The notes under the pieces were generated by a model. The model was not told where the DNA came from. It was given only the letters and a program-made list of their open reading frames with translations, and made no database searches. From Microcoleus vaginatus PCC 9802 (GTDB lineage: Bacteria > Cyanobacteriota > Cyanobacteriia > Cyanobacteriales > Microcoleaceae), in contig CP031740.1 in assembly GCA_022701275.1 (NCBI GenBank), positions 4,847,001 through 4,911,000 on the forward strand: a stretch of 64,000 nucleotides of DNA, written 5' to 3'. The first letter of the stretch is position 1, and every line of letters begins with the position of its first letter. Both the position numbers and the translations under genes were made by a program. This document shows positions 1-64,000 of this stretch, in pieces.

Positions 1-1054
1 CTTTCACTTCCGGTTCTCCCAATTCTGCGCGAGAATTCTTGCCGAGGGCGGGGATAATTGCATCTGCAACCGCAGTAGCTTGTTGGAGAGATTTTCGCGT
101 CACTGTAAAGGCAATATCGTTAGTATTTCCTTCATGAATTGACTGAATAATTAAGTCTACATCGAGGTTTTGCTGCGCGATCGCACCAAACAACCGCGCT
201 GCTACGCCGGGGCGATCGGGCAAACGCAGTAGCGACACCCCTGCCTGATCTAAGTCAAATTCCACCGCATCCACCGCTGTTGCGAGCTCCAAACCCTCCA
301 AAGGCCGAAGTTTGGGGGGTGGGGACACTACACGGGTACCGGGGGCGTCACTCCAGCTAGAAAGCACTACCAGCGGCACGCCGTAATTCTTGGCAATTTC
401 TACAGCGCGCGGATGCAGGACTTTTGCGCCCAAACTCGCCAATTCCAGCATTTCGTCGCAAGTGATTTCGTCCATCAATTGCGCGTCGGCAACCAAGCGC
501 GGATCTGTAGTCAGAATTCCGGGCACGTCGGTATAAATTTCGCATCTGTCGGCCCGCAGGGCTGCAGCCAAGGCTACTGCGGTTGTGTCGGAACCGCCAC
601 GGCCCAAAGTGGTAATTTCCAATTCTCCGGCATCGGCGATACCTTGGAAACCAGCAACCACAACGACTTTACCGCTTTTTAACTGGCTCTGGAGCCGATT
701 CGGGTCGATTCGCAAAATCCGGGCGCGGGTGTGGGCGGCTTCGGTGACAATGCCGACTTGGGCGCCGGTGAGGGAAATTGCGGGCTGTCCCATTTCCTGC
801 AATGCCATGCTCAAAAGTGCGATCGAGACTTGTTCCCCAGTGGAGAGCAACATATCCATTTCCCGCTTGTTGGGATTTGCGGAAATTTCCTTGGCGAGTT
901 TAACTAAACCGTCGGTGGTTTTGCCCATCGCTGAAAGTACGACAACGAGAGAGTTGCCGAGCTGTGCTGTTTTTACTACTCGTCGGGCTACTTCCAAAAT
1001 GCGATCGACTGTGCCAACCGAGGTTCCGCCATATTTCTGAACAATTAGTGCCAT
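1..1054 (-). CDS. lysC: Aspartate kinase, 3' end cut by window edge
   Basis: Phosphorylates aspartate, the first step of the lysine/threonine/methionine/diaminopimelate pathway, in the cytoplasm. The 351 visible codons begin [14 protein letters not shown], the KxGGTS nucleotide-binding signature of aspartokinases, and continue through LSTGEQVS (about residue 71), GRGGSDTTA (about 150) and [11 protein letters not shown] regulatory ACT domain with [12 protein letters not shown] begins near residue 278. The frame is open to base 1, so the rest of the ACT region is outside the window; cyanobacterial homologues are usually near 600 residues with duplicated ACT domains. The ATG at 1054 is chosen because the conserved kinase start lies immediately after it. 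It is monocistronic as far as can be seen. Feedback inhibition by lysine/threonine is expected from the family and not shown here. Confidence 0.96.
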
Positions 1055-1183
1055 AGGACTTACACAAAAAGTGATGCAATACTTAAGTTAATATACGCAA
1101 ATTTTTGATAATAACCGATGAATGTTTATATCGTTTCTGAGGAGGCTGCTAGGCGATCGGGTTTTTACAGCACATTATATTCC

Positions 1184-1210
1184 TAGGGACAGGGCAATGC
1201 CGTGTCCCTA
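1184..1210. repeat. Near-palindromic hairpin in the lysC upstream region
   Basis: TAGGGACA at 1184-1191 pairs with TGTCCCTA at 1203-1210, and the centre GGCAATGCC is also partly self-complementary, so the 27 bases can fold almost completely. There is no T-run, so a terminator is unlikely. It resembles a dispersed palindromic intergenic repeat. A copy count in the genome would settle this. Confidence 0.5.
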
Positions 1211-1313
1211 CCGGAATCTGCGACTTATGCGAATTTAGATTGTTGATTGAAGAATTGAAGAATTGCGAATGACTTATGAAGAACCCAACCCCGATAATCA
1301 TCTGTCATCCCCA

Positions 1314-1341
1314 ATCTAAAATCTAAAATCTAAAATCTAAA
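1314..1341. repeat. Heptamer tandem repeat, ATCTAAA x4
   Basis: Four perfect 7-bp units lie just downstream of the Uma2 gene end, in the intergenic space with lysC. They match the short tandemly repeated repetitive (STRR) heptamer type known from filamentous cyanobacteria. See the other heptamer arrays in this window. Confidence 0.8.
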
Positions 1342-1347
1342 ATCGAA

Positions 1348-2133
1348 TTACCGTCCTTCTAACTCTCGCAAACGCGCTTCTAAAGCTTGAATTCGCAACT
1401 CAGCTTCTATGCGCCTTTGTCGTTCTTGGTCTGCTTCTGACTGCGCTTGTTCTGCTGCCAATTGGGCTTGTTCTGCCCGCTCTTCGGCGGCCGGCAGCAA
1501 ATTCCCAGAGGCATCCCACCAGCGCAGCCAAGGCAGTTCTACACCCTGATAAACCCCTTGCCAAATGCCTAATTCCACTCCTATTTGTGCGATCTGGTAA
1601 TGTCCGCGCTCATTTTGTGGGACTAACTCGAACCGATCTTCTACCAAATGATATACTTCTACTTGTGCCTTTTTGACTTCATAAATGCCGTAAAAAGCAG
1701 GTCGAATTATCCGTTCGTAAATCCAGAATTTGCCCTGGCGAGGAGTCCTATCTCTTTCTTCACTGCCATCACCAGAAACAAATTCAAGTACAATCCGAGG
1801 CGGCATTAATTCCTGCCACATTACATAGGAGCGGCGAAGATTTCCGTCAAGAGTTGGCGGCACGTCGGGCACGTAAAACCAATCAGGTGCTTCGGCTCCT
1901 CTTTCTGGCGGTTCTGGGGGCCTGGCCACTCGCCAGTAAATACCGGAATCTTGACCGATGCAGTATTGTCCGTCGGGATGAATTTGGTCTAAAATGGGTC
2001 GAATTGATGTTGTTAACAGGATGCTTTGAGGATGTTCTTGAAAGTTTTTCACAAAAGTACCGTCGGAGTCTGGTAATTGAGTGTGGTCTGGGAAATCTGT
2101 GGCTATAATTTCGGCTTTTTCGGTGACACTCAT
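1348..2133 (-). CDS. Uma2 family (DUF820) putative nuclease with coiled-coil tail
   Basis: A member of the Uma2/DUF820 family, a PD-(D/E)XK-fold group greatly expanded in cyanobacteria; the cellular role is unknown. Seen in the 261 residues: YVPDVPP (about 88), PRIVLEFVSGDGSEERD (about 111), GKFWIYERI and IYEVKKAQVEVYHL, the usual order of family motifs, with E of LEFVS and K of the YEVKK strand as candidate active-site residues. The last 50 residues are a charged Glu/Gln/Ala/Arg-rich coiled coil (AEQAQLAAEQAQSEADQERQ), a tail seen in many cyanobacterial members. The ATG start at 2133 is supported by the family-typical distance to the first motif. It stands alone. A second, broken Uma2 gene lies at 28132-28809. 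Confidence 0.88.
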   Translation of the reverse strand: MSVTEKAEIIATDFPDHTQLPDSDGTFVKNFQEHPQSILLTTSIRPILDQIHPDGQYCIGQDSGIYWRVARPPEPPERGAEAPDWFYVPDVPPTLDGNLRRSYVMWQELMPPRIVLEFVSGDGSEERDRTPRQGKFWIYERIIRPAFYGIYEVKKAQVEVYHLVEDRFELVPQNERGHYQIAQIGVELGIWQGVYQGVELPWLRWWDASGNLLPAAEERAEQAQLAAEQAQSEADQERQRRIEAELRIQALEARLRELEGR

Positions 2134-2244
2134 GTTGACCTCTTGAATGTTTAAAGATTATACTTATAAGTGGTGACGTAGAGATTAATAATGCTATTAG
2201 GTCATTGGAAACCTCCGATTGCTATATAGAAAGTTTTCAGAAAT

Positions 2245-2904
2245 ATGAGTAAGTACAAATTAATTATTTTTGACTTCGACGGCACCTTAGCAATTACTCA
2301 CAAAGCTATTGTATTTTGCTTTACCAAAACTTTTGAAACTTTCCATATTGCCCCGCCTGCTGCTGATACTATTATAGGTACGATAGGCATCAATTTACCA
2401 AATTCTTTTAAAATCCTCCATCCGGCGATCGAGGAAAGCGCAATTCCCGAATGGGTTGAAACTTACCGCTCTTATTATCGGACTGAAGGTGAAAAGCAGG
2501 TAGATTTATTTCCCGGGACAAAGCAAATGTTGCAGTTGGTGAGCAAGTCTGGCTTGAGCCTGGGACTTTTTAGCAACAAACACGTTAGTTTTGTTAATTT
2601 GTTCCTGAGAACTTTGAAGATTCACAGTTTTTTTGATTTAATTTTAGGTGATAACGGAGAAATAATTCCGAAACCTAATCCGACTGTTTTTCACTCGATT
2701 ATTAAACCGCTGTTCCCGGAATTGGATAACAGTCAAATTTTAATGGTTGGCGATACAGCGATTGATTTGCTGTTTGCTAAAAATGCTGGGATAGATGTTT
2801 GTTGGGCGGCTTACGGATATGGCGATCGCGCTCAGTGTCTCGCCCTAGAACCGACTTTCGCGATCGACGATATTTCAGAACTTGCTGTGTTCGTTCAAAA
2901 TTAA
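2245..2904 (+). CDS. HAD-superfamily hydrolase, phosphoglycolate phosphatase-like
   Basis: A predicted soluble phosphatase of the HAD superfamily. Motif I is DFDGTLA with nucleophile Asp10 and general acid Asp12. Motif II is SNK (about residue 111), motif III is the Lys in IIPKPNPTVF, and motif IV is MVGDTAID. An alpha-helical cap between motif I and motif II (residues 17-85) marks subfamily IA, the group containing phosphoglycolate phosphatase (Gph) and pyrophosphatase PpaX. The 219-residue length fits. The substrate cannot be told from sequence; 2-phosphoglycolate is plausible in a photorespiring cyanobacterium but is an inference. It is transcribed divergently from the Uma2 gene across a 111-bp gap. 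Confidence 0.87.
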   Translation: MSKYKLIIFDFDGTLAITHKAIVFCFTKTFETFHIAPPAADTIIGTIGINLPNSFKILHPAIEESAIPEWVETYRSYYRTEGEKQVDLFPGTKQMLQLVSKSGLSLGLFSNKHVSFVNLFLRTLKIHSFFDLILGDNGEIIPKPNPTVFHSIIKPLFPELDNSQILMVGDTAIDLLFAKNAGIDVCWAAYGYGDRAQCLALEPTFAIDDISELAVFVQN

Positions 2905-3311
2905 TTTTTCCTCGGTTTGTTTGAGAGAAGAGTTTGAATCATTTAACTAAAAAGTATTTAATTAATTTATTTTTACTAGAGCCGGATGAGGAATTTTTTA
3001 TTTAATTAAAAAAATAAATGCCCGAACTTGTAATCCGCCCAAACCCTGCCAAGCAAACCATACCAAAGATAGAGTGATCCCTGGAACAGCTATTATAAAT
3101 TAACAAGTAGGATTCCTTTGAAGGTAGAAGGCACAAGGCAGAAGCAAAGAGGAAAAAAACGAGGGAAGCCAGATTTTTTTTAGGTAGGATTTACCGCCCA
3201 AATGCTGCATAATAGCCTTCTAACTTCTGCCTGTGGAAAACAGGCAATTCTGTTAAAGTCTAGGGTGTGCTGCCAGTCGGGATCTACAATAAACTCAATT
3301 TATAGAAACTC
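2905..3311. other. Intergenic region without a recognised gene
   Basis: AT-rich 407-bp gap between the HAD gene and the LOV kinase. It holds an imperfect inverted pair around AGGCAGAAG (near 3132) and CTTCTGCCT (near 3224) that could form a long hairpin, probably a degenerate dispersed element. No open frame with protein-like composition was seen. The promoter of the kinase is expected near the right end, but no convincing -10/-35 pair was identified. Confidence 0.5.
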
Positions 3312-6300
3312 ATGCAGATCGATATAAGCATTCCTTCTGAAACGCTATCGCCGGCTCGTACTGGCGGCACACCGAATTTAATAGAAGAAGTATTTCGGCT
3401 GTACGATCGCGCCCTGGCAGCTACCAGCAACGGCATCGCGATCGCGGACGCTACCCGGCCGGACAAGCCTATAGTGTACTGCAACGGGGCTTTCGAGCGG
3501 ATTACAGGCTACGATCGCAGCGAAATAATCGGGCAGAACTGCCGCTTCCTGCAAGGCCCGGATACCGATGGCGCTGCCGTCGATCAAATCCGTGTGGCCC
3601 TGAAAGAACAGCATGACTGCAAAGTAGTTCTGAAAAACTACCGCAAAGACGGCACCCCTTTCTGGAACGAACTCACCATCTCGCCGGTGCGCGACAGCAG
3701 CGGGATCGTCACCCACTTCATCGGCGTCCAAGCTGATATCACCGATCGTAAACAAGCAGAAGAAGCCCTCAAACAAGCCGAGGCAAAATACCGCAGCATC
3801 TTTGAAAACGCCACCGAAGGCATATTTCAAACCGCCCCAGACGGGCGCTACCTCAGCGCCAACCAGGCACTCGCCCGAATGTACGGCTACGATTCCCCGT
3901 CAGAACTGATCGCAAAATGTTCGGCAAAAAACCTTTACGCCGATCGCACCCGCCGCGCTTCCTTCATTGCAGAAATCAGCAAAAATGGCTCCCTGAAAGA
4001 GTTTGAGTCCTGCGTCCGCCGCAAAGACGGCAGCACTACCTGGATCTCGGAAAACGTGCGCGAAGTCCGCGGCGAAGGCGGCGAACTCCTTTACTACGAA
4101 GGAACCGTCGCCGAAATCGCCGCCCGCAAACAAGCCGAAGCAGCGCTGCGAAATCAACAATACTGGCTGAAAACCGCGATTAACGCCGTGCCCGACGCGA
4201 TCAACCTCACAGACAGCGAGGGGCGCTGGCTGATTGCCAACGACTGCGCCCTCCAACTTTTGGGCTGGGAAACCTCAGACTACCAGGGTAAAACTACTGC
4301 CGAACTAGCTGCCGCCGCCGATCCGAGAGTTAGAGAAATCCTGCTAACTTGGCAGGAAACCGACGAAACCACCTGGGAAGCAGGCACTCTTACCTCCAGC
4401 CGCCAAATTGTCTCCTTGCCCACAGGCGGCAGCAATTTGTTTGAAGTGCGGAAAGTGCCGCTGTTCAACCCCGACGGTTCGCGCAAAGGTTTGGCAGTGG
4501 CGGGGCGGGACATCACCCAGGAAGTGGAAGCGGACGCAGCTTTGCGAGACAGCGAACAGCGGTTTCGGGCAATTTTTGAACGCGCTGCGATCGGCATGGT
4601 AGTCGCTACCCTCGAAGGTGTTGCGATCGCCACTAATCCGGCCTTTCAAGCTATGCTAGGGCGATCGGAAGCTCAACTGCGGGGTGTCGGCCTCGACGAC
4701 TGCGCGCACCCAGAAGACGCACCAGTTTCGCGCCAGTTGCGCCAACAGTTGGTCGCGGGCTCCCGCGAAGCTTACCAAATCGAGAAGCGCTACCTCCGCC
4801 AAGACGGCAGCATCAGGTGGGGACGCCTCAGCGCCTCTGTCATCGACAGCAGTCAGGGAACGCCACAGTTTATTTTGCAAATGGTAGAGGATATTACCGA
4901 TCGCAAACAAGCCGAGTCAGCTTTGTTCCAAAATGAGGCTAAGTGGCGATCGCTAATTCTCAATAGTTCCGACATCATTACTATTCTCGACGCCAGTGGT
5001 CACATTGTTTACGAAAGCCCGTCTGTAGAAAGAGTTTTAGGCTACGAACCCTATGAACTCGCCGGTCAAATTGCTCTCGATTTGATCCACCCGGACGACC
5101 TGCCCTCGGTGATTTCCGACGGCGAAAAACTGATCGCAAATCCAGGCGATCCGATCGCCCTAGAAGGTCGGTTCCGGCGCGCTGACGGTTCTTGGTGTTT
5201 TCTTGAAGGTGTCGGCATCAACTTGCTAGCAGACCCCGCTGTGAAAGGAATTGTGATCAACTCCCGCGACATGACGGCGCGCAGGCAAGCAGAGTACCGC
5301 CTCAGCAAAATCAACGAGTGCTTTTTGGGATTCACCACCGACGCCGCTGAGAACATCCAGCGTCTGACATCCTTAGCCGGCGAGCTTTTGGGGGGAAGCA
5401 GCGCCATTTACAGCCGCTTAGGTGGCGGACTGCTGCACGCAATCACGACTTGGCAAGCGCCGCCGGACTACCCGCTGGTCGATCGCGCCGAGGGCCACAT
5501 CTGCACCGACGTATGCAGCAAAGGAAGCGATCGGGCTGTTGCCATTCCTGACTTGCAGAACACGATCTACGCCCAAACCGATCCCGCTGTCATCCGCTAC
5601 CAACTGCAAAGCTATCTGGGACAAGCAGTGCGGCTGGGCGACAATTATGTGGGTGCGGTGTGCGTTGTCTACACCGAGTCGATCGCGCCCACAGAAGCCG
5701 ACTGCAAGCTGATCGGAATTATTGCCGGGGCGATCGGAGTTGAGGAAGAACGGGCCGCCGCCGCCGATCGCGATCGACAAAAATCCCAAGAACTGCAAAC
5801 AGCTTTGAGCGACTTGCAGCAAACTCAAATGCAGTTAGTACAAACCGAAAAAATGTCTTCCCTCGGACAGGTGCTAGCAGGAATTGCCCACGAAATTAAC
5901 AACCCAGTTGGCTTTGTCGCTGGCAACCTCTGCCACGTCCGAGGCTACGTTCTAGACTTATTAGAAATCGTACAGGTGTATCGAGAAGAGTACCCGAATC
6001 CCCCAGCAAAACTTCAGCAACAAGCCGATGATATAGACTTAGAATTTCTAGCAGAAGACCTGCCCAAGTTGCTCAGTTCGATGCAGACAGGATGCGAGCG
6101 CATTGTAGAAATTATTCAAACTCTTCGCAATTTCTCGCGGGCAGACGAAGCTAAAATCAAGACTGCCGACATTCACGAAGGTTTAGAAAGTACCTTGTTA
6201 ATGTTGAACACCCGGCTGAAAGCCAAGGCAAAATGGCAGGGCATTAAAGTGATCAAAGAATACGGAGAACTGCCGCAAATAAACTGTCATCCCGGACTGT

Positions 6301-6653
6301 TAAATCAGGTATTTATGAATGTATTGGCAAATGCGATCGACGCCTTGGAAGAAAGCAGCAGCCAAGCCAAAGACACTGCAAATTCTATCTGTCCTACTAT
6401 TACCATTCAAACTGAAACGATTGATGACAAGAGCATTTTAATTCGGATCAAAGACAACGGTCAGGGCATTCCCGAAGATCAGATTGTGCGTTTGTTTGAC
6501 CCGTTTTTTACCACAAAACCCGTAGGTAAAGGCACAGGTTTGGGTTTATCAATTTCGCACCAAATTGTCGTTGAAAAACACAACGGCAAATTGCAGTGCC
6601 TCTCAGAACCCGGTAAAGGCACTGAATTTATCATCGAAATTCCAATTCGTTGA
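3312..6653 (+). CDS. LOV/PAS multi-sensor histidine kinase
   Basis: A soluble sensor kinase of 1,113 residues. Domain 1 (about 25-145) is a LOV-type PAS: GQNCRFLQGPDTD places Cys77 in the canonical flavin-adduct motif, followed by NYRKDGTPFWNELTISPV, so blue-light sensing through FMN is predicted. Four more PAS domains follow (about 150-270, 280-405, 412-535, 538-660), each ending in an ITDRKQAE-type linker. A GAF-like domain spans about 665-830. The kinase core has the H-box SLGQVLAGIAHEINNP with phospho-acceptor His860, N-box NQVFMNVLANAIDAL, DNGQGIPED and GKGTGLGLSI. No receiver or membrane segment is present. The gene stands alone between two gene-poor gaps, so its response regulator is not linked. 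The ATG at 3312 is 24 residues before the LOV helix. Light sensing is inferred from the motif. Confidence 0.93.
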   Translation: MQIDISIPSETLSPARTGGTPNLIEEVFRLYDRALAATSNGIAIADATRPDKPIVYCNGAFERITGYDRSEIIGQNCRFLQGPDTDGAAVDQIRVALKEQHDCKVVLKNYRKDGTPFWNELTISPVRDSSGIVTHFIGVQADITDRKQAEEALKQAEAKYRSIFENATEGIFQTAPDGRYLSANQALARMYGYDSPSELIAKCSAKNLYADRTRRASFIAEISKNGSLKEFESCVRRKDGSTTWISENVREVRGEGGELLYYEGTVAEIAARKQAEAALRNQQYWLKTAINAVPDAINLTDSEGRWLIANDCALQLLGWETSDYQGKTTAELAAAADPRVREILLTWQETDETTWEAGTLTSSRQIVSLPTGGSNLFEVRKVPLFNPDGSRKGLAVAGRDITQEVEADAALRDSEQRFRAIFERAAIGMVVATLEGVAIATNPAFQAMLGRSEAQLRGVGLDDCAHPEDAPVSRQLRQQLVAGSREAYQIEKRYLRQDGSIRWGRLSASVIDSSQGTPQFILQMVEDITDRKQAESALFQNEAKWRSLILNSSDIITILDASGHIVYESPSVERVLGYEPYELAGQIALDLIHPDDLPSVISDGEKLIANPGDPIALEGRFRRADGSWCFLEGVGINLLADPAVKGIVINSRDMTARRQAEYRLSKINECFLGFTTDAAENIQRLTSLAGELLGGSSAIYSRLGGGLLHAITTWQAPPDYPLVDRAEGHICTDVCSKGSDRAVAIPDLQNTIYAQTDPAVIRYQLQSYLGQAVRLGDNYVGAVCVVYTESIAPTEADCKLIGIIAGAIGVEEERAAAADRDRQKSQELQTALSDLQQTQMQLVQTEKMSSLGQVLAGIAHEINNPVGFVAGNLCHVRGYVLDLLEIVQVYREEYPNPPAKLQQQADDIDLEFLAEDLPKLLSSMQTGCERIVEIIQTLRNFSRADEAKIKTADIHEGLESTLLMLNTRLKAKAKWQGIKVIKEYGELPQINCHPGLLNQVFMNVLANAIDALEESSSQAKDTANSICPTITIQTETIDDKSILIRIKDNGQGIPEDQIVRLFDPFFTTKPVGKGTGLGLSISHQIVVEKHNGKLQCLSEPGKGTEFIIEIPIR

Positions 6654-7344
6654 CATCAGGACGACGCTAATCAGGATCTCATGCTTGATATGATGGGTAT
6701 TTATCCGAATCCGCTTTAAAAACCCCTTGATAAGACTGGTTGAAACCGCTCCTACCTAATCGAAGTTCGAGTCCAGACTGACTAAGAAATCAACGGGGTA
6801 TTTAAGCCGGATTTGGTATTAGACGAACATGAGAGGCAACAAGTGGTTTGATATCAAATCTGTTAGCATCGTAATTATTCCTACCTCTTCTTTTCATCTG
6901 CGGGAATCAGCGCCAAGCCATTGTCATGTGCGGTGAATAAATTCTCTTTTTTTAACCGCAGCTACAGGCAGATAAACACACATTAACGTAGATGAATTCT
7001 ATCAATTTCGGTTGCACCCTCCATGCGTGAGTGTTGACTGTTGACTGGATTTGACTATTCCGAGGCAACCGGAATTGATATAACACCCTACCCTAACGCG
7101 GTAAGGTTTTTCAGGCGTACCTTACATATAGCAGTTTTCAACTTAATCAGGTAATCTACACTCAGGGCCCCCTTACCCATTATTAATGTGTACCTGACTT
7201 AACTGAAAAATATTATAGCAATCCTAAATCATTTGTGAATTTCTTACTTCCTACCCTTGGTAAGGGGAGGGTTGGGGTGGGGTAAAAAATTTATGACTCA
7301 TTGAGGATTGCTATATAATTATGTTCAACTCAGCCCTAATTTAA
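6654..7344. other. Gene-free intergenic region with inverted repeats
   Basis: A 691-bp gap between convergent genes. ATCAATTTCGGTTGC near 7003-7017 is the near-complement of GCAACCGGAATTGAT near 7064-7078, giving a 15-bp imperfect stem around a loop that holds two TTGACTG heptamers. Near 7250 lies a C/G-rich segment (CCCTTGGTAAGGGGAGGG). These look like degenerate dispersed elements. No protein-like frame was seen on either strand. Part may terminate transcription from both sides, but no clear T-run follows a strong stem. Confidence 0.55.
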
Positions 7345-9594
7345 TTAAAAACTAAACTGCGTCCGCAAATTGCCCACAAAAATTGTCGGGTTGTTATCGA
7401 AATTATTGGCATTCCAGATCGCATAAAATGCTGGCACGATCGAAATATAGTCGGTGAGAGGCAAATAATAAGTTGCCTCTATTTCGTACTGCGTGCCGCC
7501 ATTCCCTCCGCCAGAAACCAGAAACCTCCGACCGCCAGTAAAGTCAAAAGGTACTAAATATGACACCGTAAGCAAAGCTCCTTCTTTGAACAAATCGGGA
7601 AATGCAAGTCCTAACTGATAAGATTGATTTGTGATCGTGCCGTCGGGTCGGTTAGTCTTGGGAAATATATTGGTTTCGGCGTAGCCATAGCGGCCGAAAA
7701 GACCAAAGCGGCGAGTGACTAACCAATCGAAATTGAAACTATAAGTATTCGCAGTCGCATTCCCCACGCGGCCACCAAAACCGTCATCTGCCACACCGTT
7801 TAACGGCTTGCTGTTAGGAGATCCAATTAAGCCACCGATTTGCTGGATGTTGGAACGGCTGTACAAAAAGCGCAAATTAGTCCGATCGCTCGGACTGAAT
7901 GTTAATTCTGCTGTAGTCGTATTTGTCCCACCAAACAAGCCTTGAGACGGATTGGAAGCGGAATTAAAGACGGAAGTGGGCAAAAATTCCGTACTCTCGC
8001 CCAAATAGCCAAAACGCAGTCTCAATGCACGGCCGATATCCCACAAAACCAGAGCACCGGCACCGCGTCTGGTAGCGCTTAACAAAGGGCTGTTGTTAGA
8101 ATTAAAGCTGCTGGCACCCTCTACGAAAAAGTTAAACCTATTGTTGTCAAAGTAGCGGTAGAAATTAATCCTCGGCCCGACTACTACTTGCAAGCTGTTG
8201 CTAAGGGGGAACCGATAGGAAAGTTCCCTCAGGACAACTTCATTAGGATTTCCTCCCGCAGTTTGATCGAGAAAAGGAGTGCCGAATGTATTGAAAAAAC
8301 CCACCGAAGTAAACTGGTTGGCTGGGGAATTGCCGTTACCTACAGCTAGCTGTGTAATCAATTCGTCTTTCCCTGTAAAGGAAGTAGTGAGGGTCAACCA
8401 AACTAACTGGCTGAAAGTGATTTCGGGGTCGTCCACTCTCTGCACAATTGGTCTGTTGGTGACAGGATCGCGTCCGGCTACTCGATCGAGCGGAGCAGCG
8501 TTTCCATTTGTTGCTTCAACTCGGACTCGCTCGCCCGCAAAAGCTCCAGTCAGGTTAAACCAAGCAAATCCGTTTAATTTAGTCGTAGTTGAAAATTGGT
8601 TGGCTTCTAATTCGGCAGTGCGGGCTTCTAAACCATCGACTCGACCGCGCAAAGTAGCTAATTCTGCTGCAAATTCTTCTTGCAATCTTTGCAAAGCAAG
8701 TAAATCTTCTCGCTGGACTAAATTACCAGTAGAACCGCCAAGTTGTTTGGTAATTTGGTCTAAGCAAGCGTTTAATCCGGCGGCGAATTCATACCGAGTC
8801 ATTGCTCGATTGCCTCGGAATGTGCCGTCTGGATATCCCGCAATGCAGCCGTATCTTTCTACTAGGGATTGCAAGGCTTGAAAAGCCCAATCAGTGGGGC
8901 GCACGTCGGAGAGTTGGGAAACAGAGGTGACTTGTGCTGCGTCTTCTTGTATGCTGAGGTCATCAGCCGTGCCCGTCTCGCTGCTGATGTCGGCAACTGT
9001 GTTGGCTTCAGCAACTTGTTGAGACTGAGGAGAGTTTGCAATTTCTAACTCCTGGGGGGGCAATTCGCGAATTGCCCCCGTTATTTCTGGGGCTGTTGTG
9101 GCACGATCGACTGTTGCTATATCTTGTTTGGGTAAAGCACGATCGACTGTTGCTATATCTGTTTCGGGTAAAGCACGATCGACTGTTGCTATATCTTGTT
9201 TGGGTAAAGCACGATCGACTGTTGCTATATCTGTTTGAGGTAAAGCACGATCGACTGTTGCTATATCTGTTTGAGGTAAAGCACGATCGACTGCTGCTAT
9301 ATCTGTTTCGGGTAAAGCACGATTCACCCATGCTGCATCTGTTTCGGGTAAAGGGCGATCGACTGCTGAGTTAGTCTCTGCGGTAATCGCCGCTAACGGC
9401 GGTATCTCAATCTTACCTGCTGCCAGCGCTGCGTCTGGGTTAGCCTCCGGGACGGCACTCGCTTCTAGCGCAACTTCTGGAGTTGAGGTATCCTGAATTT
9501 GAGCTGTTGCTGCGATCGGCCCCAAAGGCACCGCCGCACCAGAAATTAAGAAAGACAGCCAAAAAGCTTTAAGGGAGGTTGAATTATTCACCAT
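7345..9594 (-). CDS. SLH-domain outer-membrane porin (iron uptake porin/OprB-like)
   Basis: A predicted beta-barrel porin of the cyanobacterial outer membrane. Order: signal peptide (about 1-33, cleavage near IAATAQ), an Ala/Pro/Asp-rich linker containing a 12-residue tandem repeat (about 80-165), an S-layer-homology domain (VRPTDWAFQALQSLVERYG then IAGYPDGTFRGNRAMTRYEF, about 230-285) that should bind the peptidoglycan layer, a coiled coil (LQRLQEEFAAELATLRGRV), and a beta-strand-rich barrel ending in RTQFSF with the terminal Phe typical of outer-membrane proteins. The family is normally 520-600 residues; the repeat linker raises this one to 749. The ATG at 9594 is preferred over the GTG at 9603 because the signal peptide follows it directly. 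It is monocistronic. Confidence 0.92.
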   Translation of the reverse strand: MVNNSTSLKAFWLSFLISGAAVPLGPIAATAQIQDTSTPEVALEASAVPEANPDAALAAGKIEIPPLAAITAETNSAVDRPLPETDAAWVNRALPETDIAAVDRALPQTDIATVDRALPQTDIATVDRALPKQDIATVDRALPETDIATVDRALPKQDIATVDRATTAPEITGAIRELPPQELEIANSPQSQQVAEANTVADISSETGTADDLSIQEDAAQVTSVSQLSDVRPTDWAFQALQSLVERYGCIAGYPDGTFRGNRAMTRYEFAAGLNACLDQITKQLGGSTGNLVQREDLLALQRLQEEFAAELATLRGRVDGLEARTAELEANQFSTTTKLNGFAWFNLTGAFAGERVRVEATNGNAAPLDRVAGRDPVTNRPIVQRVDDPEITFSQLVWLTLTTSFTGKDELITQLAVGNGNSPANQFTSVGFFNTFGTPFLDQTAGGNPNEVVLRELSYRFPLSNSLQVVVGPRINFYRYFDNNRFNFFVEGASSFNSNNSPLLSATRRGAGALVLWDIGRALRLRFGYLGESTEFLPTSVFNSASNPSQGLFGGTNTTTAELTFSPSDRTNLRFLYSRSNIQQIGGLIGSPNSKPLNGVADDGFGGRVGNATANTYSFNFDWLVTRRFGLFGRYGYAETNIFPKTNRPDGTITNQSYQLGLAFPDLFKEGALLTVSYLVPFDFTGGRRFLVSGGGNGGTQYEIEATYYLPLTDYISIVPAFYAIWNANNFDNNPTIFVGNLRTQFSF
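9101..9352 (-). repeat. 36-bp tandem repeat inside the porin gene, 7 units
   Basis: Seven 36-bp units start at 9101, 9137, 9173, 9209, 9245, 9281 and 9317, plus a degenerate eighth at 9353. Each encodes 12 residues of the form (Q/E)TDIATVDRALP or KQDIATVDRALP. Units 1-6 are close to identical at DNA level and share CGATCGACTG. The seventh (NRALPETDAAWV type) and the eighth have drifted, as expected if the array grows by unequal exchange at its 3' coding side. The array is in frame with the porin. Confidence 0.93.
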
Positions 9595-9758
9595 ACCACT
9601 CACACCACTTGTTGAAAATTAAATTTGGCCAATCTTAAACGATAAGCTTGCTTATAAATGTGTTTGGTTTAACAAATTCTTATAAATATTTAAAATTATT
9701 TTAGGAAGCAAGCGATTCCCAATCACTAATCACTACGGACTACTGACTAATTCCCAAA

Positions 9759-10490
9759 ATGAAGTTTTTATTAGTTACAGATTTAGACCACACGCTAGTC
9801 GGAGATGACGAAGCAACTCAAGTTTTAAACCAGCGCTTGCAATCAAAACGATCGCAAATTTGTTTGGTTTACGCTACCGGGCGTTCTTATGCTTCAACTT
9901 GCGAATTAATTGCCCAAAAGCAACTGCTAGAACCCGACTATTTGCTCGCAGGTGTAGGCAGCGAAATTTACCAAGACGGAACCCTGGACTTAGATTGGGC
10001 GGAATATCTTTCTCAAGACTGGGATAAAATGGCAATCGCCTCTTTAGCTCAGCAGTTTTCCCAGCTTAAACCCCAATCCCTAAAAGAACAGAATCCTTGG
10101 AAAATCAGTTATTGTTTGGAACCAGCAGCAGAAAATAGTTCGACTCTCCAGACTTTGCAGCAAAAGTTAACTGAATCGCGACTACCAGCTCAAATCATTT
10201 TTAGCAGCAATCGCGATGTGGATATTTTGCCGAAAACTAGCAATAAAGGCAATGCCCTTACTTATTTACAAAAGCGCCTGCAAATTCCATCTGAGGCAAC
10301 ATTAGTTTGCGGTGATTCTGGCAATGATATCAATATGTTTGAACAGGATGTCCGGGGAGTAATCGTCGCTAATGCTATGTCAGAACTCTTAGAATGGCAT
10401 CGCGAATGTGGCACTGAAAATCATTATTTAGCAGGTTCTGCTTGCGCTTGGGGAATCATGGAAGGAATGGCATATTTTTGGGAATTTTGA
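9759..10490 (+). CDS. spp: Sucrose-phosphate phosphatase
   Basis: Removes the 6-phosphate from sucrose-6F-phosphate, the last step of sucrose synthesis, in the cytoplasm. Residues 1-16 read LLVTDLDHTLVGDD, the HAD motif I of the SPP family, with Asp8 and Asp10. YATGRSY (about 39-46) is motif II, LPKTSNKGNALTYL gives the motif III Lys, and CGDSGNDINMF is motif IV. The 243-residue length equals the stand-alone cyanobacterial SPP and lacks the C-terminal extension of plant enzymes. It may sit apart from sucrose-phosphate synthase, which is not in this window. The ATG at 9759 begins the first beta strand directly. Confidence 0.93.
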   Translation: MKFLLVTDLDHTLVGDDEATQVLNQRLQSKRSQICLVYATGRSYASTCELIAQKQLLEPDYLLAGVGSEIYQDGTLDLDWAEYLSQDWDKMAIASLAQQFSQLKPQSLKEQNPWKISYCLEPAAENSSTLQTLQQKLTESRLPAQIIFSSNRDVDILPKTSNKGNALTYLQKRLQIPSEATLVCGDSGNDINMFEQDVRGVIVANAMSELLEWHRECGTENHYLAGSACAWGIMEGMAYFWEF

Positions 10491-10901
10491 TTGCCGAAAA
10501 TCCGGTTTGGTTTGTAGTGAGGGCTAAAGTTATCATAAAAATCAGAAGACTGAATTCCTCACTAAAAACGCACCCCAAGCACCCCAAGTCCTGCAAACCC
10601 TTAAAATATGTTCAGCAATCTCAACCGCGTATCGATCGAAACTGCGAGTTGCGATATCATCAGCGTGTACTGCTTTATAAAACCTAATCGAACTTAACTT
10701 TAGTTACCTCAAGCGAGTTGAAGTTTATTTCCTAGCCGTGTTGGTTAGTCGGCTATCCGCCGATCGCCAAAGGTTCTATAGTTAAGTTTAGCGCCTCAAC
10801 CTAAATTACTCTCTCTAGAAAAACTTATCTTTCTAGATGAAGAAGATGTAGGTTTAGTCTACTATGTGCCCCTTTAGTTCAGTTCGCGAACGCACCGCCA
10901 C
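10491..10901. other. Intergenic region, no gene seen
   Basis: A 411-bp gap between spp and the DUF6464 gene. It holds short direct C-rich strings (CACCCCAAGCACCCCAAG near 10571) and no frame of protein-like composition. The string GCCCCTTTAGTTCAG near 10868 resembles a tRNA 5' end, but no anticodon stem or T arm follows. The promoter of the next gene is expected in the right third. Confidence 0.45.
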
Positions 10902-11255
10902 ATGGAACAAAATACTTTACCCGTAGAGGTGATTCTCTCTCACCCCCGCCAATATTTAGGTAGCATTCGGCTGGATTGGACGCCACAACCGGGGAACTAT
11001 CTAGATTTAGAGGGACAAACCTATGCTGTCTTGGAACGCCACCACCGCTATCAACTCAAATCCGGCCGCTACCAACTGCAAAAAATTGCCCTCTACGTGC
11101 AGTCGGCCACACCGCCGACGGAAAGAACTTTTGTAAGCGGCATCTGGGTTCTCGGAGATGCTAGCTGCCGTTTTAATGCTCGATCGGAAATTCTGCGCTG
11201 TGCTGTCAATCCCAATGGCCCGTGCAACTGCTGCTGCGATTACGAAAAGTCTTGA
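10902..11255 (+). CDS. DUF6464 family protein
   Basis: A small cyanobacterial protein of unknown function, 117 residues. The conserved core reads PQPGNYLDLEGQTYAVLERH and RYQLKSGRYQLQKIALYVQ, followed by IWVLGDASCRFNARSEILRC and AVNPNGPCNCCCDYE. The Cys-rich end (C at C-V-NPNGPC-NCCC) suggests metal binding, which is an inference. No signal peptide or membrane segment. The ATG at 10902 gives the family-typical N-terminus. Nothing nearby hints at its role. Confidence 0.75.
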   Translation: MEQNTLPVEVILSHPRQYLGSIRLDWTPQPGNYLDLEGQTYAVLERHHRYQLKSGRYQLQKIALYVQSATPPTERTFVSGIWVLGDASCRFNARSEILRCAVNPNGPCNCCCDYEKS

Positions 11256-11337
11256 ACCATCGAGTCAGTACACAATTCTACCTCGCCCAACTGAGAGTGC
11301 CGAGAATCTCGGCGTCTCCCTCATTTACAAGAAACTA

Positions 11338-11757
11338 TCAAAACCAACTAGCAACTCTCGAATCCAATTTAACTTCTTCAGGCAGGCGGTAATCTATCTT
11401 CTGATAGCTGTGCAGCACCTCGCGAATTCCAGTATGAATCAAATTTTCTATGTGCAGCAATTGCTCTGAAGAACAGCGAACCTGAACTGTTTGGTTTGAC
11501 ACACACTCGCCGGAGTCGATCGCAGTATATCTATTAGGAACTCGGCTGAGTACATAAGCAATTAAATCTTGTCGCAATCCCGAAGGCGAAAAAGCTTGTT
11601 GGTAGGGGTGCTTCGGATAAGACTCCAAGATAATTTCTACTTCCTCTGTGACTACAGCTAAGGTAATATTGACAAGATTTTTCTGCATTTTCCCCGTCCC
11701 CAAACACTCGTTAACTAATATTTTTGTGGCCGTTCTCGATCTCGTCTGATTTCTCAT
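11338..11757 (-). CDS. ComFB-like small protein (tentative)
   Basis: A soluble protein of about 139 residues. The central block, VVTEEVEIILESYP followed by LRQDLIAYVLSRVPNRYTAI, resembles the late-competence ComFB fold family (VEEEV... then ...ALNRLPxxY), members of which bind cyclic di-AMP in cyanobacteria; the assignment rests on this similarity of pattern only. The ATG at 11757 lies 5 bp after the DUF1830 stop, indicating one operon. A later ATG at 11688, preceded by GGGGACGGGGAAA, could be the true start (MQKNLVNITL) and would leave the conserved part intact. The frame upstream of 11757 overlaps DUF1830 and is not expected to be translated. Confidence 0.6.
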   Translation of the reverse strand: MRNQTRSRTATKILVNECLGTGKMQKNLVNITLAVVTEEVEIILESYPKHPYQQAFSPSGLRQDLIAYVLSRVPNRYTAIDSGECVSNQTVQVRCSSEQLLHIENLIHTGIREVLHSYQKIDYRLPEEVKLDSRVASWF

Positions 11758-11762
11758 GAATT

Positions 11763-12071
11763 TTAACCGGCTAATACCGCCAATCGTTCTTCGGTCATCA
11801 CCAGCTCGCACTCGGAACTTACCTCTTCTATAACCCGCAGCACGTAGCAGGGAATCTTGTCCGATAAAATAGCACTTGGCACCGCACCACTGTGAATTTC
11901 TAAGACTGCTTCCGCAGCAGCTTCAAACATCACTCGCTGTCCGGGAAACATCACTCTTTCAAAGTACCAATTAGGAATGTTCCCAATCCGAACCACCTGA
12001 ACTAGGTTGGTAACATTTGCGTAATAGCACAGAATCTGGTTGTTACCTTTATAAGATAGCTGATCAGACAT
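11763..12071 (-). CDS. DUF1830 domain protein
   Basis: A cyanobacterial protein of 102 residues and unknown function. The family signature is clear: ILCYYANVTNLVQVVRIGNI, then PNWYFERVMFPGQRVMFEA and AVLEIHSGAVPSAILSDKIP. It is predicted to be cytoplasmic, with a small beta-rich fold. It is the first gene of a two-gene minus-strand unit with the ComFB-like gene (5-bp gap). The ATG at 12071 starts a few residues before the conserved block. The upstream 1 kb is rich in repeats. Confidence 0.83.
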   Translation of the reverse strand: MSDQLSYKGNNQILCYYANVTNLVQVVRIGNIPNWYFERVMFPGQRVMFEAAAEAVLEIHSGAVPSAILSDKIPCYVLRVIEEVSSECELVMTEERLAVLAG

Positions 12072-13134
12072 TTAAAAATCTCCACACTCTTTCAAAACTG
12101 ACTGAGACTTGACTTGGCCGGTTAGTGGCAATTGCGAGTTGGGCTCTGGACAAAACGACCGACTTATTTGTGGGGTGTTATTCGAGAGCGCGAATCACAT
12201 CTTCAGTTATTAATTTTTTTACCCTTGAGTTCTCCTGCCAACACTTAGATGACTGGCGCACAAACCCCGTTTTTCCCCGTTAAAAACCGGGTTTTTGTGG
12301 TAGGCACTGCCTAACCCCTGACTTATTCAGGCTGGTTGTTCTGTAGCACCAGTTAATCGAAAGTACCGTCACTGCCCCGAACTCTCCTGACAACAGGTTC
12401 GCTCTTTGGCAGTGGAATGGTGCTGAGATGGCAGAGACTTTCAACTCAAGAGCTTGGACTAAATATTATCTAAAAAATATGAGGAAATTATGAAGACCAT
12501 AATTTTTTTTGATAAATATACTTTTGCCGAAGCAGGGATTACAACACTTAGGCAAAAACCGGGTTTTTTACCAAAAAACTTGGCTTAATCTGTGATCCTA
12601 GGTTAAAAAACCCGGTTTCTGAGGGAACTCTGCGTAACTCTTGGATTAGCACCCAGAAACCGAGTTTTTTACCAAAAAACTTCGCTGCCTCTGTGATCCC
12701 GGCTTAAAAAAAACCGTTCTTGAGGCAAGTGTGCGTAACTTCTGGAGGAGTTATTCTGCCTGTAAATACGGTGATAGCCGATCGGCTTTGCAGGTAACAA
12801 AAAACCCCGACTCCCTGAGATCATCTGTAGAACTTCTAGGGAATCAGAGTTTAAATTAACCAATCACCGATCCATCTCAAAGCTAAATCAAAAAAATGAG
12901 GAAATTCTGAAAACAGCAGGAAAAACTAGGAATTTCCTGAACGCACAAACCAGGTTTAATAACATAATTGCGTGATTTTTGCAAGAATCCAGGGAACGAG
13001 AAAGCGGATTTTTGATCGTCGTCCGGCTTTAAGGCCCCATTAATTCTTGCGTCGGGCTGGGCTGACTTTGTGTGTGTAGTAACGGTTTGAACCGCCGAGT
13101 TTGATATGCTATCTGCGATGTATTTTACCCGGGT
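12072..13134. repeat. 1-kb gene-free region with CCGGGTTTTT-type repeats
   Basis: No gene was found. From about 12549 to 12745 there are two tandem, diverged copies of a unit of about 110 bp. Each begins (A)ACCGGGTTTTTTACC or (A)ACCGAGTTTTTTACC, continues with AAAAAACTT and TGTGATCC, then an inverted GGTTAAAAAACCCGG-type segment, and ends GTGCGTAACT or CTGCGTAACT. The start and middle of each unit are complementary, so each can fold. A related CCCGTTTTT/AAAAACCGGG pair sits near 12268-12295. This looks like a dispersed, palindromic, non-coding repeat family. Any leader or promoter of the DUF1830 gene would lie near 12072-12200. Confidence 0.7.
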
Positions 13135-13521
13135 TTAAAGCAACGGTTCCCAACCCAGAATTTCCGCCACTTGCTGTGCCAAACTCAAAGGATCGAAAGG
13201 CTTTGCAATCACCCCCGCTACCCCCAAATCAGCAAATTGGCTCAAATCCATCGCCTGCACCTTAGCCGTCAAGAAAATCACCGGAATCCTCCGAGTAGCC
13301 GTATTATTTTGTAGGAAACCAAACAGAGTAAGTCCGTCCATATCCGGCATCATCACATCTAACAAAATAGCGTCAGGGAGGTGAGTTTCAGCTAAAAGCA
13401 ATCCTTGGCTGCCGTCGGGCGCGCTTAGTACCGTCCAGCCACCTAAATGTTCCAGACAGGCCTGAATCACGCTGCAGAGGTTTTTTTCATCATCGATGAC
13501 CAGAATGCGCTTTGCTGACAT
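13135..13521 (-). CDS. Single-domain response regulator (CheY-like)
   Basis: A stand-alone receiver of 128 residues: acidic pocket Asp10/Asp11, phospho-acceptor Asp55 in ILLDVMMPDMDG, Thr85 in FLTAK and Lys107 in IAKPFD. There is no output domain, so it acts by protein contact or as a relay step. It lies downstream of the phytochrome kinase on the same strand, but a 421-bp gap with hairpins separates them, so cotranscription is uncertain. Cph1/Rcp1 pairs have the same kinase-then-receiver order, which makes it a candidate phytochrome partner by inference. Confidence 0.93.
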   Translation of the reverse strand: MSAKRILVIDDEKNLCSVIQACLEHLGGWTVLSAPDGSQGLLLAETHLPDAILLDVMMPDMDGLTLFGFLQNNTATRRIPVIFLTAKVQAMDLSQFADLGVAGVIAKPFDPLSLAQQVAEILGWEPLL

Positions 13522-13942
13522 AATTAAAACTCTAATTTTAAATTAATCATGGTAAACCGAAAAAAAACTTACGCACGCTGCCTCATCAACCGGGTTTCTT
13601 GACAGATATAGCAGAAGGAAGAAGCAATAAAATTAAGAGTTTCAGCACTTAAGAACGTCCTAATCGAGCGAGGTTGCTATATTTTGCCACTCACCTACTG
13701 AAACCCTGACCAGCAAAATCGGGCGTTCCATAATAGCGGGATGATTTTGATTGTTTTGTGGGATGGGCCCATGAGCCCGTCCGGTATATTTTCACCGCAG
13801 GCGGGACGCCTAACCCTACTCCCCACAAGCATCATCCTCCAATTGTGCAACGCCAAAAATCGACATATCCGCCTCCCAAAATCATCCTACCCGCGTGGGT
13901 TGCCAGGAACTTGAGCTTTCGCGGGCTCTGATCGAAGCAATC
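13522..13942. other. Intergenic region with hairpin between phytochrome and receiver genes
   Basis: A 421-bp gap. GGATGGGC at 13761-13768 and GCCCGTCC at 13775-13782 form a 7-of-8 bp stem on a 6-base loop; a second G/C-rich segment (CAGGCGGGACGCCTAA) follows near 13798. ATATAGCA near 13607 and TGCTATAT near 13674 form a wider inverted pair. These may end phytochrome transcription or belong to dispersed repeats. No open frame was seen. Confidence 0.45.
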
Positions 13943-16900
13943 TCAAACCTCCAAACTTTTTCCCCCTTCGCCTTCCAACGGTGCGGGCATTGTGAAATAG
14001 AAACTGCTTCCTTCTGAGACAACACTTTCGGCCCAAATTCTGCCGCCGTGTTGCTGTACTATGCTGCGACAGATAGCCAAACCCAAACCAGTACCTCCTT
14101 TTTGGCGGGAGTCAGAAGCATCGACCTGTTGAAACCGTCCAAAGATTGTTTCTAGTTTATCCGCAGGAATCCCCCGCCCTCTATCTTTGACTTCAAATAA
14201 AACCCGATCGCCCAAATCTTCAACCCTGACAGTTACTGTACTCCCTGGAGCCGAGAATTTAATCGCATTGCTCAACAAATTTACCAACAGTTGAACGATC
14301 CTGTCGGGGTCAGCCCAAATTTGGGCTGTTTCGGGCATAATCGACAAATCAATGTTACTTTCGGCAGCCAAAGAAAGTACAGCTTCTGCAGACTTCCGCA
14401 TCAAAACCTGGGCCTCGCACCACTGCTTGACGAGGATAACTTGGCTCGAATCGAGCCGTTCTAAGTCTAGAATATCGTTGACCAAACGCACTAACCGTTC
14501 GGTATCGCTCGAAGCGATTTCTAACATCTGTTTGGCAGTTTCCGGTTTATTTTTCAGTACCCCAGCCGCCAGCAAACCTAAAGAACCGCGAATGGAGGCA
14601 AGCGGCGTTCGCAGTTCGTGGCTGACAATCGAAATAAACTCATTTTTCATTTTTTCAATTGCCCGACTTTCTGTGATATCTGTGACTGTGCCGACGTGAC
14701 CAATCAGTTGAGATCTGTCGGAAAAAATCGGAGCTGTTTTAAGCCGACAAAACCGGATGGTTCCGTCTCGCTGGATGTGGCGGAATTCGCAGGAAAATTC
14801 CCCATCTAGCGATTGTGATTCCGACCACTTAGACAGAATTAGTTTGATGTCTTCGCGGTGAACAAACCGCATCCAGCCGTTTCCTAAAGCTGCTGTCGGT
14901 GTGAAGCCACCAATTGCTTGACAGCGAGGATTTGTATAGGTACATTTCCCCTCACTATCGATTTTGAAAATGCCCACGGGGGAACTCTCGCTCAGAGAGC
15001 GAAATAAAGCTTCGCTTTCCCGGAGTTCTGCTTGAGAGCTTTCTAGTTCTCTGGTTCGCTGCAAAACTCGCATTTCTAACCGTTCGTTGAGCTGTTGGAG
15101 GGCGGCTTCAGCAAGTTTGCGATCGCTAATATCGCGGTGCACTGATACCCAGTGGGTAAACTCACCATTTTCGTCCGCTATGGGCACAATGCTCATTTCT
15201 ACCCAAAATTCCGTCCCGTCTTTGCGGTAATTGATCGAGTCAACCCGCACCGGCTGCCAGGTTTCCAAAGCTGTCCGAATTCGATGGAGACTGGCGCGGT
15301 CTGTTTTTTGTCCTTGCAAGATGCGGGGCGTTTTGCCCACAACTTCTTCTAGCGTATAGCCGGTCATCCGCGTGAAAGCTGGGTTGACATAAAGAATTCG
15401 CGGGCCCGGTTCGTGAATCGGTTCAGCTTCGGTAATTAATACGGCATCGTTAGTGGTGGTGACTACTGATTCCAACAGGCGCAACTGTAATTCTCTAGCT
15501 TTGCGATCGGTAATTTCTCTAACTGTCCCCACCATCCGCACTGCATGGCCGGCTTCATTGTAAAAAAACTTACCTTTCCCCTCCATCCAGTGAATGCTGC
15601 CGTCGGGCCAAACCACGCGGGTTTCGTGACAGAAATCTCCTCGCTGGGCGATCGCCTGATTTATAGCATTCTCTATACTTTTTAAATCTTCTGGGTGAAT
15701 GCAAGTTGCAAAACTTTGATAAGTTCCGGCAAAAGTGCCCGGGGTCAACCCAAACAACTCTTCGTGTTCCCTCGACCAAACTAGGCGATTTTTCTGCACG
15801 TCCCAGTCCCAAAATCCAATTTTGGTAGCCGACAAAGCTAAGCTAAGCTGCTGATTGGTTTTCCGCAACTCCATGCTAGTAATAGCAACTCGAAGTTCTC
15901 GGGCTATTTCGATTTCGCACCGCTGCCAAGGCAAAGATTTTAACCTCACAGTTTCTTGCCACAAGTCAAAGGAGTTGCGAGGAGACAGCGGCCGGTTGCC
16001 ATCCGGTTTAACTTCAATTTCCCCGTCTGGTTGACCGGCCCAGTTGACAGTTTGAATTGTTTCTGGACGGAACCACAAAATGTAATAATTTTGCATCTCG
16101 GACATGGCCAGTACCAGCAAACCGCTAGCAACTTCTTTAAACTTCTCAGATGGCGGATACAGTTTTGATAGAGAATCTGTATGAAAAATATCATTATTTT
16201 TTTGAGTTTTTATCCAAGCAATTAAGCTTTCGATTTCTACCAATTCCGGGGTTTTGCCGATGGTTGTTAAATTTTCATTGGCACACACAACTCCACCGGT
16301 AGCGCCCACTAGGGTCAGCAATTCATCTGGGGATTTAAGTAAACCTTCTATAAACCAGTGTGATTGAGAAATTTTGGTGACAAATTTATGGCAATTTTCT
16401 TTTAAATAAAGTGTATATTCCCAATTTTCGCTATCTTGTTTGTAGCTGAGTTCTAGATTCACAAACTTGGCTAGCAGTTCGCAAGCCTTTCTTGTTTCGT
16501 AGCTGACATACTTTCGTGTTTGGTGGTGACACGCGATCAATCCCCAGAGTTTTTTATCTTTGATTAATGTCAAGGTCATGCTAGCACCAATGTTCATGTT
16601 TTTGAGGTATTGAACATGGCAAGGGGAAACTGCTCTCAACAAAGAGAAGCCTAGATCCAAGGGGCGACCGGTCAGCGGATTGCAGTGAGGAATGAGTTCT
16701 ACAGGCTTACAGTTAATATCGGGAATAAACCGAATTAAACTCATGGTGAACAGGTTTCTTGCCTGGGGGGGAATATCGCCAGCCGGATAGTGCAGTCCCA
16801 ATAAAGGAGCCAAACTTTTTACTTTGTCTTCGGCGACAACTTCTCCCGCACCTGTGGCATCAAATTGATAGACGATCGCTCGATCGAAACCAATCATCCT

Positions 16901-17389
16901 CCGCACTTCTTCAACTGCTGTCTGACACAGCACTTGCAGGTTTGGTGTTCTGTGGATTTTGTCTATCGGCTCTTGGACTAAATGATAAAAATTGAAAGAA
17001 TCGCTAGGTTTTGGGGAAACAGCCGACTCGAGTTCAAGAATTACTGCTGAACTAGATTGATGCAGGGTCCCCTGAAAAAAAGACTGGCGGTTTTGACTTT
17101 TGAATGATAATCTGATACCGTTAGATTGATGGCAGTCTTCAAATAAAGCTTTTTCTATAGCCTCAATTTCCTCAGTTTCGACAAATTCCTGTAAAAATTT
17201 GCCCAAAAGTTCTTCGGGATAAATGCCGATATCCTCAAAAATATTGTTACTAACTTGCAAAATTTTCAACTCAGGAGATTTCAGCACTAAAAGGATGCCA
17301 TGAGGTTGGATGGCAGCCGGGGCGTAAATTAGTTCGCCGTCGCTGTCATTGAGATTGTCTGTGTCGGAGGGCAATACCATTGCTTTCAT
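13943..17389 (-). CDS. Cph1-type phytochrome sensor histidine kinase with extra PAS domains
   Basis: A bilin-binding red/far-red sensor kinase of 1,148 residues. PAS (about 18-120, AAIQPHGILLVL) leads to GAF (about 135-320) with YPAGDIPPQAR (Asp205-Ile-Pro) and RAVSPCHVQYLKNMNIG, where Cys257-His258 occupies the Cph1 bilin-lyase position. PHY follows (about 325-515, with LSPRNSFDLW, the PRxSF tongue motif). There is no N-terminal biliverdin Cys, so phycocyanobilin is predicted. Three PAS domains come next (about 525-645, 650-780, 805-905); the second is LOV-like but has GKTPRILQG, lacking the Cys. The kinase core is [13 protein letters not shown] (His924), LLVNLLSNAIKFS, DRGRGIPAD and GGTGLGLAI. 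The start ATG at 17389 follows an AGAGAAG-like site. Its neighbours on the same strand are the RcaC-like regulator upstream and a receiver downstream. Confidence 0.95.
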   Translation of the reverse strand: MKAMVLPSDTDNLNDSDGELIYAPAAIQPHGILLVLKSPELKILQVSNNIFEDIGIYPEELLGKFLQEFVETEEIEAIEKALFEDCHQSNGIRLSFKSQNRQSFFQGTLHQSSSAVILELESAVSPKPSDSFNFYHLVQEPIDKIHRTPNLQVLCQTAVEEVRRMIGFDRAIVYQFDATGAGEVVAEDKVKSLAPLLGLHYPAGDIPPQARNLFTMSLIRFIPDINCKPVELIPHCNPLTGRPLDLGFSLLRAVSPCHVQYLKNMNIGASMTLTLIKDKKLWGLIACHHQTRKYVSYETRKACELLAKFVNLELSYKQDSENWEYTLYLKENCHKFVTKISQSHWFIEGLLKSPDELLTLVGATGGVVCANENLTTIGKTPELVEIESLIAWIKTQKNNDIFHTDSLSKLYPPSEKFKEVASGLLVLAMSEMQNYYILWFRPETIQTVNWAGQPDGEIEVKPDGNRPLSPRNSFDLWQETVRLKSLPWQRCEIEIARELRVAITSMELRKTNQQLSLALSATKIGFWDWDVQKNRLVWSREHEELFGLTPGTFAGTYQSFATCIHPEDLKSIENAINQAIAQRGDFCHETRVVWPDGSIHWMEGKGKFFYNEAGHAVRMVGTVREITDRKARELQLRLLESVVTTTNDAVLITEAEPIHEPGPRILYVNPAFTRMTGYTLEEVVGKTPRILQGQKTDRASLHRIRTALETWQPVRVDSINYRKDGTEFWVEMSIVPIADENGEFTHWVSVHRDISDRKLAEAALQQLNERLEMRVLQRTRELESSQAELRESEALFRSLSESSPVGIFKIDSEGKCTYTNPRCQAIGGFTPTAALGNGWMRFVHREDIKLILSKWSESQSLDGEFSCEFRHIQRDGTIRFCRLKTAPIFSDRSQLIGHVGTVTDITESRAIEKMKNEFISIVSHELRTPLASIRGSLGLLAAGVLKNKPETAKQMLEIASSDTERLVRLVNDILDLERLDSSQVILVKQWCEAQVLMRKSAEAVLSLAAESNIDLSIMPETAQIWADPDRIVQLLVNLLSNAIKFSAPGSTVTVRVEDLGDRVLFEVKDRGRGIPADKLETIFGRFQQVDASDSRQKGGTGLGLAICRSIVQQHGGRIWAESVVSEGSSFYFTMPAPLEGEGGKSLEV

Positions 17390-17409
17390 CTGATTAATAC
17401 TTCTCTAAA

Positions 17410-17529
17410 TTAGCCTGTGTTCTTGATCAGCGGGCCAGCATCAATCAAAAGCACCGCGTCGGAATCACACAATCTAACAATCCCTAGTCTGGCTAAGGCT
17501 TCCTGATTTGTTTCGTACACGCACTGCAT
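17410..17529 (-). CDS. Candidate small protein (39 aa) between regulator and phytochrome genes
   Basis: ATG at 17529, preceded at good distance by TAGGAG, opens a 39-codon frame ending 20 bp before the phytochrome start. The protein begins MQCVYETNQEALARLGIVRL and ends in a hydrophobic, acidic stretch (SDAVLLIDAGPLIKNTG). It is soluble-looking, with two Cys. It could be a real small protein, a leader peptide coupling translation to the phytochrome gene, or a remnant of a larger gene. No family was recognised. Support is the ribosome-binding site, position and tight spacing only. Confidence 0.4.
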   Translation of the reverse strand: MQCVYETNQEALARLGIVRLCDSDAVLLIDAGPLIKNTG

Positions 17530-17658
17530 ATTTGCTCCTAGTTATCCCATTAAAAAAAAAGAATACAACTGTAGGTACGTGCTCGAAACCCATATCTCAT
17601 AAGTCATTCCCAGTTATTCAATTCTTTAATTCTTTAATTCTTTAATTCTAAAATGGGA

Positions 17659-19581
17659 TTAGCGCTGTGCCTGAGCCAGTCTGTTTCTGAGTTGAGTTCG
17701 CTCCAAACGATTCAAGAGGCGAGCAATTAATTCCGGTTTCACGATCGGCTTGTTCACGTAGTCGTCAGCACCTGCGACAAACATTTGGCGCACTGTTTCC
17801 GATTCGGAATGAGCTGTCAAAAATAGCACTGGGAGCTTGCTCCAGCGCAAATCGTTGCGAACTGCCAAACACAGCTCGATACCGCTGTAACCGGGCATCT
17901 CCACATCTAAAATTAGCAAATCCGGACAAGTCGTTTCGAGTACCTCCCAGAACTTTTCGGGATCGTCCAAGGTTGTTACTTGAAATCCCCAAGGTTGTAG
18001 AATCACTTGCAGTGCAGCCAATAGATGCACGTCATCGTCTACCACCATAACTTTAGCTTCAGCAGGGCCAGTCTGGTCGATTAGTTGGGCGACTGCTTTG
18101 AGTATATCTGCTGGGGGCATAGATTTGTGTAAAAAGCCCGAAGCTCCCAAACGAGCAACTTCTATTCGATCGCTCAATTGATTGTGTCCGCTAAAAACCA
18201 TCACCGGAATTTCGGGCTTTTCACTGCGGAGTTCGGCTAAGAGAGAAAGTCCGTTTTCCTGAGATCGGGAAAATGTCAAATCCAGCAAAATCGCGTCGGG
18301 AGGCTGTTGAGAAATCGCATTTCTTGCCGCTTGCGGAGAGTTGGCAACTTCTATCTGGAAGCCGGAACCGGATGCTAATGTTTTCAGTTGATCGCTCCCA
18401 AAAGTATCATCATCAACAATCAGCATTCGGCGCTTTTGGGAAACCGCAGGAACCAAATCGCCTTCTGGTTCGGGCGACGGGTGATCGAATATCTGTTTGA
18501 GCTTATGCAGAAATCCCTCAATCTGCTGAGCCGTCCCCGGTTTCAAGATGTTTTCAGCCTTGAACAAATGTTCTATCTGGCGTGCAAACTCCGAACCTTT
18601 CGGCAGGCCTAACGTTCCCAAAGAACCGACTAATTTGTGAGCTTGAGCCTGGGCTTCCTCGCGCACTTCGCCCTCCAAGCTTCCGTTTTTCAGTTGAGCG
18701 ATTGCGCGATCAAATATCGCCACCTTTTCTATAAAATTAGCTTTTAAATTGCCCCGCATTTGGGCAATCGCATTCAAGACTTTGAGACGGCGTTCGTCTT
18801 TGTTTAATTCCTGGCTCGACCCGCTGGATTCAGTCGATAAAGTCTCTTGAGTTTTAGCAGTTTCTGCCGTTTCCTGCCCAACTTGTTGGCTCTCAATCTC
18901 CTCCGGCAGACTTTTGAGCCGATAGCCCAATCCGTACACGGTTTCCACTAAATCTACTGTCATCCCGGCTGCTTTCAGCTTCTGCCGCAGCCCCTTGATG
19001 TGAGCGGTAACGGCTTCTTCTTGAGGAAATTCGCCGGCCGACCAAATGCGATCGAGGATGGCGCTGCGACTGAAAATGCGCCGGGGATTTCTCAGGAAAA
19101 GTTCTAGCAAATTGTACTCTTTGGGAGTCAGGTGCAGCACTTTTTCGGCATAAGTTACTTCCGTAGTGTCCGGGTTGACTTGCAGTTTTTCCCATGTCAA
19201 ATTTGTACTCGACAAAGTTGTCTTACCCCGGCGCAGCAAAGCCCGAATTCGAGCGATTAATTCTTCGAGATTAAAGGGTTTGACCACATAATCGTCTGCA
19301 CCCGCCTCTAAACCTTGCACTCGATCGTTGCTGCTATCTAGCGCTGTCAGCAGTAAAATCGGCATTTGGCAGCCGGACGATCGCAATTTTCGACACAAAC
19401 TAATGCCGTCGAGTTTAGGAATCAGCACATCCAAAACAATCAGGTCGTAATCGTATGCCTGCACCAAATGCAACGCTGTTTCACCGTCTGCGGCCGCATT
19501 CACATTGTAATTGTGAGAGTTCAGCGCTTGAGTCAGCAAACTGACTGTAACTGTGTCATCTTCTACCAGCAGGATTTTCAT
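17659..19581 (-). CDS. RcaC-like response regulator: REC-wHTH-HPt-REC-REC
   Basis: A DNA-binding phosphorelay regulator of 640 residues. REC1 (1-120) has Asp51 and Lys101. An OmpR/PhoB winged helix follows (about 125-225; LTPKEYNLLELFLRNP, VYGLGYRL). An HPt domain (about 270-365) has His315 in AHKLVGSLGTLGL. REC2 (about 385-505) has Asp434 and Lys486, and REC3 (about 510-628) has Asp559 and Lys611. All three receivers keep the acceptor Asp and the conserved Lys. This order recalls RcaC, the chromatic-acclimation regulator of Fremyella, with an extra receiver; orthology is inferred. The start at 19581 is chosen over the in-frame ATG at 19602 because CAGGTGA sits 6 bp upstream. It lies upstream of the phytochrome gene on the same strand. 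Confidence 0.92.
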   Translation of the reverse strand: MKILLVEDDTVTVSLLTQALNSHNYNVNAAADGETALHLVQAYDYDLIVLDVLIPKLDGISLCRKLRSSGCQMPILLLTALDSSNDRVQGLEAGADDYVVKPFNLEELIARIRALLRRGKTTLSSTNLTWEKLQVNPDTTEVTYAEKVLHLTPKEYNLLELFLRNPRRIFSRSAILDRIWSAGEFPQEEAVTAHIKGLRQKLKAAGMTVDLVETVYGLGYRLKSLPEEIESQQVGQETAETAKTQETLSTESSGSSQELNKDERRLKVLNAIAQMRGNLKANFIEKVAIFDRAIAQLKNGSLEGEVREEAQAQAHKLVGSLGTLGLPKGSEFARQIEHLFKAENILKPGTAQQIEGFLHKLKQIFDHPSPEPEGDLVPAVSQKRRMLIVDDDTFGSDQLKTLASGSGFQIEVANSPQAARNAISQQPPDAILLDLTFSRSQENGLSLLAELRSEKPEIPVMVFSGHNQLSDRIEVARLGASGFLHKSMPPADILKAVAQLIDQTGPAEAKVMVVDDDVHLLAALQVILQPWGFQVTTLDDPEKFWEVLETTCPDLLILDVEMPGYSGIELCLAVRNDLRWSKLPVLFLTAHSESETVRQMFVAGADDYVNKPIVKPELIARLLNRLERTQLRNRLAQAQR

Positions 19582-19783
19582 AAACGTCACCTGTCCTTCC
19601 AACTATTTTTGGAATTTTTTATCGGTTTTTGGGGCTAATTAAATAGCCTTTTTACAACTGATTTTAAAAATCCCCACCTTCAGTATAACAAATAGTATTC
19701 TTGAAATAGAATAATGGTAAATTATTATTTTACTTTTATTTTTTTTTCCTCTCCAAATACCTCATTAGATTCTGGCTGGGATT

Positions 19784-21070
19784 TTATGGTTTTTTGGACT
19801 TCAGCGCCTGCTGAATTTTTTGAATCAGATATTGCGAGGAATCTTGATGTTTAACTAAGTCTTTCAACTCGGAAACCGCTACTTCGGCGTGTTCTCTCTC
19901 TCGAACTAAAGAATCAGCGGTAACATTTTTTATGACTCTCAAAGGTTCTTGGATAGCGGTCAATGAATTGAAATTTTTTTCCGCTATTAATTCTTCCAAC
20001 TCTAACAGAGCCATTTCTGCGCGATCGATCTTGATCGTCACGGATTTAGCCACATTAGCACCCGCTCTTGCTGCCTCCGTGAGTTCGTGAACTCGAAGTT
20101 TAAACCGACTGGCAATTTGCTCCATTTGAGTCCCCAATTCAAAAGTTTTACTTGCCAGTCTGCCAATTTCTAGACTCACTTTGCTCAGACCGCTGGGCTG
20201 ACTTCCCATTTGATTGGTAACTACAGCTACCTGTACTGCTAAATGCCTGACTTGTTCGATCGCCTCCCGGATGGTTCGGGAAGTGCGGTTAACCGTTTCT
20301 AAATCATTAGCTATTGCTTTGCCCACGCCCAAAATTTTATCTGTATTGTTGCAAATAGAATTAGCACCTTGAAAAGTAGCTTGAAATGCTTGGCGACCTT
20401 CCGAAGAAATCAGTTTCGCAATCCTCACAAATCGCTGATTCATTTGAGCAATTTCTTCAGCTTGTTTAACCAGTGCCACTTGCTGGGAACTAGGATTGGT
20501 ATGCAATTTTTCGGTTTGACGTTGTTGAAATTTTAAAAGCTCATTACATTCGTGAACCTTAGCCTGTTCTTGTTGAAGTAGCGCCAAATACTTGTGTCTT
20601 TCTACTCGGTATCTTTGAATAACTTTGTTAGCTTGCGCTAAAATTCTCGACTGGGCAATTACCAGAGTTTGAACGTCCAAAAGGCGGTGGCTTTGGTTTT
20701 CCATTACCACAATAATCGGTTCATAAATCAAGTCTTTGTGCCTGTTGAAAGAGGCTTGCACGGCATCGTCAACTTTCCAGTTTTCCGAAAGCACCAAAGG
20801 CGGAATTCTAATAAAATCTAATAAGGCTCGAATCGGGTGTGACCCGTAAAGTTTTACGCGATCGGGAAAACTCATTTGCTCTCGAAATTTGACGCGAGAA
20901 ATCATGCCCAATACTTGTGATTCATGAGTAATAATGACTCCCGGCAGGTCTGGTTCTTGCTCAAATCTTTCAGCCACTACCTGTCCTGGAGTTGCAGCGC
21001 TCACTTGGAAGTCGTGACACGGCAGATGTCCGATCGTGAAATCGGGGGTGAGTTGAGTTGGATTGCTCAT
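19784..21070 (-). CDS. CBS-like sensor with long coiled-coil signalling region
   Basis: A 428-residue cytoplasmic protein. Residues 1-140 form a CBS-pair-like module (PGVIITHESQVLGMISRVKF at about 43, then LVLSENWKVDDAVQASFNRH and YEPIIVVMENQSHRLLDVQT), which may bind a nucleotide. Residues 145-215 are a coiled coil (HKYLALLQQEQAKVHECNEL), and 215-428 a long helical region similar in texture to methyl-accepting signalling domains (RTSRTIREAIEQVRHLAVQV, IGRLASKTFELGTQMEQIAS). There is no membrane segment, kinase or cyclase domain, so it may scaffold or relay a signal. It is the first gene in the minus-strand photosensory cluster, 202 bp upstream of the RcaC-like gene. Function is unknown. Confidence 0.75.
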   Translation of the reverse strand: MSNPTQLTPDFTIGHLPCHDFQVSAATPGQVVAERFEQEPDLPGVIITHESQVLGMISRVKFREQMSFPDRVKLYGSHPIRALLDFIRIPPLVLSENWKVDDAVQASFNRHKDLIYEPIIVVMENQSHRLLDVQTLVIAQSRILAQANKVIQRYRVERHKYLALLQQEQAKVHECNELLKFQQRQTEKLHTNPSSQQVALVKQAEEIAQMNQRFVRIAKLISSEGRQAFQATFQGANSICNNTDKILGVGKAIANDLETVNRTSRTIREAIEQVRHLAVQVAVVTNQMGSQPSGLSKVSLEIGRLASKTFELGTQMEQIASRFKLRVHELTEAARAGANVAKSVTIKIDRAEMALLELEELIAEKNFNSLTAIQEPLRVIKNVTADSLVREREHAEVAVSELKDLVKHQDSSQYLIQKIQQALKSKKP

Positions 21071-21611
21071 TTACCCGGATAGTGTTAAGTACAAGTTAAC
21101 AAATTATATATTAATATTATACTGGAATAAGATTGTTGAAAGTAGTCAACGACCCAGCACGGAAGTAACTGGGCTTCGCGCCTAAAACTTCATTTTCAGT
21201 TGACCAGCCGGAGACCTTTGATGTCTAGGTTTTGTGAGTAATGACACCAAGCGGATACGTAGGTAGTCCCCTGTTATGTCGTTAAGGGTTAAACATCTTT
21301 ATTTGGGTTAAGGACGTGCCATTAGCCGAATTAGCTCAGAAAACAAAGGCGCGTGCTAACTTCATCACCCCAGCAATGGGAGTGGAATTCCTTAGTTTCC
21401 ATCAACAACCCGGTTCACAAACACGACCACAAGCGATCGATTATATAGCCGTATCCCTTCCGCCCGTTTCCTCCTACCGCTTTCGCGCTCGTAAAGCGCT
21501 GGATCGGGGGTCACTCGCCCAGAAGAAAGATGACAACTATAGGGAGAAATTAGCTCTCTGGCTCCGGGGCCTTCTATTACCTACTTTCTGACTACTGTCA
21601 TCTCAAGTCTG
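21071..21611. other. Intergenic region, divergent promoter space
   Basis: A 541-bp gap between the divergent CBS-like gene and the hybrid kinase. Both promoters should lie here but none was identified with confidence. The plus-strand frame at 21316-21591 (91 codons) has no recognisable motif and no ribosome-binding site and is not called. No repeat array was seen. Confidence 0.45.
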
Positions 21612-24251
21612 TTGGATCGGCCGCGCCTGCTATGTCCCAGGTTCCGTCTTTACAACAGGGGCATTCATATTTTGTTCTTTAAAACAACCGGGAAAATATC
21701 TAGATTGAAACCAAAAACCTTAAATAGGACTTTGCCACTAGCAACCTTTGAGGCTGTTTACCAGTTGTTACAGCAAATGGCTGAAATCCCAGGGGCGATT
21801 TGGCTGACCGACGATGCGATCGCTGATTCTCAAAATCGGGAAAATTCGTCGGAAAGGTTTGCAGCAGTGATATCAGATCATTTTAGCGCGCTGCTGCGGG
21901 GCAATCTATTAGATGAGTTCGCAACAAACGGACACAAGCACAGCGAAAAAAATCTCCATTCGCAATTGAATGTGCAGTTGACTTTCGACCCCGGGGCGAT
22001 CGCCCATTTCCTGTCTCCCCTCGCAGACAAACTGGCAGAAATAACCCCCGCACCCTCGTGGCAAAAAGACGTTCGCGCCCTCAAACAAGGAATTAAAAAT
22101 ATACAGCCTAACTCGGCCCTTATTCAAAGCGAATTCACCCTAAATTTGCTGGATATTCTAGCTGCCAATGCCAGCCCAAATAATCGCCTGCACCTACACA
22201 GCCAAACAGAAATAGAGGGAAAATCAGCGCCCAAAGTTATAGATCCAGAAACGCTACAGAGCCAGATTGCCGAAGCCGTCAATCAATTACAAATTGCCAG
22301 TCCCTGCATTTCATTTTGTCAGCCAGTGGAAGATGCTTTGCAGCAGCAGCTCGAACAAGAGCGACTTTTGAATCAGGTGACAACTCAAATCCGCCAGAGT
22401 TTGGAATTGCCTGTAATTTTGTCAAAAGCAGTCGAGCGAGTGCGAGAGTTTTTGGAGGTCGATCGCCTGTTAATCTATCAATTTGAAAAAGTGCCAGCGC
22501 CCCACAATGGTGAGTTAGCTAAAGAAATACCTGCGGCGGTTTCTGGGTCTGGCGAAATCCAAAAAATTTCCGGGTCTTACTTGTATTTAGGTCGCGTCAC
22601 CTACGAAGCTTTAGCCAACGATTCTATCTCGTCTGTACTGAATTTTAGTGAAGGCGCGCAGTGTTTTACCAATGGAGTCATTGACAGAGAGAAATATCGC
22701 AAAGGCTTGGCTTTGTGCGTCGCGGATGTGGAAACAACTTACTCTTCGCAGCCTTGTTTTTTAGAGTTGATGCGGCGGGCGAAGGTGCGCGCGAAGTTGC
22801 TAGTGCCGATCGTAGTTCAAGACGACTTGTGGGGCCTGCTAATTGCCCACCAGTGTACTTTTCGGGAGTGGGAAGAAAGCAAAAAAACTTTTTTGCGGCA
22901 AATAGCAGAACATTTGGCGATCGCCATTTACCAAGCCGAACTTTATGCACAAGTCCAGCAGCAAAAGCGCACCTCAGAACAACGCGTAATAGAGCGCACG
23001 CGAGAACTGCGCGATGCACTGGTCGCCGCCCAGTCTGCCAGCCTCGCCAAGAGCGAGTTTTTGGCAGCTATGAGCCACGAATTGCGGACTCCCCTCACCT
23101 GCGTCATCGGCATTTCCGACACGCTACTGCGGTGGTCTTACGGCAAAGTTGGCAGCAAAGAAGTGCCAGTGCAAAAGCAGCGGCAGTACCTGCAAACTAT
23201 CCGAGACAGCGGCGACCACTTATTAGAATTAATTAACGATATTTTAGATTTATCGCAAGTAGAAGCGGGAAAAGCAGTATTAAAAATTAGTGAATTTTCA
23301 CTTTCTAAATTAGCTTCTCAGAGCCTGCACGCTCTCAAAGAAAAAGCTGCGACTAAAGGCGTGGAACTGCTGCAAGAACAGCGGATAAAACGAGAGTGCG
23401 ATCGCTTTATCGCTGACCCGCGCCGCTTGAGACAAATTCTCTTCAATCTTTTAGGCAATGCGATTAAATTTACTCCCGAAGGTGGGCGAGTCATCCTGCG
23501 AGTTTGGGTGACAGAAGATAAAAATCGAACGCCTGCAGTGCGGCAGCCCGGTACTGCACCTGCTGGCAGTACCGCTGTTTTTCAAATCAAAGATACCGGA
23601 ATTGGAATTCCCGAAAATCAGCGATCGCTTTTGTTTCAAAAATTCCAGCAGTTGGATTCCCCCTACTGCCGCGAATACGGCGGCACCGGTCTGGGATTGG
23701 CCTTAACTAAACAGTTAGTAGAGCTTCACGGCGGCGCGATCGAAGTCAACTCTAAAGTTGATGTCGGCTCTACTTTTACCGTTTTTATACCCATCCAAAC
23801 TCTAGCCAAAGATGAATCCACAAAATTTACCTATGAAAACTCTAATTCATCTTTACCGCTGCATTATTCCTCGCGGGGCAGCCTCGTACTCGTGGAAGAA
23901 GATGAAGAAACTGCCATGCTGATTTGCGATATCCTGACAGCCGCAGGACTGCAAGTGGTGTGGATGATTGAAGGTTCGGCGGCGGTGGAACAAATTGAAC
24001 TTTTGCAGCCAAATGCTGTGATTGTCGATATGCGTTTGCCCGGTATGAATGGCTGCGAAATAATTTACCAACTGCGCCAAAAACCCGCTACTGAAAATAT
24101 CAAGATTCTCGCTTTAAGCGTTAATGAAATTCCGCCCGATCAGATATCTTTCGTGACGGCGGGAGCTAACGATTGTTTGGCTAAACCGATTCACCCGGAG
24201 CAATTGCTGGACAAAATTATTTCTTTAATGGCCGGGATTGGTAATGGGTAA
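21612..24251 (+). CDS. GAF-domain hybrid histidine kinase (GAF-HisKA-HATPase-REC)
   Basis: A soluble hybrid kinase of up to 879 residues. An N-terminal helical region (about 40-240, starting [16 protein letters not shown]) precedes a phytochrome-type GAF (about 262-445), HisKA with [11 protein letters not shown] (His489), HATPase ([31 protein letters not shown]) and a C-terminal receiver (about 750-875, acceptor Asp in [11 protein letters not shown]). The GAF has [20 protein letters not shown]: Cys382 sits where bilin-binding GAFs have Cys-His, but His is replaced by Phe. The frame opens with a TTG at 21612; a TTG at 21705 or an ATG at 21777 are other starts, so the first 30-55 residues are uncertain. 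It is separate from the minus-strand phytochrome cluster. Confidence 0.9.
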
Positions 24252-24274
24252 TTGGGGAGGGGGCATTGGGGAGG

Positions 24275-24337
24275 GGGCATTGGGCATTGGGCATTGGGCA
24301 TTGGGCATTGGGCATTGGGCATTGGGCATTGGGCATT
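24275..24337. repeat. Heptamer tandem repeat, GGGCATT x9
   Basis: Nine perfect 7-bp units, preceded by variant GGGGGCATT units from 24250. The array sits between the hybrid kinase stop and the four-helix-bundle gene and is of the STRR heptamer type. Its complement AATGCCC resembles the ATGCCCG array at 24748. Confidence 0.95.
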
Positions 24338-24364
24338 TAATATAAGTGAGTTTTTGAGGTAATT

Positions 24365-24730
24365 ATGGGAAGACCGGATTTTGAGGAATTAGAGGTTTAT
24401 AAGTTGGCGGAAAGTTTGGCGAATCAGATTTGGGAGATTGTTAAAAAATGGGATTACTTCACAAAAGATATGATGGGCAAACAGATAGTTCGGTCTGCGA
24501 ATAGTTTCTGTGCTAATATTGCTGAAGGAAGAGGTCGTTATAATGACCAAGATAATCGACGTTTTGTAAAAATTGCTAGAGGCTCTTTGTACGAAACAGT
24601 AAACTGGTTAAGATTAGCCTATGCTAGACACCTTATCACCAGCGAAGAAGTAAGCAAATTTAAACCAATTGTCGATAAACTACTACCAAAACTTAACGCT
24701 TATTTGAGTTCAATAGGGCACAGGGAATAA
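24365..24730 (+). CDS. Four-helix-bundle protein (23S rRNA intervening-sequence family)
   Basis: A 121-residue helical protein of the four-helix-bundle/S23 family, first found in intervening sequences of 23S rRNA genes and now known as stand-alone genes; function unknown. Visible signature: FEELEVYKLAESLANQIWEI, DMMGKQIVRSANSFCANIAE, GRGRYNDQDNRRFVKIARGS and LYETVNWLRLAYARHLI. The ATG start at 24365 lies 27 bp after a heptamer array, and a second array begins 17 bp after the stop. The gene plus its repeat borders may be a mobile cassette, which is an inference. There is no rRNA nearby. Confidence 0.88.
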   Translation: MGRPDFEELEVYKLAESLANQIWEIVKKWDYFTKDMMGKQIVRSANSFCANIAEGRGRYNDQDNRRFVKIARGSLYETVNWLRLAYARHLITSEEVSKFKPIVDKLLPKLNAYLSSIGHRE

Positions 24731-24747
24731 ATTACAAAAAAAGCCCC

Positions 24748-24796
24748 ATGCCCGATGCCCGATGCCCGATGCCCCATTCCCCATTCGCCATTCGCC
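24748..24796. repeat. Seven heptamers running into the nanE start codon
   Basis: Units in order: ATGCCCG x3, ATGCCCC, ATTCCCC, ATTCGCC x2. The 49 bases end exactly at the ATG of nanE (24797). The repeat occupies the normal ribosome-binding site position, and no Shine-Dalgarno-like purine run is present in it. Confidence 0.93.
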
Positions 24797-25474
24797 ATGA
24801 TTAATTGTCAAATTCCTACAGGATTAATTGTTTCTTGTCAAGCACCTGCTGATTCGCCGCTGCACGATCCGATCGTAATTGCGGCAATGGCTCGAACCGC
24901 CATCAATCGAGGTGCATCGGGCGTGCGGATTGACACTCCGGCTCACATTGCAGCGGTGCGAAAACATATATCCGCTCCCATAATTGGGATTTGGAAGCAG
25001 CAATTGCCGGGATGCGAGATTTACATTACTCCTCGGTTTGAAGACGCGCGGGCGATCGCCGCTTCTGGAGCCGATATTATCGCCGTTGATGCTACTCTGA
25101 GAAACCGTCCTGCTGGTGGCGAAGACTTAAAGACATTAATCGGGCGAATTCACAATGAATTGGGCAAATTAGTGATGGCGGATGTAGATACAATAGAAGC
25201 TGCGATCGCGGCAACCGAAGCTGGTGCAGATAGTGTAGCAACTACTCTTTTTGGCTATACTGCCCAGACGGAAAATTTTTCGCCGCCGGGATTTGATTTG
25301 CTTGCGGAAATGGTAGAAAAGCTTAAGGTTCCCGTTATCTGCGAAGGCGGGATATCGGCGCCGGAAATGGCTAAAAAAGCCTTGGATTTAGGAGCGGCGG
25401 CTGTTGTTGTGGGGACAGATATTACTGGAATTGATCTTAAGGTGACAGCCTATAAGTCCCTGATGGGGAAGTAA
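24797..25474 (+). CDS. nanE: N-acylglucosamine/N-acetylmannosamine-6-phosphate 2-epimerase
   Basis: Interconverts ManNAc-6-P and GlcNAc-6-P in amino-sugar/sialic-acid metabolism, in the cytoplasm. The 225 residues form a (beta/alpha)8 barrel: GLIVSCQAPADSPL at the N-terminus, ARTAINRGASGVRI, APIIGIWKQQLPG, IIAVDATLRNRP, LVMADVDTIEAA, DSVATTLFGYT, VPVICEGGIS and AAVVVGTDIT at the C-terminal phosphate site. Length and motif order match NanE. The frame extends 14 codons upstream, but that stretch is the heptamer repeat, so the ATG at 24797 is taken as the start. No other nan genes are in the window. Confidence 0.92.
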   Translation: MINCQIPTGLIVSCQAPADSPLHDPIVIAAMARTAINRGASGVRIDTPAHIAAVRKHISAPIIGIWKQQLPGCEIYITPRFEDARAIAASGADIIAVDATLRNRPAGGEDLKTLIGRIHNELGKLVMADVDTIEAAIAATEAGADSVATTLFGYTAQTENFSPPGFDLLAEMVEKLKVPVICEGGISAPEMAKKALDLGAAAVVVGTDITGIDLKVTAYKSLMGK

Positions 25475-25646
25475 GTTCGGCAACGGATTGTTTAACGGAT
25501 TTAACTAATGTAACGGATGTAACCGATTGAAGGAAGAAGCCAGAAGAAATATTGGGCGATAGAAATCGCTTGTAGGCACACGAAACGCGCCAGCTAAGGA
25601 TGGGAAATATCCGGCAATTTCAATCGCCCTTTTTCAGGGGAAGTTG

Positions 25647-26006
25647 CTAAATCAGTGCGCCGTTGATAAAGCTGCTAACTACAGCCAAGGCGATCGCCCC
25701 CAGTACCGCGCTCCAAAGGCCCATCCGCAAACTAAATCCTTCAACTAACTTCGCAGCCGAGGCAAAAACAATCACGTTCATGACAAAAGCAAACACGCCG
25801 GAAAGCAACCCCAGCGTCAGTAGGTTCGGCACGAAAAAAACTGCTTTCAGAATTGGCAAAATTAAAACGTTCAACATTCCCAAAACCGCAGCGGAAATTA
25901 CTGCTTTCGGTGTGCTGTCAATTTCTACGCCGATCGGCAGTTGAGAAATTAGCAGCAAGCTGCTGCCCGTCACGAGCCAAGCAATCAAAAAATCGATCGG
26001 TTCCAC
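25647..26006 (-). CDS. Phage-holin-family small membrane protein (4 TM)
   Basis: A 119-residue inner-membrane protein of the mycobacterial 4-TMS phage holin family (superfamily IV), which is common and probably not phage-related in cyanobacteria. Four hydrophobic helices at about 5-23, 32-52, 57-78 and 92-116; PTKAV-like PKAVISAAVLGMLNVLILP and LLTLGLLSGVFAFVMNVIVF are typical. It starts with GTG at 26006. It is divergent from mrdA across a 214-bp space that contains a perfect palindrome. Role unknown. Confidence 0.82.
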   Translation of the reverse strand: MEPIDFLIAWLVTGSSLLLISQLPIGVEIDSTPKAVISAAVLGMLNVLILPILKAVFFVPNLLTLGLLSGVFAFVMNVIVFASAAKLVEGFSLRMGLWSAVLGAIALAVVSSFINGALI

Positions 26007-26054
26007 AGCGCCCTTACCTCCTTAACAGTTGAATTGTCAGAAAAACCTGATATG

Positions 26055-26068
26055 TAAGGTATACCTTA
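26055..26068. promoter_or_regulatory. Perfect 14-bp palindrome in a divergent intergenic region
   Basis: TAAGGTATACCTTA is an uninterrupted palindrome 49 bp upstream of the holin-like gene start and 153 bp upstream of mrdA. Its size and place suit a homodimeric regulator site. No regulator is known to bind it. A chance palindrome cannot be excluded. Confidence 0.35.
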
Positions 26069-26220
26069 ATCAAACAATCCCGCTGATTCGTCTGCCAATC
26101 GACAGAATTTATGTCTGTTACTAAAGACTTAGAAGTTATAATTCCTGTATCATCTGCCAAAGAATCCGGATGGGAACCGTATCAACCTGTTAGTTGAATA
26201 AAAAGAGCAGATTAATTAAT

Positions 26221-28035
26221 ATGGCTGGCGATTTTTCTTTTAACTCTAAAATCCGCTTCGACAAAAATGGCTTGGACAATCCTGCACGGCAACGCAGCCG
26301 CTCGCTCCAAGTTATGATTTTTATGCTGCTCGTCACTACCTTGGTGACGCTACCAATATTTCGTCTAGCCGAACTGCAACTGGTACAGGGTGCCTACAAC
26401 CGACAACGGGCGGAAAATAACCGCATTCGCCCTGTTTCAGTCCCAGCGAATCGCGGTCAAATTTTAGACCGCAACGGCAAAATTTTTGCGGCCAACCGCG
26501 TATCTCGATCGGTCTATGTGTGGCCAAAAGAGCGCTCTGCCCAGGACTGGCAAGAGATCGCCGCTACACTGGGCCCGATCGTCAAACTTCCCCCAGCCGA
26601 AATTATCAAAAAAATCGATGGAGTGGGCTACAGATCAGCCCTGCCAGTGCGAATTAGTAAAGATATCGATGTCGGTACTTTCGTCGCGTTGGGAGAACAA
26701 GCTAATACTTTGCGGGGAGTGGAAATTCGCGTAGAATCGAGCCGAGACAATCCCCACCAGCAATTAGCAGCTCACCTCTTGGGATACGTCGGCGAAGCTA
26801 GTTTAGAGCAATTAAAAGCTAATCCTGCATATCCGATGGGGATGCTCGTCGGTCAAATGGGAGTTGAAAAATTAGCCAATTCAACTTTAGAGGGCGTTTG
26901 GGGAAACCGTTTAATCGAGGTGAATGCTAAGGGCGAGGAAATCCAAGATTTAGGTGTAAAAGACCCTATTCCCGGCAAACCGGTGCAGCTAACTTTAGAT
27001 TTAGATATGCAGAAAACTGCGGAAAAAGCTTTGGGCGATCGCTTAGGTGCAGTTGTGGCGATCGACGTAAAAACCGGAGCTCTTTTAACAATGGCTAGTT
27101 GGCCGACATTTGATCCCAATATTTTCACCCGCAAGGTAACTCAAAAAGAATGGGATCGGCTGCAAGGGCCAGAAAAACCGTTTTTAAATCGAGCCGTTCA
27201 AGGTTATCCAGTTGGTAGCACTTTTAAAATTGTCACTGCTGTAGCCGGGATGGAGTCGGGCAAGTTTTCTCCTGACTCTACTTTGGTAAGTTCTTCTTCA
27301 ATTAACATCGGCGGAATTTCCTTTAACGAACACGGCGCCGGTTACGGCACGATCGGTTTCCGCGATGCTTTGGCCTACAGCAGCAATACGTTTTTCTATC
27401 AAGTAGGCATGGCAGCCGGGCCGGAAGAAATGGCGAAATGGGCTAAGAAAATGGGCATTGGCGGTACTCTTAATTTAGAGCTTTTGGGCTTGGAATCCGC
27501 CAATCACGGTCAAGTTCCGATCCCAGCAGAGAAACAGAAAATGTATGGGGAAGATTGGTATGTGGGCGATACGGTAACAATGGCGATCGGTCAAGGTTTG
27601 GTACTTTGTACTCCCTTAGAATTGGCTGTGATGGTGTCAACTATTGCCAATGGCGGTTGGCGAGTGCAGCCACATTTGTTGGCTTCTCAAACCAATACGC
27701 CTGTTACTCAAAAAATTTCAACAGGTATTAAGCCGGCAACTTTAAATGTCATTAAACAAGGATTGATTGAGGTGGTGAAAAAAGGTACAGGCCGCGGCTT
27801 AAATGATGGTACTATTCCTTTAAGTGCGGGCAAAACTGGAACGGTGGAAATGCCCGGTCATCCTGACAATTCTATGTATGTGGGTTTTGCTCCTGCTGAC
27901 AAACCTGAAGTTGCGATCGCAGTTATAGTTGAAGGCGGCGGATATGGTGCTGTAGCGGCGGCACCAATTGCTCACGAGGTATTTAGAACCTATTTTCAAA
28001 AGCAGGGTTTTAAACCTACTAATAAGCCTCTCTAG
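26221..28035 (+). CDS. mrdA: Penicillin-binding protein 2 (peptidoglycan transpeptidase)
   Basis: A class B transpeptidase of cell elongation. A cytoplasmic N-terminus is followed by one membrane anchor (about 30-52, LQVMIFMLLVTTLVTLPIF), the dimerisation region (NRIRPVSVPANRGQILDRNG) and the transpeptidase domain: SxxK at GSTFK (Ser333), SxN at SSNTFF, and KTGT with Lys538. The 604-residue length is normal. The ATG at 26221 is chosen; an in-frame TTG at 26194 would add nine residues without better spacing. mreBCD and rodA are not adjacent here. The divergent neighbour is the holin-like gene. Confidence 0.95.
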   Translation: MAGDFSFNSKIRFDKNGLDNPARQRSRSLQVMIFMLLVTTLVTLPIFRLAELQLVQGAYNRQRAENNRIRPVSVPANRGQILDRNGKIFAANRVSRSVYVWPKERSAQDWQEIAATLGPIVKLPPAEIIKKIDGVGYRSALPVRISKDIDVGTFVALGEQANTLRGVEIRVESSRDNPHQQLAAHLLGYVGEASLEQLKANPAYPMGMLVGQMGVEKLANSTLEGVWGNRLIEVNAKGEEIQDLGVKDPIPGKPVQLTLDLDMQKTAEKALGDRLGAVVAIDVKTGALLTMASWPTFDPNIFTRKVTQKEWDRLQGPEKPFLNRAVQGYPVGSTFKIVTAVAGMESGKFSPDSTLVSSSSINIGGISFNEHGAGYGTIGFRDALAYSSNTFFYQVGMAAGPEEMAKWAKKMGIGGTLNLELLGLESANHGQVPIPAEKQKMYGEDWYVGDTVTMAIGQGLVLCTPLELAVMVSTIANGGWRVQPHLLASQTNTPVTQKISTGIKPATLNVIKQGLIEVVKKGTGRGLNDGTIPLSAGKTGTVEMPGHPDNSMYVGFAPADKPEVAIAVIVEGGGYGAVAAAPIAHEVFRTYFQKQGFKPTNKPL

Positions 28036-28049
28036 TCATTAGTTAATTG

Positions 28050-28070
28050 TTGACTGTTGACTGTTGACTG
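28050..28070. repeat. Heptamer tandem repeat, TTGACTG x3
   Basis: Three perfect 7-bp units 14 bp after the mrdA stop. Two units of the same heptamer occur near 7033. It is an STRR-type array. Confidence 0.85.
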
Positions 28071-28131
28071 TTCACATTTTGTCCCATACTTCGATCGCAC
28101 TATCCTTGATATCTGGGAAAAGTGCGATCGA

Positions 28132-28809
28132 TCACAAATCTTCCCCTACCAATCGTCTCACTTCCACGGTCGATAAATTCATCATTTGCGCTACCTGTTC
28201 CAGACTCATTCCAGAATTTAAGAGTTGAGTTACGAGCTGGCGCAATGTTGACTCCGCCGCCAGTCGTCCCAGGTTTTCTTCCTTGTGAGTCTTCACAAAC
28301 TCACCCGTTTCAGGAACTCTAAACCTCAATTCTCCTGAAACTAGATGCAATTCCAGTCCCAGCACTTCACTGAACAACCACAGCGTATCGAAAGCGATAT
28401 TGTTGGCTGCAATCGGCTCCTGCTGATTGTTTATCAAACCTACTCCCTGTAAAATCGGATTCAGATAATCTGGCGACGTATCGTACTGAAAATATCCCCT
28501 AACTCCCAAAGCCCGATAAATTTCCGGTTTAGTTTGTTGGTCTTTCGTCGGAGTTGTTTGCGAAGTAATTTCTAACACAAAATCGGAACCCCTTCCGCCT
28601 TATTCCCAAACTTTATAATTGTCCCTTTTGTGGTTGGCAACTCCAAACACCACATAAATATCCGGAGCAACAACCGCTGGGTTGTTCCCTTGTTCATAAT
28701 AAATGAAAGAATTAGCGGACACGTAAACATCAGAACCTGCTTGAAAGTAAAGCTTGACAGCTTCTACGCTGTAAGTCATGTAATCGCCCGTGATGTCGCT
28801 TTCAGCCAT
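28132..28809 (-). pseudogene. Uma2 family gene interrupted by an in-frame TAA
   Basis: Read in a single frame from ATG 28809, the product matches the Uma2/DUF820 family over about 225 codons: DYMTYSVEAVKLYFQAGSDV, YYEQGNNPAVVAPDIYVVFG, HKRDNYKVWE, then a stop at 28600-28602, then GGRGSDFVLEITSQTTPTKD and KPEIYRALGVRGYFQYD. Both halves are in the same frame with no indel. One base change (GAA to TAA) in a VWEEGGRGSDF context would explain the break. The C-terminus (MSLEQVAQMMNLSTVEVRRL) is a helix-turn-helix-like segment often found in the family. A GTG at 28578 opens the second half, but that half lacks the N-terminal motif. Probably an inactive gene. Confidence 0.85.
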
Positions 28810-29181
28810 CGGCTATCCGTCGCTGCTGGGATATTCAATTTCTACTTGTTCGACTTGAGTTAAAATTGTTATTTTTCAATTTTCCTCAAAGTTAATTAAT
28901 TTAATGTCGGGTAAATAAGCGTTCTAAGGTTTCTAGTGAGAACTTCATTCCTAGTAGTTTTATGAGGACTGAAGTCCTCACTACAAACCTATTTAATTGT
29001 GGTCGTGACCGCTGACATGATATGATTTAATGCTAGCATTCTGTCGGAGCTTGGAAAAGTTCGATGTTTCTTAAACAAATCAACAGCCGTAAGGTACGCA
29101 GGGAGCACGCTACATAATTAGGTTATGCGTCCTGGACTTTAAGGCTGGTAAGATGGTGTACAGATACAGAGTATTTAAATT
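28810..29181. other. Intergenic region with GAGGACTGAAGTCCTC palindrome
   Basis: A 372-bp gap. TGAGGACTGAAGTCCTCA at 28963-28980 is an 18-bp palindrome with one central mismatch pair, next to CACTACAAACC and a related TAGTGAGAACTTC; it looks like a dispersed hairpin repeat. No gene was seen. Confidence 0.5.
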
Positions 29182-30213
29182 CTAATTAATCCCTCTATCT
29201 AAAATAATCATTTCCGAACCAACAACCGGACTTCTAGCTATTAACTTGCCTTCCATATTCGCAATTTGTAACTTGCTGAAATCGAGTGAGTTAGCCTCCT
29301 TCCACATATTCGTTGCTAGCTGATTTTGCTCAGCTTCGCTGAGTGTGTACCAATCTTCAGCGACTTTTACTGTCAAAATGCTGCTGGAAAAATTAGCTTG
29401 AACAGACTCAACTAAACTGCCGCCCAGTCGATTCTTAATGTCAGTAACTTGATTTTGAATCGCAGCAATCAGAGACTGTTCGGGCGTCAGCGGTGGCGGT
29501 GGGATAATTTCTACTGGTTGCGGTTTTTCCGGAGCCACTAAATCGGGCAACTTGCTTTTGAATTTAGCAGAGATTGGCTCAGATGGTACGATCGCCTCTG
29601 GGGGTTTCGGCGTTCCCGGCCCCACAAAATCGTCAAAGGTTGGCGGCGATTGCGGCGCTGCTGGCACAGGCACTTTTGCTACTTTCTCCGGCGGTTTTGC
29701 TGAGAAACTGTTGAAAGTTAAACCGACTGCAACGATCAGAATTGCTGCTATGGCGGCGTTTAAAATTGGATCGGAGAGCTTCTGGTTCGTAGATGGTGGC
29801 AGTAGCGATCGCACTAGCCGCACTATACTTTGCCAAAGTACACCGACGTTCTCTAAAAAGCTCCCTTCCCTGCGTTGGGATACAGGCTTTTTATCAAATT
29901 TTACAGCAACTTTTGGTGGCACGCTGTTAACTTCCGCAGCAACAGCGGGAGGAGTTACTGTTGCTGAGTCAGAAGCGGTGGGCGCGATCGGCTTTTGGGG
30001 CTGCAACGGGGGTTCGGCTGGTAATTTTTTGCCTTTTTTTCCCAAATTCCCAATCGAGGCAATCAAAGCATTGATTCTCTGATTTTTGGGAACCGCGCTG
30101 CTGGCCTTTTGAGTTTTGCTGCCAGCGGGGGCAGACTTTGCAGCCGAATCAACCTGCGGTGTCGGAGATTGAGACGGTTCTGGAGTTGACTGGTCTAGTT
30201 GTTCTTCTGACAT
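29182..30213 (-). CDS. Single-pass membrane protein with Pro/Ala-rich linkers, unknown function
   Basis: A 343-residue protein. A basic, Pro/Ser/Ala-rich cytoplasmic half (1-150) is followed by one hydrophobic segment (about 152-173, ILNAAIAAILIVAVGLTF), a Pro-rich spacer (PPPPLTPEQ, about 240) and a folded C-terminal domain (about 245-343, IAAIQNQVTDIKNRLGGSLV, ILTVKVAEDWYTLSEAEQNQ). This C-terminal part probably lies outside the inner membrane. The layout recalls TonB-like or anchored periplasmic proteins but no family was recognised. The ATG at 30213, with GGCAGAG upstream, is preferred to the in-frame TTG at 30237. It is divergent from the metallophosphoesterase gene. Confidence 0.65.
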   Translation of the reverse strand: MSEEQLDQSTPEPSQSPTPQVDSAAKSAPAGSKTQKASSAVPKNQRINALIASIGNLGKKGKKLPAEPPLQPQKPIAPTASDSATVTPPAVAAEVNSVPPKVAVKFDKKPVSQRREGSFLENVGVLWQSIVRLVRSLLPPSTNQKLSDPILNAAIAAILIVAVGLTFNSFSAKPPEKVAKVPVPAAPQSPPTFDDFVGPGTPKPPEAIVPSEPISAKFKSKLPDLVAPEKPQPVEIIPPPPLTPEQSLIAAIQNQVTDIKNRLGGSLVESVQANFSSSILTVKVAEDWYTLSEAEQNQLATNMWKEANSLDFSKLQIANMEGKLIARSPVVGSEMIILDRGIN

Positions 30214-30316
30214 TTTCTCTGCCTTGGGGCGTTGCAAATATATCTAAAAGCGATAAATTTTTAGTTGAGCCATCTCAACCTTAATTTATCATTTCATTAG
30301 TTGTAACTGAATCAAA

Positions 30317-31252
30317 ATGAGCATCAAACGCCGTCACTTTCTAGTTTTAGGCAGTCTCAGCAGCTTAGGTTTGGCCGGAGTCTGGAAAATGTTTCAGCTT
30401 CGGACTGCCTGGGGTACAGAGGCCAACGCTGCTGTGCCTTCTAACGTTGAGGAAGAAAGGGCGATCGTCCCATTGCCGGCCTCACCGCCTATTTTACGCT
30501 TTATTTCGGTGGCCGACACCGGTACGGGCGCTGAAGGTCAGTATGCTGTCGCTGAGGCGATGGCGCAATATCACCGGGGAAACCCTTTTAATGTTGCTGT
30601 TCTCGCCGGCGACAATATCTACAATAACGGCGAAATTGAAAAAATTAATGCTGTTTTCGAGCGGCCTTATCAGCCCTTATTACAGCAAGGTGTAAAATTT
30701 TATGCTTGTCTGGGAAATCACGACATCCGCACTGCTAACGGCGACCCGCAAGTTAAATATGCGGGTTTTAATATGCAAGGTCGCTACTATACTTTTCGCC
30801 GCGATCCGGTACAGTTTTTTGCTTTAGATACCAATCACAATGCTGACTGGGAAAATCAGCTTGCTTGGCTGGAAAAAGAGTTGAGTCAGAGCACGGCACC
30901 GTGGAAAGTTGTGTTCGGTCACCACCCGATTTATTCCTCTGGCGTCTACGGATCGAATCAATCTTTTATTAAGAGTTTGGCGCCTTTGTTTCAAAAGTAC
31001 GGCGTGCAGCTTTATATCAACGGACACGAACACAGTTACGAACGCACTCGCTCGATTAACGGTACGACTTATTTAATTTGCGGTGCCGGCGCGGGTACTC
31101 GTCCGGTGGGGCGTTCTGAGTGGACGGAGTATTCTGCTAGCCGCCTGAGTTTTGCGACGTTTGATGTCTATGATGACCGGATGTTTGTCAGTTCTATCGG
31201 TACTGACAAACGGGTTTTTGACCGAGGGGTGATTCAAGTGCGATCGGCTTAA
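30317..31252 (+). CDS. Exported metallophosphoesterase, purple-acid-phosphatase-like
   Basis: A predicted binuclear-metal phosphatase of 311 residues, exported. The N-terminus SIKRRHFLVLGSLSSLGLAG has twin Arg before a hydrophobic stretch, indicating Tat export. Metal-binding motifs in order: VADTGTG (GD-like first motif with Asp), AGDNIYN, LGNHD, FGHHP and NGHEHSYER, the calcineurin-like/acid phosphatase set. Substrate is unknown; phosphate scavenging is plausible. The nuclease gene follows after 27 bp on the same strand and may be cotranscribed. No Pho-box was identified upstream. Confidence 0.88.
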   Translation: MSIKRRHFLVLGSLSSLGLAGVWKMFQLRTAWGTEANAAVPSNVEEERAIVPLPASPPILRFISVADTGTGAEGQYAVAEAMAQYHRGNPFNVAVLAGDNIYNNGEIEKINAVFERPYQPLLQQGVKFYACLGNHDIRTANGDPQVKYAGFNMQGRYYTFRRDPVQFFALDTNHNADWENQLAWLEKELSQSTAPWKVVFGHHPIYSSGVYGSNQSFIKSLAPLFQKYGVQLYINGHEHSYERTRSINGTTYLICGAGAGTRPVGRSEWTEYSASRLSFATFDVYDDRMFVSSIGTDKRVFDRGVIQVRSA

Positions 31253-31279
31253 TTCAGATTATATTCAGGAGCCAACAAA

Positions 31280-31762
31280 ATGAATAGGGGTTGTAGAGCC
31301 AATAAAACTGGTTTTGTTTTAGAAACAACTGTAGAAGGTACGTTGAGAGGGCACGGATATCTCGAAATATGTCCGCAGTTGCCGAAAAAGCGCAAGCGAG
31401 AGTGGCTCTTAATCTCTACTGAAAATCCCAAGCGATATGCTAAACAGGTTTATATCGGGTCTAGCATTTATGAAACTGAAATAAATGTCGATTTTTACAT
31501 TGTTAATTCCGGTGGATTTCCTTTGGGTCTAATTGTTGAGTGCAAGTGGCAAGAAGACAAAGGTTCAGTAGACGAGAAGTATCCTTACCTCAATTTAAAT
31601 ATTAAAAATTGTTATCAGGTGCCAACTATTGTTATAGTGGGCGGTGACGGTATGAGGCAAGGTTCGATCGACTGGTTTAAAAAACAAATTCCTGACAATC
31701 AAAATCTGTTGGCAGTTCACAAGCTCGAAGGTTTCATTACCTGGGCTAACAAATATCTGTAA
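31280..31762 (+). CDS. PD-(D/E)XK nuclease-like protein, possible restriction endonuclease
   Basis: A soluble 160-residue protein. Glu15/Glu19 in an N-terminal helix (VLETTVEGTL), Asp71 in INVDFYIV and Glu87-Cys-Lys89 in GLIVECKWQ give the spacing of a PD-(D/E)XK active site, and VPTIVIVGGDGM is a later core strand. Small size and the lack of other domains fit a type II restriction enzyme or a Holliday-junction/repair-type nuclease. It ends 88 bp from the convergent 3' end of a Dam-type methylase gene, which suggests a restriction-modification pair. Specificity cannot be read. The start ATG at 31280 is preceded by AGGAG at 31267-31271. Confidence 0.72.
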   Translation: MNRGCRANKTGFVLETTVEGTLRGHGYLEICPQLPKKRKREWLLISTENPKRYAKQVYIGSSIYETEINVDFYIVNSGGFPLGLIVECKWQEDKGSVDEKYPYLNLNIKNCYQVPTIVIVGGDGMRQGSIDWFKKQIPDNQNLLAVHKLEGFITWANKYL

Positions 31763-31763
31763 A

Positions 31764-31775
31764 AGGACTTACGCA
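31764..31775 (+). repeat. AGGACTTACGCA motif copy
   Basis: The 12-bp string AGGACTTACGCA lies just after the nuclease stop. The same string and its complement bound the element at 34063-34190. It is likely the end of a dispersed, degenerate element. Confidence 0.55.
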
Positions 31776-31850
31776 ACTTTGCCGCGTGTGGGGCTACCAC
31801 GTATTGCTCCTACCAAATATGCTTAATTAGAGACTTTGCTTAAGTAAGAT

Positions 31851-32726
31851 TTAAAATGAACGTATTAATAATTCTTTGATTTTTCCGCGTTTAAAACTAT
31901 TAGAATTAATTCCCCTAGATGCTGAGATTTCCATGAGTTTTGGAAGAAATTTATTTGGGAAGATTTGAGTATCGCTATAATTTTTTTCGATAAAATCGCA
32001 GTTAGAATTAGACAGCATAACTTTCACGCCCCGTTCTACAAGTTCTGCAAAAATATCTCTCAGTTTAAGCTGTTCCGATTCTTTGAAATTATCCCGGCTG
32101 TAAGTCGTGAAGTTACTGGTGGCACTGATTGGATAATAAGGCGGGTCAAAATAAACAAAGTCTTCGCTGCTTGTAGCAAAATCCAAAATTTCCTCGAATT
32201 TTCTGACTTCAATTTGAGCGGGCGCGAGTAAAGATGAAACAGATCGCAGTAAATCTGCTTGACAAATGTTAGGATTTTTGTATCGACCTATGGGAACATT
32301 AAATTCACCTTTTGAGTTTTCTCTGTAGAGGCCGTTGTAACAAGTTTTATTTAGGTAAATCAGGCGTGCTGCTTTTTCTGTATCTGTTTTGTAGGAGCGC
32401 GATCGCACCCAGTAATAATAATCTTTATTGTCCCTACTATGTTCTAACTGATGCTCCTCTAAAAGTAGAATCAGTTCCTCAACTTTATCCCTGACACAGC
32501 GATAAGCATTAATCAACTCAGGATTAATATCTGTTAAAACAGCTTGCAAACCAGGGTGCTGCTGTGCTAAGTAAAAAAATACAGCTCCGCCACCCAAAAA
32601 AGGCTCGTAGTAAGTTGTGAACTTTTCAGGAAAATAAGGTTGATATTGTCCAATCAACCTAGTTTTGCCTCCTGCCCATTTCAGAAAGGGACGTGGCAAG
32701 ACGAAAGAAGGTGCGGCAGCAGACAT
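31851..32726 (-). CDS. Dam-family N6-adenine DNA methyltransferase
   Basis: Transfers a methyl group from S-adenosylmethionine to adenine in DNA. Class D12 (Dam/DpnM) order: SAM motif I FLKWAGGK (Phe14-Lys21), EPFLGGGAVFFYL, TDINPELINAY, NKTCYNGLYRENSKGEFNVP, and the catalytic motif DPPY at Asp194-Tyr197. The 291 residues are family-typical. The target is probably GATC by family, the core of the abundant HIP1 octamer, but this is inferred. Orphan GATC methylases are common in cyanobacteria; here a PD-(D/E)XK nuclease gene converges on it. The ATG at 32726 fits the family N-terminus. Confidence 0.93.
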   Translation of the reverse strand: MSAAAPSFVLPRPFLKWAGGKTRLIGQYQPYFPEKFTTYYEPFLGGGAVFFYLAQQHPGLQAVLTDINPELINAYRCVRDKVEELILLLEEHQLEHSRDNKDYYYWVRSRSYKTDTEKAARLIYLNKTCYNGLYRENSKGEFNVPIGRYKNPNICQADLLRSVSSLLAPAQIEVRKFEEILDFATSSEDFVYFDPPYYPISATSNFTTYSRDNFKESEQLKLRDIFAELVERGVKVMLSNSNCDFIEKNYSDTQIFPNKFLPKLMEISASRGINSNSFKRGKIKELLIRSF

Positions 32727-33000
32727 TTATCTAGAAATAACGGCCCTATAATATTTATCACAACTAGAACTCAATAGAAATACTTCTGAAGTTCTTACCG
32801 GAGGTCGCGTGGCATTAAACACGCAGTGCCGGAGCCATCGGCGAAAAGTTTTCGTTAGAATTATATATGTCAGCCTCGGCGGCAAAAATGCCCGATCGCC
32901 CGATCTGCAGATTTAGCTTCGGCTGTGCCAAAATTGTCTAACTCGCTCACAAGTGTTACCAGTCAAAGATGGTGCTGTGACACTTTACCCCACCAAGCTC

Positions 33001-33204
33001 ATGCAAGATTTTATTAATAACGTCTCTCGCTACCCGCGCTTTCTCATTACGATATGTCTGGGAATTTTCTTTTTCCTGTTCCAGCAACTCAAACCCCTGC
33101 TCGATCGACCGGCAACTGCGATCGCCCTGATTAGTTCGATTGTAGCGACTTTTGTCTTTCTAACTTTTACACTGCGCGCCATGTTAGGCCTGAGTTCGGT
33201 TTGA
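33001..33204 (+). CDS. ycf33: DUF751 (Ycf33) family protein
   Basis: A small thylakoid/inner-membrane protein, 67 residues, homologous to plastid Ycf33; function poorly known. The sequence MQDFINNVSRYPRFLITICL with two hydrophobic helices (about 15-33 and 40-60, LISSIVATFVFLTFTLRAML) matches the family. The ATG at 33001 is chosen; an in-frame GTG 48 bp upstream would add an unconserved leader. In many cyanobacteria this gene precedes rbfA, but no rbfA is seen here. Confidence 0.85.
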   Translation: MQDFINNVSRYPRFLITICLGIFFFLFQQLKPLLDRPATAIALISSIVATFVFLTFTLRAMLGLSSV

Positions 33205-33546
33205 AGCCAAGCTAAAGCGCAAATATCAACGGCAAATTCAGTTAAAACACTAACTTCCAAAGTAACTGCCAACTCTTGCAGGCGATCGCACACTTGACAA
33301 GAGTCGCTGCGATAGATTGGAAGAGGAAAAAATTGCGCTAGTTACGGCAGTGCTCCTCAACCAAGGGGCAGGCAAACATTACCGAAGTGCAGGACAAGCC
33401 TTTGGGGCCATCAACATTCACTGGGGAAATACTGCACCTCTGTTTCCCCGATGTCCCACTTAATCCTTAGGAAGCGGCATCCCCCGCCCCGCTTTCCTCT
33501 CCCGTTAACCTGACGGTATCACGAGAGTTTCCAGCGGATAAGACAG
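33205..33546 (+). other. Gap with a short unassigned open frame
   Basis: The stop-to-stop frame 33266-33463 (65 codons) reads protein-like in its second half (EEEKIALVTAVLLNQGAGKH, then YRSAGQAFGAINIHWG). It lacks an ATG and a ribosome-binding site; a TTG at 33317 is the only candidate start. It may be a gene fragment left by a deletion next to ycf33. No family was recognised. Confidence 0.3.
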
Positions 33547-33939
33547 ATGAAGTTTGAACATATCTATCAATTTTTTCAAGACCCCCCTCCTGTTTATCTA
33601 AACAAGGAACTAGCTGTGTGCTATATTCTCTCGGTGTTATTGCGCGGAGATTCCTACGGTACAGAACTGATTGGCCAACTAGAGAGGGAATTCCCCATCT
33701 ACCGACTTTCTGATACCGTGCTCTACAGCGCTCTGAAATTCCTCGAAGATGAAGGCGTGATCACCGGTTACTGGAAAAAAGTAGAAGGACGCGGCCGCCC
33801 CCGCCGGATGTATCAAATCCTCCCTGAGTGGCGGCACCAAGCTCAAGACCTCGCTCGTCTCTGGCATGAGTACATCGGTCAGGGAAACGGCGCGTCAGAG
33901 CGTCGTTCCCGCGCCTTAGAAACTGGTCAGACGGGTTAA
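33547..33939 (+). CDS. PadR-family transcriptional regulator
   Basis: A winged-helix DNA-binding protein of 130 residues. The N-terminal helix (KFEHIYQFFQDPPPVYLNKE) precedes the PadR core: AVCYILSVLLRGDSYGTELI, LSDTVLYSALKFLEDEGVIT and GRGRPRRMYQILPEWRHQ, the wing and the C-terminal helix. The family includes Pex, which lengthens the circadian period by repressing kaiA in Synechococcus elongatus; the pattern makes a Pex-like role possible but unproved. A conserved C-terminal coiled coil is short, so it may dimerise mainly through the last helix. It is monocistronic. Confidence 0.85.
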   Translation: MKFEHIYQFFQDPPPVYLNKELAVCYILSVLLRGDSYGTELIGQLEREFPIYRLSDTVLYSALKFLEDEGVITGYWKKVEGRGRPRRMYQILPEWRHQAQDLARLWHEYIGQGNGASERRSRALETGQTG

Positions 33940-34062
33940 CCGAGTTTGAATCGGATGCCTACACCCAAGAGAAGCTGGCGCTACTTGCAAAGCGATTTGC
34001 CCGATTGCCTTCGCTTTGCTCGATCGCCCGCCGCACAGCGATTAAAGCAGCTACACTACGTC

Positions 34063-34190
34063 AGGACTTACGCATTGTCACTTGAGAATTAGCGACGATG
34101 GGGAGATATGGGAATTGGGTGATGAAGAGCAAAACGCCTTGCTACAAAGCTTTCTGCGAATCTTGGTAAAAAAGTGTCTGCGTAAGTCCT
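34063..34190. repeat. MITE-like element bounded by AGGACTTACGCA inverted repeats
   Basis: AGGACTTACGCA at 34063-34074 is the exact complement of TGCGTAAGTCCT at 34179-34190, enclosing 104 bp with no coding capacity. The unit lies in the 319-bp gap between the PadR and CCB1 genes. A single copy of the same 12-mer occurs at 31764, and related CTTACGCA/GCGTAA strings near 12610, 12731 and 13570. This suggests a mobilised repeat family. No target duplication is evident. Confidence 0.65.
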
Positions 34191-34258
34191 CGATCGCTTT
34201 CGTATGTCAAGTTCTGTAAAGTAATAGTAGAGAATTTCAATTACACAAACTTCTACCG

Positions 34259-34792
34259 ATGGATACTGCTGTTCTTCCTTCAACATTTGTGCTAACGCTA
34301 CTGCTGGCTGTTGGCTTGTTTTTCTTCATCAAGGCTTCAGTCAAAGATCGAATCGAACAAGTCAAGCTGGCTTCCGAGAGCGCCCAAGAGTCACTGTTAG
34401 CCGACTTACAACAGTATTTTGCCGATAGAGCTTACCGAGTTGCAGCCGTCGATGCCCCCAACTATAAAGTCACGTTTGAGGGTTTTGTGCGGCCGAGTTG
34501 GTTTCTAGCTATTTTTCTAACTCTGCTGAGTGCAGGCGGCGCTCTGTGCTTGGGACTGGTTTTGGGAATGCTAGTTCCCCAACAGGGTCAAATTTTCCTA
34601 GCTTTGGTACTGCTGTCCCCGCTGGCGGGGGTATTTTACTGGAAAAAAGCTGGACGCTCTGAGCAAGTCTCCCTCAAACTCGAATCAGTTGCTGAGTCTG
34701 GAAGCCAAACCAAGAGCTTTGTTACTGTCAGAGCTCACCGCGATGAACTAGCAGCCATGCAAAAAGCTTTAGATTTGAAACCGCTCGATTAA
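34259..34792 (+). CDS. Cofactor assembly of complex C subunit B, CCB1-type
   Basis: A 177-residue membrane protein resembling CCB1 (DUF3529), which helps attach heme c' (ci) to cytochrome b6 of the cytochrome b6f complex. Order: a TM helix (about 8-26, FVLTLLLAVGLFFFIKAS), a basic helix, a small soluble domain (DLQQYFADRAYRVAAVDAPN, YKVTFEGFVRPSWFL), two TM helices (about 82-105 and 110-126) and a C-terminal strand pair (FVTVRAHRDELAAMQKAL). It belongs to the thylakoid membrane by family. The assignment relies on remembered family pattern and length. The ATG at 34259 is directly before the first helix. Confidence 0.7.
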   Translation: MDTAVLPSTFVLTLLLAVGLFFFIKASVKDRIEQVKLASESAQESLLADLQQYFADRAYRVAAVDAPNYKVTFEGFVRPSWFLAIFLTLLSAGGALCLGLVLGMLVPQQGQIFLALVLLSPLAGVFYWKKAGRSEQVSLKLESVAESGSQTKSFVTVRAHRDELAAMQKALDLKPLD

Positions 34793-35130
34793 AAGTTTGA
34801 CGCGGAACGTTTTTTGATATGCTAGATGCCGTAGTTAGACTTCGAGCTGACAAACCGATGACTCAAGAGCGGCTCTCTCGTTGGCTGTTTTTTTGATCTA
34901 CTTGTTCGATCGACCAAACAGTCAAAAAAAAACCATTATCGTGAAAGTGCCAATTGTGGCGATCGCCCGTTGCAGCGATCAACCCTGTTGCGATGGCTCC
35001 TTATACCCAAATTCCTAAGGACTTTTCGCATAAATTCAGTTGGCACTCTCCAGACAATGAGAACTCTAGCGCTTTTGTTAAAAGAGTTAGAAAAACATTG
35101 CTGTCAATGTTTTGAGCTAAACATTTTGAT
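34793..35130. other. Intergenic region, no gene seen
   Basis: A 338-bp gap between the convergent CCB1 and DUF3155 genes. TTTTTTGATC and a run of eight A near 34923 are the main low-complexity features. The plus-strand frame at 34970-35212 overlaps DUF3155 antisense and has no family features. Confidence 0.4.
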
Positions 35131-35454
35131 CTATGCGCGACTGGCTGACACCACAGGAATTTTTTCTGTGGTAGCTTCCAACATCACCTTTAAGCTGGGA
35201 AACAAGAAATGATTCTCTTCTACGTATTGGGCTCCAAATAAACCTTTTTCAGCCCAGAAGTATCTGTCAGTGGTATGCTCGTTACGCTTGACTAACAGCA
35301 AAGCTGGGGGAGCAATGCCTTCAGCATGGATGAACTTGCGAGCGGCTGTTACGGGTTTATCTTCGCCGCTCTCGATGCTATATTGAGGCACACACTCTAA
35401 AATTCTGCGTCCTTCTTGTCGGCGGCGACTCTTGCGTTTGCGTCTCCTGGCCAA
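35131..35454 (-). CDS. DUF3155 family protein (TTG start)
   Basis: A conserved cyanobacterial protein of 107 residues and unknown function. The N-terminus (M)ARRRKRKSRRRQEGRRILE is strongly basic and may bind nucleic acid. It is followed by the highly conserved core YSIESGEDKPVTAARKFIHA, PPALLLVKRNEHTTDRYFWA and EKGLFGAQYVEENHFLFPSL. The start is TTG at 35454, supported by a strong AGGAGG 8 bp upstream and by the absence of any ATG before the conserved block. It is predicted cytoplasmic and stands alone. Confidence 0.85.
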   Translation of the reverse strand: MARRRKRKSRRRQEGRRILECVPQYSIESGEDKPVTAARKFIHAEGIAPPALLLVKRNEHTTDRYFWAEKGLFGAQYVEENHFLFPSLKVMLEATTEKIPVVSASRA

Positions 35455-35462
35455 TTTCTTTA

Positions 35463-35468
35463 CCTCCT
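35463..35468 (-). promoter_or_regulatory. Strong Shine-Dalgarno AGGAGG deciding a TTG start
   Basis: On the minus strand the sequence reads GAGGAGGTAAAGAAATTGGC. AGGAGG lies 8 bases before the TTG at 35454. This is one of the strongest such sites noticed in the window and fixes the start of the DUF3155 gene. Confidence 0.8.
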
Positions 35469-35469
35469 C

Positions 35470-35843
35470 TGTGAGCAGACAGTATGAGCAGACAGGTTGT
35501 AATGATAGCTACCAAATCCGAGGTCAGTATATCCGTTCTCGCTCAAAAGTTCAACTGTTTTTAATATATCGACATAATCTTAACATTCGTGCCGATCGAC
35601 AAAAATGTAGCGGTTGTGGTAGGGTGGGCCGCAAGTTCCGGCGAGAGCCAAGCTTGGGGATCGGTGGAAACTACGCGGACGGCGATGCGGGGCAATTTTG
35701 GTTCATGAAAGCCCCATGCCTTCAACATAGCTGCCTTCTATTAAAGGGATGAAACCTGAAATCTAGAAGTGTCTCATCAGTAATCGGTGGTCGATCATTT
35801 GTAATTTACTTAGAATTCCGTTAGATATCTTAATGTGGCGCTC
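35470..35843. other. Intergenic region, divergent promoter space
   Basis: A gap of about 370 bp between divergent DUF3155 and GAF-kinase genes. Both promoters must lie here; none was identified confidently. The short plus-strand frame 35432-35752 has no family features. Confidence 0.4.
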
Positions 35844-37235
35844 ATGTTAATGCCAGCCAGTTCAGAATTTGTCAAACTTTGCCGCTCGCAGGTGGCCATC
35901 GCCGTTAGTTTGGGAGCGAAATTCAGCGCGGTATACCTGACACAAGAGTTGGTAGAAGGCAGCGAAGCAAAGTTAGTGCAGATCGCAGTTTACCCAGAAA
36001 CCTCAGCCGAATCGGAAGAAAATCAGGGGTTGAGGTTACAATCTTCCGAAAGCTCGACAGTGAAACCGGTACCGCGACTGCTGGCGCCGCCTGTTCTGGC
36101 GGAAGAATCGACGGTAGGGGCGATCGCACCCGAGCGACTTCCGGGTAAGGAGCGCAGTTCCCATCAGTGTCAAGGCCCGGAGAATGTGTGGCAGCAGCGC
36201 AGGCAAATTGTGACGCCTCTGATACACGAGGGAGCTGTAATGGGACTCCTAGTCAGCGGTAGGCAAGACAGGCCTTGGAACGAGCGAGAGGAGGCTCAGA
36301 TACAACAAATTGCTCGCACCTTAGCCCTAGCCTGCATTTTAGACCAGCGATCGCAGTGGATGCAGCAGGAATTGGGTACGAGTCGGCAAATCCAGGCTCA
36401 GGTTTACGACACGATGCACAATTTGCTGCACCAGTTCAAAAGTCCGCTGACAGCGTTGCGAACTTTTGGCAAGTTGTTAGCGCGGCGGCTGGTACCGGAA
36501 GACAAAAACCGCAATGTGGCTTTTAGTATTGTCCGAGAGAGCGATCGGCTCCAAGAGTTGCTGGGCCAGTTCGATCGAACCGTTGACACCGGCGAAGCAC
36601 ATCTAAAACTGCGATCGGGCACTTCAGAAAAAGCAATCTCCAACGTGGAATCAATCCGGCATTCTCCTCTTTCGCTGTCACCTGCTGCCAATTTGCAGGA
36701 ATCCTGTTTTGTGGCAGAAGTCTTAAAACCGCTGTTAATTTCCGCCGAAGCGATGGCATCTGAAAGGAATCTGAAATTGGTAGCCGACCTAGAGGCGGAT
36801 TTGCCACCAGTCCGGGCGAACGATCGAGCTTTGCGCGAGGTTTTGAGCAATTTAATTGACAATGCTTTGAAATATACCCCTGCCGGCCGCCAAATTTATA
36901 TTAAAGTAAGGTACAAAGCAGCGGATGGCGATCGGGCAGGATACAGCCAATTGCCTGCCATAGCAGTTGCAGTCAGCGACACTGGTTCCGGCATTCCCCC
37001 CCAGGATTTAGAGCATTTATTTGAGCGGCACTACCGGGGAGAAAAAGCGCAGACCGAAATTCCTGGCACAGGATTGGGTTTGGCGATCGCCCGGGATTTA
37101 GTCCGCCAAATGCAAGGAGAAATAGAAGTATTTTCCCCAGTCAATCCTGAATGGCTGCCCTCTGCAGAAACTAATTTATTATATCCAACGGATCGTGGCA
37201 CTACCTTTGTGGTTTGGCTACCAGTGAATAATTAA
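35844..37235 (+). CDS. GAF-domain sensor histidine kinase
   Basis: A soluble kinase of 463 residues. The N-terminal domain (about 5-170; PASSEFVKLCRSQVAIAVSL, GAVMGLLVSGRQDRPWNERE) is GAF-like. The kinase core has an atypical H-box, NLLHQFKSPLTALRTFGKLL, where His-Gln-Phe replaces the usual His-Glu-Leu, then LREVLSNLIDNALKYTP, DTGSGIPPQ, FERHYRG and GTGLGLAI. The GAF-kinase layout and H-box resemble Hik2/chloroplast sensor kinase-type proteins, but orthology is not established. The ATG at 35844 is chosen over the GTG at 35835. A membrane-protein gene follows 28 bp downstream, probably in one operon. No receiver gene is adjacent. Confidence 0.87.
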   Translation: MLMPASSEFVKLCRSQVAIAVSLGAKFSAVYLTQELVEGSEAKLVQIAVYPETSAESEENQGLRLQSSESSTVKPVPRLLAPPVLAEESTVGAIAPERLPGKERSSHQCQGPENVWQQRRQIVTPLIHEGAVMGLLVSGRQDRPWNEREEAQIQQIARTLALACILDQRSQWMQQELGTSRQIQAQVYDTMHNLLHQFKSPLTALRTFGKLLARRLVPEDKNRNVAFSIVRESDRLQELLGQFDRTVDTGEAHLKLRSGTSEKAISNVESIRHSPLSLSPAANLQESCFVAEVLKPLLISAEAMASERNLKLVADLEADLPPVRANDRALREVLSNLIDNALKYTPAGRQIYIKVRYKAADGDRAGYSQLPAIAVAVSDTGSGIPPQDLEHLFERHYRGEKAQTEIPGTGLGLAIARDLVRQMQGEIEVFSPVNPEWLPSAETNLLYPTDRGTTFVVWLPVNN

Positions 37236-37263
37236 CGCACTCTATTGCTTAGAGACATTTTTT

Positions 37264-37956
37264 ATGAAGCATCTGCCTTTATTGGATCAAATTCCCAACT
37301 TTTCAAATTCTTTAGAATTTTTTAAAAAAAAGTTTTTGTGTGTCCCGTTTTTAGCTGCTTTCAACACTCTGACTGTCCTGATTCTAGTCGCCCTGAGCCT
37401 ATACGCCAAACTCAACAACCAGGGAGACGCAGTTGAACGCCTGTTTAGCGATCCTTTTAATTTCTGGTTCCCTTACGAAGGCATTCTAACCGGAGTTTCC
37501 GAAATCCTCTGGTGTACGCCAGTCGCAATTTGTGCATTTACTTTCGGAGTGTTGCGCCAAAAAGAGCTGCGGAGTCGATCGGGGATATTCTTATTTTTTA
37601 GTGCTTTACTACTCGGAGCCTTTTTCCTGGATGACAGGTTTCGGATGACTTTGATTCTTTCTCGGTTGGGCATATCTATCAAATTTATTTATTTGTGTTA
37701 TGGTACGGCTGTTTTCCTTTACGGAGTTAAGTTTTGGCGATACATCAAAACCACTCCTTACCTGCCATTAGTCGCAGCATTCTTCTTGTTTGCTATCTCA
37801 CGGTTTGAGGATATTTTTGTGTCTCAAAGTCTAGGAGTACACGCGATGTTAGAAGATGGGACTAAATTATTAGCTCTTCTGAATTTATCGCTGTATTTTT
37901 GGCACATATGTCATCAAGAAATCGGGCGGCATTTACGGCAAAGCGAAAAGCGTTGA
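37264..37956 (+). CDS. Multi-pass membrane protein, unknown function
   Basis: A 230-residue protein with five or six hydrophobic helices (about 30-48, 72-100, 108-122, 135-152, 160-175, 195-212) and short polar loops; basic ends (KHLPLLDQIP..., RHLRQSEKR). No family was recognised. It follows the GAF kinase by 28 bp and could provide a membrane-linked partner for it, an inference from spacing. The TGA stop at 37954-37956 lies inside the 9-bp target duplication of the IS element that begins at 37961, so the insertion left the reading frame intact. Confidence 0.7.
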   Translation: MKHLPLLDQIPNFSNSLEFFKKKFLCVPFLAAFNTLTVLILVALSLYAKLNNQGDAVERLFSDPFNFWFPYEGILTGVSEILWCTPVAICAFTFGVLRQKELRSRSGIFLFFSALLLGAFFLDDRFRMTLILSRLGISIKFIYLCYGTAVFLYGVKFWRYIKTTPYLPLVAAFFLFAISRFEDIFVSQSLGVHAMLEDGTKLLALLNLSLYFWHICHQEIGRHLRQSEKR

Positions 37957-37960
37957 TCCC

Positions 37961-39232
37961 CTGACGGGGTGACAACCCCGTCAAAACATTGATAAAATCA
38001 AGGACATAGCTCTCATACCCCTCTGAAAAAATGGTAGTTTATTACGCCTAATTCTCATTAATTCACTAATAATATCTTGACAAAATTCCATTCCAACCGC
38101 CCAACAGTGACCATATAATCCAATCCAAAAACTACTATGGCGACGTATCGAGCGCCCGCACTCAGTTAACCTAGCCACATATTTTTGCACTCCCATTGCC
38201 TTGATTTTTTGACCTTGTACGAGCGCACAAGTGTAGGCGAGCGCTATCAATAATATTAAACTGCTTAATCGCTGGTTATTAGCGTGGCTTTTCTCGCTTA
38301 TTATAACCACCTGTTTTACAATCTTTAAACATCGCTTCAATTCCACTGCGACATTTGAAAGTCTCGATCGATTGCCGTAAATTCCCAACATTCGTCAAAA
38401 GATACCAAGCTTCATCCTCCTGGCACCCCCGATATTTGCGCCGCCAATAACCCGCAATATCAAAGTTCCCAAATCCTTTTTGTTTGGTAACTTTTATCTC
38501 TGATAAATAAAAGCTGGTTCCCGGCACTAAACCCATGTCAGACAAGCGGATGTAATCTGAACTTTCCTTTTGGATATACCGCTCTTGTTTGACTCTCAGA
38601 ATAAACTTTACTTGTTTCTGACAGAGCCAGGATGCGAGCTTGACGCTACCAAATTCCCGATCGCCCAATACAATCACTTCATAATCTGATAGTAACTCTA
38701 AAACAGGAGTGATTAGAGCTTTTTGTTCGTCAATATTACTACATCCTCTCTTGTCTAGCAGTTGCCAGTATAAAGGGATACTTCGTTTTTCCAAAACCAG
38801 GCTAAGCATAAATACATTATGAGTCCGCCCGAAGAGTCCGATCGATGACGAGTTTCAAAGGTTTAGATTTCTGAAACTTAGCTTTCAAGATTTCTTTAAC
38901 CAGCGGAAACCACAGACTTTCTATTTTGAGGCAGTCTAATTGCAGAAATCTTTGTAAGCTGCGCCTTCGACTCTCAAATTGAATTGGGTAAGGCCTATTG
39001 AAGCCAATAATTCAATGCTAACTTGTTTATGGCTTTGTAAGATATATACCAAAGACTTGAGTGTATGGTATTGGGCCGGTTTGAGTTGTTTTTCTAGATG
39101 GTTTTGGTAAAATTGAGGAAACATAATTATGTAGATGGGGACACTTAAACAATTCTGACCCCATCTTTTTTTAGCTCAAGTTGACCAAATCCGCCACCAG
39201 TGGGACTTTTGACGGGGTTGTCACCCCGTCAG
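37961..39232. mobile_element. IS4-family-like insertion sequence, 1,272 bp, with 9-bp target duplication
   Basis: Perfect 26-bp terminal inverted repeats lie at 37961-37986 (CTGACGGGGTGACAACCCCG then TCAAAA) and 39207-39232. Each repeat is itself palindromic (GACGGGGT/ACCCCGTC). The target duplication GTTGATCCC is at 37952-37960 and 39233-39241. The intact ends and duplication suggest a fairly recent insertion, yet the transposase inside is broken in several places. The insertion falls directly at the end of the upstream membrane-protein gene. Length, 9-bp duplication and transposase type fit the IS4 family. Confidence 0.9.
37981..39124 (-). pseudogene. Frameshifted DDE transposase (IS4 family-like)
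   Basis: Pieces in three frames join into one transposase. MFPQFYQNHLEKQLKPAQYH (start 39124) runs to about 38936, then LQLDCLKIESLWFPLVKEI and KPLKLVIDRT in a second frame (about 38930-38845). Next comes FGRTHNVFMLSLVLEKRS through LGDREFGSVKLASWLCQKQV to FKCRSGIEAMFKDCKTGGYN (about 38840-38295), and SEKSHANNQRLSSLILLIAL to the C-terminus at 37981. Catalytic residues are visible: Asp in VIDRT, Asp in LGDREF, and the R-E-K of a YREK-type motif with Tyr changed to Phe. At least three frameshifts make it non-functional unless a full transposase acts in trans. Confidence 0.85.
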
Positions 39233-39254
39233 GTTGATCCCCTCAATGATATTA

Positions 39255-39464
39255 CTACAAAAAAAGCCGTTTCTGAATTAGGGTATCACTAAGCAACGCC
39301 GGCGATCGCATAAAACCAAAATAATCTCTTTGATTTTGATAGGGCATTGGAAGATCAGCAAATTTTAGAGAGTAAATTAATAATCGGATGGAATGTCTGA
39401 GCAACTTGTTGCCTGATTTAGAATAACAAAAAGTTTTGCCTGTCAAACGAGCTATCAGGATGTG
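39255..39464 (-). pseudogene. IS1-family transposase remnant, C-terminal part
   Basis: The open frame reads HILIARLTGKTFCYSKSGNK then LLRHSIRLLIYSLKFADLPM, matching the C-terminal end of cyanobacterial IS1-type transposases (RLHRKTLCYSKS...YSIRLLLHYLKF). A stop lies directly upstream (39465-39467) and the rest of the gene is gone. The last 25 codons (QNQRDYFGFMRSPALL...) have no IS1 counterpart. It lies just right of the IS4-like element. Confidence 0.75.
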
Positions 39465-39467
39465 TTA

Positions 39468-39865
39468 ATCTTTTATTTACGCGCTCAACAATTCAGCAAC
39501 CCCCTAATTGATGTATCACCGGGTTCATAGGCTTTAACTATTTTTTTACGAAACTCGATCGAATAAAGTGTTATTTGATCCGCTTATCTACTGAATGCAG
39601 TGTACTACATATACATGGAATAGGCTGTATTTTTAGGGCACAGTGGGTAACGCCTCGGAAGAGATTGTTAAAAAATATATTGGAAACCCACACAATTAAG
39701 TTAGAAGAAGGTGGCTTTAGCCACAAGGCCTAGCCCGACTTTTGAAGGGGTGGACTTGCTGGGCGAAAAAAGTGTGTCATAATTCAGATTAATTAGCAAT
39801 TAGCACTTACCCTGTTTTTATGAAACTGAAAACAGCTATACGATCAATTCAGCCCGATGAATTTT
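39468..39865. other. Intergenic region left of the kinase block
   Basis: A gap of about 400 bp with no gene. GTGGCTTTAGCCAC at 39711-39724 is a 14-bp hairpin palindrome followed by AAGGCC, without a T-run. It may be a weak terminator for the minus-strand kinase operon or a dispersed repeat. Confidence 0.4.
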
Positions 39866-41398
39866 CTAGGTCATAGCTAGCGCAAGATTGGTTACTATAC
39901 AGATAGTAGGTATCTCAATAATAAACTGCGTTCCCTCCTCTGGCGTAGAAATACAATCCAATTGACCGCAGTGTTTTTCTAGCAGAATTTTTTTGCTGAT
40001 AGACAATCCCATGCCTGTACCTTTTCCTATTGGTTTAGTAGTAAAAAATGGAGTGAAAAGTTTAGCACGAACTTTCTCGGTCATGCCAGCGCCATTATCG
40101 GCAATTGTTACCCGAATGCCTGAACCCGTGCTAATGTTCTCCTGCGAACTACCCGGTATGACTTCAGTACGAATCAAAATCTGCGGTTGAAAAACTTTAC
40201 CATCTTCTCTACTTACCCGCTCTTCTAAAGCATCTATAGCATTCGCTAAAAGGTTCATAAACACCTGATTAAGCTGACCTGCATAACAGGTCACAAGCGG
40301 CAATGGACTATAGTCTTTAATCACATCAATAGCAGGGCGATCTGCCCTAGCTTTTAGTCGGTGCTGTAAGATCATCAAACTGCTATTAATCCCTTCGTGG
40401 ATATCTACTGATTTGATTTCGGTTTCATCCAACCGCGAAAAATTGCGTAGAGACTGCACAATCATACGAATGCGGTCGATGCCTAACTGCAAGGAAGAAA
40501 GCAACTTTGGCAAATCGTCCATGATAAATGACAACTCTCCATCTTCTATTGCCTGGAGAATTTCTGCTTCGGGTTGCGGGTAATGCCGTTGGTAGAGATT
40601 TAACATATAGATGAGTTCTTTAATATAATCTTTGGCATAGGAGACATTGCCGTAAATAAAGTTAACCGGATTGTTAATTTCATGAGCGACACCTGCAACT
40701 AATTGACCAAGACTAGACATTTTTTCACTTTGAACTAGCTGGAGTTGTGTGTCTTGCAGTTCTTGGACAAAATGCTCTAAGGCAAGAGCTTTTTGGTGTT
40801 CTTTTTCTTCACTGATACGCAGTGCTTTTTCTACTTGTTCGCGCCGCTCTATTTCTGACTGCAATTTATGACCTAGACAAAAACTTCTCAAAGCTGTTAG
40901 CACTGTAGTATATAGCTTTGATGTCGTTAATTCAGTTTTAGTTTTATAGTCATTAATATCGTAATTGATAATAATACTTTTTTCGGGGACTTGGCCGGGT
41001 TGACCGGTGCGTAAAATAATTCGCACTAACTGATTCCCTAACACTTGGCGGACATATTTCACAAACTCTAAGCCAGCATCATCCGTTTCCATGATTACAT
41101 CAAGCAGGATGATAGCCACATCAGGATGTTCTTGAATTAACTCTTTAGCTTCCTTAGCAGAATAAGCATTAATAAATTTTAAAGATTTATTTTCATAAAC
41201 AAACTTTCTTAAGGCAATATCGGTAGCTGTGTGAACTTGAGCCTCATCATCTACAATCAAAATTTTCCAGCTCTCGGTCGGAGAATCTTCTGATACTTCA
41301 TCGGCAAAAAATAACTCTTCATCTGAGTTAACTTCATCGGCAAATAACACTTCTTCAGATGATTTTTCCTTTGAAAAGCCGTAAATATTCTTGTCCAT
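39866..41398 (-). CDS. Response-regulator/histidine-kinase hybrid (REC-HisKA-HATPase)
   Basis: A soluble 510-residue protein. An acidic leader with a doubled LFADEV/FFADEV motif (about 18-35) precedes a receiver (about 42-165; VDDEAQVHTA, acceptor Asp in IILLDVIMETDDAG). A coiled coil (about 180-225) leads into HisKA with SLGQLVAGVAHEINNPVNF and HATPase (NQVFMNLLANAIDALEE, DNGAGMTEK, GKGTGMGLSI). Its input is phosphorylation, so it probably acts mid-relay. The ATG at 41398 has AGGTGAG upstream. The gene follows the HstK-type gene by 43 bp on the same strand, so the pair is likely an operon, with HstK upstream. The last residues (CIVTNLALAMT) run past the usual kinase end. Confidence 0.9.
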   Translation of the reverse strand: MDKNIYGFSKEKSSEEVLFADEVNSDEELFFADEVSEDSPTESWKILIVDDEAQVHTATDIALRKFVYENKSLKFINAYSAKEAKELIQEHPDVAIILLDVIMETDDAGLEFVKYVRQVLGNQLVRIILRTGQPGQVPEKSIIINYDINDYKTKTELTTSKLYTTVLTALRSFCLGHKLQSEIERREQVEKALRISEEKEHQKALALEHFVQELQDTQLQLVQSEKMSSLGQLVAGVAHEINNPVNFIYGNVSYAKDYIKELIYMLNLYQRHYPQPEAEILQAIEDGELSFIMDDLPKLLSSLQLGIDRIRMIVQSLRNFSRLDETEIKSVDIHEGINSSLMILQHRLKARADRPAIDVIKDYSPLPLVTCYAGQLNQVFMNLLANAIDALEERVSREDGKVFQPQILIRTEVIPGSSQENISTGSGIRVTIADNGAGMTEKVRAKLFTPFFTTKPIGKGTGMGLSISKKILLEKHCGQLDCISTPEEGTQFIIEIPTICIVTNLALAMT

Positions 41399-41441
41399 TG
41401 CTGCTCACCTTTCTGTGTTACTGATGTTTGGATTTAGGAAA

Positions 41442-44400
41442 CTAGGGTTGTGAATCGATTTGGAGGGGTAGCTTAATAATAAATTTGGTGCCTACTCCGA
41501 GCTCACTTTTACATTCTATTTCACCCAGAAGTTTTTGGGTAACTAAATTGTAGACAATATGCAATCCCAACCCGCTACCACCCTGACCGCGTTTAGTAGT
41601 AAAGAATGGCTCGAAAATTTTACTTAAATTTTCAGGGGGAATGCCTTGACCATCATCGGAATATTCAAATCTAACTCGATTGCCCTCTTGCTGACAATCA
41701 AAAGCCAGCTTTCCAGTAGCGCCCGGTTCGTAAGCGTGAATCAGAGAGTTCATCAGTAAATTTGTGACAACTTGGGATAAAGCACCTGGATAAGAATCTA
41801 TGGCAATCTTGGTGTCTCCTTTAATTTCGATCGAATGTTTGCTATTTCTCAATTTTGGTTTTAATTGGATTAAAATTTCATCCAGATAATTTCTGACGCC
41901 GAAAGTTCGTCGTTCTTCGCTAGAGCGATCGACTGCCACTTCTTTAAAGCTCCGAATCAACGCTGCTGCCTGATTTAGATTAGTTAGAAGAGAGTTGCTG
42001 CTAGTGGTGGCTATCTCTAAAAATTCTTCGAGTTCCGAGCGTTTCATTTTGCCACTGTTATAAGTAGAAGCAAATTCTGTAGTATGTTCTGCTAAAGCTG
42101 ACGCAACGGTGACACCAACGCCGATGGGAGTATTAATTTCGTGGGCGACGCCTGCAACTAATCCTCCCAGCGATGCCATTTTTTCTGCTTCCACTAGCTT
42201 ACTTTGAGTAGCTTTTAAGTTATCTAAGGCGTTAGATAATTCGTGGGTGCGATCGCTGACTAATTGCTCTAAGTTTTGATTGAACTCCTGCAAGTTATTG
42301 TAGAGTTGGGCATTTTCAATGGAAATGGCTATTTGGGCCGATAACAATTTTAACAGTTCTAGTCTATCTGTAGTGAAAGCTCCTTCTGTGAGGTTATTTT
42401 CTAGGTAAAGAATGCCTGTCAGTTTGCAGGAGTGCAGCAGAGGTGTGCAGAGAATCGATTTGGGTTGAGTGGCTGCTATATAAGGATCGCGGGTAAATTG
42501 TCCCTCTTGGGTGGCGTTATTTAAAACTACGTTTTCCTGGGTGCGGATGACGTAGTGGGCGATCGCACTTGCGAGTTTTGGCGTTTCCCCAGAAGCTGCT
42601 TCTGCATTGAGGGGATGCGAGCGCAGCACGCTAATTTCATCCTCGTTCACGGAACCTTCAGCCTCGATGGCCCAGTTTCCTGCTTTTTCTAAAATTAAAA
42701 ATCCTTTTTGGGCGCCTGCATTTTCGATGGCAATTTTCATCAATCTTTCTAGTAGCTTACTCAAAACTATTTCACCTGAAATTGCTTGGGAAGCTTTCAT
42801 TACTGTGGCTAAATCTAGCGTTTCTCCCAAATTAGTGCTAGTGGTAGTAGGCGTGGTAGTTGTTTTTCGGTTAGCTTTTGTTTGAGTTGTTGTCTTGGCT
42901 GATGTTCGAGTTAGTAATTGGGGGTATTTTTCTTCTAAATGCTCGACTTTAGCTACAGCACCCCAAACTTGGTAGCTATAATGAGCGTTTTGCATATAAA
43001 CTTGGGCGATCGTTTCTTTACCCCATGACAGGTAGAATTTGGCAGCAAGTTCGTGAGCAAGTGCTTCCTCGTTGATATACTCGTTTTCTTTGGCAAGGGC
43101 AATAGCCTTGTCGTACATCTCAATCGCTTCTATTTTTTCGTCTAAAACCCGATGCCGTTCTGCCTCTACTAGATAGAATTTGTGCAGATAATTCATTGGA
43201 GCATGATGCGCCCAGTTCTGCATTTTTTCTTGATTAGCTTTTACTCTGTCAAGAATACCCTCTTGCTCTGACTGTGGAGTATCATAATACACCGCGAACC
43301 TTACTAAAGAATCGTAAAAATGGAAGACAGGAACAACGGGCATTCCTACCATTGCATCTAAATACTTCTCTATTCTAGCAGTATTCTCAATTGCTTCCGA
43401 GTAATTTTCCAACCAATAACAAAGTAAAATTTTATTCAAATATATGTATGCAACTCCCACTTTGTCGTTTGCTTGCTCGTACAATGGCAACTTCAGATCC
43501 TCATCGCAGGCTTCACCCTTTAGAAGGAAGGGATTTTCACTTTTTCCCAGCAAGTTTAAGGTAGTCTGCCAATAGGTTTCTATATAATTAAGCGCTGTTT
43601 TTTGCTTGATTTTATGAGCAGCATCTCTGTAAGTTCCCATCTCTTTTTCAAGGACAGTCAGTTCTTTGCCGCTAAAGTAAGCGAAATAGGAGTACACCAT
43701 TAAACCATAGCCTGCATATTCTAAATCTCCCGTCTCCAGTCCGCTAGAGTAAACTGATACTAAAGGCTCTAAGGTTTCTCTCAGATTCTCTTTGCAATGT
43801 CGGATAAATAGATTTACTATGAAGGCTGTCTTGGCTTTGATTTCTTGAGCATTTAACTTGGAGACTAGACTTAAAGCTAATTGACCGAACTGATAACCTG
43901 AGTCAATATCTCCTAAAACTCCACAAAGAAGAAAACCATAATTGGCATAGGCAAAGGGAGAAACGGAAGCATTGCCATATTGGACGGATAAATCTACTTG
44001 TTTGCATACCGTCAAGGGCAACAGTGCAGGAGCAACAATGTATGCAGGAGCAAAGATACTTGATAAAAGTTTCATGGCTGCTAGTTTATACGGATCGCTC
44101 ATTTGAGGCAAGTCAATTAAATCCTCAATTCGCTTCCCGTTCAAAATTGTCGCAGTTTCCCCTACTGCCTGCCCAATATCTGACGGGTTCGGCTCTTGGG
44201 GAAACTCCACCCCTAACAGCTTTAAAACTTGTAGCGCTGTATTAACGGCTTCTAGCACCCTGTTCTGTCCCACGTAAGCTTGAATCTGGACTTCATACAC
44301 TTTTACTGTGTCCAGTAGCGTTTTAGCGCAGTTTTGCACCCTCTCAACAAATCTCAGCATTACTTCAAAATCACCGCTCAAAAAAGCTGTCTCTGCTGCT

Positions 44401-46790
44401 TCCTCATGCAGCGCTAATGTTAATTTATACTGATAAGTCCAGCTATCTTCTACTAACAGTCCCAACCCTGCTTGCAAATATTTAAGCGCAGACTCATGGG
44501 CTGTAGCTGCTTTGGCTTTTTGACCGGCAATTAAATTGAGTTTAGCAATTTCAGTTCGTTCGGATTGATCGGCCACCCCTTCAATTCCTAGATTCAAATG
44601 ATCGACGATCGCAAATATGTCTTCCGTTCGCTTCTCTGTCGAGGTATTTTGCCAAAGCAGGCGACCGATTTGTAAGTGAACTGTTTTTTTAGAACTTTCC
44701 TCAATCAGAGCATAGGCTGCTTGTTGCACGCGATCGTGCAAAAACTTGTAAGTAGTAATGATTAGATGAGACTGAATAATTTCTTCTTCTGTCGTGCCTA
44801 ATTCAGAAGTGGCTAAAATTAACCCATCTTGGATCGCGGACACTAGCTCTTTAAAAGTTTCGGCGGTAGATTTTTCATTAACAATTGACAGAGTGTTTAA
44901 GTCAAAACTATTGCCCACACAAGCGGCTAACCGTAAAATCTGTTGAGTTGAGCCTGGCATCTTTCTCAATTTCCCGACCATCAACTCAACCACGTTATCG
45001 GTAATACCTACTGCTTCGATTTCTGAAATTTTCCAATCCCAGCTTCTTTGCTGAAAATGGAAATTTAGTAGTTTTTCTTCATAGAGACTTCTGAGAAACT
45101 GATTGACAAAAAAAGGATTGCCTTGAGTTTTTCCAACGACTAACTCAGCTAGGGGTATGACCGCTCCTCTATCTCTACGCACAGTATCAGCAATCAAATT
45201 AGCGATATGTTCGATATCTAAGGGAGTTAAGGTAATTTGGTTAATAGTAACATCTTGCTTTTGCAACCCATCCAGCGTCATTATCAGAGGATGCGTGGGG
45301 CTCACTTCGTTATCTCGATAAGCTCCAAGTAGAAATAAATATTTCGTTTCCTCATCTGCCATCATTACTTGCAGCAGTTTCAAAGTAGCGGAGTCAGCCC
45401 ATTGCAAATCGTCTAGAAAAATGACTAAGGGATGCTCGACACAACAAAACACCCGGATAAATTTTTGAAATACTAAATTAAAACGATTTTGCGCTTCCGT
45501 AGCACCTAACTCTTGGACGGGTGGCTGTTTGCCAACAATGAGTTCTACGTCGGGAATGACATCTATAATGATTTGACCGTTATCACCAAACGCCGCTAAA
45601 AGTTTTTCTTTCCAAGTGGTGAGTTGCGTTTCGCTCTCAGTTAATAGTTGCTTGACTAATGACCCAAAAGCTTTGACAACACCCGCATAAGGAACATTGC
45701 GTTGAAATTGATCGAATTTTCCGGCAATAAAATAACCGTTTGCCTTTGTAATAGGTTTATAAACTTCTTGCACTAAGGCGGATTTGCCAATGCCAGAGTA
45801 ACCCGACACTAACATAATTTCTGTTGGGCCCTTGCTGACGCGCTGGAAGGCTGCTAATAAGGTTTCTATTTCGCGTTCTCTACCATAAAGTTTTTGGGGA
45901 ATTTGAAACTTATCTGTAATATCTTTTTGGGCGATCGCAAAATCTACAATCGTTCCTTTAGCCTGTAGTTGTTCCAGGCATTCTTCTAAATCTACGATGA
46001 TTCCCCAAGCACTTTGGTATCTTTTTTCAGCAGTTTTTTCTAACAGCTTCATTACTATATCAGAAACGGCTTTAGGAATTTCTATTTCTGCCTTGATTTC
46101 ATGGGGCGGTACTGCTTGTTTAGCAATATGCCAATGGACTAATTCCATTGCATCGTTATAATCGCATGGCAGTTGCCCCGTTAGCAGTTCGTAAAAAGTG
46201 ACTCCTAATGAGTAAAAGTCCGTGCGGTAGTCGATCGCTCGGTTCATTCTGCCTGTTTGTTCCGGCGATATATAGCTCAGAGTGCCTTCTAAAACATTAG
46301 GATTTTTTAGGGTAGGATTCTCACGATTTAAAACAGTAGAAATGCCAAAATCTATGATTTGAACTAGGCCTGTTGTCGAGTTAATAATAATATTGCTCGG
46401 GTTGATATCTTTATGAATAATATTATGTTGATGAAGGTCGCCTAAAGCTCGGGTTATTTTAATACCGGTTGCCAAAAACTCTTCTAAGGTAAGTTTGTGA
46501 GAAGCCAACCACAGGTTAAATGACTTTCCACCAGAATCCTCGAAAATAATAACTAAACTGTTCTGGTATCTTTCTAAGCTGTAGGTTTTAGGTACACTTT
46601 CTAGGTTAAGATTGCGTGTAATTTCGTATTCCTGCTTGTATCGGACTAACGAAGCTGGCATCGGATAATCTTGCTTGAGAAATTTGAGAATTACCCGTTG
46701 GTTGTCTTGCTTTCTCAATCCTCGGTAAACTAAAGAATTGTTACTTTCATGTATTTGGTTTGTAATCTCGTAGCCAGCTAAGTTAATCAT
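41442..46790 (-). CDS. HstK-type Ser/Thr kinase-ATPase-GAF-histidine kinase, copy A
   Basis: A giant signalling protein of 1,782 residues of the HstK type known from Anabaena. Ser/Thr kinase (about 7-275): Lys36 in VILKFLK, His126-Lys-Asp128 in IHKDINPSN, Asp147-Phe-Gly. STAND/AAA-type ATPase (about 300-640): Walker A GYSGIGKS (Lys336), Walker B LVIFLDDLQWAD. Helical TPR-like repeats (about 750-1270), GAF (about 1330-1490; VMKASQAISGEIVLSKLLER), coiled coil, then HisKA (VAGVAHEINTP, His1550) and HATPase (NLLMNSLIHAYEP, DDGQGIPPEN, GGSGLGLHI). It thus joins Ser/Thr and His phosphorylation. The partner receiver-kinase lies 43 bp downstream. The paralogue at 47219 is close enough for gene conversion. 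Confidence 0.95.
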   Translation of the reverse strand: MINLAGYEITNQIHESNNSLVYRGLRKQDNQRVILKFLKQDYPMPASLVRYKQEYEITRNLNLESVPKTYSLERYQNSLVIIFEDSGGKSFNLWLASHKLTLEEFLATGIKITRALGDLHQHNIIHKDINPSNIIINSTTGLVQIIDFGISTVLNRENPTLKNPNVLEGTLSYISPEQTGRMNRAIDYRTDFYSLGVTFYELLTGQLPCDYNDAMELVHWHIAKQAVPPHEIKAEIEIPKAVSDIVMKLLEKTAEKRYQSAWGIIVDLEECLEQLQAKGTIVDFAIAQKDITDKFQIPQKLYGREREIETLLAAFQRVSKGPTEIMLVSGYSGIGKSALVQEVYKPITKANGYFIAGKFDQFQRNVPYAGVVKAFGSLVKQLLTESETQLTTWKEKLLAAFGDNGQIIIDVIPDVELIVGKQPPVQELGATEAQNRFNLVFQKFIRVFCCVEHPLVIFLDDLQWADSATLKLLQVMMADEETKYLFLLGAYRDNEVSPTHPLIMTLDGLQKQDVTINQITLTPLDIEHIANLIADTVRRDRGAVIPLAELVVGKTQGNPFFVNQFLRSLYEEKLLNFHFQQRSWDWKISEIEAVGITDNVVELMVGKLRKMPGSTQQILRLAACVGNSFDLNTLSIVNEKSTAETFKELVSAIQDGLILATSELGTTEEEIIQSHLIITTYKFLHDRVQQAAYALIEESSKKTVHLQIGRLLWQNTSTEKRTEDIFAIVDHLNLGIEGVADQSERTEIAKLNLIAGQKAKAATAHESALKYLQAGLGLLVEDSWTYQYKLTLALHEEAAETAFLSGDFEVMLRFVERVQNCAKTLLDTVKVYEVQIQAYVGQNRVLEAVNTALQVLKLLGVEFPQEPNPSDIGQAVGETATILNGKRIEDLIDLPQMSDPYKLAAMKLLSSIFAPAYIVAPALLPLTVCKQVDLSVQYGNASVSPFAYANYGFLLCGVLGDIDSGYQFGQLALSLVSKLNAQEIKAKTAFIVNLFIRHCKENLRETLEPLVSVYSSGLETGDLEYAGYGLMVYSYFAYFSGKELTVLEKEMGTYRDAAHKIKQKTALNYIETYWQTTLNLLGKSENPFLLKGEACDEDLKLPLYEQANDKVGVAYIYLNKILLCYWLENYSEAIENTARIEKYLDAMVGMPVVPVFHFYDSLVRFAVYYDTPQSEQEGILDRVKANQEKMQNWAHHAPMNYLHKFYLVEAERHRVLDEKIEAIEMYDKAIALAKENEYINEEALAHELAAKFYLSWGKETIAQVYMQNAHYSYQVWGAVAKVEHLEEKYPQLLTRTSAKTTTQTKANRKTTTTPTTTSTNLGETLDLATVMKASQAISGEIVLSKLLERLMKIAIENAGAQKGFLILEKAGNWAIEAEGSVNEDEISVLRSHPLNAEAASGETPKLASAIAHYVIRTQENVVLNNATQEGQFTRDPYIAATQPKSILCTPLLHSCKLTGILYLENNLTEGAFTTDRLELLKLLSAQIAISIENAQLYNNLQEFNQNLEQLVSDRTHELSNALDNLKATQSKLVEAEKMASLGGLVAGVAHEINTPIGVGVTVASALAEHTTEFASTYNSGKMKRSELEEFLEIATTSSNSLLTNLNQAAALIRSFKEVAVDRSSEERRTFGVRNYLDEILIQLKPKLRNSKHSIEIKGDTKIAIDSYPGALSQVVTNLLMNSLIHAYEPGATGKLAFDCQQEGNRVRFEYSDDGQGIPPENLSKIFEPFFTTKRGQGGSGLGLHIVYNLVTQKLLGEIECKSELGVGTKFIIKLPLQIDSQP

Positions 46791-47218
46791 TTTTGCAGCC
46801 TATTTTAATAATAAATACACATTTTTTTAGCAAGTATCAATTTCTAAGTAGATGTATCCTCTAATATAAAGACTAGCCTGCACTTGAATCAAAATTTAAA
46901 TTTCAAATAAAAAAATATTATTTTTTACATTTCTTAAAAAAAGTATAAATAAAGATTTATGTTAGGAGGGATCTCGCTCCACAGCTTCCTCCAAAAGCAG
47001 GCAGAACAGAGTGAAGGGATCTCGCCCTTGGCCTTCAGAGGAGATTTGTACGGCTTGTTATAGTTACTAGATCGATCGTCAGATATGCCTAGACCCGCAT
47101 CTGAGTTAAATCCTTCAGCCCATAGCATTTTTTGAGAGGATTCTTAGTTGAAAAACCGTAAATACTCTTGTCCATTGCTGCTCACCTATTTTTATTAATG
47201 AAGTTCTGATTTGGGAAA
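46791..47218. other. Spacer between HstK copies, duplicated leader sequence
   Basis: The segment upstream of copy A (about 46800-47050) is homologous to the one upstream of copy B (52565-52815). Shared strings include CACAGCTTCCTCCAAAA/CACAGCTTCCTGCAAAA, AACAGAGTGAAG and CCTCTAATATAAAGACTAGC. The promoter of each HstK gene should be in this conserved stretch. The frame at 46934-47128 is not considered real. The right part holds the receiver-kinase stump. Confidence 0.75.
47089..47175 (-). pseudogene. 5' stump of a second receiver-histidine-kinase gene
   Basis: ATG at 47175 with the same AGGTGAGCAGCA leader as the gene starting at 41398. The first residues, MDKSIYGFS, match MDKNIYGFS of that gene; then the frame drifts (TKNPLKKCYGL) and stops at 47089. 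It sits 43 bp downstream of HstK copy B, exactly where the intact receiver-kinase sits after copy A. So copy B once had the same downstream gene, later deleted. The 28-residue peptide may still be translated, but no function is expected. Confidence 0.85.
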
Positions 47219-50200
47219 CTACACTTTTGCCTCGATTTGTAGGGGTAACTTAATAATAAATTTGGTGCCTACTCCGAGCTCACTTTTACATTCTATTTCA
47301 CCGAGAAGTTTTTGGGTAACTAAATTGTAGACAATATGCAATCCCAACCCGCTACCACCCTGGCCGCGTTTTGTAGTAAAGAATGGCTCGAAAATTTTAC
47401 TTAAATTTTCTGGGGGAATGCCTTGACCATCATCGGAATATTCCAATCTCAGCCGAGCTCCCTCTTGTTGCCAATCAAAAGCTAGCTTTCCACTGGCGCC
47501 CGGTTCGTAAGCGTGAATCAGAGAGTTCATCAGCAAGTTTGTGATAACTTGGGATAATGCACCTGGATAAGAATCTAGGGCTATTTTGGTGTCTCCTTTA
47601 ATTTCGATCGAATGTTTGCTATTTCTCAATTTTGGTTTTAATTGGATTAAAATTTCATGGAGATAATCTCTTACTAAGAAGGTTCGCCGTTCTTCGCTGG
47701 AGCGATCGACTGCTACTTCTTTAAAGCTCCGAACTAATGCTGCTGCTTGATTGAGATTGGTGAGAAGGGTGTTGCTGCTAGTGGTGGCTATCTCTAAAAA
47801 TTCTTCGAGTTCTGAGCGTTTCATTTTGCCACTGTTATAAGTAGAAGCAAATTCTGTGGTATGTTCTGCTAAAGCTGACGCAACGGTGACGCCAACGCCG
47901 ATGGGAGTATTAATTTCGTGGGCGACGCCTGCTACTAATCCTCCCAGGGATGCCATTTTTTCGGCTTCGACTAGCTTACTTTGAGTAGCTTTTAAGTGCT
48001 CTAAGGCGTTGGATAGTTCGTGGGTGCGATCGCTGACTAATTGCTCTAAGTTTTGATTGAACTCCTGCAAGTTATTGTAGAGTTGGGCATTTTCAATGGA
48101 AATGGCTATTTGGGCCGATAACAATTTTAACAGTTCTAGTCTATCTGTAGTGAAAGCTCCTTCTGTGAGGTTATTTTCTAGGTAAAGAATGCCTGTCAGT
48201 TTGCAGGAGTGCAGCAGAGGTGTGCAGAGAATCGATTTGGGTTGAGTGGCTGCTATATAAGGATCGCGGGTAAATTGTCCCTCTTGGGTGGCGTTATTTA
48301 AAACTACGTTTTCCTGGGTGCGGATGACGTAGTGGGCGATCGCACTTGCGAGTTTTGGCGTTTCCCCAGAATCAGCTTTTGCATTCAGGGGAAGCGATCG
48401 CAACACGCTAACTTCATCCCCCTTCACCGAACCTTCAGCCTCTATCGCCCAGTTTCCCGCTTTTTCTAAAATTAAAAATCCTTTTTGGGCGCCTGCATTT
48501 TCGATCGCAATCTTCATCAACCTTTCCAGCAACTTACTCAAAACGATTTCACCTGAAATCGCTTGAGAAGCTTTCATTACTGTGGCTAAATCTAGCGTCT
48601 CTCCCAAATTAGTGCTAGTGGTAGTAGGCGTGGTAGTTGTTTTTCGGTTAGCTTTTGTTTGAGTTGTTGTCTTGGCTGATATTCTAGCTAGGAATTGGGG
48701 GTATTTTTCTTCTAAATCCTCAACTTTAGCTATAGCGCCCCAGAGTTGGTAGCTATAATGAGCGTTTTGCATATAAACTTGGGCGATCGTTTCTTTGCCC
48801 CATGACAGGTAGAATTTTGCGGCGAGTTCGTGAGCGAGTGCTTCTTCGTTGATATACTCGTTTTCTTTGGCAAGGGCAATAGCCTTGTCGTACATCTCAA
48901 TCGCTTCTATTTTTTCGTCTAAAACCCGATGCCGTTCTGCCTCTACTAGATAGAATTTGTGCAAGAAATTCATCGGGGCATGATGCGCCCATTTCTGCAT
49001 TTTTTCTTGATTATCTCGGACGCGATCGAGAATGTCTTGTTGCTCAAGCTGTGAAGTAGTAGGATATATAGCTAGCCGGGTTAAAGAATCATAAAAGGGG
49101 ACGAGAACGGTATGGATTACTCCCCCAGCACCCAAACAATTCGTTATTTGAGTAATGTTTTCAAGGGCTTGGGAATAATCTTCAAACCAATAACAAAGGA
49201 TGATTTTATGAAGATATAGATGCTGAAGCGCTACCTGGTCTTTTGTTCGGTGGTGAACCGGTAGCATTTCCTCTTCATCATAGACTTCACCCTTTACCAG
49301 ACAGGGGTTTTCAGCCTTCCCCATCATCGTTAAAACCGCTTGCCATTGAGCTTTGTGATACTGAAGCCCTGCTTCATGCTTAATTTTTAGGATAGCATCT
49401 GTATAAATTGCCATCTCTTGTTCGAGTTGAACAAGGGGTTGGCCAACCAGATAGGCGTGCAAATTGTATATCGGGACACTATAGCCTGCATACTCTAAAT
49501 CTCCTGTCTCCAAGGCGCTAGAGAAAGTTAACTGCAAAGATTCTAAACTATTTCTGAGAGGTTCTTTCCAATGTCGGATAAAAGTATTAACCATAAAAAG
49601 CGCTTTAGCTTCAAATTCTTTGGCATTCAATTTTGAGACGAGATTTAATGCTAATTGCCCGAACTGATAGCCACGCTCAATATCTCCGACAAGTCCACAC
49701 AAAAGTAGAGCGTAGTTGGCATAAGCCAAAGTAGACACAGGAGCATTACCGTATTGAACTGATAAAATGACTTGTTGGCACGCCACTAAAGGTATGAGTT
49801 CTGGTGCAGCAATGTAGACAGAAGCAAATATACGCGATAAAAGCCGCAAAGCTGCCAGTTTATGGCGGTCTGTCATTATAGGTAAATTGATTAAGTCTGA
49901 AGGTTCCTTACCACTCCAGATTGCAGCAGTTTCCTCTAGCGCTATCCCAATATCCGAGGGGTTAACTTTGTCTGGAAATTCTACTCCCAATAGCTTTAAG
50001 ACTTCTAGCGCCGTATTAACTGCTTCTAGTGGCTGGTTTTGAGAGGCATAAGCTTGGATCTGGACTTCATAAACTTTCACTTTGTCCAGTAGCGTTTTAG
50101 CTTGTTGCTGCACTCTCTCAACAAATCTCTGCATTCCTTCAAAATCACCTCTTAAAAAAGCTGCCTCTGCTGCTTCCTCATGCAGCGCTAATGTCAGTTC

Positions 50201-52558
50201 GTAATGATGAGTCCAGCTATCTTTGGCTAAAAGTCGCAACCCTGCTTGCAAATATTCGGTAGCCGCAGCATAAGCCGTTGCTGCTTTGGCTTTTTGGCCT
50301 GCGATTAAATTGAGTTTCGCGATTTCATTTCGTTCGGATTCGTCGCTAACCAGTTCAATTCCTAGATTCAAATGATCGACGATCGCAAATATTTCTTCCG
50401 ATCGCATCTCTGACGAGGTGTTTTGCCACAGCAAGCGACCAATTTGCAAGTGAACTGTTTTTTTAGAACTTTCCTCAATCAGAGTATACGCTGCTTGTTG
50501 CACGCGATCGTGCAAAAACTTATAAGCAGTAATAATTAGATGAGACTTAACAATTTCTTCTTCTGTCGTGCCTAATTCAGAAGTAGCTAAAATTAATCCA
50601 TCCTGAATGGCTGGCAATAGCTCTTGAAACGTTTCGGCGGTAGATTTTTCATTGACTATCGAGAGAGTATTTAAGTCAAAACTATTGCCCACACAAGCGG
50701 CTAACCGTAAAGCCTGCTGAGTTGAATCTGGCATTTTTCTCAATTTACCCACCATCAACTCAACGACGTTATCGGTAATCCCTACGGCTTCAATCTCTGA
50801 AATATTCCAATCCCAGTTTCTTTGCTGTAAATTGAAATTCAGGAGGTTTTCTTCATAGAGAGTTCTGAGAAACTGATTGACAAAAAAAGGATTGCCTTGA
50901 GTTTTACCGACGACTAGCTCAGCTAAGAGGATGACTGAGCCTCTATCCCTACGCACAGTATCAGCTATCAAGTTAGTAATATGTTCGATATCTAAGGGAG
51001 TTAAGGTAATGTGGTTAATAGTCGCGCCTTGATTTTGCAGCGCCTCCAGAGTCATGATTAAGGGATGCGTGGGGCTAACTTCGTTATCTCGATAAGCACC
51101 CATTAGAAATAAGTATTTTGTTTCCTCATCTGCCATCATTACTTGCAGCAGTTTCAAAGTAGCGGAGTCAGCCCATTGCAAATCGTCTAGAAAAATGACT
51201 AAGGGATGCTCGACACAACAAAACACCCGGATAAATTTTTGAAATACTAAATTAAAACGATTTTGCGCTTCCGTAGCACCTAACTCTTGGACGGGTGGCT
51301 GTTTGCCAACAATGAGTTCTACGTCGGGAATGACATCTATAATGATTTGACCGTTATCACCAAACGCCGCTAAAAGTTTTTCTTTCCAAGTGGTGAGTTG
51401 CGTTTCGCTCTCAGTTAATAGTTGCTTGACTAATGACCCAAAAGCTTTGACAACACCCGCATAAGGAACATTGCGTTGAAATTGATCGAATTTTCCGGCA
51501 ATAAAATAACCGTTTGCCTTTGTAATAGGTTTATAAACTTCTTGCACTAAGGCGGATTTGCCAATGCCAGAGTAACCCGACACTAACATAATTTCTGTTG
51601 GGCCCTTGCTGACGCGCTGGAAGGCTGCTAATAAGGTTTCTATTTCGCGTTCTCTACCATAAAGTTTTTGGGGAATTTGAAACTTATCTGTAATATCTTT
51701 TTGGGCGATCGCAAAATCTACAATCGTTCCTTTAGCCTGTAGTTGTTCCAGACATTCTTCTAAATCGGCAATAATTCCCCAAGCACTCTGGTATCTTTTT
51801 TCGGCCGTCTTTTCTAAGAGTTTTACTACAATATCAGAAACCGCTTTAGGAATTTCTGGATTAATCTCATGGGGCGACACTGCTTGTTTAGCAATATGAC
51901 AGTGAACTAATTCCATTGCATCGTTGTAATCGCATGGCAGTTGCCCCGTTAGCAGTTCGTAAAAAGTGACTCCTAATGAGTAAAAATCGGTGCGGTAGTC
52001 GATCGCTCGGTTCATTCGGCCTGTTTGTTCCGGCGATATATAGCTAAGAGTGCCTTCTAAAACATTAGGATTTTTTAGGGTAGGATTCTCACAACTTAAA
52101 ACAGTAGAGATGCCAAAATCTATGATTTGGACTAGCCCTGTTGTCGAGTTAATAATAATATTGCTAGGGTTGATATCTTTATGAATTATTTTATGTTGAT
52201 GAAGGTCGCCTAACGCCGTGGTTATTTTAATACCGGTTGCCAAAAACTCTTCTAAGGTAAGTTTGTGAGAAGCCAACCACAGCTTTAATGATTTTCCACC
52301 ACCATCCTTGAAAATAATAACTAAAGTGTTTTGATATCTTTCTAAGCTGTAGGTTTGCGGTACAGTTTCTAGGTTAAGATTGCGTGTAATTTCGTATTCC
52401 TGCTTGTATCTGACTAACGAAGCTGGCATCGGATAATCTTGCTTGAGAAATTTGAGAATTACCCGTTGGTTGTCTTGCTTTCTCAGTCCTCGGTAAACTA
52501 AAGAATTGTTACTTTCATGAATTTGGTTTGTAATCTCGTAGCCAGCTAAGTTAATCAT
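47219..52558 (-). CDS. HstK-type Ser/Thr kinase-ATPase-GAF-histidine kinase, copy B
   Basis: A 1,779-residue paralogue of copy A with the same order: Ser/Thr kinase (IHKDINPSN, IDFGIST), ATPase (GYSGIGKS, LVIFLDDLQWAD), helical repeats, GAF, HisKA (VAGVAHEINTP) and HATPase (GGSGLGLHI). The kinase lobe has a small deletion (EINPEIPK for EIKAEIEIPK). The strongest divergence is in the repeat region (about residues 820-1170), where many positions differ and which probably senses ligands or proteins. ATPase and GAF DNA contain stretches identical to copy A. The catalytic residues of both kinases are intact, so both copies are probably functional but differ in input. It lacks the downstream receiver-kinase partner, now a stump. 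Confidence 0.95.
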   Translation of the reverse strand: MINLAGYEITNQIHESNNSLVYRGLRKQDNQRVILKFLKQDYPMPASLVRYKQEYEITRNLNLETVPQTYSLERYQNTLVIIFKDGGGKSLKLWLASHKLTLEEFLATGIKITTALGDLHQHKIIHKDINPSNIIINSTTGLVQIIDFGISTVLSCENPTLKNPNVLEGTLSYISPEQTGRMNRAIDYRTDFYSLGVTFYELLTGQLPCDYNDAMELVHCHIAKQAVSPHEINPEIPKAVSDIVVKLLEKTAEKRYQSAWGIIADLEECLEQLQAKGTIVDFAIAQKDITDKFQIPQKLYGREREIETLLAAFQRVSKGPTEIMLVSGYSGIGKSALVQEVYKPITKANGYFIAGKFDQFQRNVPYAGVVKAFGSLVKQLLTESETQLTTWKEKLLAAFGDNGQIIIDVIPDVELIVGKQPPVQELGATEAQNRFNLVFQKFIRVFCCVEHPLVIFLDDLQWADSATLKLLQVMMADEETKYLFLMGAYRDNEVSPTHPLIMTLEALQNQGATINHITLTPLDIEHITNLIADTVRRDRGSVILLAELVVGKTQGNPFFVNQFLRTLYEENLLNFNLQQRNWDWNISEIEAVGITDNVVELMVGKLRKMPDSTQQALRLAACVGNSFDLNTLSIVNEKSTAETFQELLPAIQDGLILATSELGTTEEEIVKSHLIITAYKFLHDRVQQAAYTLIEESSKKTVHLQIGRLLWQNTSSEMRSEEIFAIVDHLNLGIELVSDESERNEIAKLNLIAGQKAKAATAYAAATEYLQAGLRLLAKDSWTHHYELTLALHEEAAEAAFLRGDFEGMQRFVERVQQQAKTLLDKVKVYEVQIQAYASQNQPLEAVNTALEVLKLLGVEFPDKVNPSDIGIALEETAAIWSGKEPSDLINLPIMTDRHKLAALRLLSRIFASVYIAAPELIPLVACQQVILSVQYGNAPVSTLAYANYALLLCGLVGDIERGYQFGQLALNLVSKLNAKEFEAKALFMVNTFIRHWKEPLRNSLESLQLTFSSALETGDLEYAGYSVPIYNLHAYLVGQPLVQLEQEMAIYTDAILKIKHEAGLQYHKAQWQAVLTMMGKAENPCLVKGEVYDEEEMLPVHHRTKDQVALQHLYLHKIILCYWFEDYSQALENITQITNCLGAGGVIHTVLVPFYDSLTRLAIYPTTSQLEQQDILDRVRDNQEKMQKWAHHAPMNFLHKFYLVEAERHRVLDEKIEAIEMYDKAIALAKENEYINEEALAHELAAKFYLSWGKETIAQVYMQNAHYSYQLWGAIAKVEDLEEKYPQFLARISAKTTTQTKANRKTTTTPTTTSTNLGETLDLATVMKASQAISGEIVLSKLLERLMKIAIENAGAQKGFLILEKAGNWAIEAEGSVKGDEVSVLRSLPLNAKADSGETPKLASAIAHYVIRTQENVVLNNATQEGQFTRDPYIAATQPKSILCTPLLHSCKLTGILYLENNLTEGAFTTDRLELLKLLSAQIAISIENAQLYNNLQEFNQNLEQLVSDRTHELSNALEHLKATQSKLVEAEKMASLGGLVAGVAHEINTPIGVGVTVASALAEHTTEFASTYNSGKMKRSELEEFLEIATTSSNTLLTNLNQAAALVRSFKEVAVDRSSEERRTFLVRDYLHEILIQLKPKLRNSKHSIEIKGDTKIALDSYPGALSQVITNLLMNSLIHAYEPGASGKLAFDWQQEGARLRLEYSDDGQGIPPENLSKIFEPFFTTKRGQGGSGLGLHIVYNLVTQKLLGEIECKSELGVGTKFIIKLPLQIEAKV

Positions 52559-52860
52559 CCTTGCAGCCTCTTTTAATAATTAATACACGTTTTTTTTAGC
52601 AACTTTAAATTGGTAAGTAAATGTACCCTCTAATATAAAGACTAGCCTGCACTTTAAGCAAAATTTAAATTTTAACTAAAAAAATATTAATTTTTACATT
52701 TCTTCAAAAAACTACAAATAAATATTTAGGTTGGGAGTCTGAGCGCTCCACAGCTTCCTGCAAAATCCGGCAAAACAGAGTGAAGTGCGATCGCCCTTGA
52801 GCTTCCTAGGAGATTGGGGCGTTGCATAATTATAGTATGAATAGGTGGAATCACCATGCA
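52559..52860. other. Leader region of HstK copy B
   Basis: 302 bp upstream of copy B, homologous to the spacer upstream of copy A. AT-rich just before the gene (TTTTTTTAGCAACTTTAAAT on the plus strand), then a conserved CCTCTAATATAAAGACTAGC block near 52627. Its right end meets the IS1 remnant. No gene was found. Confidence 0.6.
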
Positions 52861-53300
52861 ATGAAAGCCAGTGAAAATCAACCCACAGCCGTAAAAACCG
52901 TAATAAAAAAGGAAAACAGAAGCACATTTGTGTCAAATCTGGTTGTCAATTTATCGCTGATTATGAATCCCACGCCTGGTTACAGTGAGACGGTGAAACC
53001 CGAAGGTATAAAAATGTATGTCAATGGTAGGAATTTTCGCACTATTAACGAATCAAGGGAGTTCATCACATCACCCTAATAACTTGGGTAAGACTTGTGG
53101 GAAAACTCCGATCCGATGCTTATCACCCCGAGGTCATTTCAGAAGTCGGTGAACTCGATGAATTACAGACTTATGTAAAAAAAACACACCAAATCTGGCC
53201 GTGGACAGCCGTTGACCACTTTGGTTCAGGAATTTTAGAATGGGTATTAGGATATCATCGTTCCGAGACATTTGATAGCGTTTCCGGTTGCATCGGAAAC
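52861..53300 (+). pseudogene. IS1-family transposase remnant, N-terminal and central part
   Basis: Successive frames match an IS1-type transposase: RNKKGKQKHICVKSGCQFIA and DYESHAWLQ (zinc-finger/N-terminal part, about 52888-52977), then IKMYVNGRNFRTI (HTH part, about 53010-53050), then KLRSDAYHPEVISEVGELDE, LQTYVKKTHQIWPWTAVDHF and GSGILEWVLGYHRSETF (catalytic part with DELxT and AVDHF, about 53100-53275). Frameshifts and a stop separate the pieces, and the C-terminal third is missing. A C-terminal fragment of the same type lies at 39255-39464 on the other strand. Confidence 0.82.
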
Positions 53301-53409
53301 GATATAAGTCCTAAATAAATTACCTAAAATTTCAGGATGTTCCAGTTACTGCACTATTGATACCTTGATTAAGCAACGCCTCTTTTTCCTTCTTCCTTCA
53401 ACATCTCCA

Positions 53410-56400
53410 TTACCAAGGATTGCCAATCATTGTAAAGGCGGCCCAATAATAAGGATGCAAAAGCACTCGATCGCCCCGCGCCGCAATTTCCGGAGGCAAA
53501 GTTAGACTCATAGAAAGCCCTTCGACTCGCAGCATCCCGTCTTGAATCCGCACACGCCCCTGCAGCATCTCCAATTGCGCGCGTCGCAAAGCCTCCGCTT
53601 TAATCATCAAATTACCACCGCGTCTGGGGGCCCGCAACTGCCGATAAAACTCAGTCATCAGCCCCAAAGTCCCCTCATCGCTGACTTCCCACAAACTCGC
53701 CAAAGCCGATTTAGCACCGCTAGCTACCGCCAAACCCGCAAACCCTAACTCCGCCTCTGCATCGCCCAAAGCGGTACTGCACGCGCTTAAAACTAACAGA
53801 TTCACTGGCGGTTCATTCCATCGCAACTGCCGCATTTGATCGATACGCAATTTAGTATCCCACAACTGAATGTAAGAATTTTTCGGTTCCCCGGGCTGGA
53901 ATTCGCTGTGAGTTGCTAAGTGAATGATGCCAAAAGGCCGATTTGCCCGCTGAGCTTGCAAATTTCCGAGAGTAAAATCTTGATTCAAAAATGATTTTCC
54001 GCGATCGGGCGGCGCGATCGACTCTAACTCCACCGGTACCGCCGGTAATGGCGCTTTATCTTCAAATACCGACGCCCCCATCGCCAAAATTTCATCATCC
54101 GCAATATTGTCGTAGCCGATATCAGTTAAACTCAGACTCGGCATCACGCTAAGGCTGTATTTCTCAACTAAAAAGCCTTTGCCGTCGTGAAGGGCCGCAA
54201 ACGGCACGCTCCGCAAACCTGCTGCCGGAATTATAATTAAATTGTCAATCTTTAAAGCTGTCAATTCTGCGGCAACTGGCGCAATTAACCACTGATAAAG
54301 TTTTTGCGCCGTATCCAAATAACTAATGCTGCTTCTTTTTCGGGGATTAGTTATTTCGCTTTGCAGGGCGTCAGCTAGTTGCAACACCTGCCAGCGCGTT
54401 GTCGCCGGAATTAAAACGCGCTGGGGTTGAGCGTTAGCTGTTACTAACACTAATTCTAAATGCTCGCCGTTAGGAACATCGGAAACTTCTTTGCCATCCG
54501 GCTGCAACCTCTGGGTCAACTTATTTTCTAAGGGATGAGGGGGCTGGGATGCCAGGTTTGTTCTCACAGGCAATACATTAGATAAATCCTGACTTGCCAC
54601 CAGTACAGAATCATTTTCTTTGGTGGCGCCTGCATCCGCTCGGCTGACCCAATTCATATAAATAATGGCAGATTTTATCCCAGTAGTTTGTTCATTTTTG
54701 CGAAGAGCTTCGTAAATTACCGACATATTACTAATCGGCGTTCTTGCGGGCAAGTCTAGATATTTTTCGTACTCGCGAGTAAAGGTTTGCTCAAATGCTA
54801 AAACTCCCGAACCTGCCGCATCTAATCTGCGAGAAGGAGCGAAAATATCCGGGCTAATTTGGGGAGTTTTATATCGAGTTGGCGAGCGCAATTCTACTTG
54901 CATAGATGCAGGAAATGACAGCGCAGGATCAGGATTTACGGGGACTACTGGCACTACAGGCGGTGCGGGAATTGGTGCGGGAATTGGTGCGGGAATTGGT
55001 GCGGGAATTGGTGCGGGAATTGGTACGGGAATTGGTGCGGGAATTGGTGCGGGAATTGGTGCCCGAGCAGAGGGCGGGCCCGGCGTAACCAGGGAAATCT
55101 GATTTGGTAAACTTCCTTGGGTGTAAGTTTGTCCAAAAGAAAAAGTGGGCAAAATGGCGTTTCCCGCGCCAGCATTAATACTTCCCAGGGTTCCATTGTC
55201 GATCGCGCCGCCAACTACAAACGGTCGATCGATACCGCCTCCGTGGCCAATTGCGACTGCCCCCGCCCCCGCACCTCCGGCAGTAGAAATACTCGAAGAA
55301 TTGCCCGATATATCGTTGAAAACATTGTTCGAGCGAAACAAACCGAGTGTTGTCACATTAACGCTGCCACCAGTGCCACCAGTGCCACCTTGAGCATTGA
55401 TAAAGCCCAACTGAATGTTATCAGTCGCGCTCAGGGAAACGCCTCCGCCGTTGCCGTTTGAAGTGCTGCTGGAGTTAAGATCCAGAGCCGAAATGCCCGA
55501 TGAAGAGGTGACAGCAATATTTCCGCCGATCGCCCCCGAAGCGTTCAAAGTTCCGGTAGTTAAAGGGCCAGCATTGCTTTGGAGAGCGATCGCGCCTCCT
55601 GTGCCCGCCGATGACGAGTCGATCGCACCCGCAGCAACAGTATTCCCCTCAACCCGAATCCTCCCACCATTCGAGGTAATATTACCAGTCCGAACCTCGC
55701 CGCTTCCTTGCAGATTCACGCTGCCGCCATCCGTCCTTAAATTACCCTCTAGAAGGACATTTGCTGCCTTGATCTCGGCTCCCAAAGCGGCCGTGCTGTC
55801 CCCCCCGAAAATAACAGAATCTCGCGCGTTAAGGCTCAAACTGCGGGCTGTAATTGTGGAAGCAGCCGTCACGTTAGCAGCATCAGCCGAGAGTCGGCCA
55901 AACCTCTGAGTTTGACCGACTAGGCCGTCAAAAGTAATGTTGCCGCCAGCCCGCAGCGTCAAATTATTTGCGCGGCCCGGGATGCTGTCGAGGGTATTGG
56001 CAAAAGCAATATTGCCCGTAGTGGCGGTTAGGGCGGCACTGCGATCGACTGTGACGTTACTATTGAAAGTCATGTCGCCAGATGTCGCAATATTGCCCGA
56101 AACCTGGGTACTACCGGCGTTGACAGTCAAACTAGCAAGCGGTGCAGCTTGACCGACTGTAGCGCCGAACAGCACTCGCTGAGCGTCTAGTCTCAGGGCG
56201 CGAGATCCGTCTACGCTACCGGAGAACAGAATGTTGCCGGTAACTTCCGTACTCAAAGCCACGTCAGCATTGAGGGATGCGTTTCCTGTAAAAGTGAGAT
56301 CGCCACCGGATGTCGCAATGTTGGCGTTGAGATCAGTTTGAGGCGCGTCGAGAGTCAAGCTAGCGCTGCCACTTGTACTCAGGGGATTATTGATCGCGAT

Positions 56401-58308
56401 CGAGCTGCCTTGAAGTGTCAGCGGGCTGTTGAAGGTAATGGGTGCGACGATCGCGATCGACGAGCTGCTACCGTTTTCGCGCCCGATCGCGATCGAACTA
56501 AAACCCCCCGCCAAAGCGCCGAGATCCGTTGCCGTCAAATCTAAAATGCCCAAAATATCGCCGATGCCACCGATCCGAATTGCTCGGCTGTCGTTGGGTT
56601 GCAAGCGAATTGTTCCCCCCGCACTGCTGACAGAATTGCTGCCGCCCCTCAAGTCAATGCCGTTAGCAGTGAGAGCGATATTGCCACCGTTAGCATTAAG
56701 TCCGCCCAGAGAGATGCTGCTGGCGAAAATGTTGATGTTGCCACCTTGAGTCTCAATTAAATCCTTGGGATCATTGACAAAAAACACTCCGCCGGATCTA
56801 AATGTTACGCTGTCTCCCGTTATCGCTTGCAGGGAAAGTTGGTTATCGGGCAAGTCTTGGAGGGTGATGTAGCCGGGGGTTTCTAGAACTACGTTGCTGC
56901 CGGCCGCCATCTGTTCCAACTGCACTTCTGAGATCGATGTTTCATTCGGTTCTGGTGCCACTTCGAGTCCGCCACCGCTTGATGGCGGGCTGGTGTCGCC
57001 GTTACCGCTGACGATCGTAATATTTGCCGGATCGAGGAACAAATTGCCGATCGCACCGTTAGTCGCGCGGGTATCGACCTGTCCTTGGAAAGTTAAAGCA
57101 TTTTTGCCCGAAACTTCTACTTTTCCGCCGTTACCTGTGGCGATGCCCCCGCGAGCACTAATATTGCCGAAGAAGCGAGTAGTATTGTCTGACCAAATTA
57201 CCGCAGTGCCGCCATTGCCACGGTCGATCGCGTTGGCTGCGATCGTAGAATCAGGACTAACATAAGTTACCAGTGCGTTCGGCACTGGTTCGATCCCCCG
57301 GAAACCGCCTCCGACGCGCACAGTACCTCCGCCGTCAGTCCCGGAAGCATTGATATTTGCGCCAAAGAGTCCAACTTTTTCCCCTAAAATATTGACTGTG
57401 CCGCCAGCATTCCCAGAAGGAGCAAATACATTTAAAGAACCCGAGACGATCGCACTTCCCGGAACTGCCGACACTGTTTGGCCGCCAGTCAGTACCAATT
57501 GACCTTGTTCGTTAGTCGTTAAACCTGTGGCTGACGCTACGCCCGGACCCGTTAGCAACTGAGGCAAAGAAACCGGGGCGATCGCCGAGTTTTCTGACTG
57601 CAAAGACGGAGTAATTTCTAAACTTAATAAATTGCCAACTTGACTGATACGGACTGCATTTTCTCCCTGAACAGCAGCCACAGTAATTTGACCGTTGGGA
57701 GCGGATAATTGTCCTGTATTAATAACGGTGCCACCGAGCAAAGTTAAACTTTGCCCGCTGCCAACTGCCAAGTTCCCCGCATTGACAATTGCACCCACTT
57801 GTGAATTATTAAAATTAAATTGATTGGGATTCCCCAGTAAAGCTTTGTAATTATTAATTCCTGCCGAATTGAACCAGCGATCGCCGAAACCAATACCTGT
57901 AGCAGTTGTCGCCAAAAACGACCCCGGCACGTTTAATCTAGCATTTTGACCGAAGACAATTCCGGCAGGATTCATTAAGAATAAATTCGAGTTGCCACCG
58001 CTTACAGAAATCAGACCGTTAATTACGGAAACATTGTCGCCGGAAATCCGGCCTAAAATATTTTGAATATTTGGATTAGTTAGAAAATTAGCTATTTGAC
58101 CTTCGCTGAGATTAAATTGGCTGAAGCTGTGAAAAAGATTTGCCCCGTTTCCTGAGAGTTGCCCGCCGCTAATGTCTATGCGATTTTGCTCGGACTTAAC
58201 AACAGTATTCGTGCCGTCAGTAGCAGGAACTACAGGTTGTGATCGCACTGCTAGCGGTAGCAGCCCAAAACCTAATGTCAAAATTAGAGCAGAACGAAAA
58301 TAGGTCAT
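53410..58308 (-). CDS. Secreted TPS-domain protein with C-terminal CHAT (caspase-like) protease domain
   Basis: A 1,632-residue exported protein. Signal peptide (1-24, LILTLGFGLLPLAVRS), then the two-partner-secretion/filamentous-haemagglutinin domain (about 30-260; NRIDISGGQLSGNGANLFHS, IQNILGRISGDNVSVINGLI, NLFLMNPAGIVFG), which binds a TpsB/FhaC transporter. A long Gly/Ser/Asn-rich beta-helix follows (about 260-1075), then a Pro-Ala-Pro-Ile repeat (about 1080-1116) and a C-terminal CHAT domain (about 1330-1632) with IIHLATHSEF (His1467) and LLVLSACSTALGD (Cys1510), the caspase-type dyad. RSVPFAALHDGKGFLVEKYS is the usual upstream CHAT block. No TpsB gene was seen in this window. Function is probably surface-located proteolysis or scaffolding, inferred. 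The ATG is at 58308. Confidence 0.92.
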   Translation of the reverse strand: MTYFRSALILTLGFGLLPLAVRSQPVVPATDGTNTVVKSEQNRIDISGGQLSGNGANLFHSFSQFNLSEGQIANFLTNPNIQNILGRISGDNVSVINGLISVSGGNSNLFLMNPAGIVFGQNARLNVPGSFLATTATGIGFGDRWFNSAGINNYKALLGNPNQFNFNNSQVGAIVNAGNLAVGSGQSLTLLGGTVINTGQLSAPNGQITVAAVQGENAVRISQVGNLLSLEITPSLQSENSAIAPVSLPQLLTGPGVASATGLTTNEQGQLVLTGGQTVSAVPGSAIVSGSLNVFAPSGNAGGTVNILGEKVGLFGANINASGTDGGGTVRVGGGFRGIEPVPNALVTYVSPDSTIAANAIDRGNGGTAVIWSDNTTRFFGNISARGGIATGNGGKVEVSGKNALTFQGQVDTRATNGAIGNLFLDPANITIVSGNGDTSPPSSGGGLEVAPEPNETSISEVQLEQMAAGSNVVLETPGYITLQDLPDNQLSLQAITGDSVTFRSGGVFFVNDPKDLIETQGGNINIFASSISLGGLNANGGNIALTANGIDLRGGSNSVSSAGGTIRLQPNDSRAIRIGGIGDILGILDLTATDLGALAGGFSSIAIGRENGSSSSIAIVAPITFNSPLTLQGSSIAINNPLSTSGSASLTLDAPQTDLNANIATSGGDLTFTGNASLNADVALSTEVTGNILFSGSVDGSRALRLDAQRVLFGATVGQAAPLASLTVNAGSTQVSGNIATSGDMTFNSNVTVDRSAALTATTGNIAFANTLDSIPGRANNLTLRAGGNITFDGLVGQTQRFGRLSADAANVTAASTITARSLSLNARDSVIFGGDSTAALGAEIKAANVLLEGNLRTDGGSVNLQGSGEVRTGNITSNGGRIRVEGNTVAAGAIDSSSAGTGGAIALQSNAGPLTTGTLNASGAIGGNIAVTSSSGISALDLNSSSTSNGNGGGVSLSATDNIQLGFINAQGGTGGTGGSVNVTTLGLFRSNNVFNDISGNSSSISTAGGAGAGAVAIGHGGGIDRPFVVGGAIDNGTLGSINAGAGNAILPTFSFGQTYTQGSLPNQISLVTPGPPSARAPIPAPIPAPIPVPIPAPIPAPIPAPIPAPIPAPPVVPVVPVNPDPALSFPASMQVELRSPTRYKTPQISPDIFAPSRRLDAAGSGVLAFEQTFTREYEKYLDLPARTPISNMSVIYEALRKNEQTTGIKSAIIYMNWVSRADAGATKENDSVLVASQDLSNVLPVRTNLASQPPHPLENKLTQRLQPDGKEVSDVPNGEHLELVLVTANAQPQRVLIPATTRWQVLQLADALQSEITNPRKRSSISYLDTAQKLYQWLIAPVAAELTALKIDNLIIIPAAGLRSVPFAALHDGKGFLVEKYSLSVMPSLSLTDIGYDNIADDEILAMGASVFEDKAPLPAVPVELESIAPPDRGKSFLNQDFTLGNLQAQRANRPFGIIHLATHSEFQPGEPKNSYIQLWDTKLRIDQMRQLRWNEPPVNLLVLSACSTALGDAEAELGFAGLAVASGAKSALASLWEVSDEGTLGLMTEFYRQLRAPRRGGNLMIKAEALRRAQLEMLQGRVRIQDGMLRVEGLSMSLTLPPEIAARGDRVLLHPYYWAAFTMIGNPW
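54960..55070 (-). repeat. 12-bp tandem repeat encoding Pro-Ala-Pro-Ile linker
   Basis: About nine copies of GGTGCGGGAATT (plus strand), one with GGTACGGGAATT (PVPI). In frame it gives an extended Pro-rich linker between the beta-helix and the CHAT region of the TPS protein. Such arrays are prone to length change. Confidence 0.93.
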
Positions 58309-58865
58309 TGGAGGAAGCCATTAGTCATTAGTCATTATTCATTAGTCATTAAGTAGATCCGCACAAAAAAGCAATAATATCTTGGCGGGTGGAGCCAGTA
58401 TCTTTACTTGTAAGCAGTTTATTGCTGCACTCACCCACCCTCCCATGTAATGTTTATTTGTAACCACCTACTTAGTCATTAGTCATTAGTCCCAGGAAAC
58501 AAGGAAAAGCCACTTTCCCATTACCAATTACCAATTCCCGATTACCAATTCTCCATTACCAATTCTAATCTCTTCTCGTTTTGATTTTTTTTGAGCTGTA
58601 ATGTTCCGCCAAAGTGCCAATAAACTTAAAAAGGTCGATCGAACACCGCCACCCCCGGAGGTCGATCGCACTCCAAAACCACCCGTTGCCAGAATGTCGG
58701 AAATCTAAGGGAAATTTTGTATTTATCTGTCGCCAGTGTATTGACAAAATCCCCCCAGAGTCCTATGATGGGAGCACTAATTGGGTGGGACAGCAACAAC
58801 CCACACCATAACTGGTTCCTCTAATAAAGTTAAAAACAAAATATTGATGCTTTTAGAGACCAACC
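58309..58865. repeat. Gene-free region with several heptamer arrays
   Basis: ATTAGTC-type heptamers occur at 58320-58347 (one unit ATTATTC) and again near 58472-58491. ATTACCA/ATTCCCG/ATTCTCC heptamers run from 58520 to 58568 in strict 7-bp register. A direct GGTCGATCG pair (58632 and 58661) flanks a C-rich stretch. These are STRR-type repeats; no gene was found. The promoter of the TPS-CHAT gene probably lies at the left end, that of the 64-residue protein at the right. Confidence 0.75.
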
Positions 58866-59060
58866 ATGCAAACTCCAGCTTTCCCATTTCTAACTGAACA
58901 CATAGTAGAGCGGATATTTTCGTCAGGCGAACTGACTCGCGATGACAGACAGCGAATTCAGTCAATGCTCTTAAATGAGTCGATCGGTGAAAATGAATTG
59001 AGCTTAATTGAAAGAGTCATGGAAGGCGTAGTCAAGGGAATACTTGACGTGATGAATTAG
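58866..59060 (+). CDS. Small conserved cyanobacterial protein, unknown function
   Basis: A 64-residue acidic helical protein: MQTPAFPFLTEHIVERIFSS then GELTRDDRQRIQSMLLNESI and ENELSLIERVMEGVVKGILD. The pattern (ERIFSSGxLTRxDxQ...LxxxL...ERVxxGVxxG) resembles small proteins widespread in cyanobacteria that lack a described role. The ATG at 58866 is well placed. No membrane segment or Cys. A hairpin follows 32 bp after the stop. Confidence 0.6.
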   Translation: MQTPAFPFLTEHIVERIFSSGELTRDDRQRIQSMLLNESIGENELSLIERVMEGVVKGILDVMN

Positions 59061-59092
59061 TTGATAACTGGCGCTAACATATCTAAATGTAG

Positions 59093-59110
59093 GGTGCGCC
59101 TCGGCGCACC
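59093..59110. terminator. Hairpin between convergent genes
   Basis: GGTGCGCCTCGGCGCACC forms a 7-8 bp GC-rich stem, in the gap where the 64-residue gene and the zinc-ribbon gene converge. An AT-rich stretch (TTTTAAATAAAA) follows on the right, next to ATCGAAA x3 at 59131-59151. It may end transcription from both sides or be a dispersed GTGCGCC hairpin repeat. Confidence 0.5.
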
Positions 59111-59165
59111 TTAGCCTAATTTTAAATAAAATCGAAAATCGAAAATCGAAAATTCTGTCACCGTT

Positions 59166-59456
59166 CTAAAAATCATCATCCGGGCCGTCATCCGGGTCGT
59201 CATCCGAACTCTGATCACGACGCACAAGTTCAGAAGGAGGCCTATCGTTACTCCAGGCCCACCACACGCCATCGCACTGGCAGCGATAAAATTCTTGCCA
59301 CTTGCGGCGGTTGAACTCGGTGTATACTGGCGATCGGCGATTAATCCAGACCTCAGCGGCATCCGTGCAGCTAGCGCCGCACTTGGGACAGCAAAACTCA
59401 TTAGCGTGAACCGCCGTCGCAGTCCATTCAGGAGGATGTGGAGCAAAAGCTTCCAT
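59166..59456 (-). CDS. Small zinc-ribbon-like protein with acidic tail
   Basis: A 96-residue protein. CCPKCGASC (about 22-30) and FYRCQCDGVWWAW (about 56-68) supply two Cys pairs for a probable zinc ribbon. RSPVYTEFNRRKWQEFYRCQ is the conserved centre. The tail SSDDDPDDGPDDDF is strongly acidic. The pattern recalls a conserved cyanobacterial hypothetical protein; function unknown. The ATG at 59456 is before HPPEWTATAV. It is divergent from nupC with a 220-bp gap. Confidence 0.7.
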   Translation of the reverse strand: MEAFAPHPPEWTATAVHANEFCCPKCGASCTDAAEVWINRRSPVYTEFNRRKWQEFYRCQCDGVWWAWSNDRPPSELVRRDQSSDDDPDDGPDDDF

Positions 59457-59676
59457 GTGTTAGAGTTTCTATCTAAACTGCTGGTAATTACGGCAAATCA
59501 AGGGTTGGTAAAGATCCGCAGAGTTCGGAATGACCTAAGCAATGACATCAGTACGCTGTTGAGTGCGTAATTCATCTGCCCGTTATTTTTTTTAGCATTT
59601 GCCGTCAGATGAATAGTATAACTGATGTGGTGCAAACCGTCGATCGGCATTCTCAACTATTTCAAGGACTAGCCTC

Positions 59677-61251
59677 ATGTCTATCTACAATCTTATCTCG
59701 TTTCTGGGCATCTTTGGCCTGTGTGCGATCGCCTGGGTTTTTTCAGAAAATCGCAAAGTTCAGTATATTCCATGGCGCGTCATCATCTGGGGCATTGGCT
59801 TGCAATTAGTCTTAGGATTTTTAGTATTCCTGTTCCCCCCAACTCGCATCGCTTTAGAATGGTTTACTGGCTTACTGGATGGAGTATTCACCGCTGCTGA
59901 CGCTGGAGCGAGATTTGTATTCGGGAGCAATGTTGTACCGATACCTGGTAAAGATCCGGCAGTTAATTTAGGATATATTTTTGCCTTTAGAGCTTTACCG
60001 ACAGTCATCTTTTTTTCTGGCCTCATGGCCTTGCTATACAACATCGGCGTGATTCAAATTATCACCGATTTTTTTGCCAAAATCTTTTATAGGACAATGC
60101 GGTTGAGTGGCGCGGAAGCCCTCAGCGGCGCTGCTAATATTTTCGTAGGAATTGAAGCGGCCATTGTCGTCAAGCCTTATTTGCCAAAAATGACTCGTTC
60201 GGAAATTTGTGCAATCCTCTCTTGCTGTTTTGGGACGGCAGCTTCTTCAACTTTAGCAATTTACGTTAGTTTTCTAAAGCCAGTTTTTCCAAATATTTTA
60301 GGGCATTTAGTTTCAGCCTCAATTATCGCCATTCCCGCTTGTTTTGTCCTCTCCAAAATCTTAGTACCGGAAACAGGCGTACCCCTGACAATGGGCGGCA
60401 TTCCCAAGGAAGAGCCGAAGCCTAAAGGCCGCGAATTTGTGGGCGAAGAAATTTCCGAAAGGGAGGGTGAAGAATTCAAACAAGAGACTGTTGGGGGAGA
60501 ACCCATCGAACGAGTCAGCCCTTTGGATGCAGCAATTGTTGGCGCCTTGGACGGTGTAAAAATGGCGGTAGCCATTGCCGCTGTTTTGATTTTAATCTTA
60601 GGCTTAGTTTCCTTAATCAATCAATTCTTTGGCTGGCTGGCAATTTTGCCAAGTCCAATTGGTGACTTGTTCAAAGTTGTCACCTTAGCCAACATTATGG
60701 GAGTCTTATTTTATCCCCTGACGCTATTAACAGGAGTTCCCTTAGAGGACTCTTGGCCAGCGTCAGTAATTATCGGTCGCAGGTTGTTAGAAACAGCCAT
60801 TCCCCCCTATCAAAGTTTAGCAGAAGCGGGGGCAAAAGGACTGGTGAGCGATCGTACAGTTTTAATTGTCAGTTACGCCCTTTCTGGCTTTGCCCACTTA
60901 GCCTCCGTCGGCATATTTGTCGGCGGTACGATCGCCCTAATTCCATCCCGCCGCAAAGACATTTCCGAACTCGGTTGGAAAGCATTATTTGTCGGCACTT
61001 TAGCGACAATGATGATCGCTTGCATCGCCGGCACCTTCGACACCGGAGACGCCAGCATTTTAGGCGCTAAAACAGCCCCTGCTGCACCGCTAACAGCCCC
61101 TGATTCTCCGAAACCGCTATCCTCCCCAGCCGCGAATTCAAAGCCGTCAGTTGCCCCAGCAATTGCCAGTCCGAAGCCTTCGCCCAACGCCGAAAAAGCG
61201 GCTCCGAAAGCTCAAAAATCTCCCTCTCCCGAATCCAAGAAAAACCCTTAA
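59677..61251 (+). CDS. nupC: NupC/CNT-family concentrative nucleoside transporter
   Basis: A cation-coupled nucleoside importer of the inner membrane. It has about ten hydrophobic helices and the CNT signature segments: VFSENRKVQYIPWRVIIWGI, FAFRALPTVIFFSGLMALLY, LSGAEALSGAANIFVGIEAA (substrate/cation hairpin) and YALSGFAHLASVGIFVGGTI. At 524 residues it exceeds the usual ~400, owing to a charged loop (about 240-275, KGREFVGEEISEREGEEFKQ) and a C-terminal Pro/Ala/Ser/Lys tail (about 460-524). The ATG at 59677 has AAGGACT upstream. It is monocistronic. Which nucleosides are carried is unknown. Confidence 0.93.
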   Translation: MSIYNLISFLGIFGLCAIAWVFSENRKVQYIPWRVIIWGIGLQLVLGFLVFLFPPTRIALEWFTGLLDGVFTAADAGARFVFGSNVVPIPGKDPAVNLGYIFAFRALPTVIFFSGLMALLYNIGVIQIITDFFAKIFYRTMRLSGAEALSGAANIFVGIEAAIVVKPYLPKMTRSEICAILSCCFGTAASSTLAIYVSFLKPVFPNILGHLVSASIIAIPACFVLSKILVPETGVPLTMGGIPKEEPKPKGREFVGEEISEREGEEFKQETVGGEPIERVSPLDAAIVGALDGVKMAVAIAAVLILILGLVSLINQFFGWLAILPSPIGDLFKVVTLANIMGVLFYPLTLLTGVPLEDSWPASVIIGRRLLETAIPPYQSLAEAGAKGLVSDRTVLIVSYALSGFAHLASVGIFVGGTIALIPSRRKDISELGWKALFVGTLATMMIACIAGTFDTGDASILGAKTAPAAPLTAPDSPKPLSSPAANSKPSVAPAIASPKPSPNAEKAAPKAQKSPSPESKKNP

Positions 61252-61267
61252 TTATCTTTTAGGGACT

Positions 61268-61444
61268 TGTAGGGGCGGGTTTTACGAACAATATTTAACT
61301 CCCGTCAAAACTCTACAGAAACCCGCCCCCACAGAACCAATAACCTACATCAACTTTGATTTTGATCGCATCAGCTCTTGGGTGGGGGCGCGTTTACGAG
61401 ATTGTAGGTTTTAGGCAATTATTGTCGGTAAAACCCGCCTCTAC
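61268..61444. repeat. MITE-like element with GTAGGGGCGGGTTTTAC ends
   Basis: GTAGGGGCGGGTTTTAC at the left (from about 61269) pairs with the complement GGTAAAACCCGCCTCTAC at the right (ending 61444), about 177 bp in all. Inner pairs are AACCTAC/GTAGGTT and CCCGCCCCCAC/GTGGGGGCG, so the unit can fold into a nested hairpin. It has no coding capacity. It occupies the nupC-DUF3318 gap and looks like a non-autonomous dispersed repeat. Confidence 0.75.
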
Positions 61445-61513
61445 CAGGCCCTGACCAATATGATTGTTTTTTTATCTAGATGCAATTACCAATTACTAAT
61501 TCCCCCAAAAATT

Positions 61514-62119
61514 ATGAATCCCGATCCAGAAATTCGCCGCCTGTTAGATGTGATGCCTGCTTCCGGTCGCATGATGTGTAAAATTATTAATAAGCCACAA
61601 CAATCAACGATAATTGACTGCGATTTTCCTTTGCCTTGGAATCAATCTCGCCCGATTTATATTAATTTTGATTTGTGGCGGCTGCTATCTAAGCCGCAGC
61701 GGGATTTACTGCTATTGCGGAATGTAACTTTTCTGTGCAATGTTAAGTGGTTTAAACCGGATATCTATCAAGGTGCGGCTCTGGCGGGAATTGTCGGAAC
61801 TGTTGTAGAATTGTTGCAGGGAGATGCGATCGGCACTGCGATCGCGGGCGGTTTGACAGGACTCGCCATGACTCGAATTTGGCGCGACAACCGCAGTTCC
61901 CAAGTAGAGTTAGATGCTGACGAGGGGGCGATTAGAGTAGCGGGAAGGCGTGGCTACAACGAAGCGGAAGCGGCCGGACATTTGCTTGGGGCGATCGAGG
62001 CTGTGGCGCAGATAGAAAAGCGCAGTTTGGATTTTAATGAGTTGATTCGGTGTCAGAATTTAAGAGCGATATCGGGTATTTCTGCGGTGGGCGTGCCCGA
62101 TAGTATTAGGAAAGATTGA
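61514..62119 (+). CDS. DUF3318 family membrane protein
   Basis: A 201-residue cyanobacterial protein of unknown function. The signature is clear: NPDPEIRRLLDVMPASGRMM, FPLPWNQSRPIYINFDLWRL, LSKPQRDLLLLRNVTFL, then a hydrophobic pair of helices (about 85-120, GAALAGIVGTVVELLQGDAI, GTAIAGGLTGLAMTRIWRDN) and ELDADEGAIRVAGRRGYNEA, FNELIRCQNLRAISGIS. The DxDE-like site and helical context recall M48-type metalloprotease relatives, but no HExxH is present. The ATG at 61514 is chosen over an in-frame upstream ATG at 61460 because the family starts there. Confidence 0.85.
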   Translation: MNPDPEIRRLLDVMPASGRMMCKIINKPQQSTIIDCDFPLPWNQSRPIYINFDLWRLLSKPQRDLLLLRNVTFLCNVKWFKPDIYQGAALAGIVGTVVELLQGDAIGTAIAGGLTGLAMTRIWRDNRSSQVELDADEGAIRVAGRRGYNEAEAAGHLLGAIEAVAQIEKRSLDFNELIRCQNLRAISGISAVGVPDSIRKD

Positions 62120-62166
62120 AAAAAACCTAGATATAATCAAGATGGAAACTCATAAAATCCACAACT

Positions 62167-62439
62167 ATGCTAATCCTGCCCCAACTGGAAAACCCGCGCT
62201 ATCTTCTACCTATAGAAGGAGCTGTCCGAATTGAATTAGTGGAAGGTCTACCAATTTTTAAAGCCTCCACTGCTGTCAAAAATCGCATCCAAGAACTGTT
62301 GGACAAACAATAAACTTTGCCCCTCAATCCTGAGGAAGAACAAGAACTCAATCTTTACGAAGAAATCGACGATTACCTGAGTTTTGTCAATCGGACTGTC
62401 CGCAATATTTTGTTGGGGCAGATTCAGCCTACTGTGTAG
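62167..62439 (+). pseudogene. Small antitoxin-like gene with in-frame TAA
   Basis: ATG 62167 opens MLILPQLENPRYLLPIEGAV, then RIELVEGLPIFKASTAVKNR, IQELLDKQ and a TAA at 62311-62313. The same frame continues TLPLNPEEEQELNLYEEIDD then YLSFVNRTVRNILLGQIQPT to a TAG at 62437. The composition and the fit to a continuous 90-residue protein indicate one gene broken by a stop, perhaps GAA or CAA to TAA. An HNH gene starts 3 bp later. An antitoxin-like role is a guess from the small acidic product next to a nuclease. Confidence 0.65.
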
Positions 62440-62441
62440 AA

Positions 62442-62537
62442 ATGTCAGCTCGCCGTCAAATCCCTGAAAATATCCAAAATCAAGTTCGTCAGAGAGCAAA
62501 AGGTCTGTGCGAATATTGTCATGCCTCCGAGTCATAA
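62442..62537 (+). pseudogene. Truncated HNH endonuclease, N-terminal 31 residues
   Basis: ATG 62442 gives MSARRQIPENIQNQVRQRAK then GLCEYCHASES and a TAA. The RQRAKGLCEYCHASE block matches the start of small HNH endonucleases, with the first CxxC zinc pair, but the H-N-H part that should follow is missing and the downstream bases show no match to it. It is tightly linked to the broken upstream gene. Confidence 0.7.
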
Positions 62538-62592
62538 ATTTATCGATCGATCTCCTTATTCGAGCGAACCTTAGCTGCGGGCGCTCGCCAAC

Positions 62593-64000
62593 TCAGGAAC
62601 AATGATAAACTTGATATTCATACCCATCCACCGCAGGCAACTCGCGCGATTCAACCTGACATTTTTGTGCTTCTAGATTGACAGGTACGCGAAAATTAAC
62701 CAACCACAAATCAAGCGGGCGTTCTAATTGACTGAGTGTTTTGTCAAGTGTCCCTGCCGCTATTTCCGGCCCATCCCTTCTGTGATTAGCCAAAAGAAAC
62801 AGCGGAGAATCAAAGGCTTTAACTTCTTCTTTCTTCCTAACATCCGTTACATCCGTTACATCCGCTACAAAATCCGTTGCCGAACTTCTTTCCCATTCCC
62901 ACCCTACCCCCATCAACTCTCCTATTTCTACATGAGTCTTTTGAGTAGTGGCAATTAACACGGGAACTTTCGATAATTCGCGGATAATCGGAATTAAAAG
63001 GTCTGGTTTGTAATATTTGCGATAGCCGAGATTGGAATTTACTGTGACACCGCTAAAAAAACCCATTGCTAAAATTAGCACCACTGCTTTTTTGCCCGGA
63101 ACTTCGATCGCCCGTAAATTAAACCATTGAGTTTTTACTGTAGGTGTGTTAAAAATAACCGCCAAGGTTGCTCCTAAAAGCAATATCACCCCCGGAAAGT
63201 AGACGAAATTGTATCGAGCCCCGCGAGTTAGGTCAATCCCTAGAATATATGCAAAGCTGAAAAATAGGAAAATTGCTCCTAGCACAAATCCGCAGAAAAT
63301 AACAGTACCTAAACGAGTATCGGGCGTTGTTAAGGAATTTTTAAAAGCGCTAAACAGGATGGGAAGCACCAATATAAAAAATATTGTCATTGCGATCGCC
63401 GATGCAACTACTACTGCCAAATTTGGTGATTCCACGGGCAGCAGAGACATGACAGTGATCCATCCCGCTAAAGCTTGAAAAATCGGCGCGATCCAATTTA
63501 AAAATGTGCGATCGCCGCTGACAATCCAATTAGTTAGTTCGCTGCCGTATTTATTGGAAAAAAATACTGGCAGCCAAACTAAACCGCCTGCTAAAGTCCC
63601 CATCGCTACTGCGAAAAGCCGCCACAGAATTTGAAATGGCAAAATATTAGGCTTCTGGCTGTTTGACCTTGGCAAATTTTCCTTAACCTCCTGCCAGATT
63701 ACAGCACTTAATGCTATTGCTTCGGCACACAAAGCCAGTGTAAAAAAGTAGTGAATGGCAATTCCCAAACAGTTAACAACTACCCAAAGCAGCACCGCCC
63801 AAATAGGCAGGGGAGCGCGCTGTTGCAGCTTTTTTGCGGCTAAGACTAGACAAAAAAGAGAGGCAATAACTAATAAGATTCCTAAAGTGTAATGGCGAGC
63901 TTCTTGAGCGAGATAAATGCCGTAGGGAGAAACTGCCATCATCGCGGCCGCACATTGACCGACTAAACGAGAACTAAAAGCAAATTTGCCCACAAAGTAG
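62593..64000 (-). CDS. Membrane glycosyltransferase, GT39/PMT-like, 5' end outside window
   Basis: A multi-pass inner-membrane protein; about 468 codons are visible and the frame is open to the right edge. Around nine to ten TM helices are evident (for example LVIASLFCLVLAAKK, VVVASAIAMTIFFILVLPIL). YGIYLAQEARHYTLGILLVI is typical of ArnT/PMT-like lipid-linked sugar transferases; the catalytic Asp/Glu of the first periplasmic loop would lie outside the window. A soluble C-terminal domain (about the last 140 visible residues; VPVLIATTQKTHVEIGELMG) is periplasmic in such proteins. An ADVTDVTDVRKK segment results from a short ACATCCGTT-type DNA repeat near 62840. Substrate is unknown. Confidence 0.8.
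   Translation of the reverse strand, partial: YFVGKFAFSSRLVGQCAAAMMAVSPYGIYLAQEARHYTLGILLVIASLFCLVLAAKKLQQRAPLPIWAVLLWVVVNCLGIAIHYFFTLALCAEAIALSAVIWQEVKENLPRSNSQKPNILPFQILWRLFAVAMGTLAGGLVWLPVFFSNKYGSELTNWIVSGDRTFLNWIAPIFQALAGWITVMSLLPVESPNLAVVVASAIAMTIFFILVLPILFSAFKNSLTTPDTRLGTVIFCGFVLGAIFLFFSFAYILGIDLTRGARYNFVYFPGVILLLGATLAVIFNTPTVKTQWFNLRAIEVPGKKAVVLILAMGFFSGVTVNSNLGYRKYYKPDLLIPIIRELSKVPVLIATTQKTHVEIGELMGVGWEWERSSATDFVADVTDVTDVRKKEEVKAFDSPLFLLANHRRDGPEIAAGTLDKTLSQLERPLDLWLVNFRVPVNLEAQKCQVESRELPAVDGYEYQVYHCS

Follow-up and report, generated by a model that had tools for sequence, protein, structure and literature searches.

Cyanobacterial light phosphorelays of the RcaC/RfpB type are already known, and both RcaE-RcaF-RcaC and RfpA-RfpC-RfpB are described as relays that run from a kinase through a lone receiver to a regulator. 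RcaC is given three receivers in PMC4390838, and RfpB is given two, there and in PMC4658448; neither of these papers uses the term HPt. The FaRLiP operon has the order rfpB-rfpA-rfpC (PMC9415938). FaRLiP apart, no phytochrome beside an RcaC-type regulator was found in a literature search that covered mostly sources outside the subscription journals. Here we describe a cyanobacterial locus with a relay of this type, whose front end appears to have been exchanged separately for a phytochrome.

Gene content of the locus

The window (the whole stretch of DNA analysed, 64,000 nucleotides) comes from a cyanobacterial genome of 6.70 Mb in one contig. On its minus strand, the ORF list and Pfam searches gave the regulator (REC-wHTH-HPt-REC-REC) and the phytochrome kinase, with a CBS-like protein of 428 aa on one side and a lone receiver on the other (Table 1), and these searches and residue reading bore out all the genes and key residues of the set that a first-pass annotation of this DNA had proposed. 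The CBS gene lies 202 nt from the regulator ATG, the regulator 269 nt from the phytochrome, and the phytochrome 421 nt from the lone receiver, a spacing (200-420 nt) that is loose for a single operon or transcript. The small ORF that had been counted as a member of the set does exist, but it is probably no gene, since it was matched in 5 of the 27 congener loci, was full-length in one frame in L044 only, and was broken across two frames in L053 and L061; as a conserved gene it was rejected on these grounds. The ComFB-like gene (28 bits) is preceded by an overlapping DUF1830 gene (11763-12071).

Table 1. Features of the locus, with positions counted from the first nucleotide of the window.
Feature	Position	Strand	Basis
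CBS pair + long helical hairpin protein (CBScc), 428 aa	19784..21070	-	ORF, AlphaFold model
RcaC-type regulator REC-wHTH-HPt-REC-REC, 640 aa from ATG	17659..19581	-	Pfam, residues, trees
Phospho-acceptor Asp51, receiver 1 of regulator	19429..19431	-	Position computed from ATG start
HPt His315 of regulator	18637..18639	-	Residue reading
Asp434, middle receiver of regulator; absent in 12/12 RcaC compared	18280..18282	-	Residue comparison
Asp559, last receiver of regulator	17905..17907	-	Residue comparison
39-codon ORF, probably no gene	17410..17529	-	Congener comparison
Phytochrome kinase PAS2-GAF-PHY-PAS-PAS-PAS-HisKA-HATPase, 1148 aa	13943..17389	-	Pfam, kinase-domain trees, photosensor tree
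Bilin-binding Cys257 (SPCH) of phytochrome	16619..16621	-	Read in sequence
Lone receiver, 128 aa, position of RcaF/RfpC	13135..13521	-	Pfam; co-divergence of the three partners
Divergent ComFB-like protein, downstream of lone receiver	11338..11811	-	Pfam PF10719; true start probably later
Divergent hybrid kinase GAF-HisKA-HATPase-REC, conserved neighbour	21612..24251	+	Pfam, congener loci

Pfam recognized three receivers, Trans_reg_C and HPt in the regulator, whose start is most likely the ATG at 19581 (640 aa) rather than the TTG at 19602. D51, H315, D434 and D559 are all present, and the acid-pocket Asp, the Thr/Ser and the Lys are complete in all three receivers, confirming the REC-wHTH-HPt-REC-REC layout with its three acceptor Asp and HPt His. 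The genome holds one full-length match to the regulator, and a search of solved structures with the regulator as query returned receiver and OmpR-type relatives. A plasmid search gave 15 records, and none of the genes among the entries listed was named rcaC.

By Pfam, the phytochrome has PAS_2, GAF and PHY domains, three PAS stretches, HisKA and HATPase; with these photosensory domains and the bilin Cys257, it belongs to the knotted (PAS-GAF-PHY) phytochromes. The previous label of a Cph1-type phytochrome kinase with Cys257 holds for the photosensor, which like that of Cph1-type phytochromes is PAS-GAF-PHY with a GAF Cys and, as read by eye, a PRxSF tongue motif. It fails beyond the photosensor: Cph1 is not known to have a series of PAS domains ahead of its kinase, whereas the window phytochrome has three PAS before a kinase of another lineage. 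Two further phytochromes with a nearly complete PHY match are encoded in the genome. The lone receiver was confirmed by Pfam (128 aa), with a phospho-Asp, counted by eye, at D55.

The CBS-like protein matched no family of Pfam or NCBIfam at E 0.001. In its AlphaFold model (pLDDT 78, pTM 0.41), residues ~8-148 match CBS pairs (AcuB, CBS-CP12) at Z ~13 over 120-130 residues, so the predicted fold supports a CBS pair and the CBS-like identity given at first pass, despite the absent family match. Residues ~190-375 of the model match chemoreceptor cytoplasmic hairpins (best Foldseek match 2ch7, E 3e-5), with an rmsd of 27.6 over the whole, and helical matches of such Z are common; a Pfam search for a chemoreceptor signalling domain gave no family at E 0.001, and the helical match may be merely a common arrangement. 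At E 0.001, 212 of 388 genomes contain relatives of the protein, matched over the full length in the best rows and over the N-terminal part in many. Since no CBS protein of this kind occurs in the printed neighbourhoods of regulators outside the genus, the CBS-regulator link is seen in the genus only.

Conservation in congeners

Twenty-eight congeners were compared, 27 of them with an orthologous regulator (in pieces in G003), while G024 holds only a 45% paralogue. The CBS gene is upstream of the regulator in 27/27 loci, the phytochrome is downstream of it in 23/25 (two further contigs end too soon to tell), and the lone receiver follows the phytochrome in 17/21 testable loci and was not found in the fetched stretch of the other four, so that the gene order on which the first-pass proposal depended is conserved. 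The phytochrome is in two ORFs in L050 and cut by a contig end in L063, both counted among the 23. The gaps differ among congeners: 34-35 nt separate phytochrome and receiver in L052, L065 and L066, where the ComFB-like gene comes after another 221-258 nt. Phytochrome and lone receiver are both absent from the place downstream of the regulator in G006, and in G017 an ETR1_N (ethylene-receptor-like)-PAS-histidine kinase (L058:7300-10092) stands there instead of the phytochrome, adjoining the regulator and followed by another receiver (148 aa); the regulator can thus persist without a phytochrome of the window type. Direct repeats in the promoters across the genus were not convincing, being found upstream of the CBS gene in 23/28 regions (17.0 in shuffles), of the regulator in 13/27 (13.9), of the phytochrome in 15/23 (12.0) and of the lone receiver in 10/16 (8.3).

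The regulator family and its sensors

The regulator family was matched at E 1e-105 or better in 165 of 388 class genomes. Outside the orthologous cluster, 92 neighbourhoods were collected, of which 91 contain a full-length regulator ORF and were counted (L172 has no such ORF). These 91 loci were drawn from the best matches to the window regulator rather than at random and include four congener paralogues (L073, L076, L078, L079); the short loci L006-L042 and L083-L109, and L186, which was in the wrong place, are not part of the counts. Within 6 kb and on the same strand, 71 loci have a kinase (fused to the regulator at 10), 68 a lone receiver, 64 both, and 4 a PHY protein, all of the latter in genus g78. 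The partner sensors vary in family (PAS, GAF, cyanobacteriochrome-like, hybrid), where "cyanobacteriochrome-like" is called from a sequence motif. Regulator, kinase and lone receiver are therefore the usual set of this family and the sensor is variable, and the kinase fusions (10/91) are a natural hint that regulator and kinase work together.

Several loci deserve separate mention. The regulators fused C-terminally to a histidine kinase are those of L119-L122, L125, L135, L139, L140, L166 and L181. Some congeners have another module of the RcaC type, served by a cyanobacteriochrome-like kinase (L078, L079). In g78, a regulator has a canonical phytochrome in its vicinity, and in L225 and L226 that phytochrome has its own receiver beside it. 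On contig 24 of G261 (L259, L261), a phytochrome-GAF-PAS kinase is divergent from a family regulator (41%); in this phytochrome the usual GAF Cys is replaced by Ile, and there is a Cys near the N terminus, at the place where bacteriophytochromes have theirs.

The closest module outside the genus is that of G038 (L070), which has the gene order cyanobacteriochrome-like kinase, lone receiver, ComFB-like gene, regulator. By identity, all three partners have their nearest relative outside the genus in G038 (55-56% for the regulator, 71% for the kinase domain and 66% for the lone receiver), while by score one other lone receiver is slightly higher. The two modules differ in gene order and in the sensor, which in G038 is not a phytochrome and has, by eye, a hydrophobic N terminus before its GAF. 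By a sequence motif this GAF is of the cyanobacteriochrome type, and RcaE was among its solved-structure matches.

In kinase-domain trees, the window phytochrome kinase grouped with the RcaC-module kinases at 98/91 (18 rows) and at 95/88 (9 rows, G038 included), away from the canonical phytochrome kinases, RfpA and RcaE; the canonical phytochrome kinases sat on very long branches that were flagged by the tree tool, and the L001 kinase filled only 29% of the columns in this tree. An earlier kinase tree gave the same neighbourhood with a support of 84. The photosensor is 45% identical to a canonical phytochrome of its own genome, set against the 71% of the kinase domain to G038, and in the photosensor tree it is far from the RfpA photosensor. 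Co-divergence was calculated over 72 sets including the window (r 0.56 for regulator-kinase, 0.575 for regulator-receiver and 0.83 for kinase-receiver), and 0 of 999 permutations were as high for each pair, with shared species history remaining in the permutations; common descent of the species contributes to these correlations. As judged from the sequences, the best reading would be that an existing relay of the RcaC type exchanged its former sensor for the photosensor of a phytochrome, independently of RfpA.

A probable phytochrome-driven phosphorelay

Taken together, the locus is probably a red/far-red phosphorelay of the RcaC type, running from phytochrome to lone receiver to regulator, in which the phytochrome is a chimera with the kinase of an RcaC module. 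This reading is favoured by what is directly observed, namely the gene content, the phospho-residues and the bilin Cys, the co-divergence of the partners, the chimera in the trees with the placement of its kinase domain, and the conserved linkage, and also by the kinase fusions; the chromophore, the direction of phosphotransfer and the regulation of transcription are what we infer. Weighing against it are the loose gene spacing, the congeners in which the lone receiver or the phytochrome is missing at this place, the species history that the permutations retain, the long branches of the canonical phytochrome kinases and the supports of 86-93 in the regulator tree. Light would alter the bilin-bound phytochrome (Cys257) and thereby set its kinase activity, and phosphate would pass from the kinase His to D55 of the lone receiver, on to H315 in the HPt of the regulator and then to D51 of receiver 1, which would control the wHTH at the regulator's own target promoters. 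The other two receivers, with D434 and D559, probably take up phosphate as additional acceptors or as sinks. The chimera would have arisen when a canonical PAS-GAF-PHY photosensor took the place of an earlier sensor, most likely a cyanobacteriochrome as in G038, on the kinase of an RcaC-type module.

It is possible, if unlikely, that the locus integrates light with a nucleotide signal and, by way of the CBS and ComFB-like proteins, acts on surface behaviour such as pili, motility or competence, a proposal that overlaps with the phosphorelay just described and concerns its output. The predicted CBS pair with a chemoreceptor-like hairpin would fit such a role, as would the ComFB-like gene, which is present in 20/27 congener loci and within 6 kb on the same strand in 9/91 other loci, G038 included; according to PMC12313861, the ComFB of Synechocystis is a c-di-AMP binder with an effect on pili. 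However, the ComFB-like protein here is divergent, and the CBS-regulator link is confined to the genus. The proximity of ComFB in g78 means less, since each g78 genome has 9-11 ComFB matches.

Distinctly unlikely is the alternative that the phytochrome signals mainly elsewhere and that another kinase, such as the adjoining divergent hybrid kinase, drives the regulator. The hybrid kinase is indeed also a conserved neighbour, and the regulator and CBS gene persist without the phytochrome in G006 and G017, but the kinase, receiver and regulator of the locus co-diverge and share one nearest outside relative.

Relation to RcaC and RfpB

To compare the regulator with its described counterparts, an RcaE-like GAF query was used to collect 21 named RcaE loci, 12 of which encode RcaC at full length next to RcaE; in 11 of these, an ORF for a lone receiver separates the two. 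All 12 RcaC gave the five-domain layout in phmmer searches with the window domains, and L201 has this layout in split form. In the two RcaC run on Pfam, two receivers, wHTH and HPt passed and the middle receiver failed, and its phospho-Asp is present in 0/12. The FaRLiP set comprised eight RfpA-like loci. For six of them an additional psaA/psaB pair lies no more than 6 kb away; the locus of G276 has a psaA/psaB fragment nearby where the contig stops, and that of G249 is on another contig than the extra pair. A full-length RfpB was found in six loci, five with five domains and one (L214) with four recognized; RfpB is split in L219, and none was found in the fetched stretch of L213. HPt was detected in 4/4 RfpB run on Pfam, and the middle-receiver Asp is kept in 1/6. 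By its residues and domains, RfpB seems to have an HPt, and its middle receiver seems degenerate in most cases. The "additional receiver" that had been read as setting this regulator apart is thus not a distinction, since RcaC and RfpB share the layout and three receivers are ascribed to RcaC in PMC4390838. What really distinguishes the two is the middle receiver, which to judge by its residues has remained catalytically intact in the window regulator but is degenerate in RcaC.

In a quick tree of 117 rows, which included 7 of the 26 full-length genus regulators, the 12 RcaC formed one group (98) and the six RfpB grouped with one other row (99), the two groups joining with one further row at 93. 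The window genus was placed elsewhere, with L070, L112 and L114 (86) and then with g78 and others (89, 93), and the deeper branches around its clade have supports of 86-93 only. AU tests, run on 43 rows picked after the 117-row tree had been seen, rejected the window regulator and RcaC as one clade (p 0.00015) and the window regulator with RfpB and L177 (p 0.00098). RcaC orthology was ruled out by the tree and the first of these tests, and RfpB orthology by the second; in the phylogeny against RcaC that the first-pass annotation proposed, the regulator thus lies outside the RcaC clade, and the proposed pairing of an RcaC-like regulator with a true phytochrome stands for the architecture and the phytochrome but not for the clade.

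It is accordingly very improbable that the regulator is orthologous to RcaC and uses L-boxes to control the colour acclimation of phycobilisomes. In favour of it, the five-domain layout is shared, and D51 and the HPt His lie at nearly the same positions in both proteins; a spacing fingerprint of RcaC gave no match, and a literature search for RcaC residue numbers found none. A scan of the 6.7 Mb genome with the paired half-site TTGCACA suggested by the first-pass annotation gave 54 matches with up to two mismatches versus 10 for the reversed pattern (five times as frequent), an excess that speaks for L-box control. None of the 54 is exact, 4 having one mismatch and 50 having two, and no match with up to two mismatches lies in the window, which speaks against it. 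The RcaE partner is also absent, the kinase domain is outside the RcaE clade, and the middle receiver is intact. A FaRLiP-type RfpB-RfpA-RfpC system is scarcely credible, as the shared order regulator-phytochrome-lone receiver is outweighed by the rejected grouping with RfpB, by a knotted PAS-GAF-PHY photosensor distant from that of RfpA, and by the single psaA and single psaB in the 6.70 Mb genome, on which alone FaRLiP in this genome was ruled out.

Comparison with known systems

The locus is real and conserved, and a sensor swap is its best-supported history: in this natural exchange, the photosensor would have changed on a kinase, receiver and regulator that stayed in place. The proposal of an undescribed phytochrome pathway is upheld by the linkage conserved across the genus and is limited by FaRLiP, whose rfpB-rfpA-rfpC has the same order and regulator layout. 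RcaC and RfpB, usually described apart, are placed by our comparison in one widespread regulator family with exchangeable sensors, and since RfpB seems to carry an HPt, far-red acclimation may run through the same steps as chromatic acclimation (RcaE-RcaF-RcaC). A broader and tentative reading, on balance rather unlikely, is that RcaC-type relays are a general cyanobacterial chassis to which a phytochrome photosensor was joined at least two separate times, here with an intact middle receiver and serving a light response that is neither phycobilisome nor far-red remodelling, perhaps a surface behaviour under the gate of a CBS nucleotide sensor. The two joinings would be RfpA and, in place of a cyanobacteriochrome, the window genus. 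The phytochrome-regulator pair of G261 may be a third. By its residues, the chassis in the window keeps the intact middle receiver that is lost in RcaC.

Compared with RcaE-RcaF-RcaC, the locus has the same components of kinase, lone receiver and five-domain regulator, but RcaE is a cyanobacteriochrome in the gene order E-F-C and the kinase here is a phytochrome in the order regulator-phytochrome-lone receiver, and RcaC belongs to a different clade and has a degenerate middle receiver in 12/12 cases. With RfpB-RfpA-RfpC the locus shares the gene order, a phytochrome-class kinase, the lone receiver and, by our own annotation, the REC-wHTH-HPt-REC-REC regulator. It differs in that RfpA is knotless with a divergent PHY, as described in the literature and seen in our annotation, and the window phytochrome is knotted; in that RfpB has lost the middle-receiver Asp in 5/6 cases; and in that regulator and photosensor both fall in clades separate from those of RfpB and RfpA.
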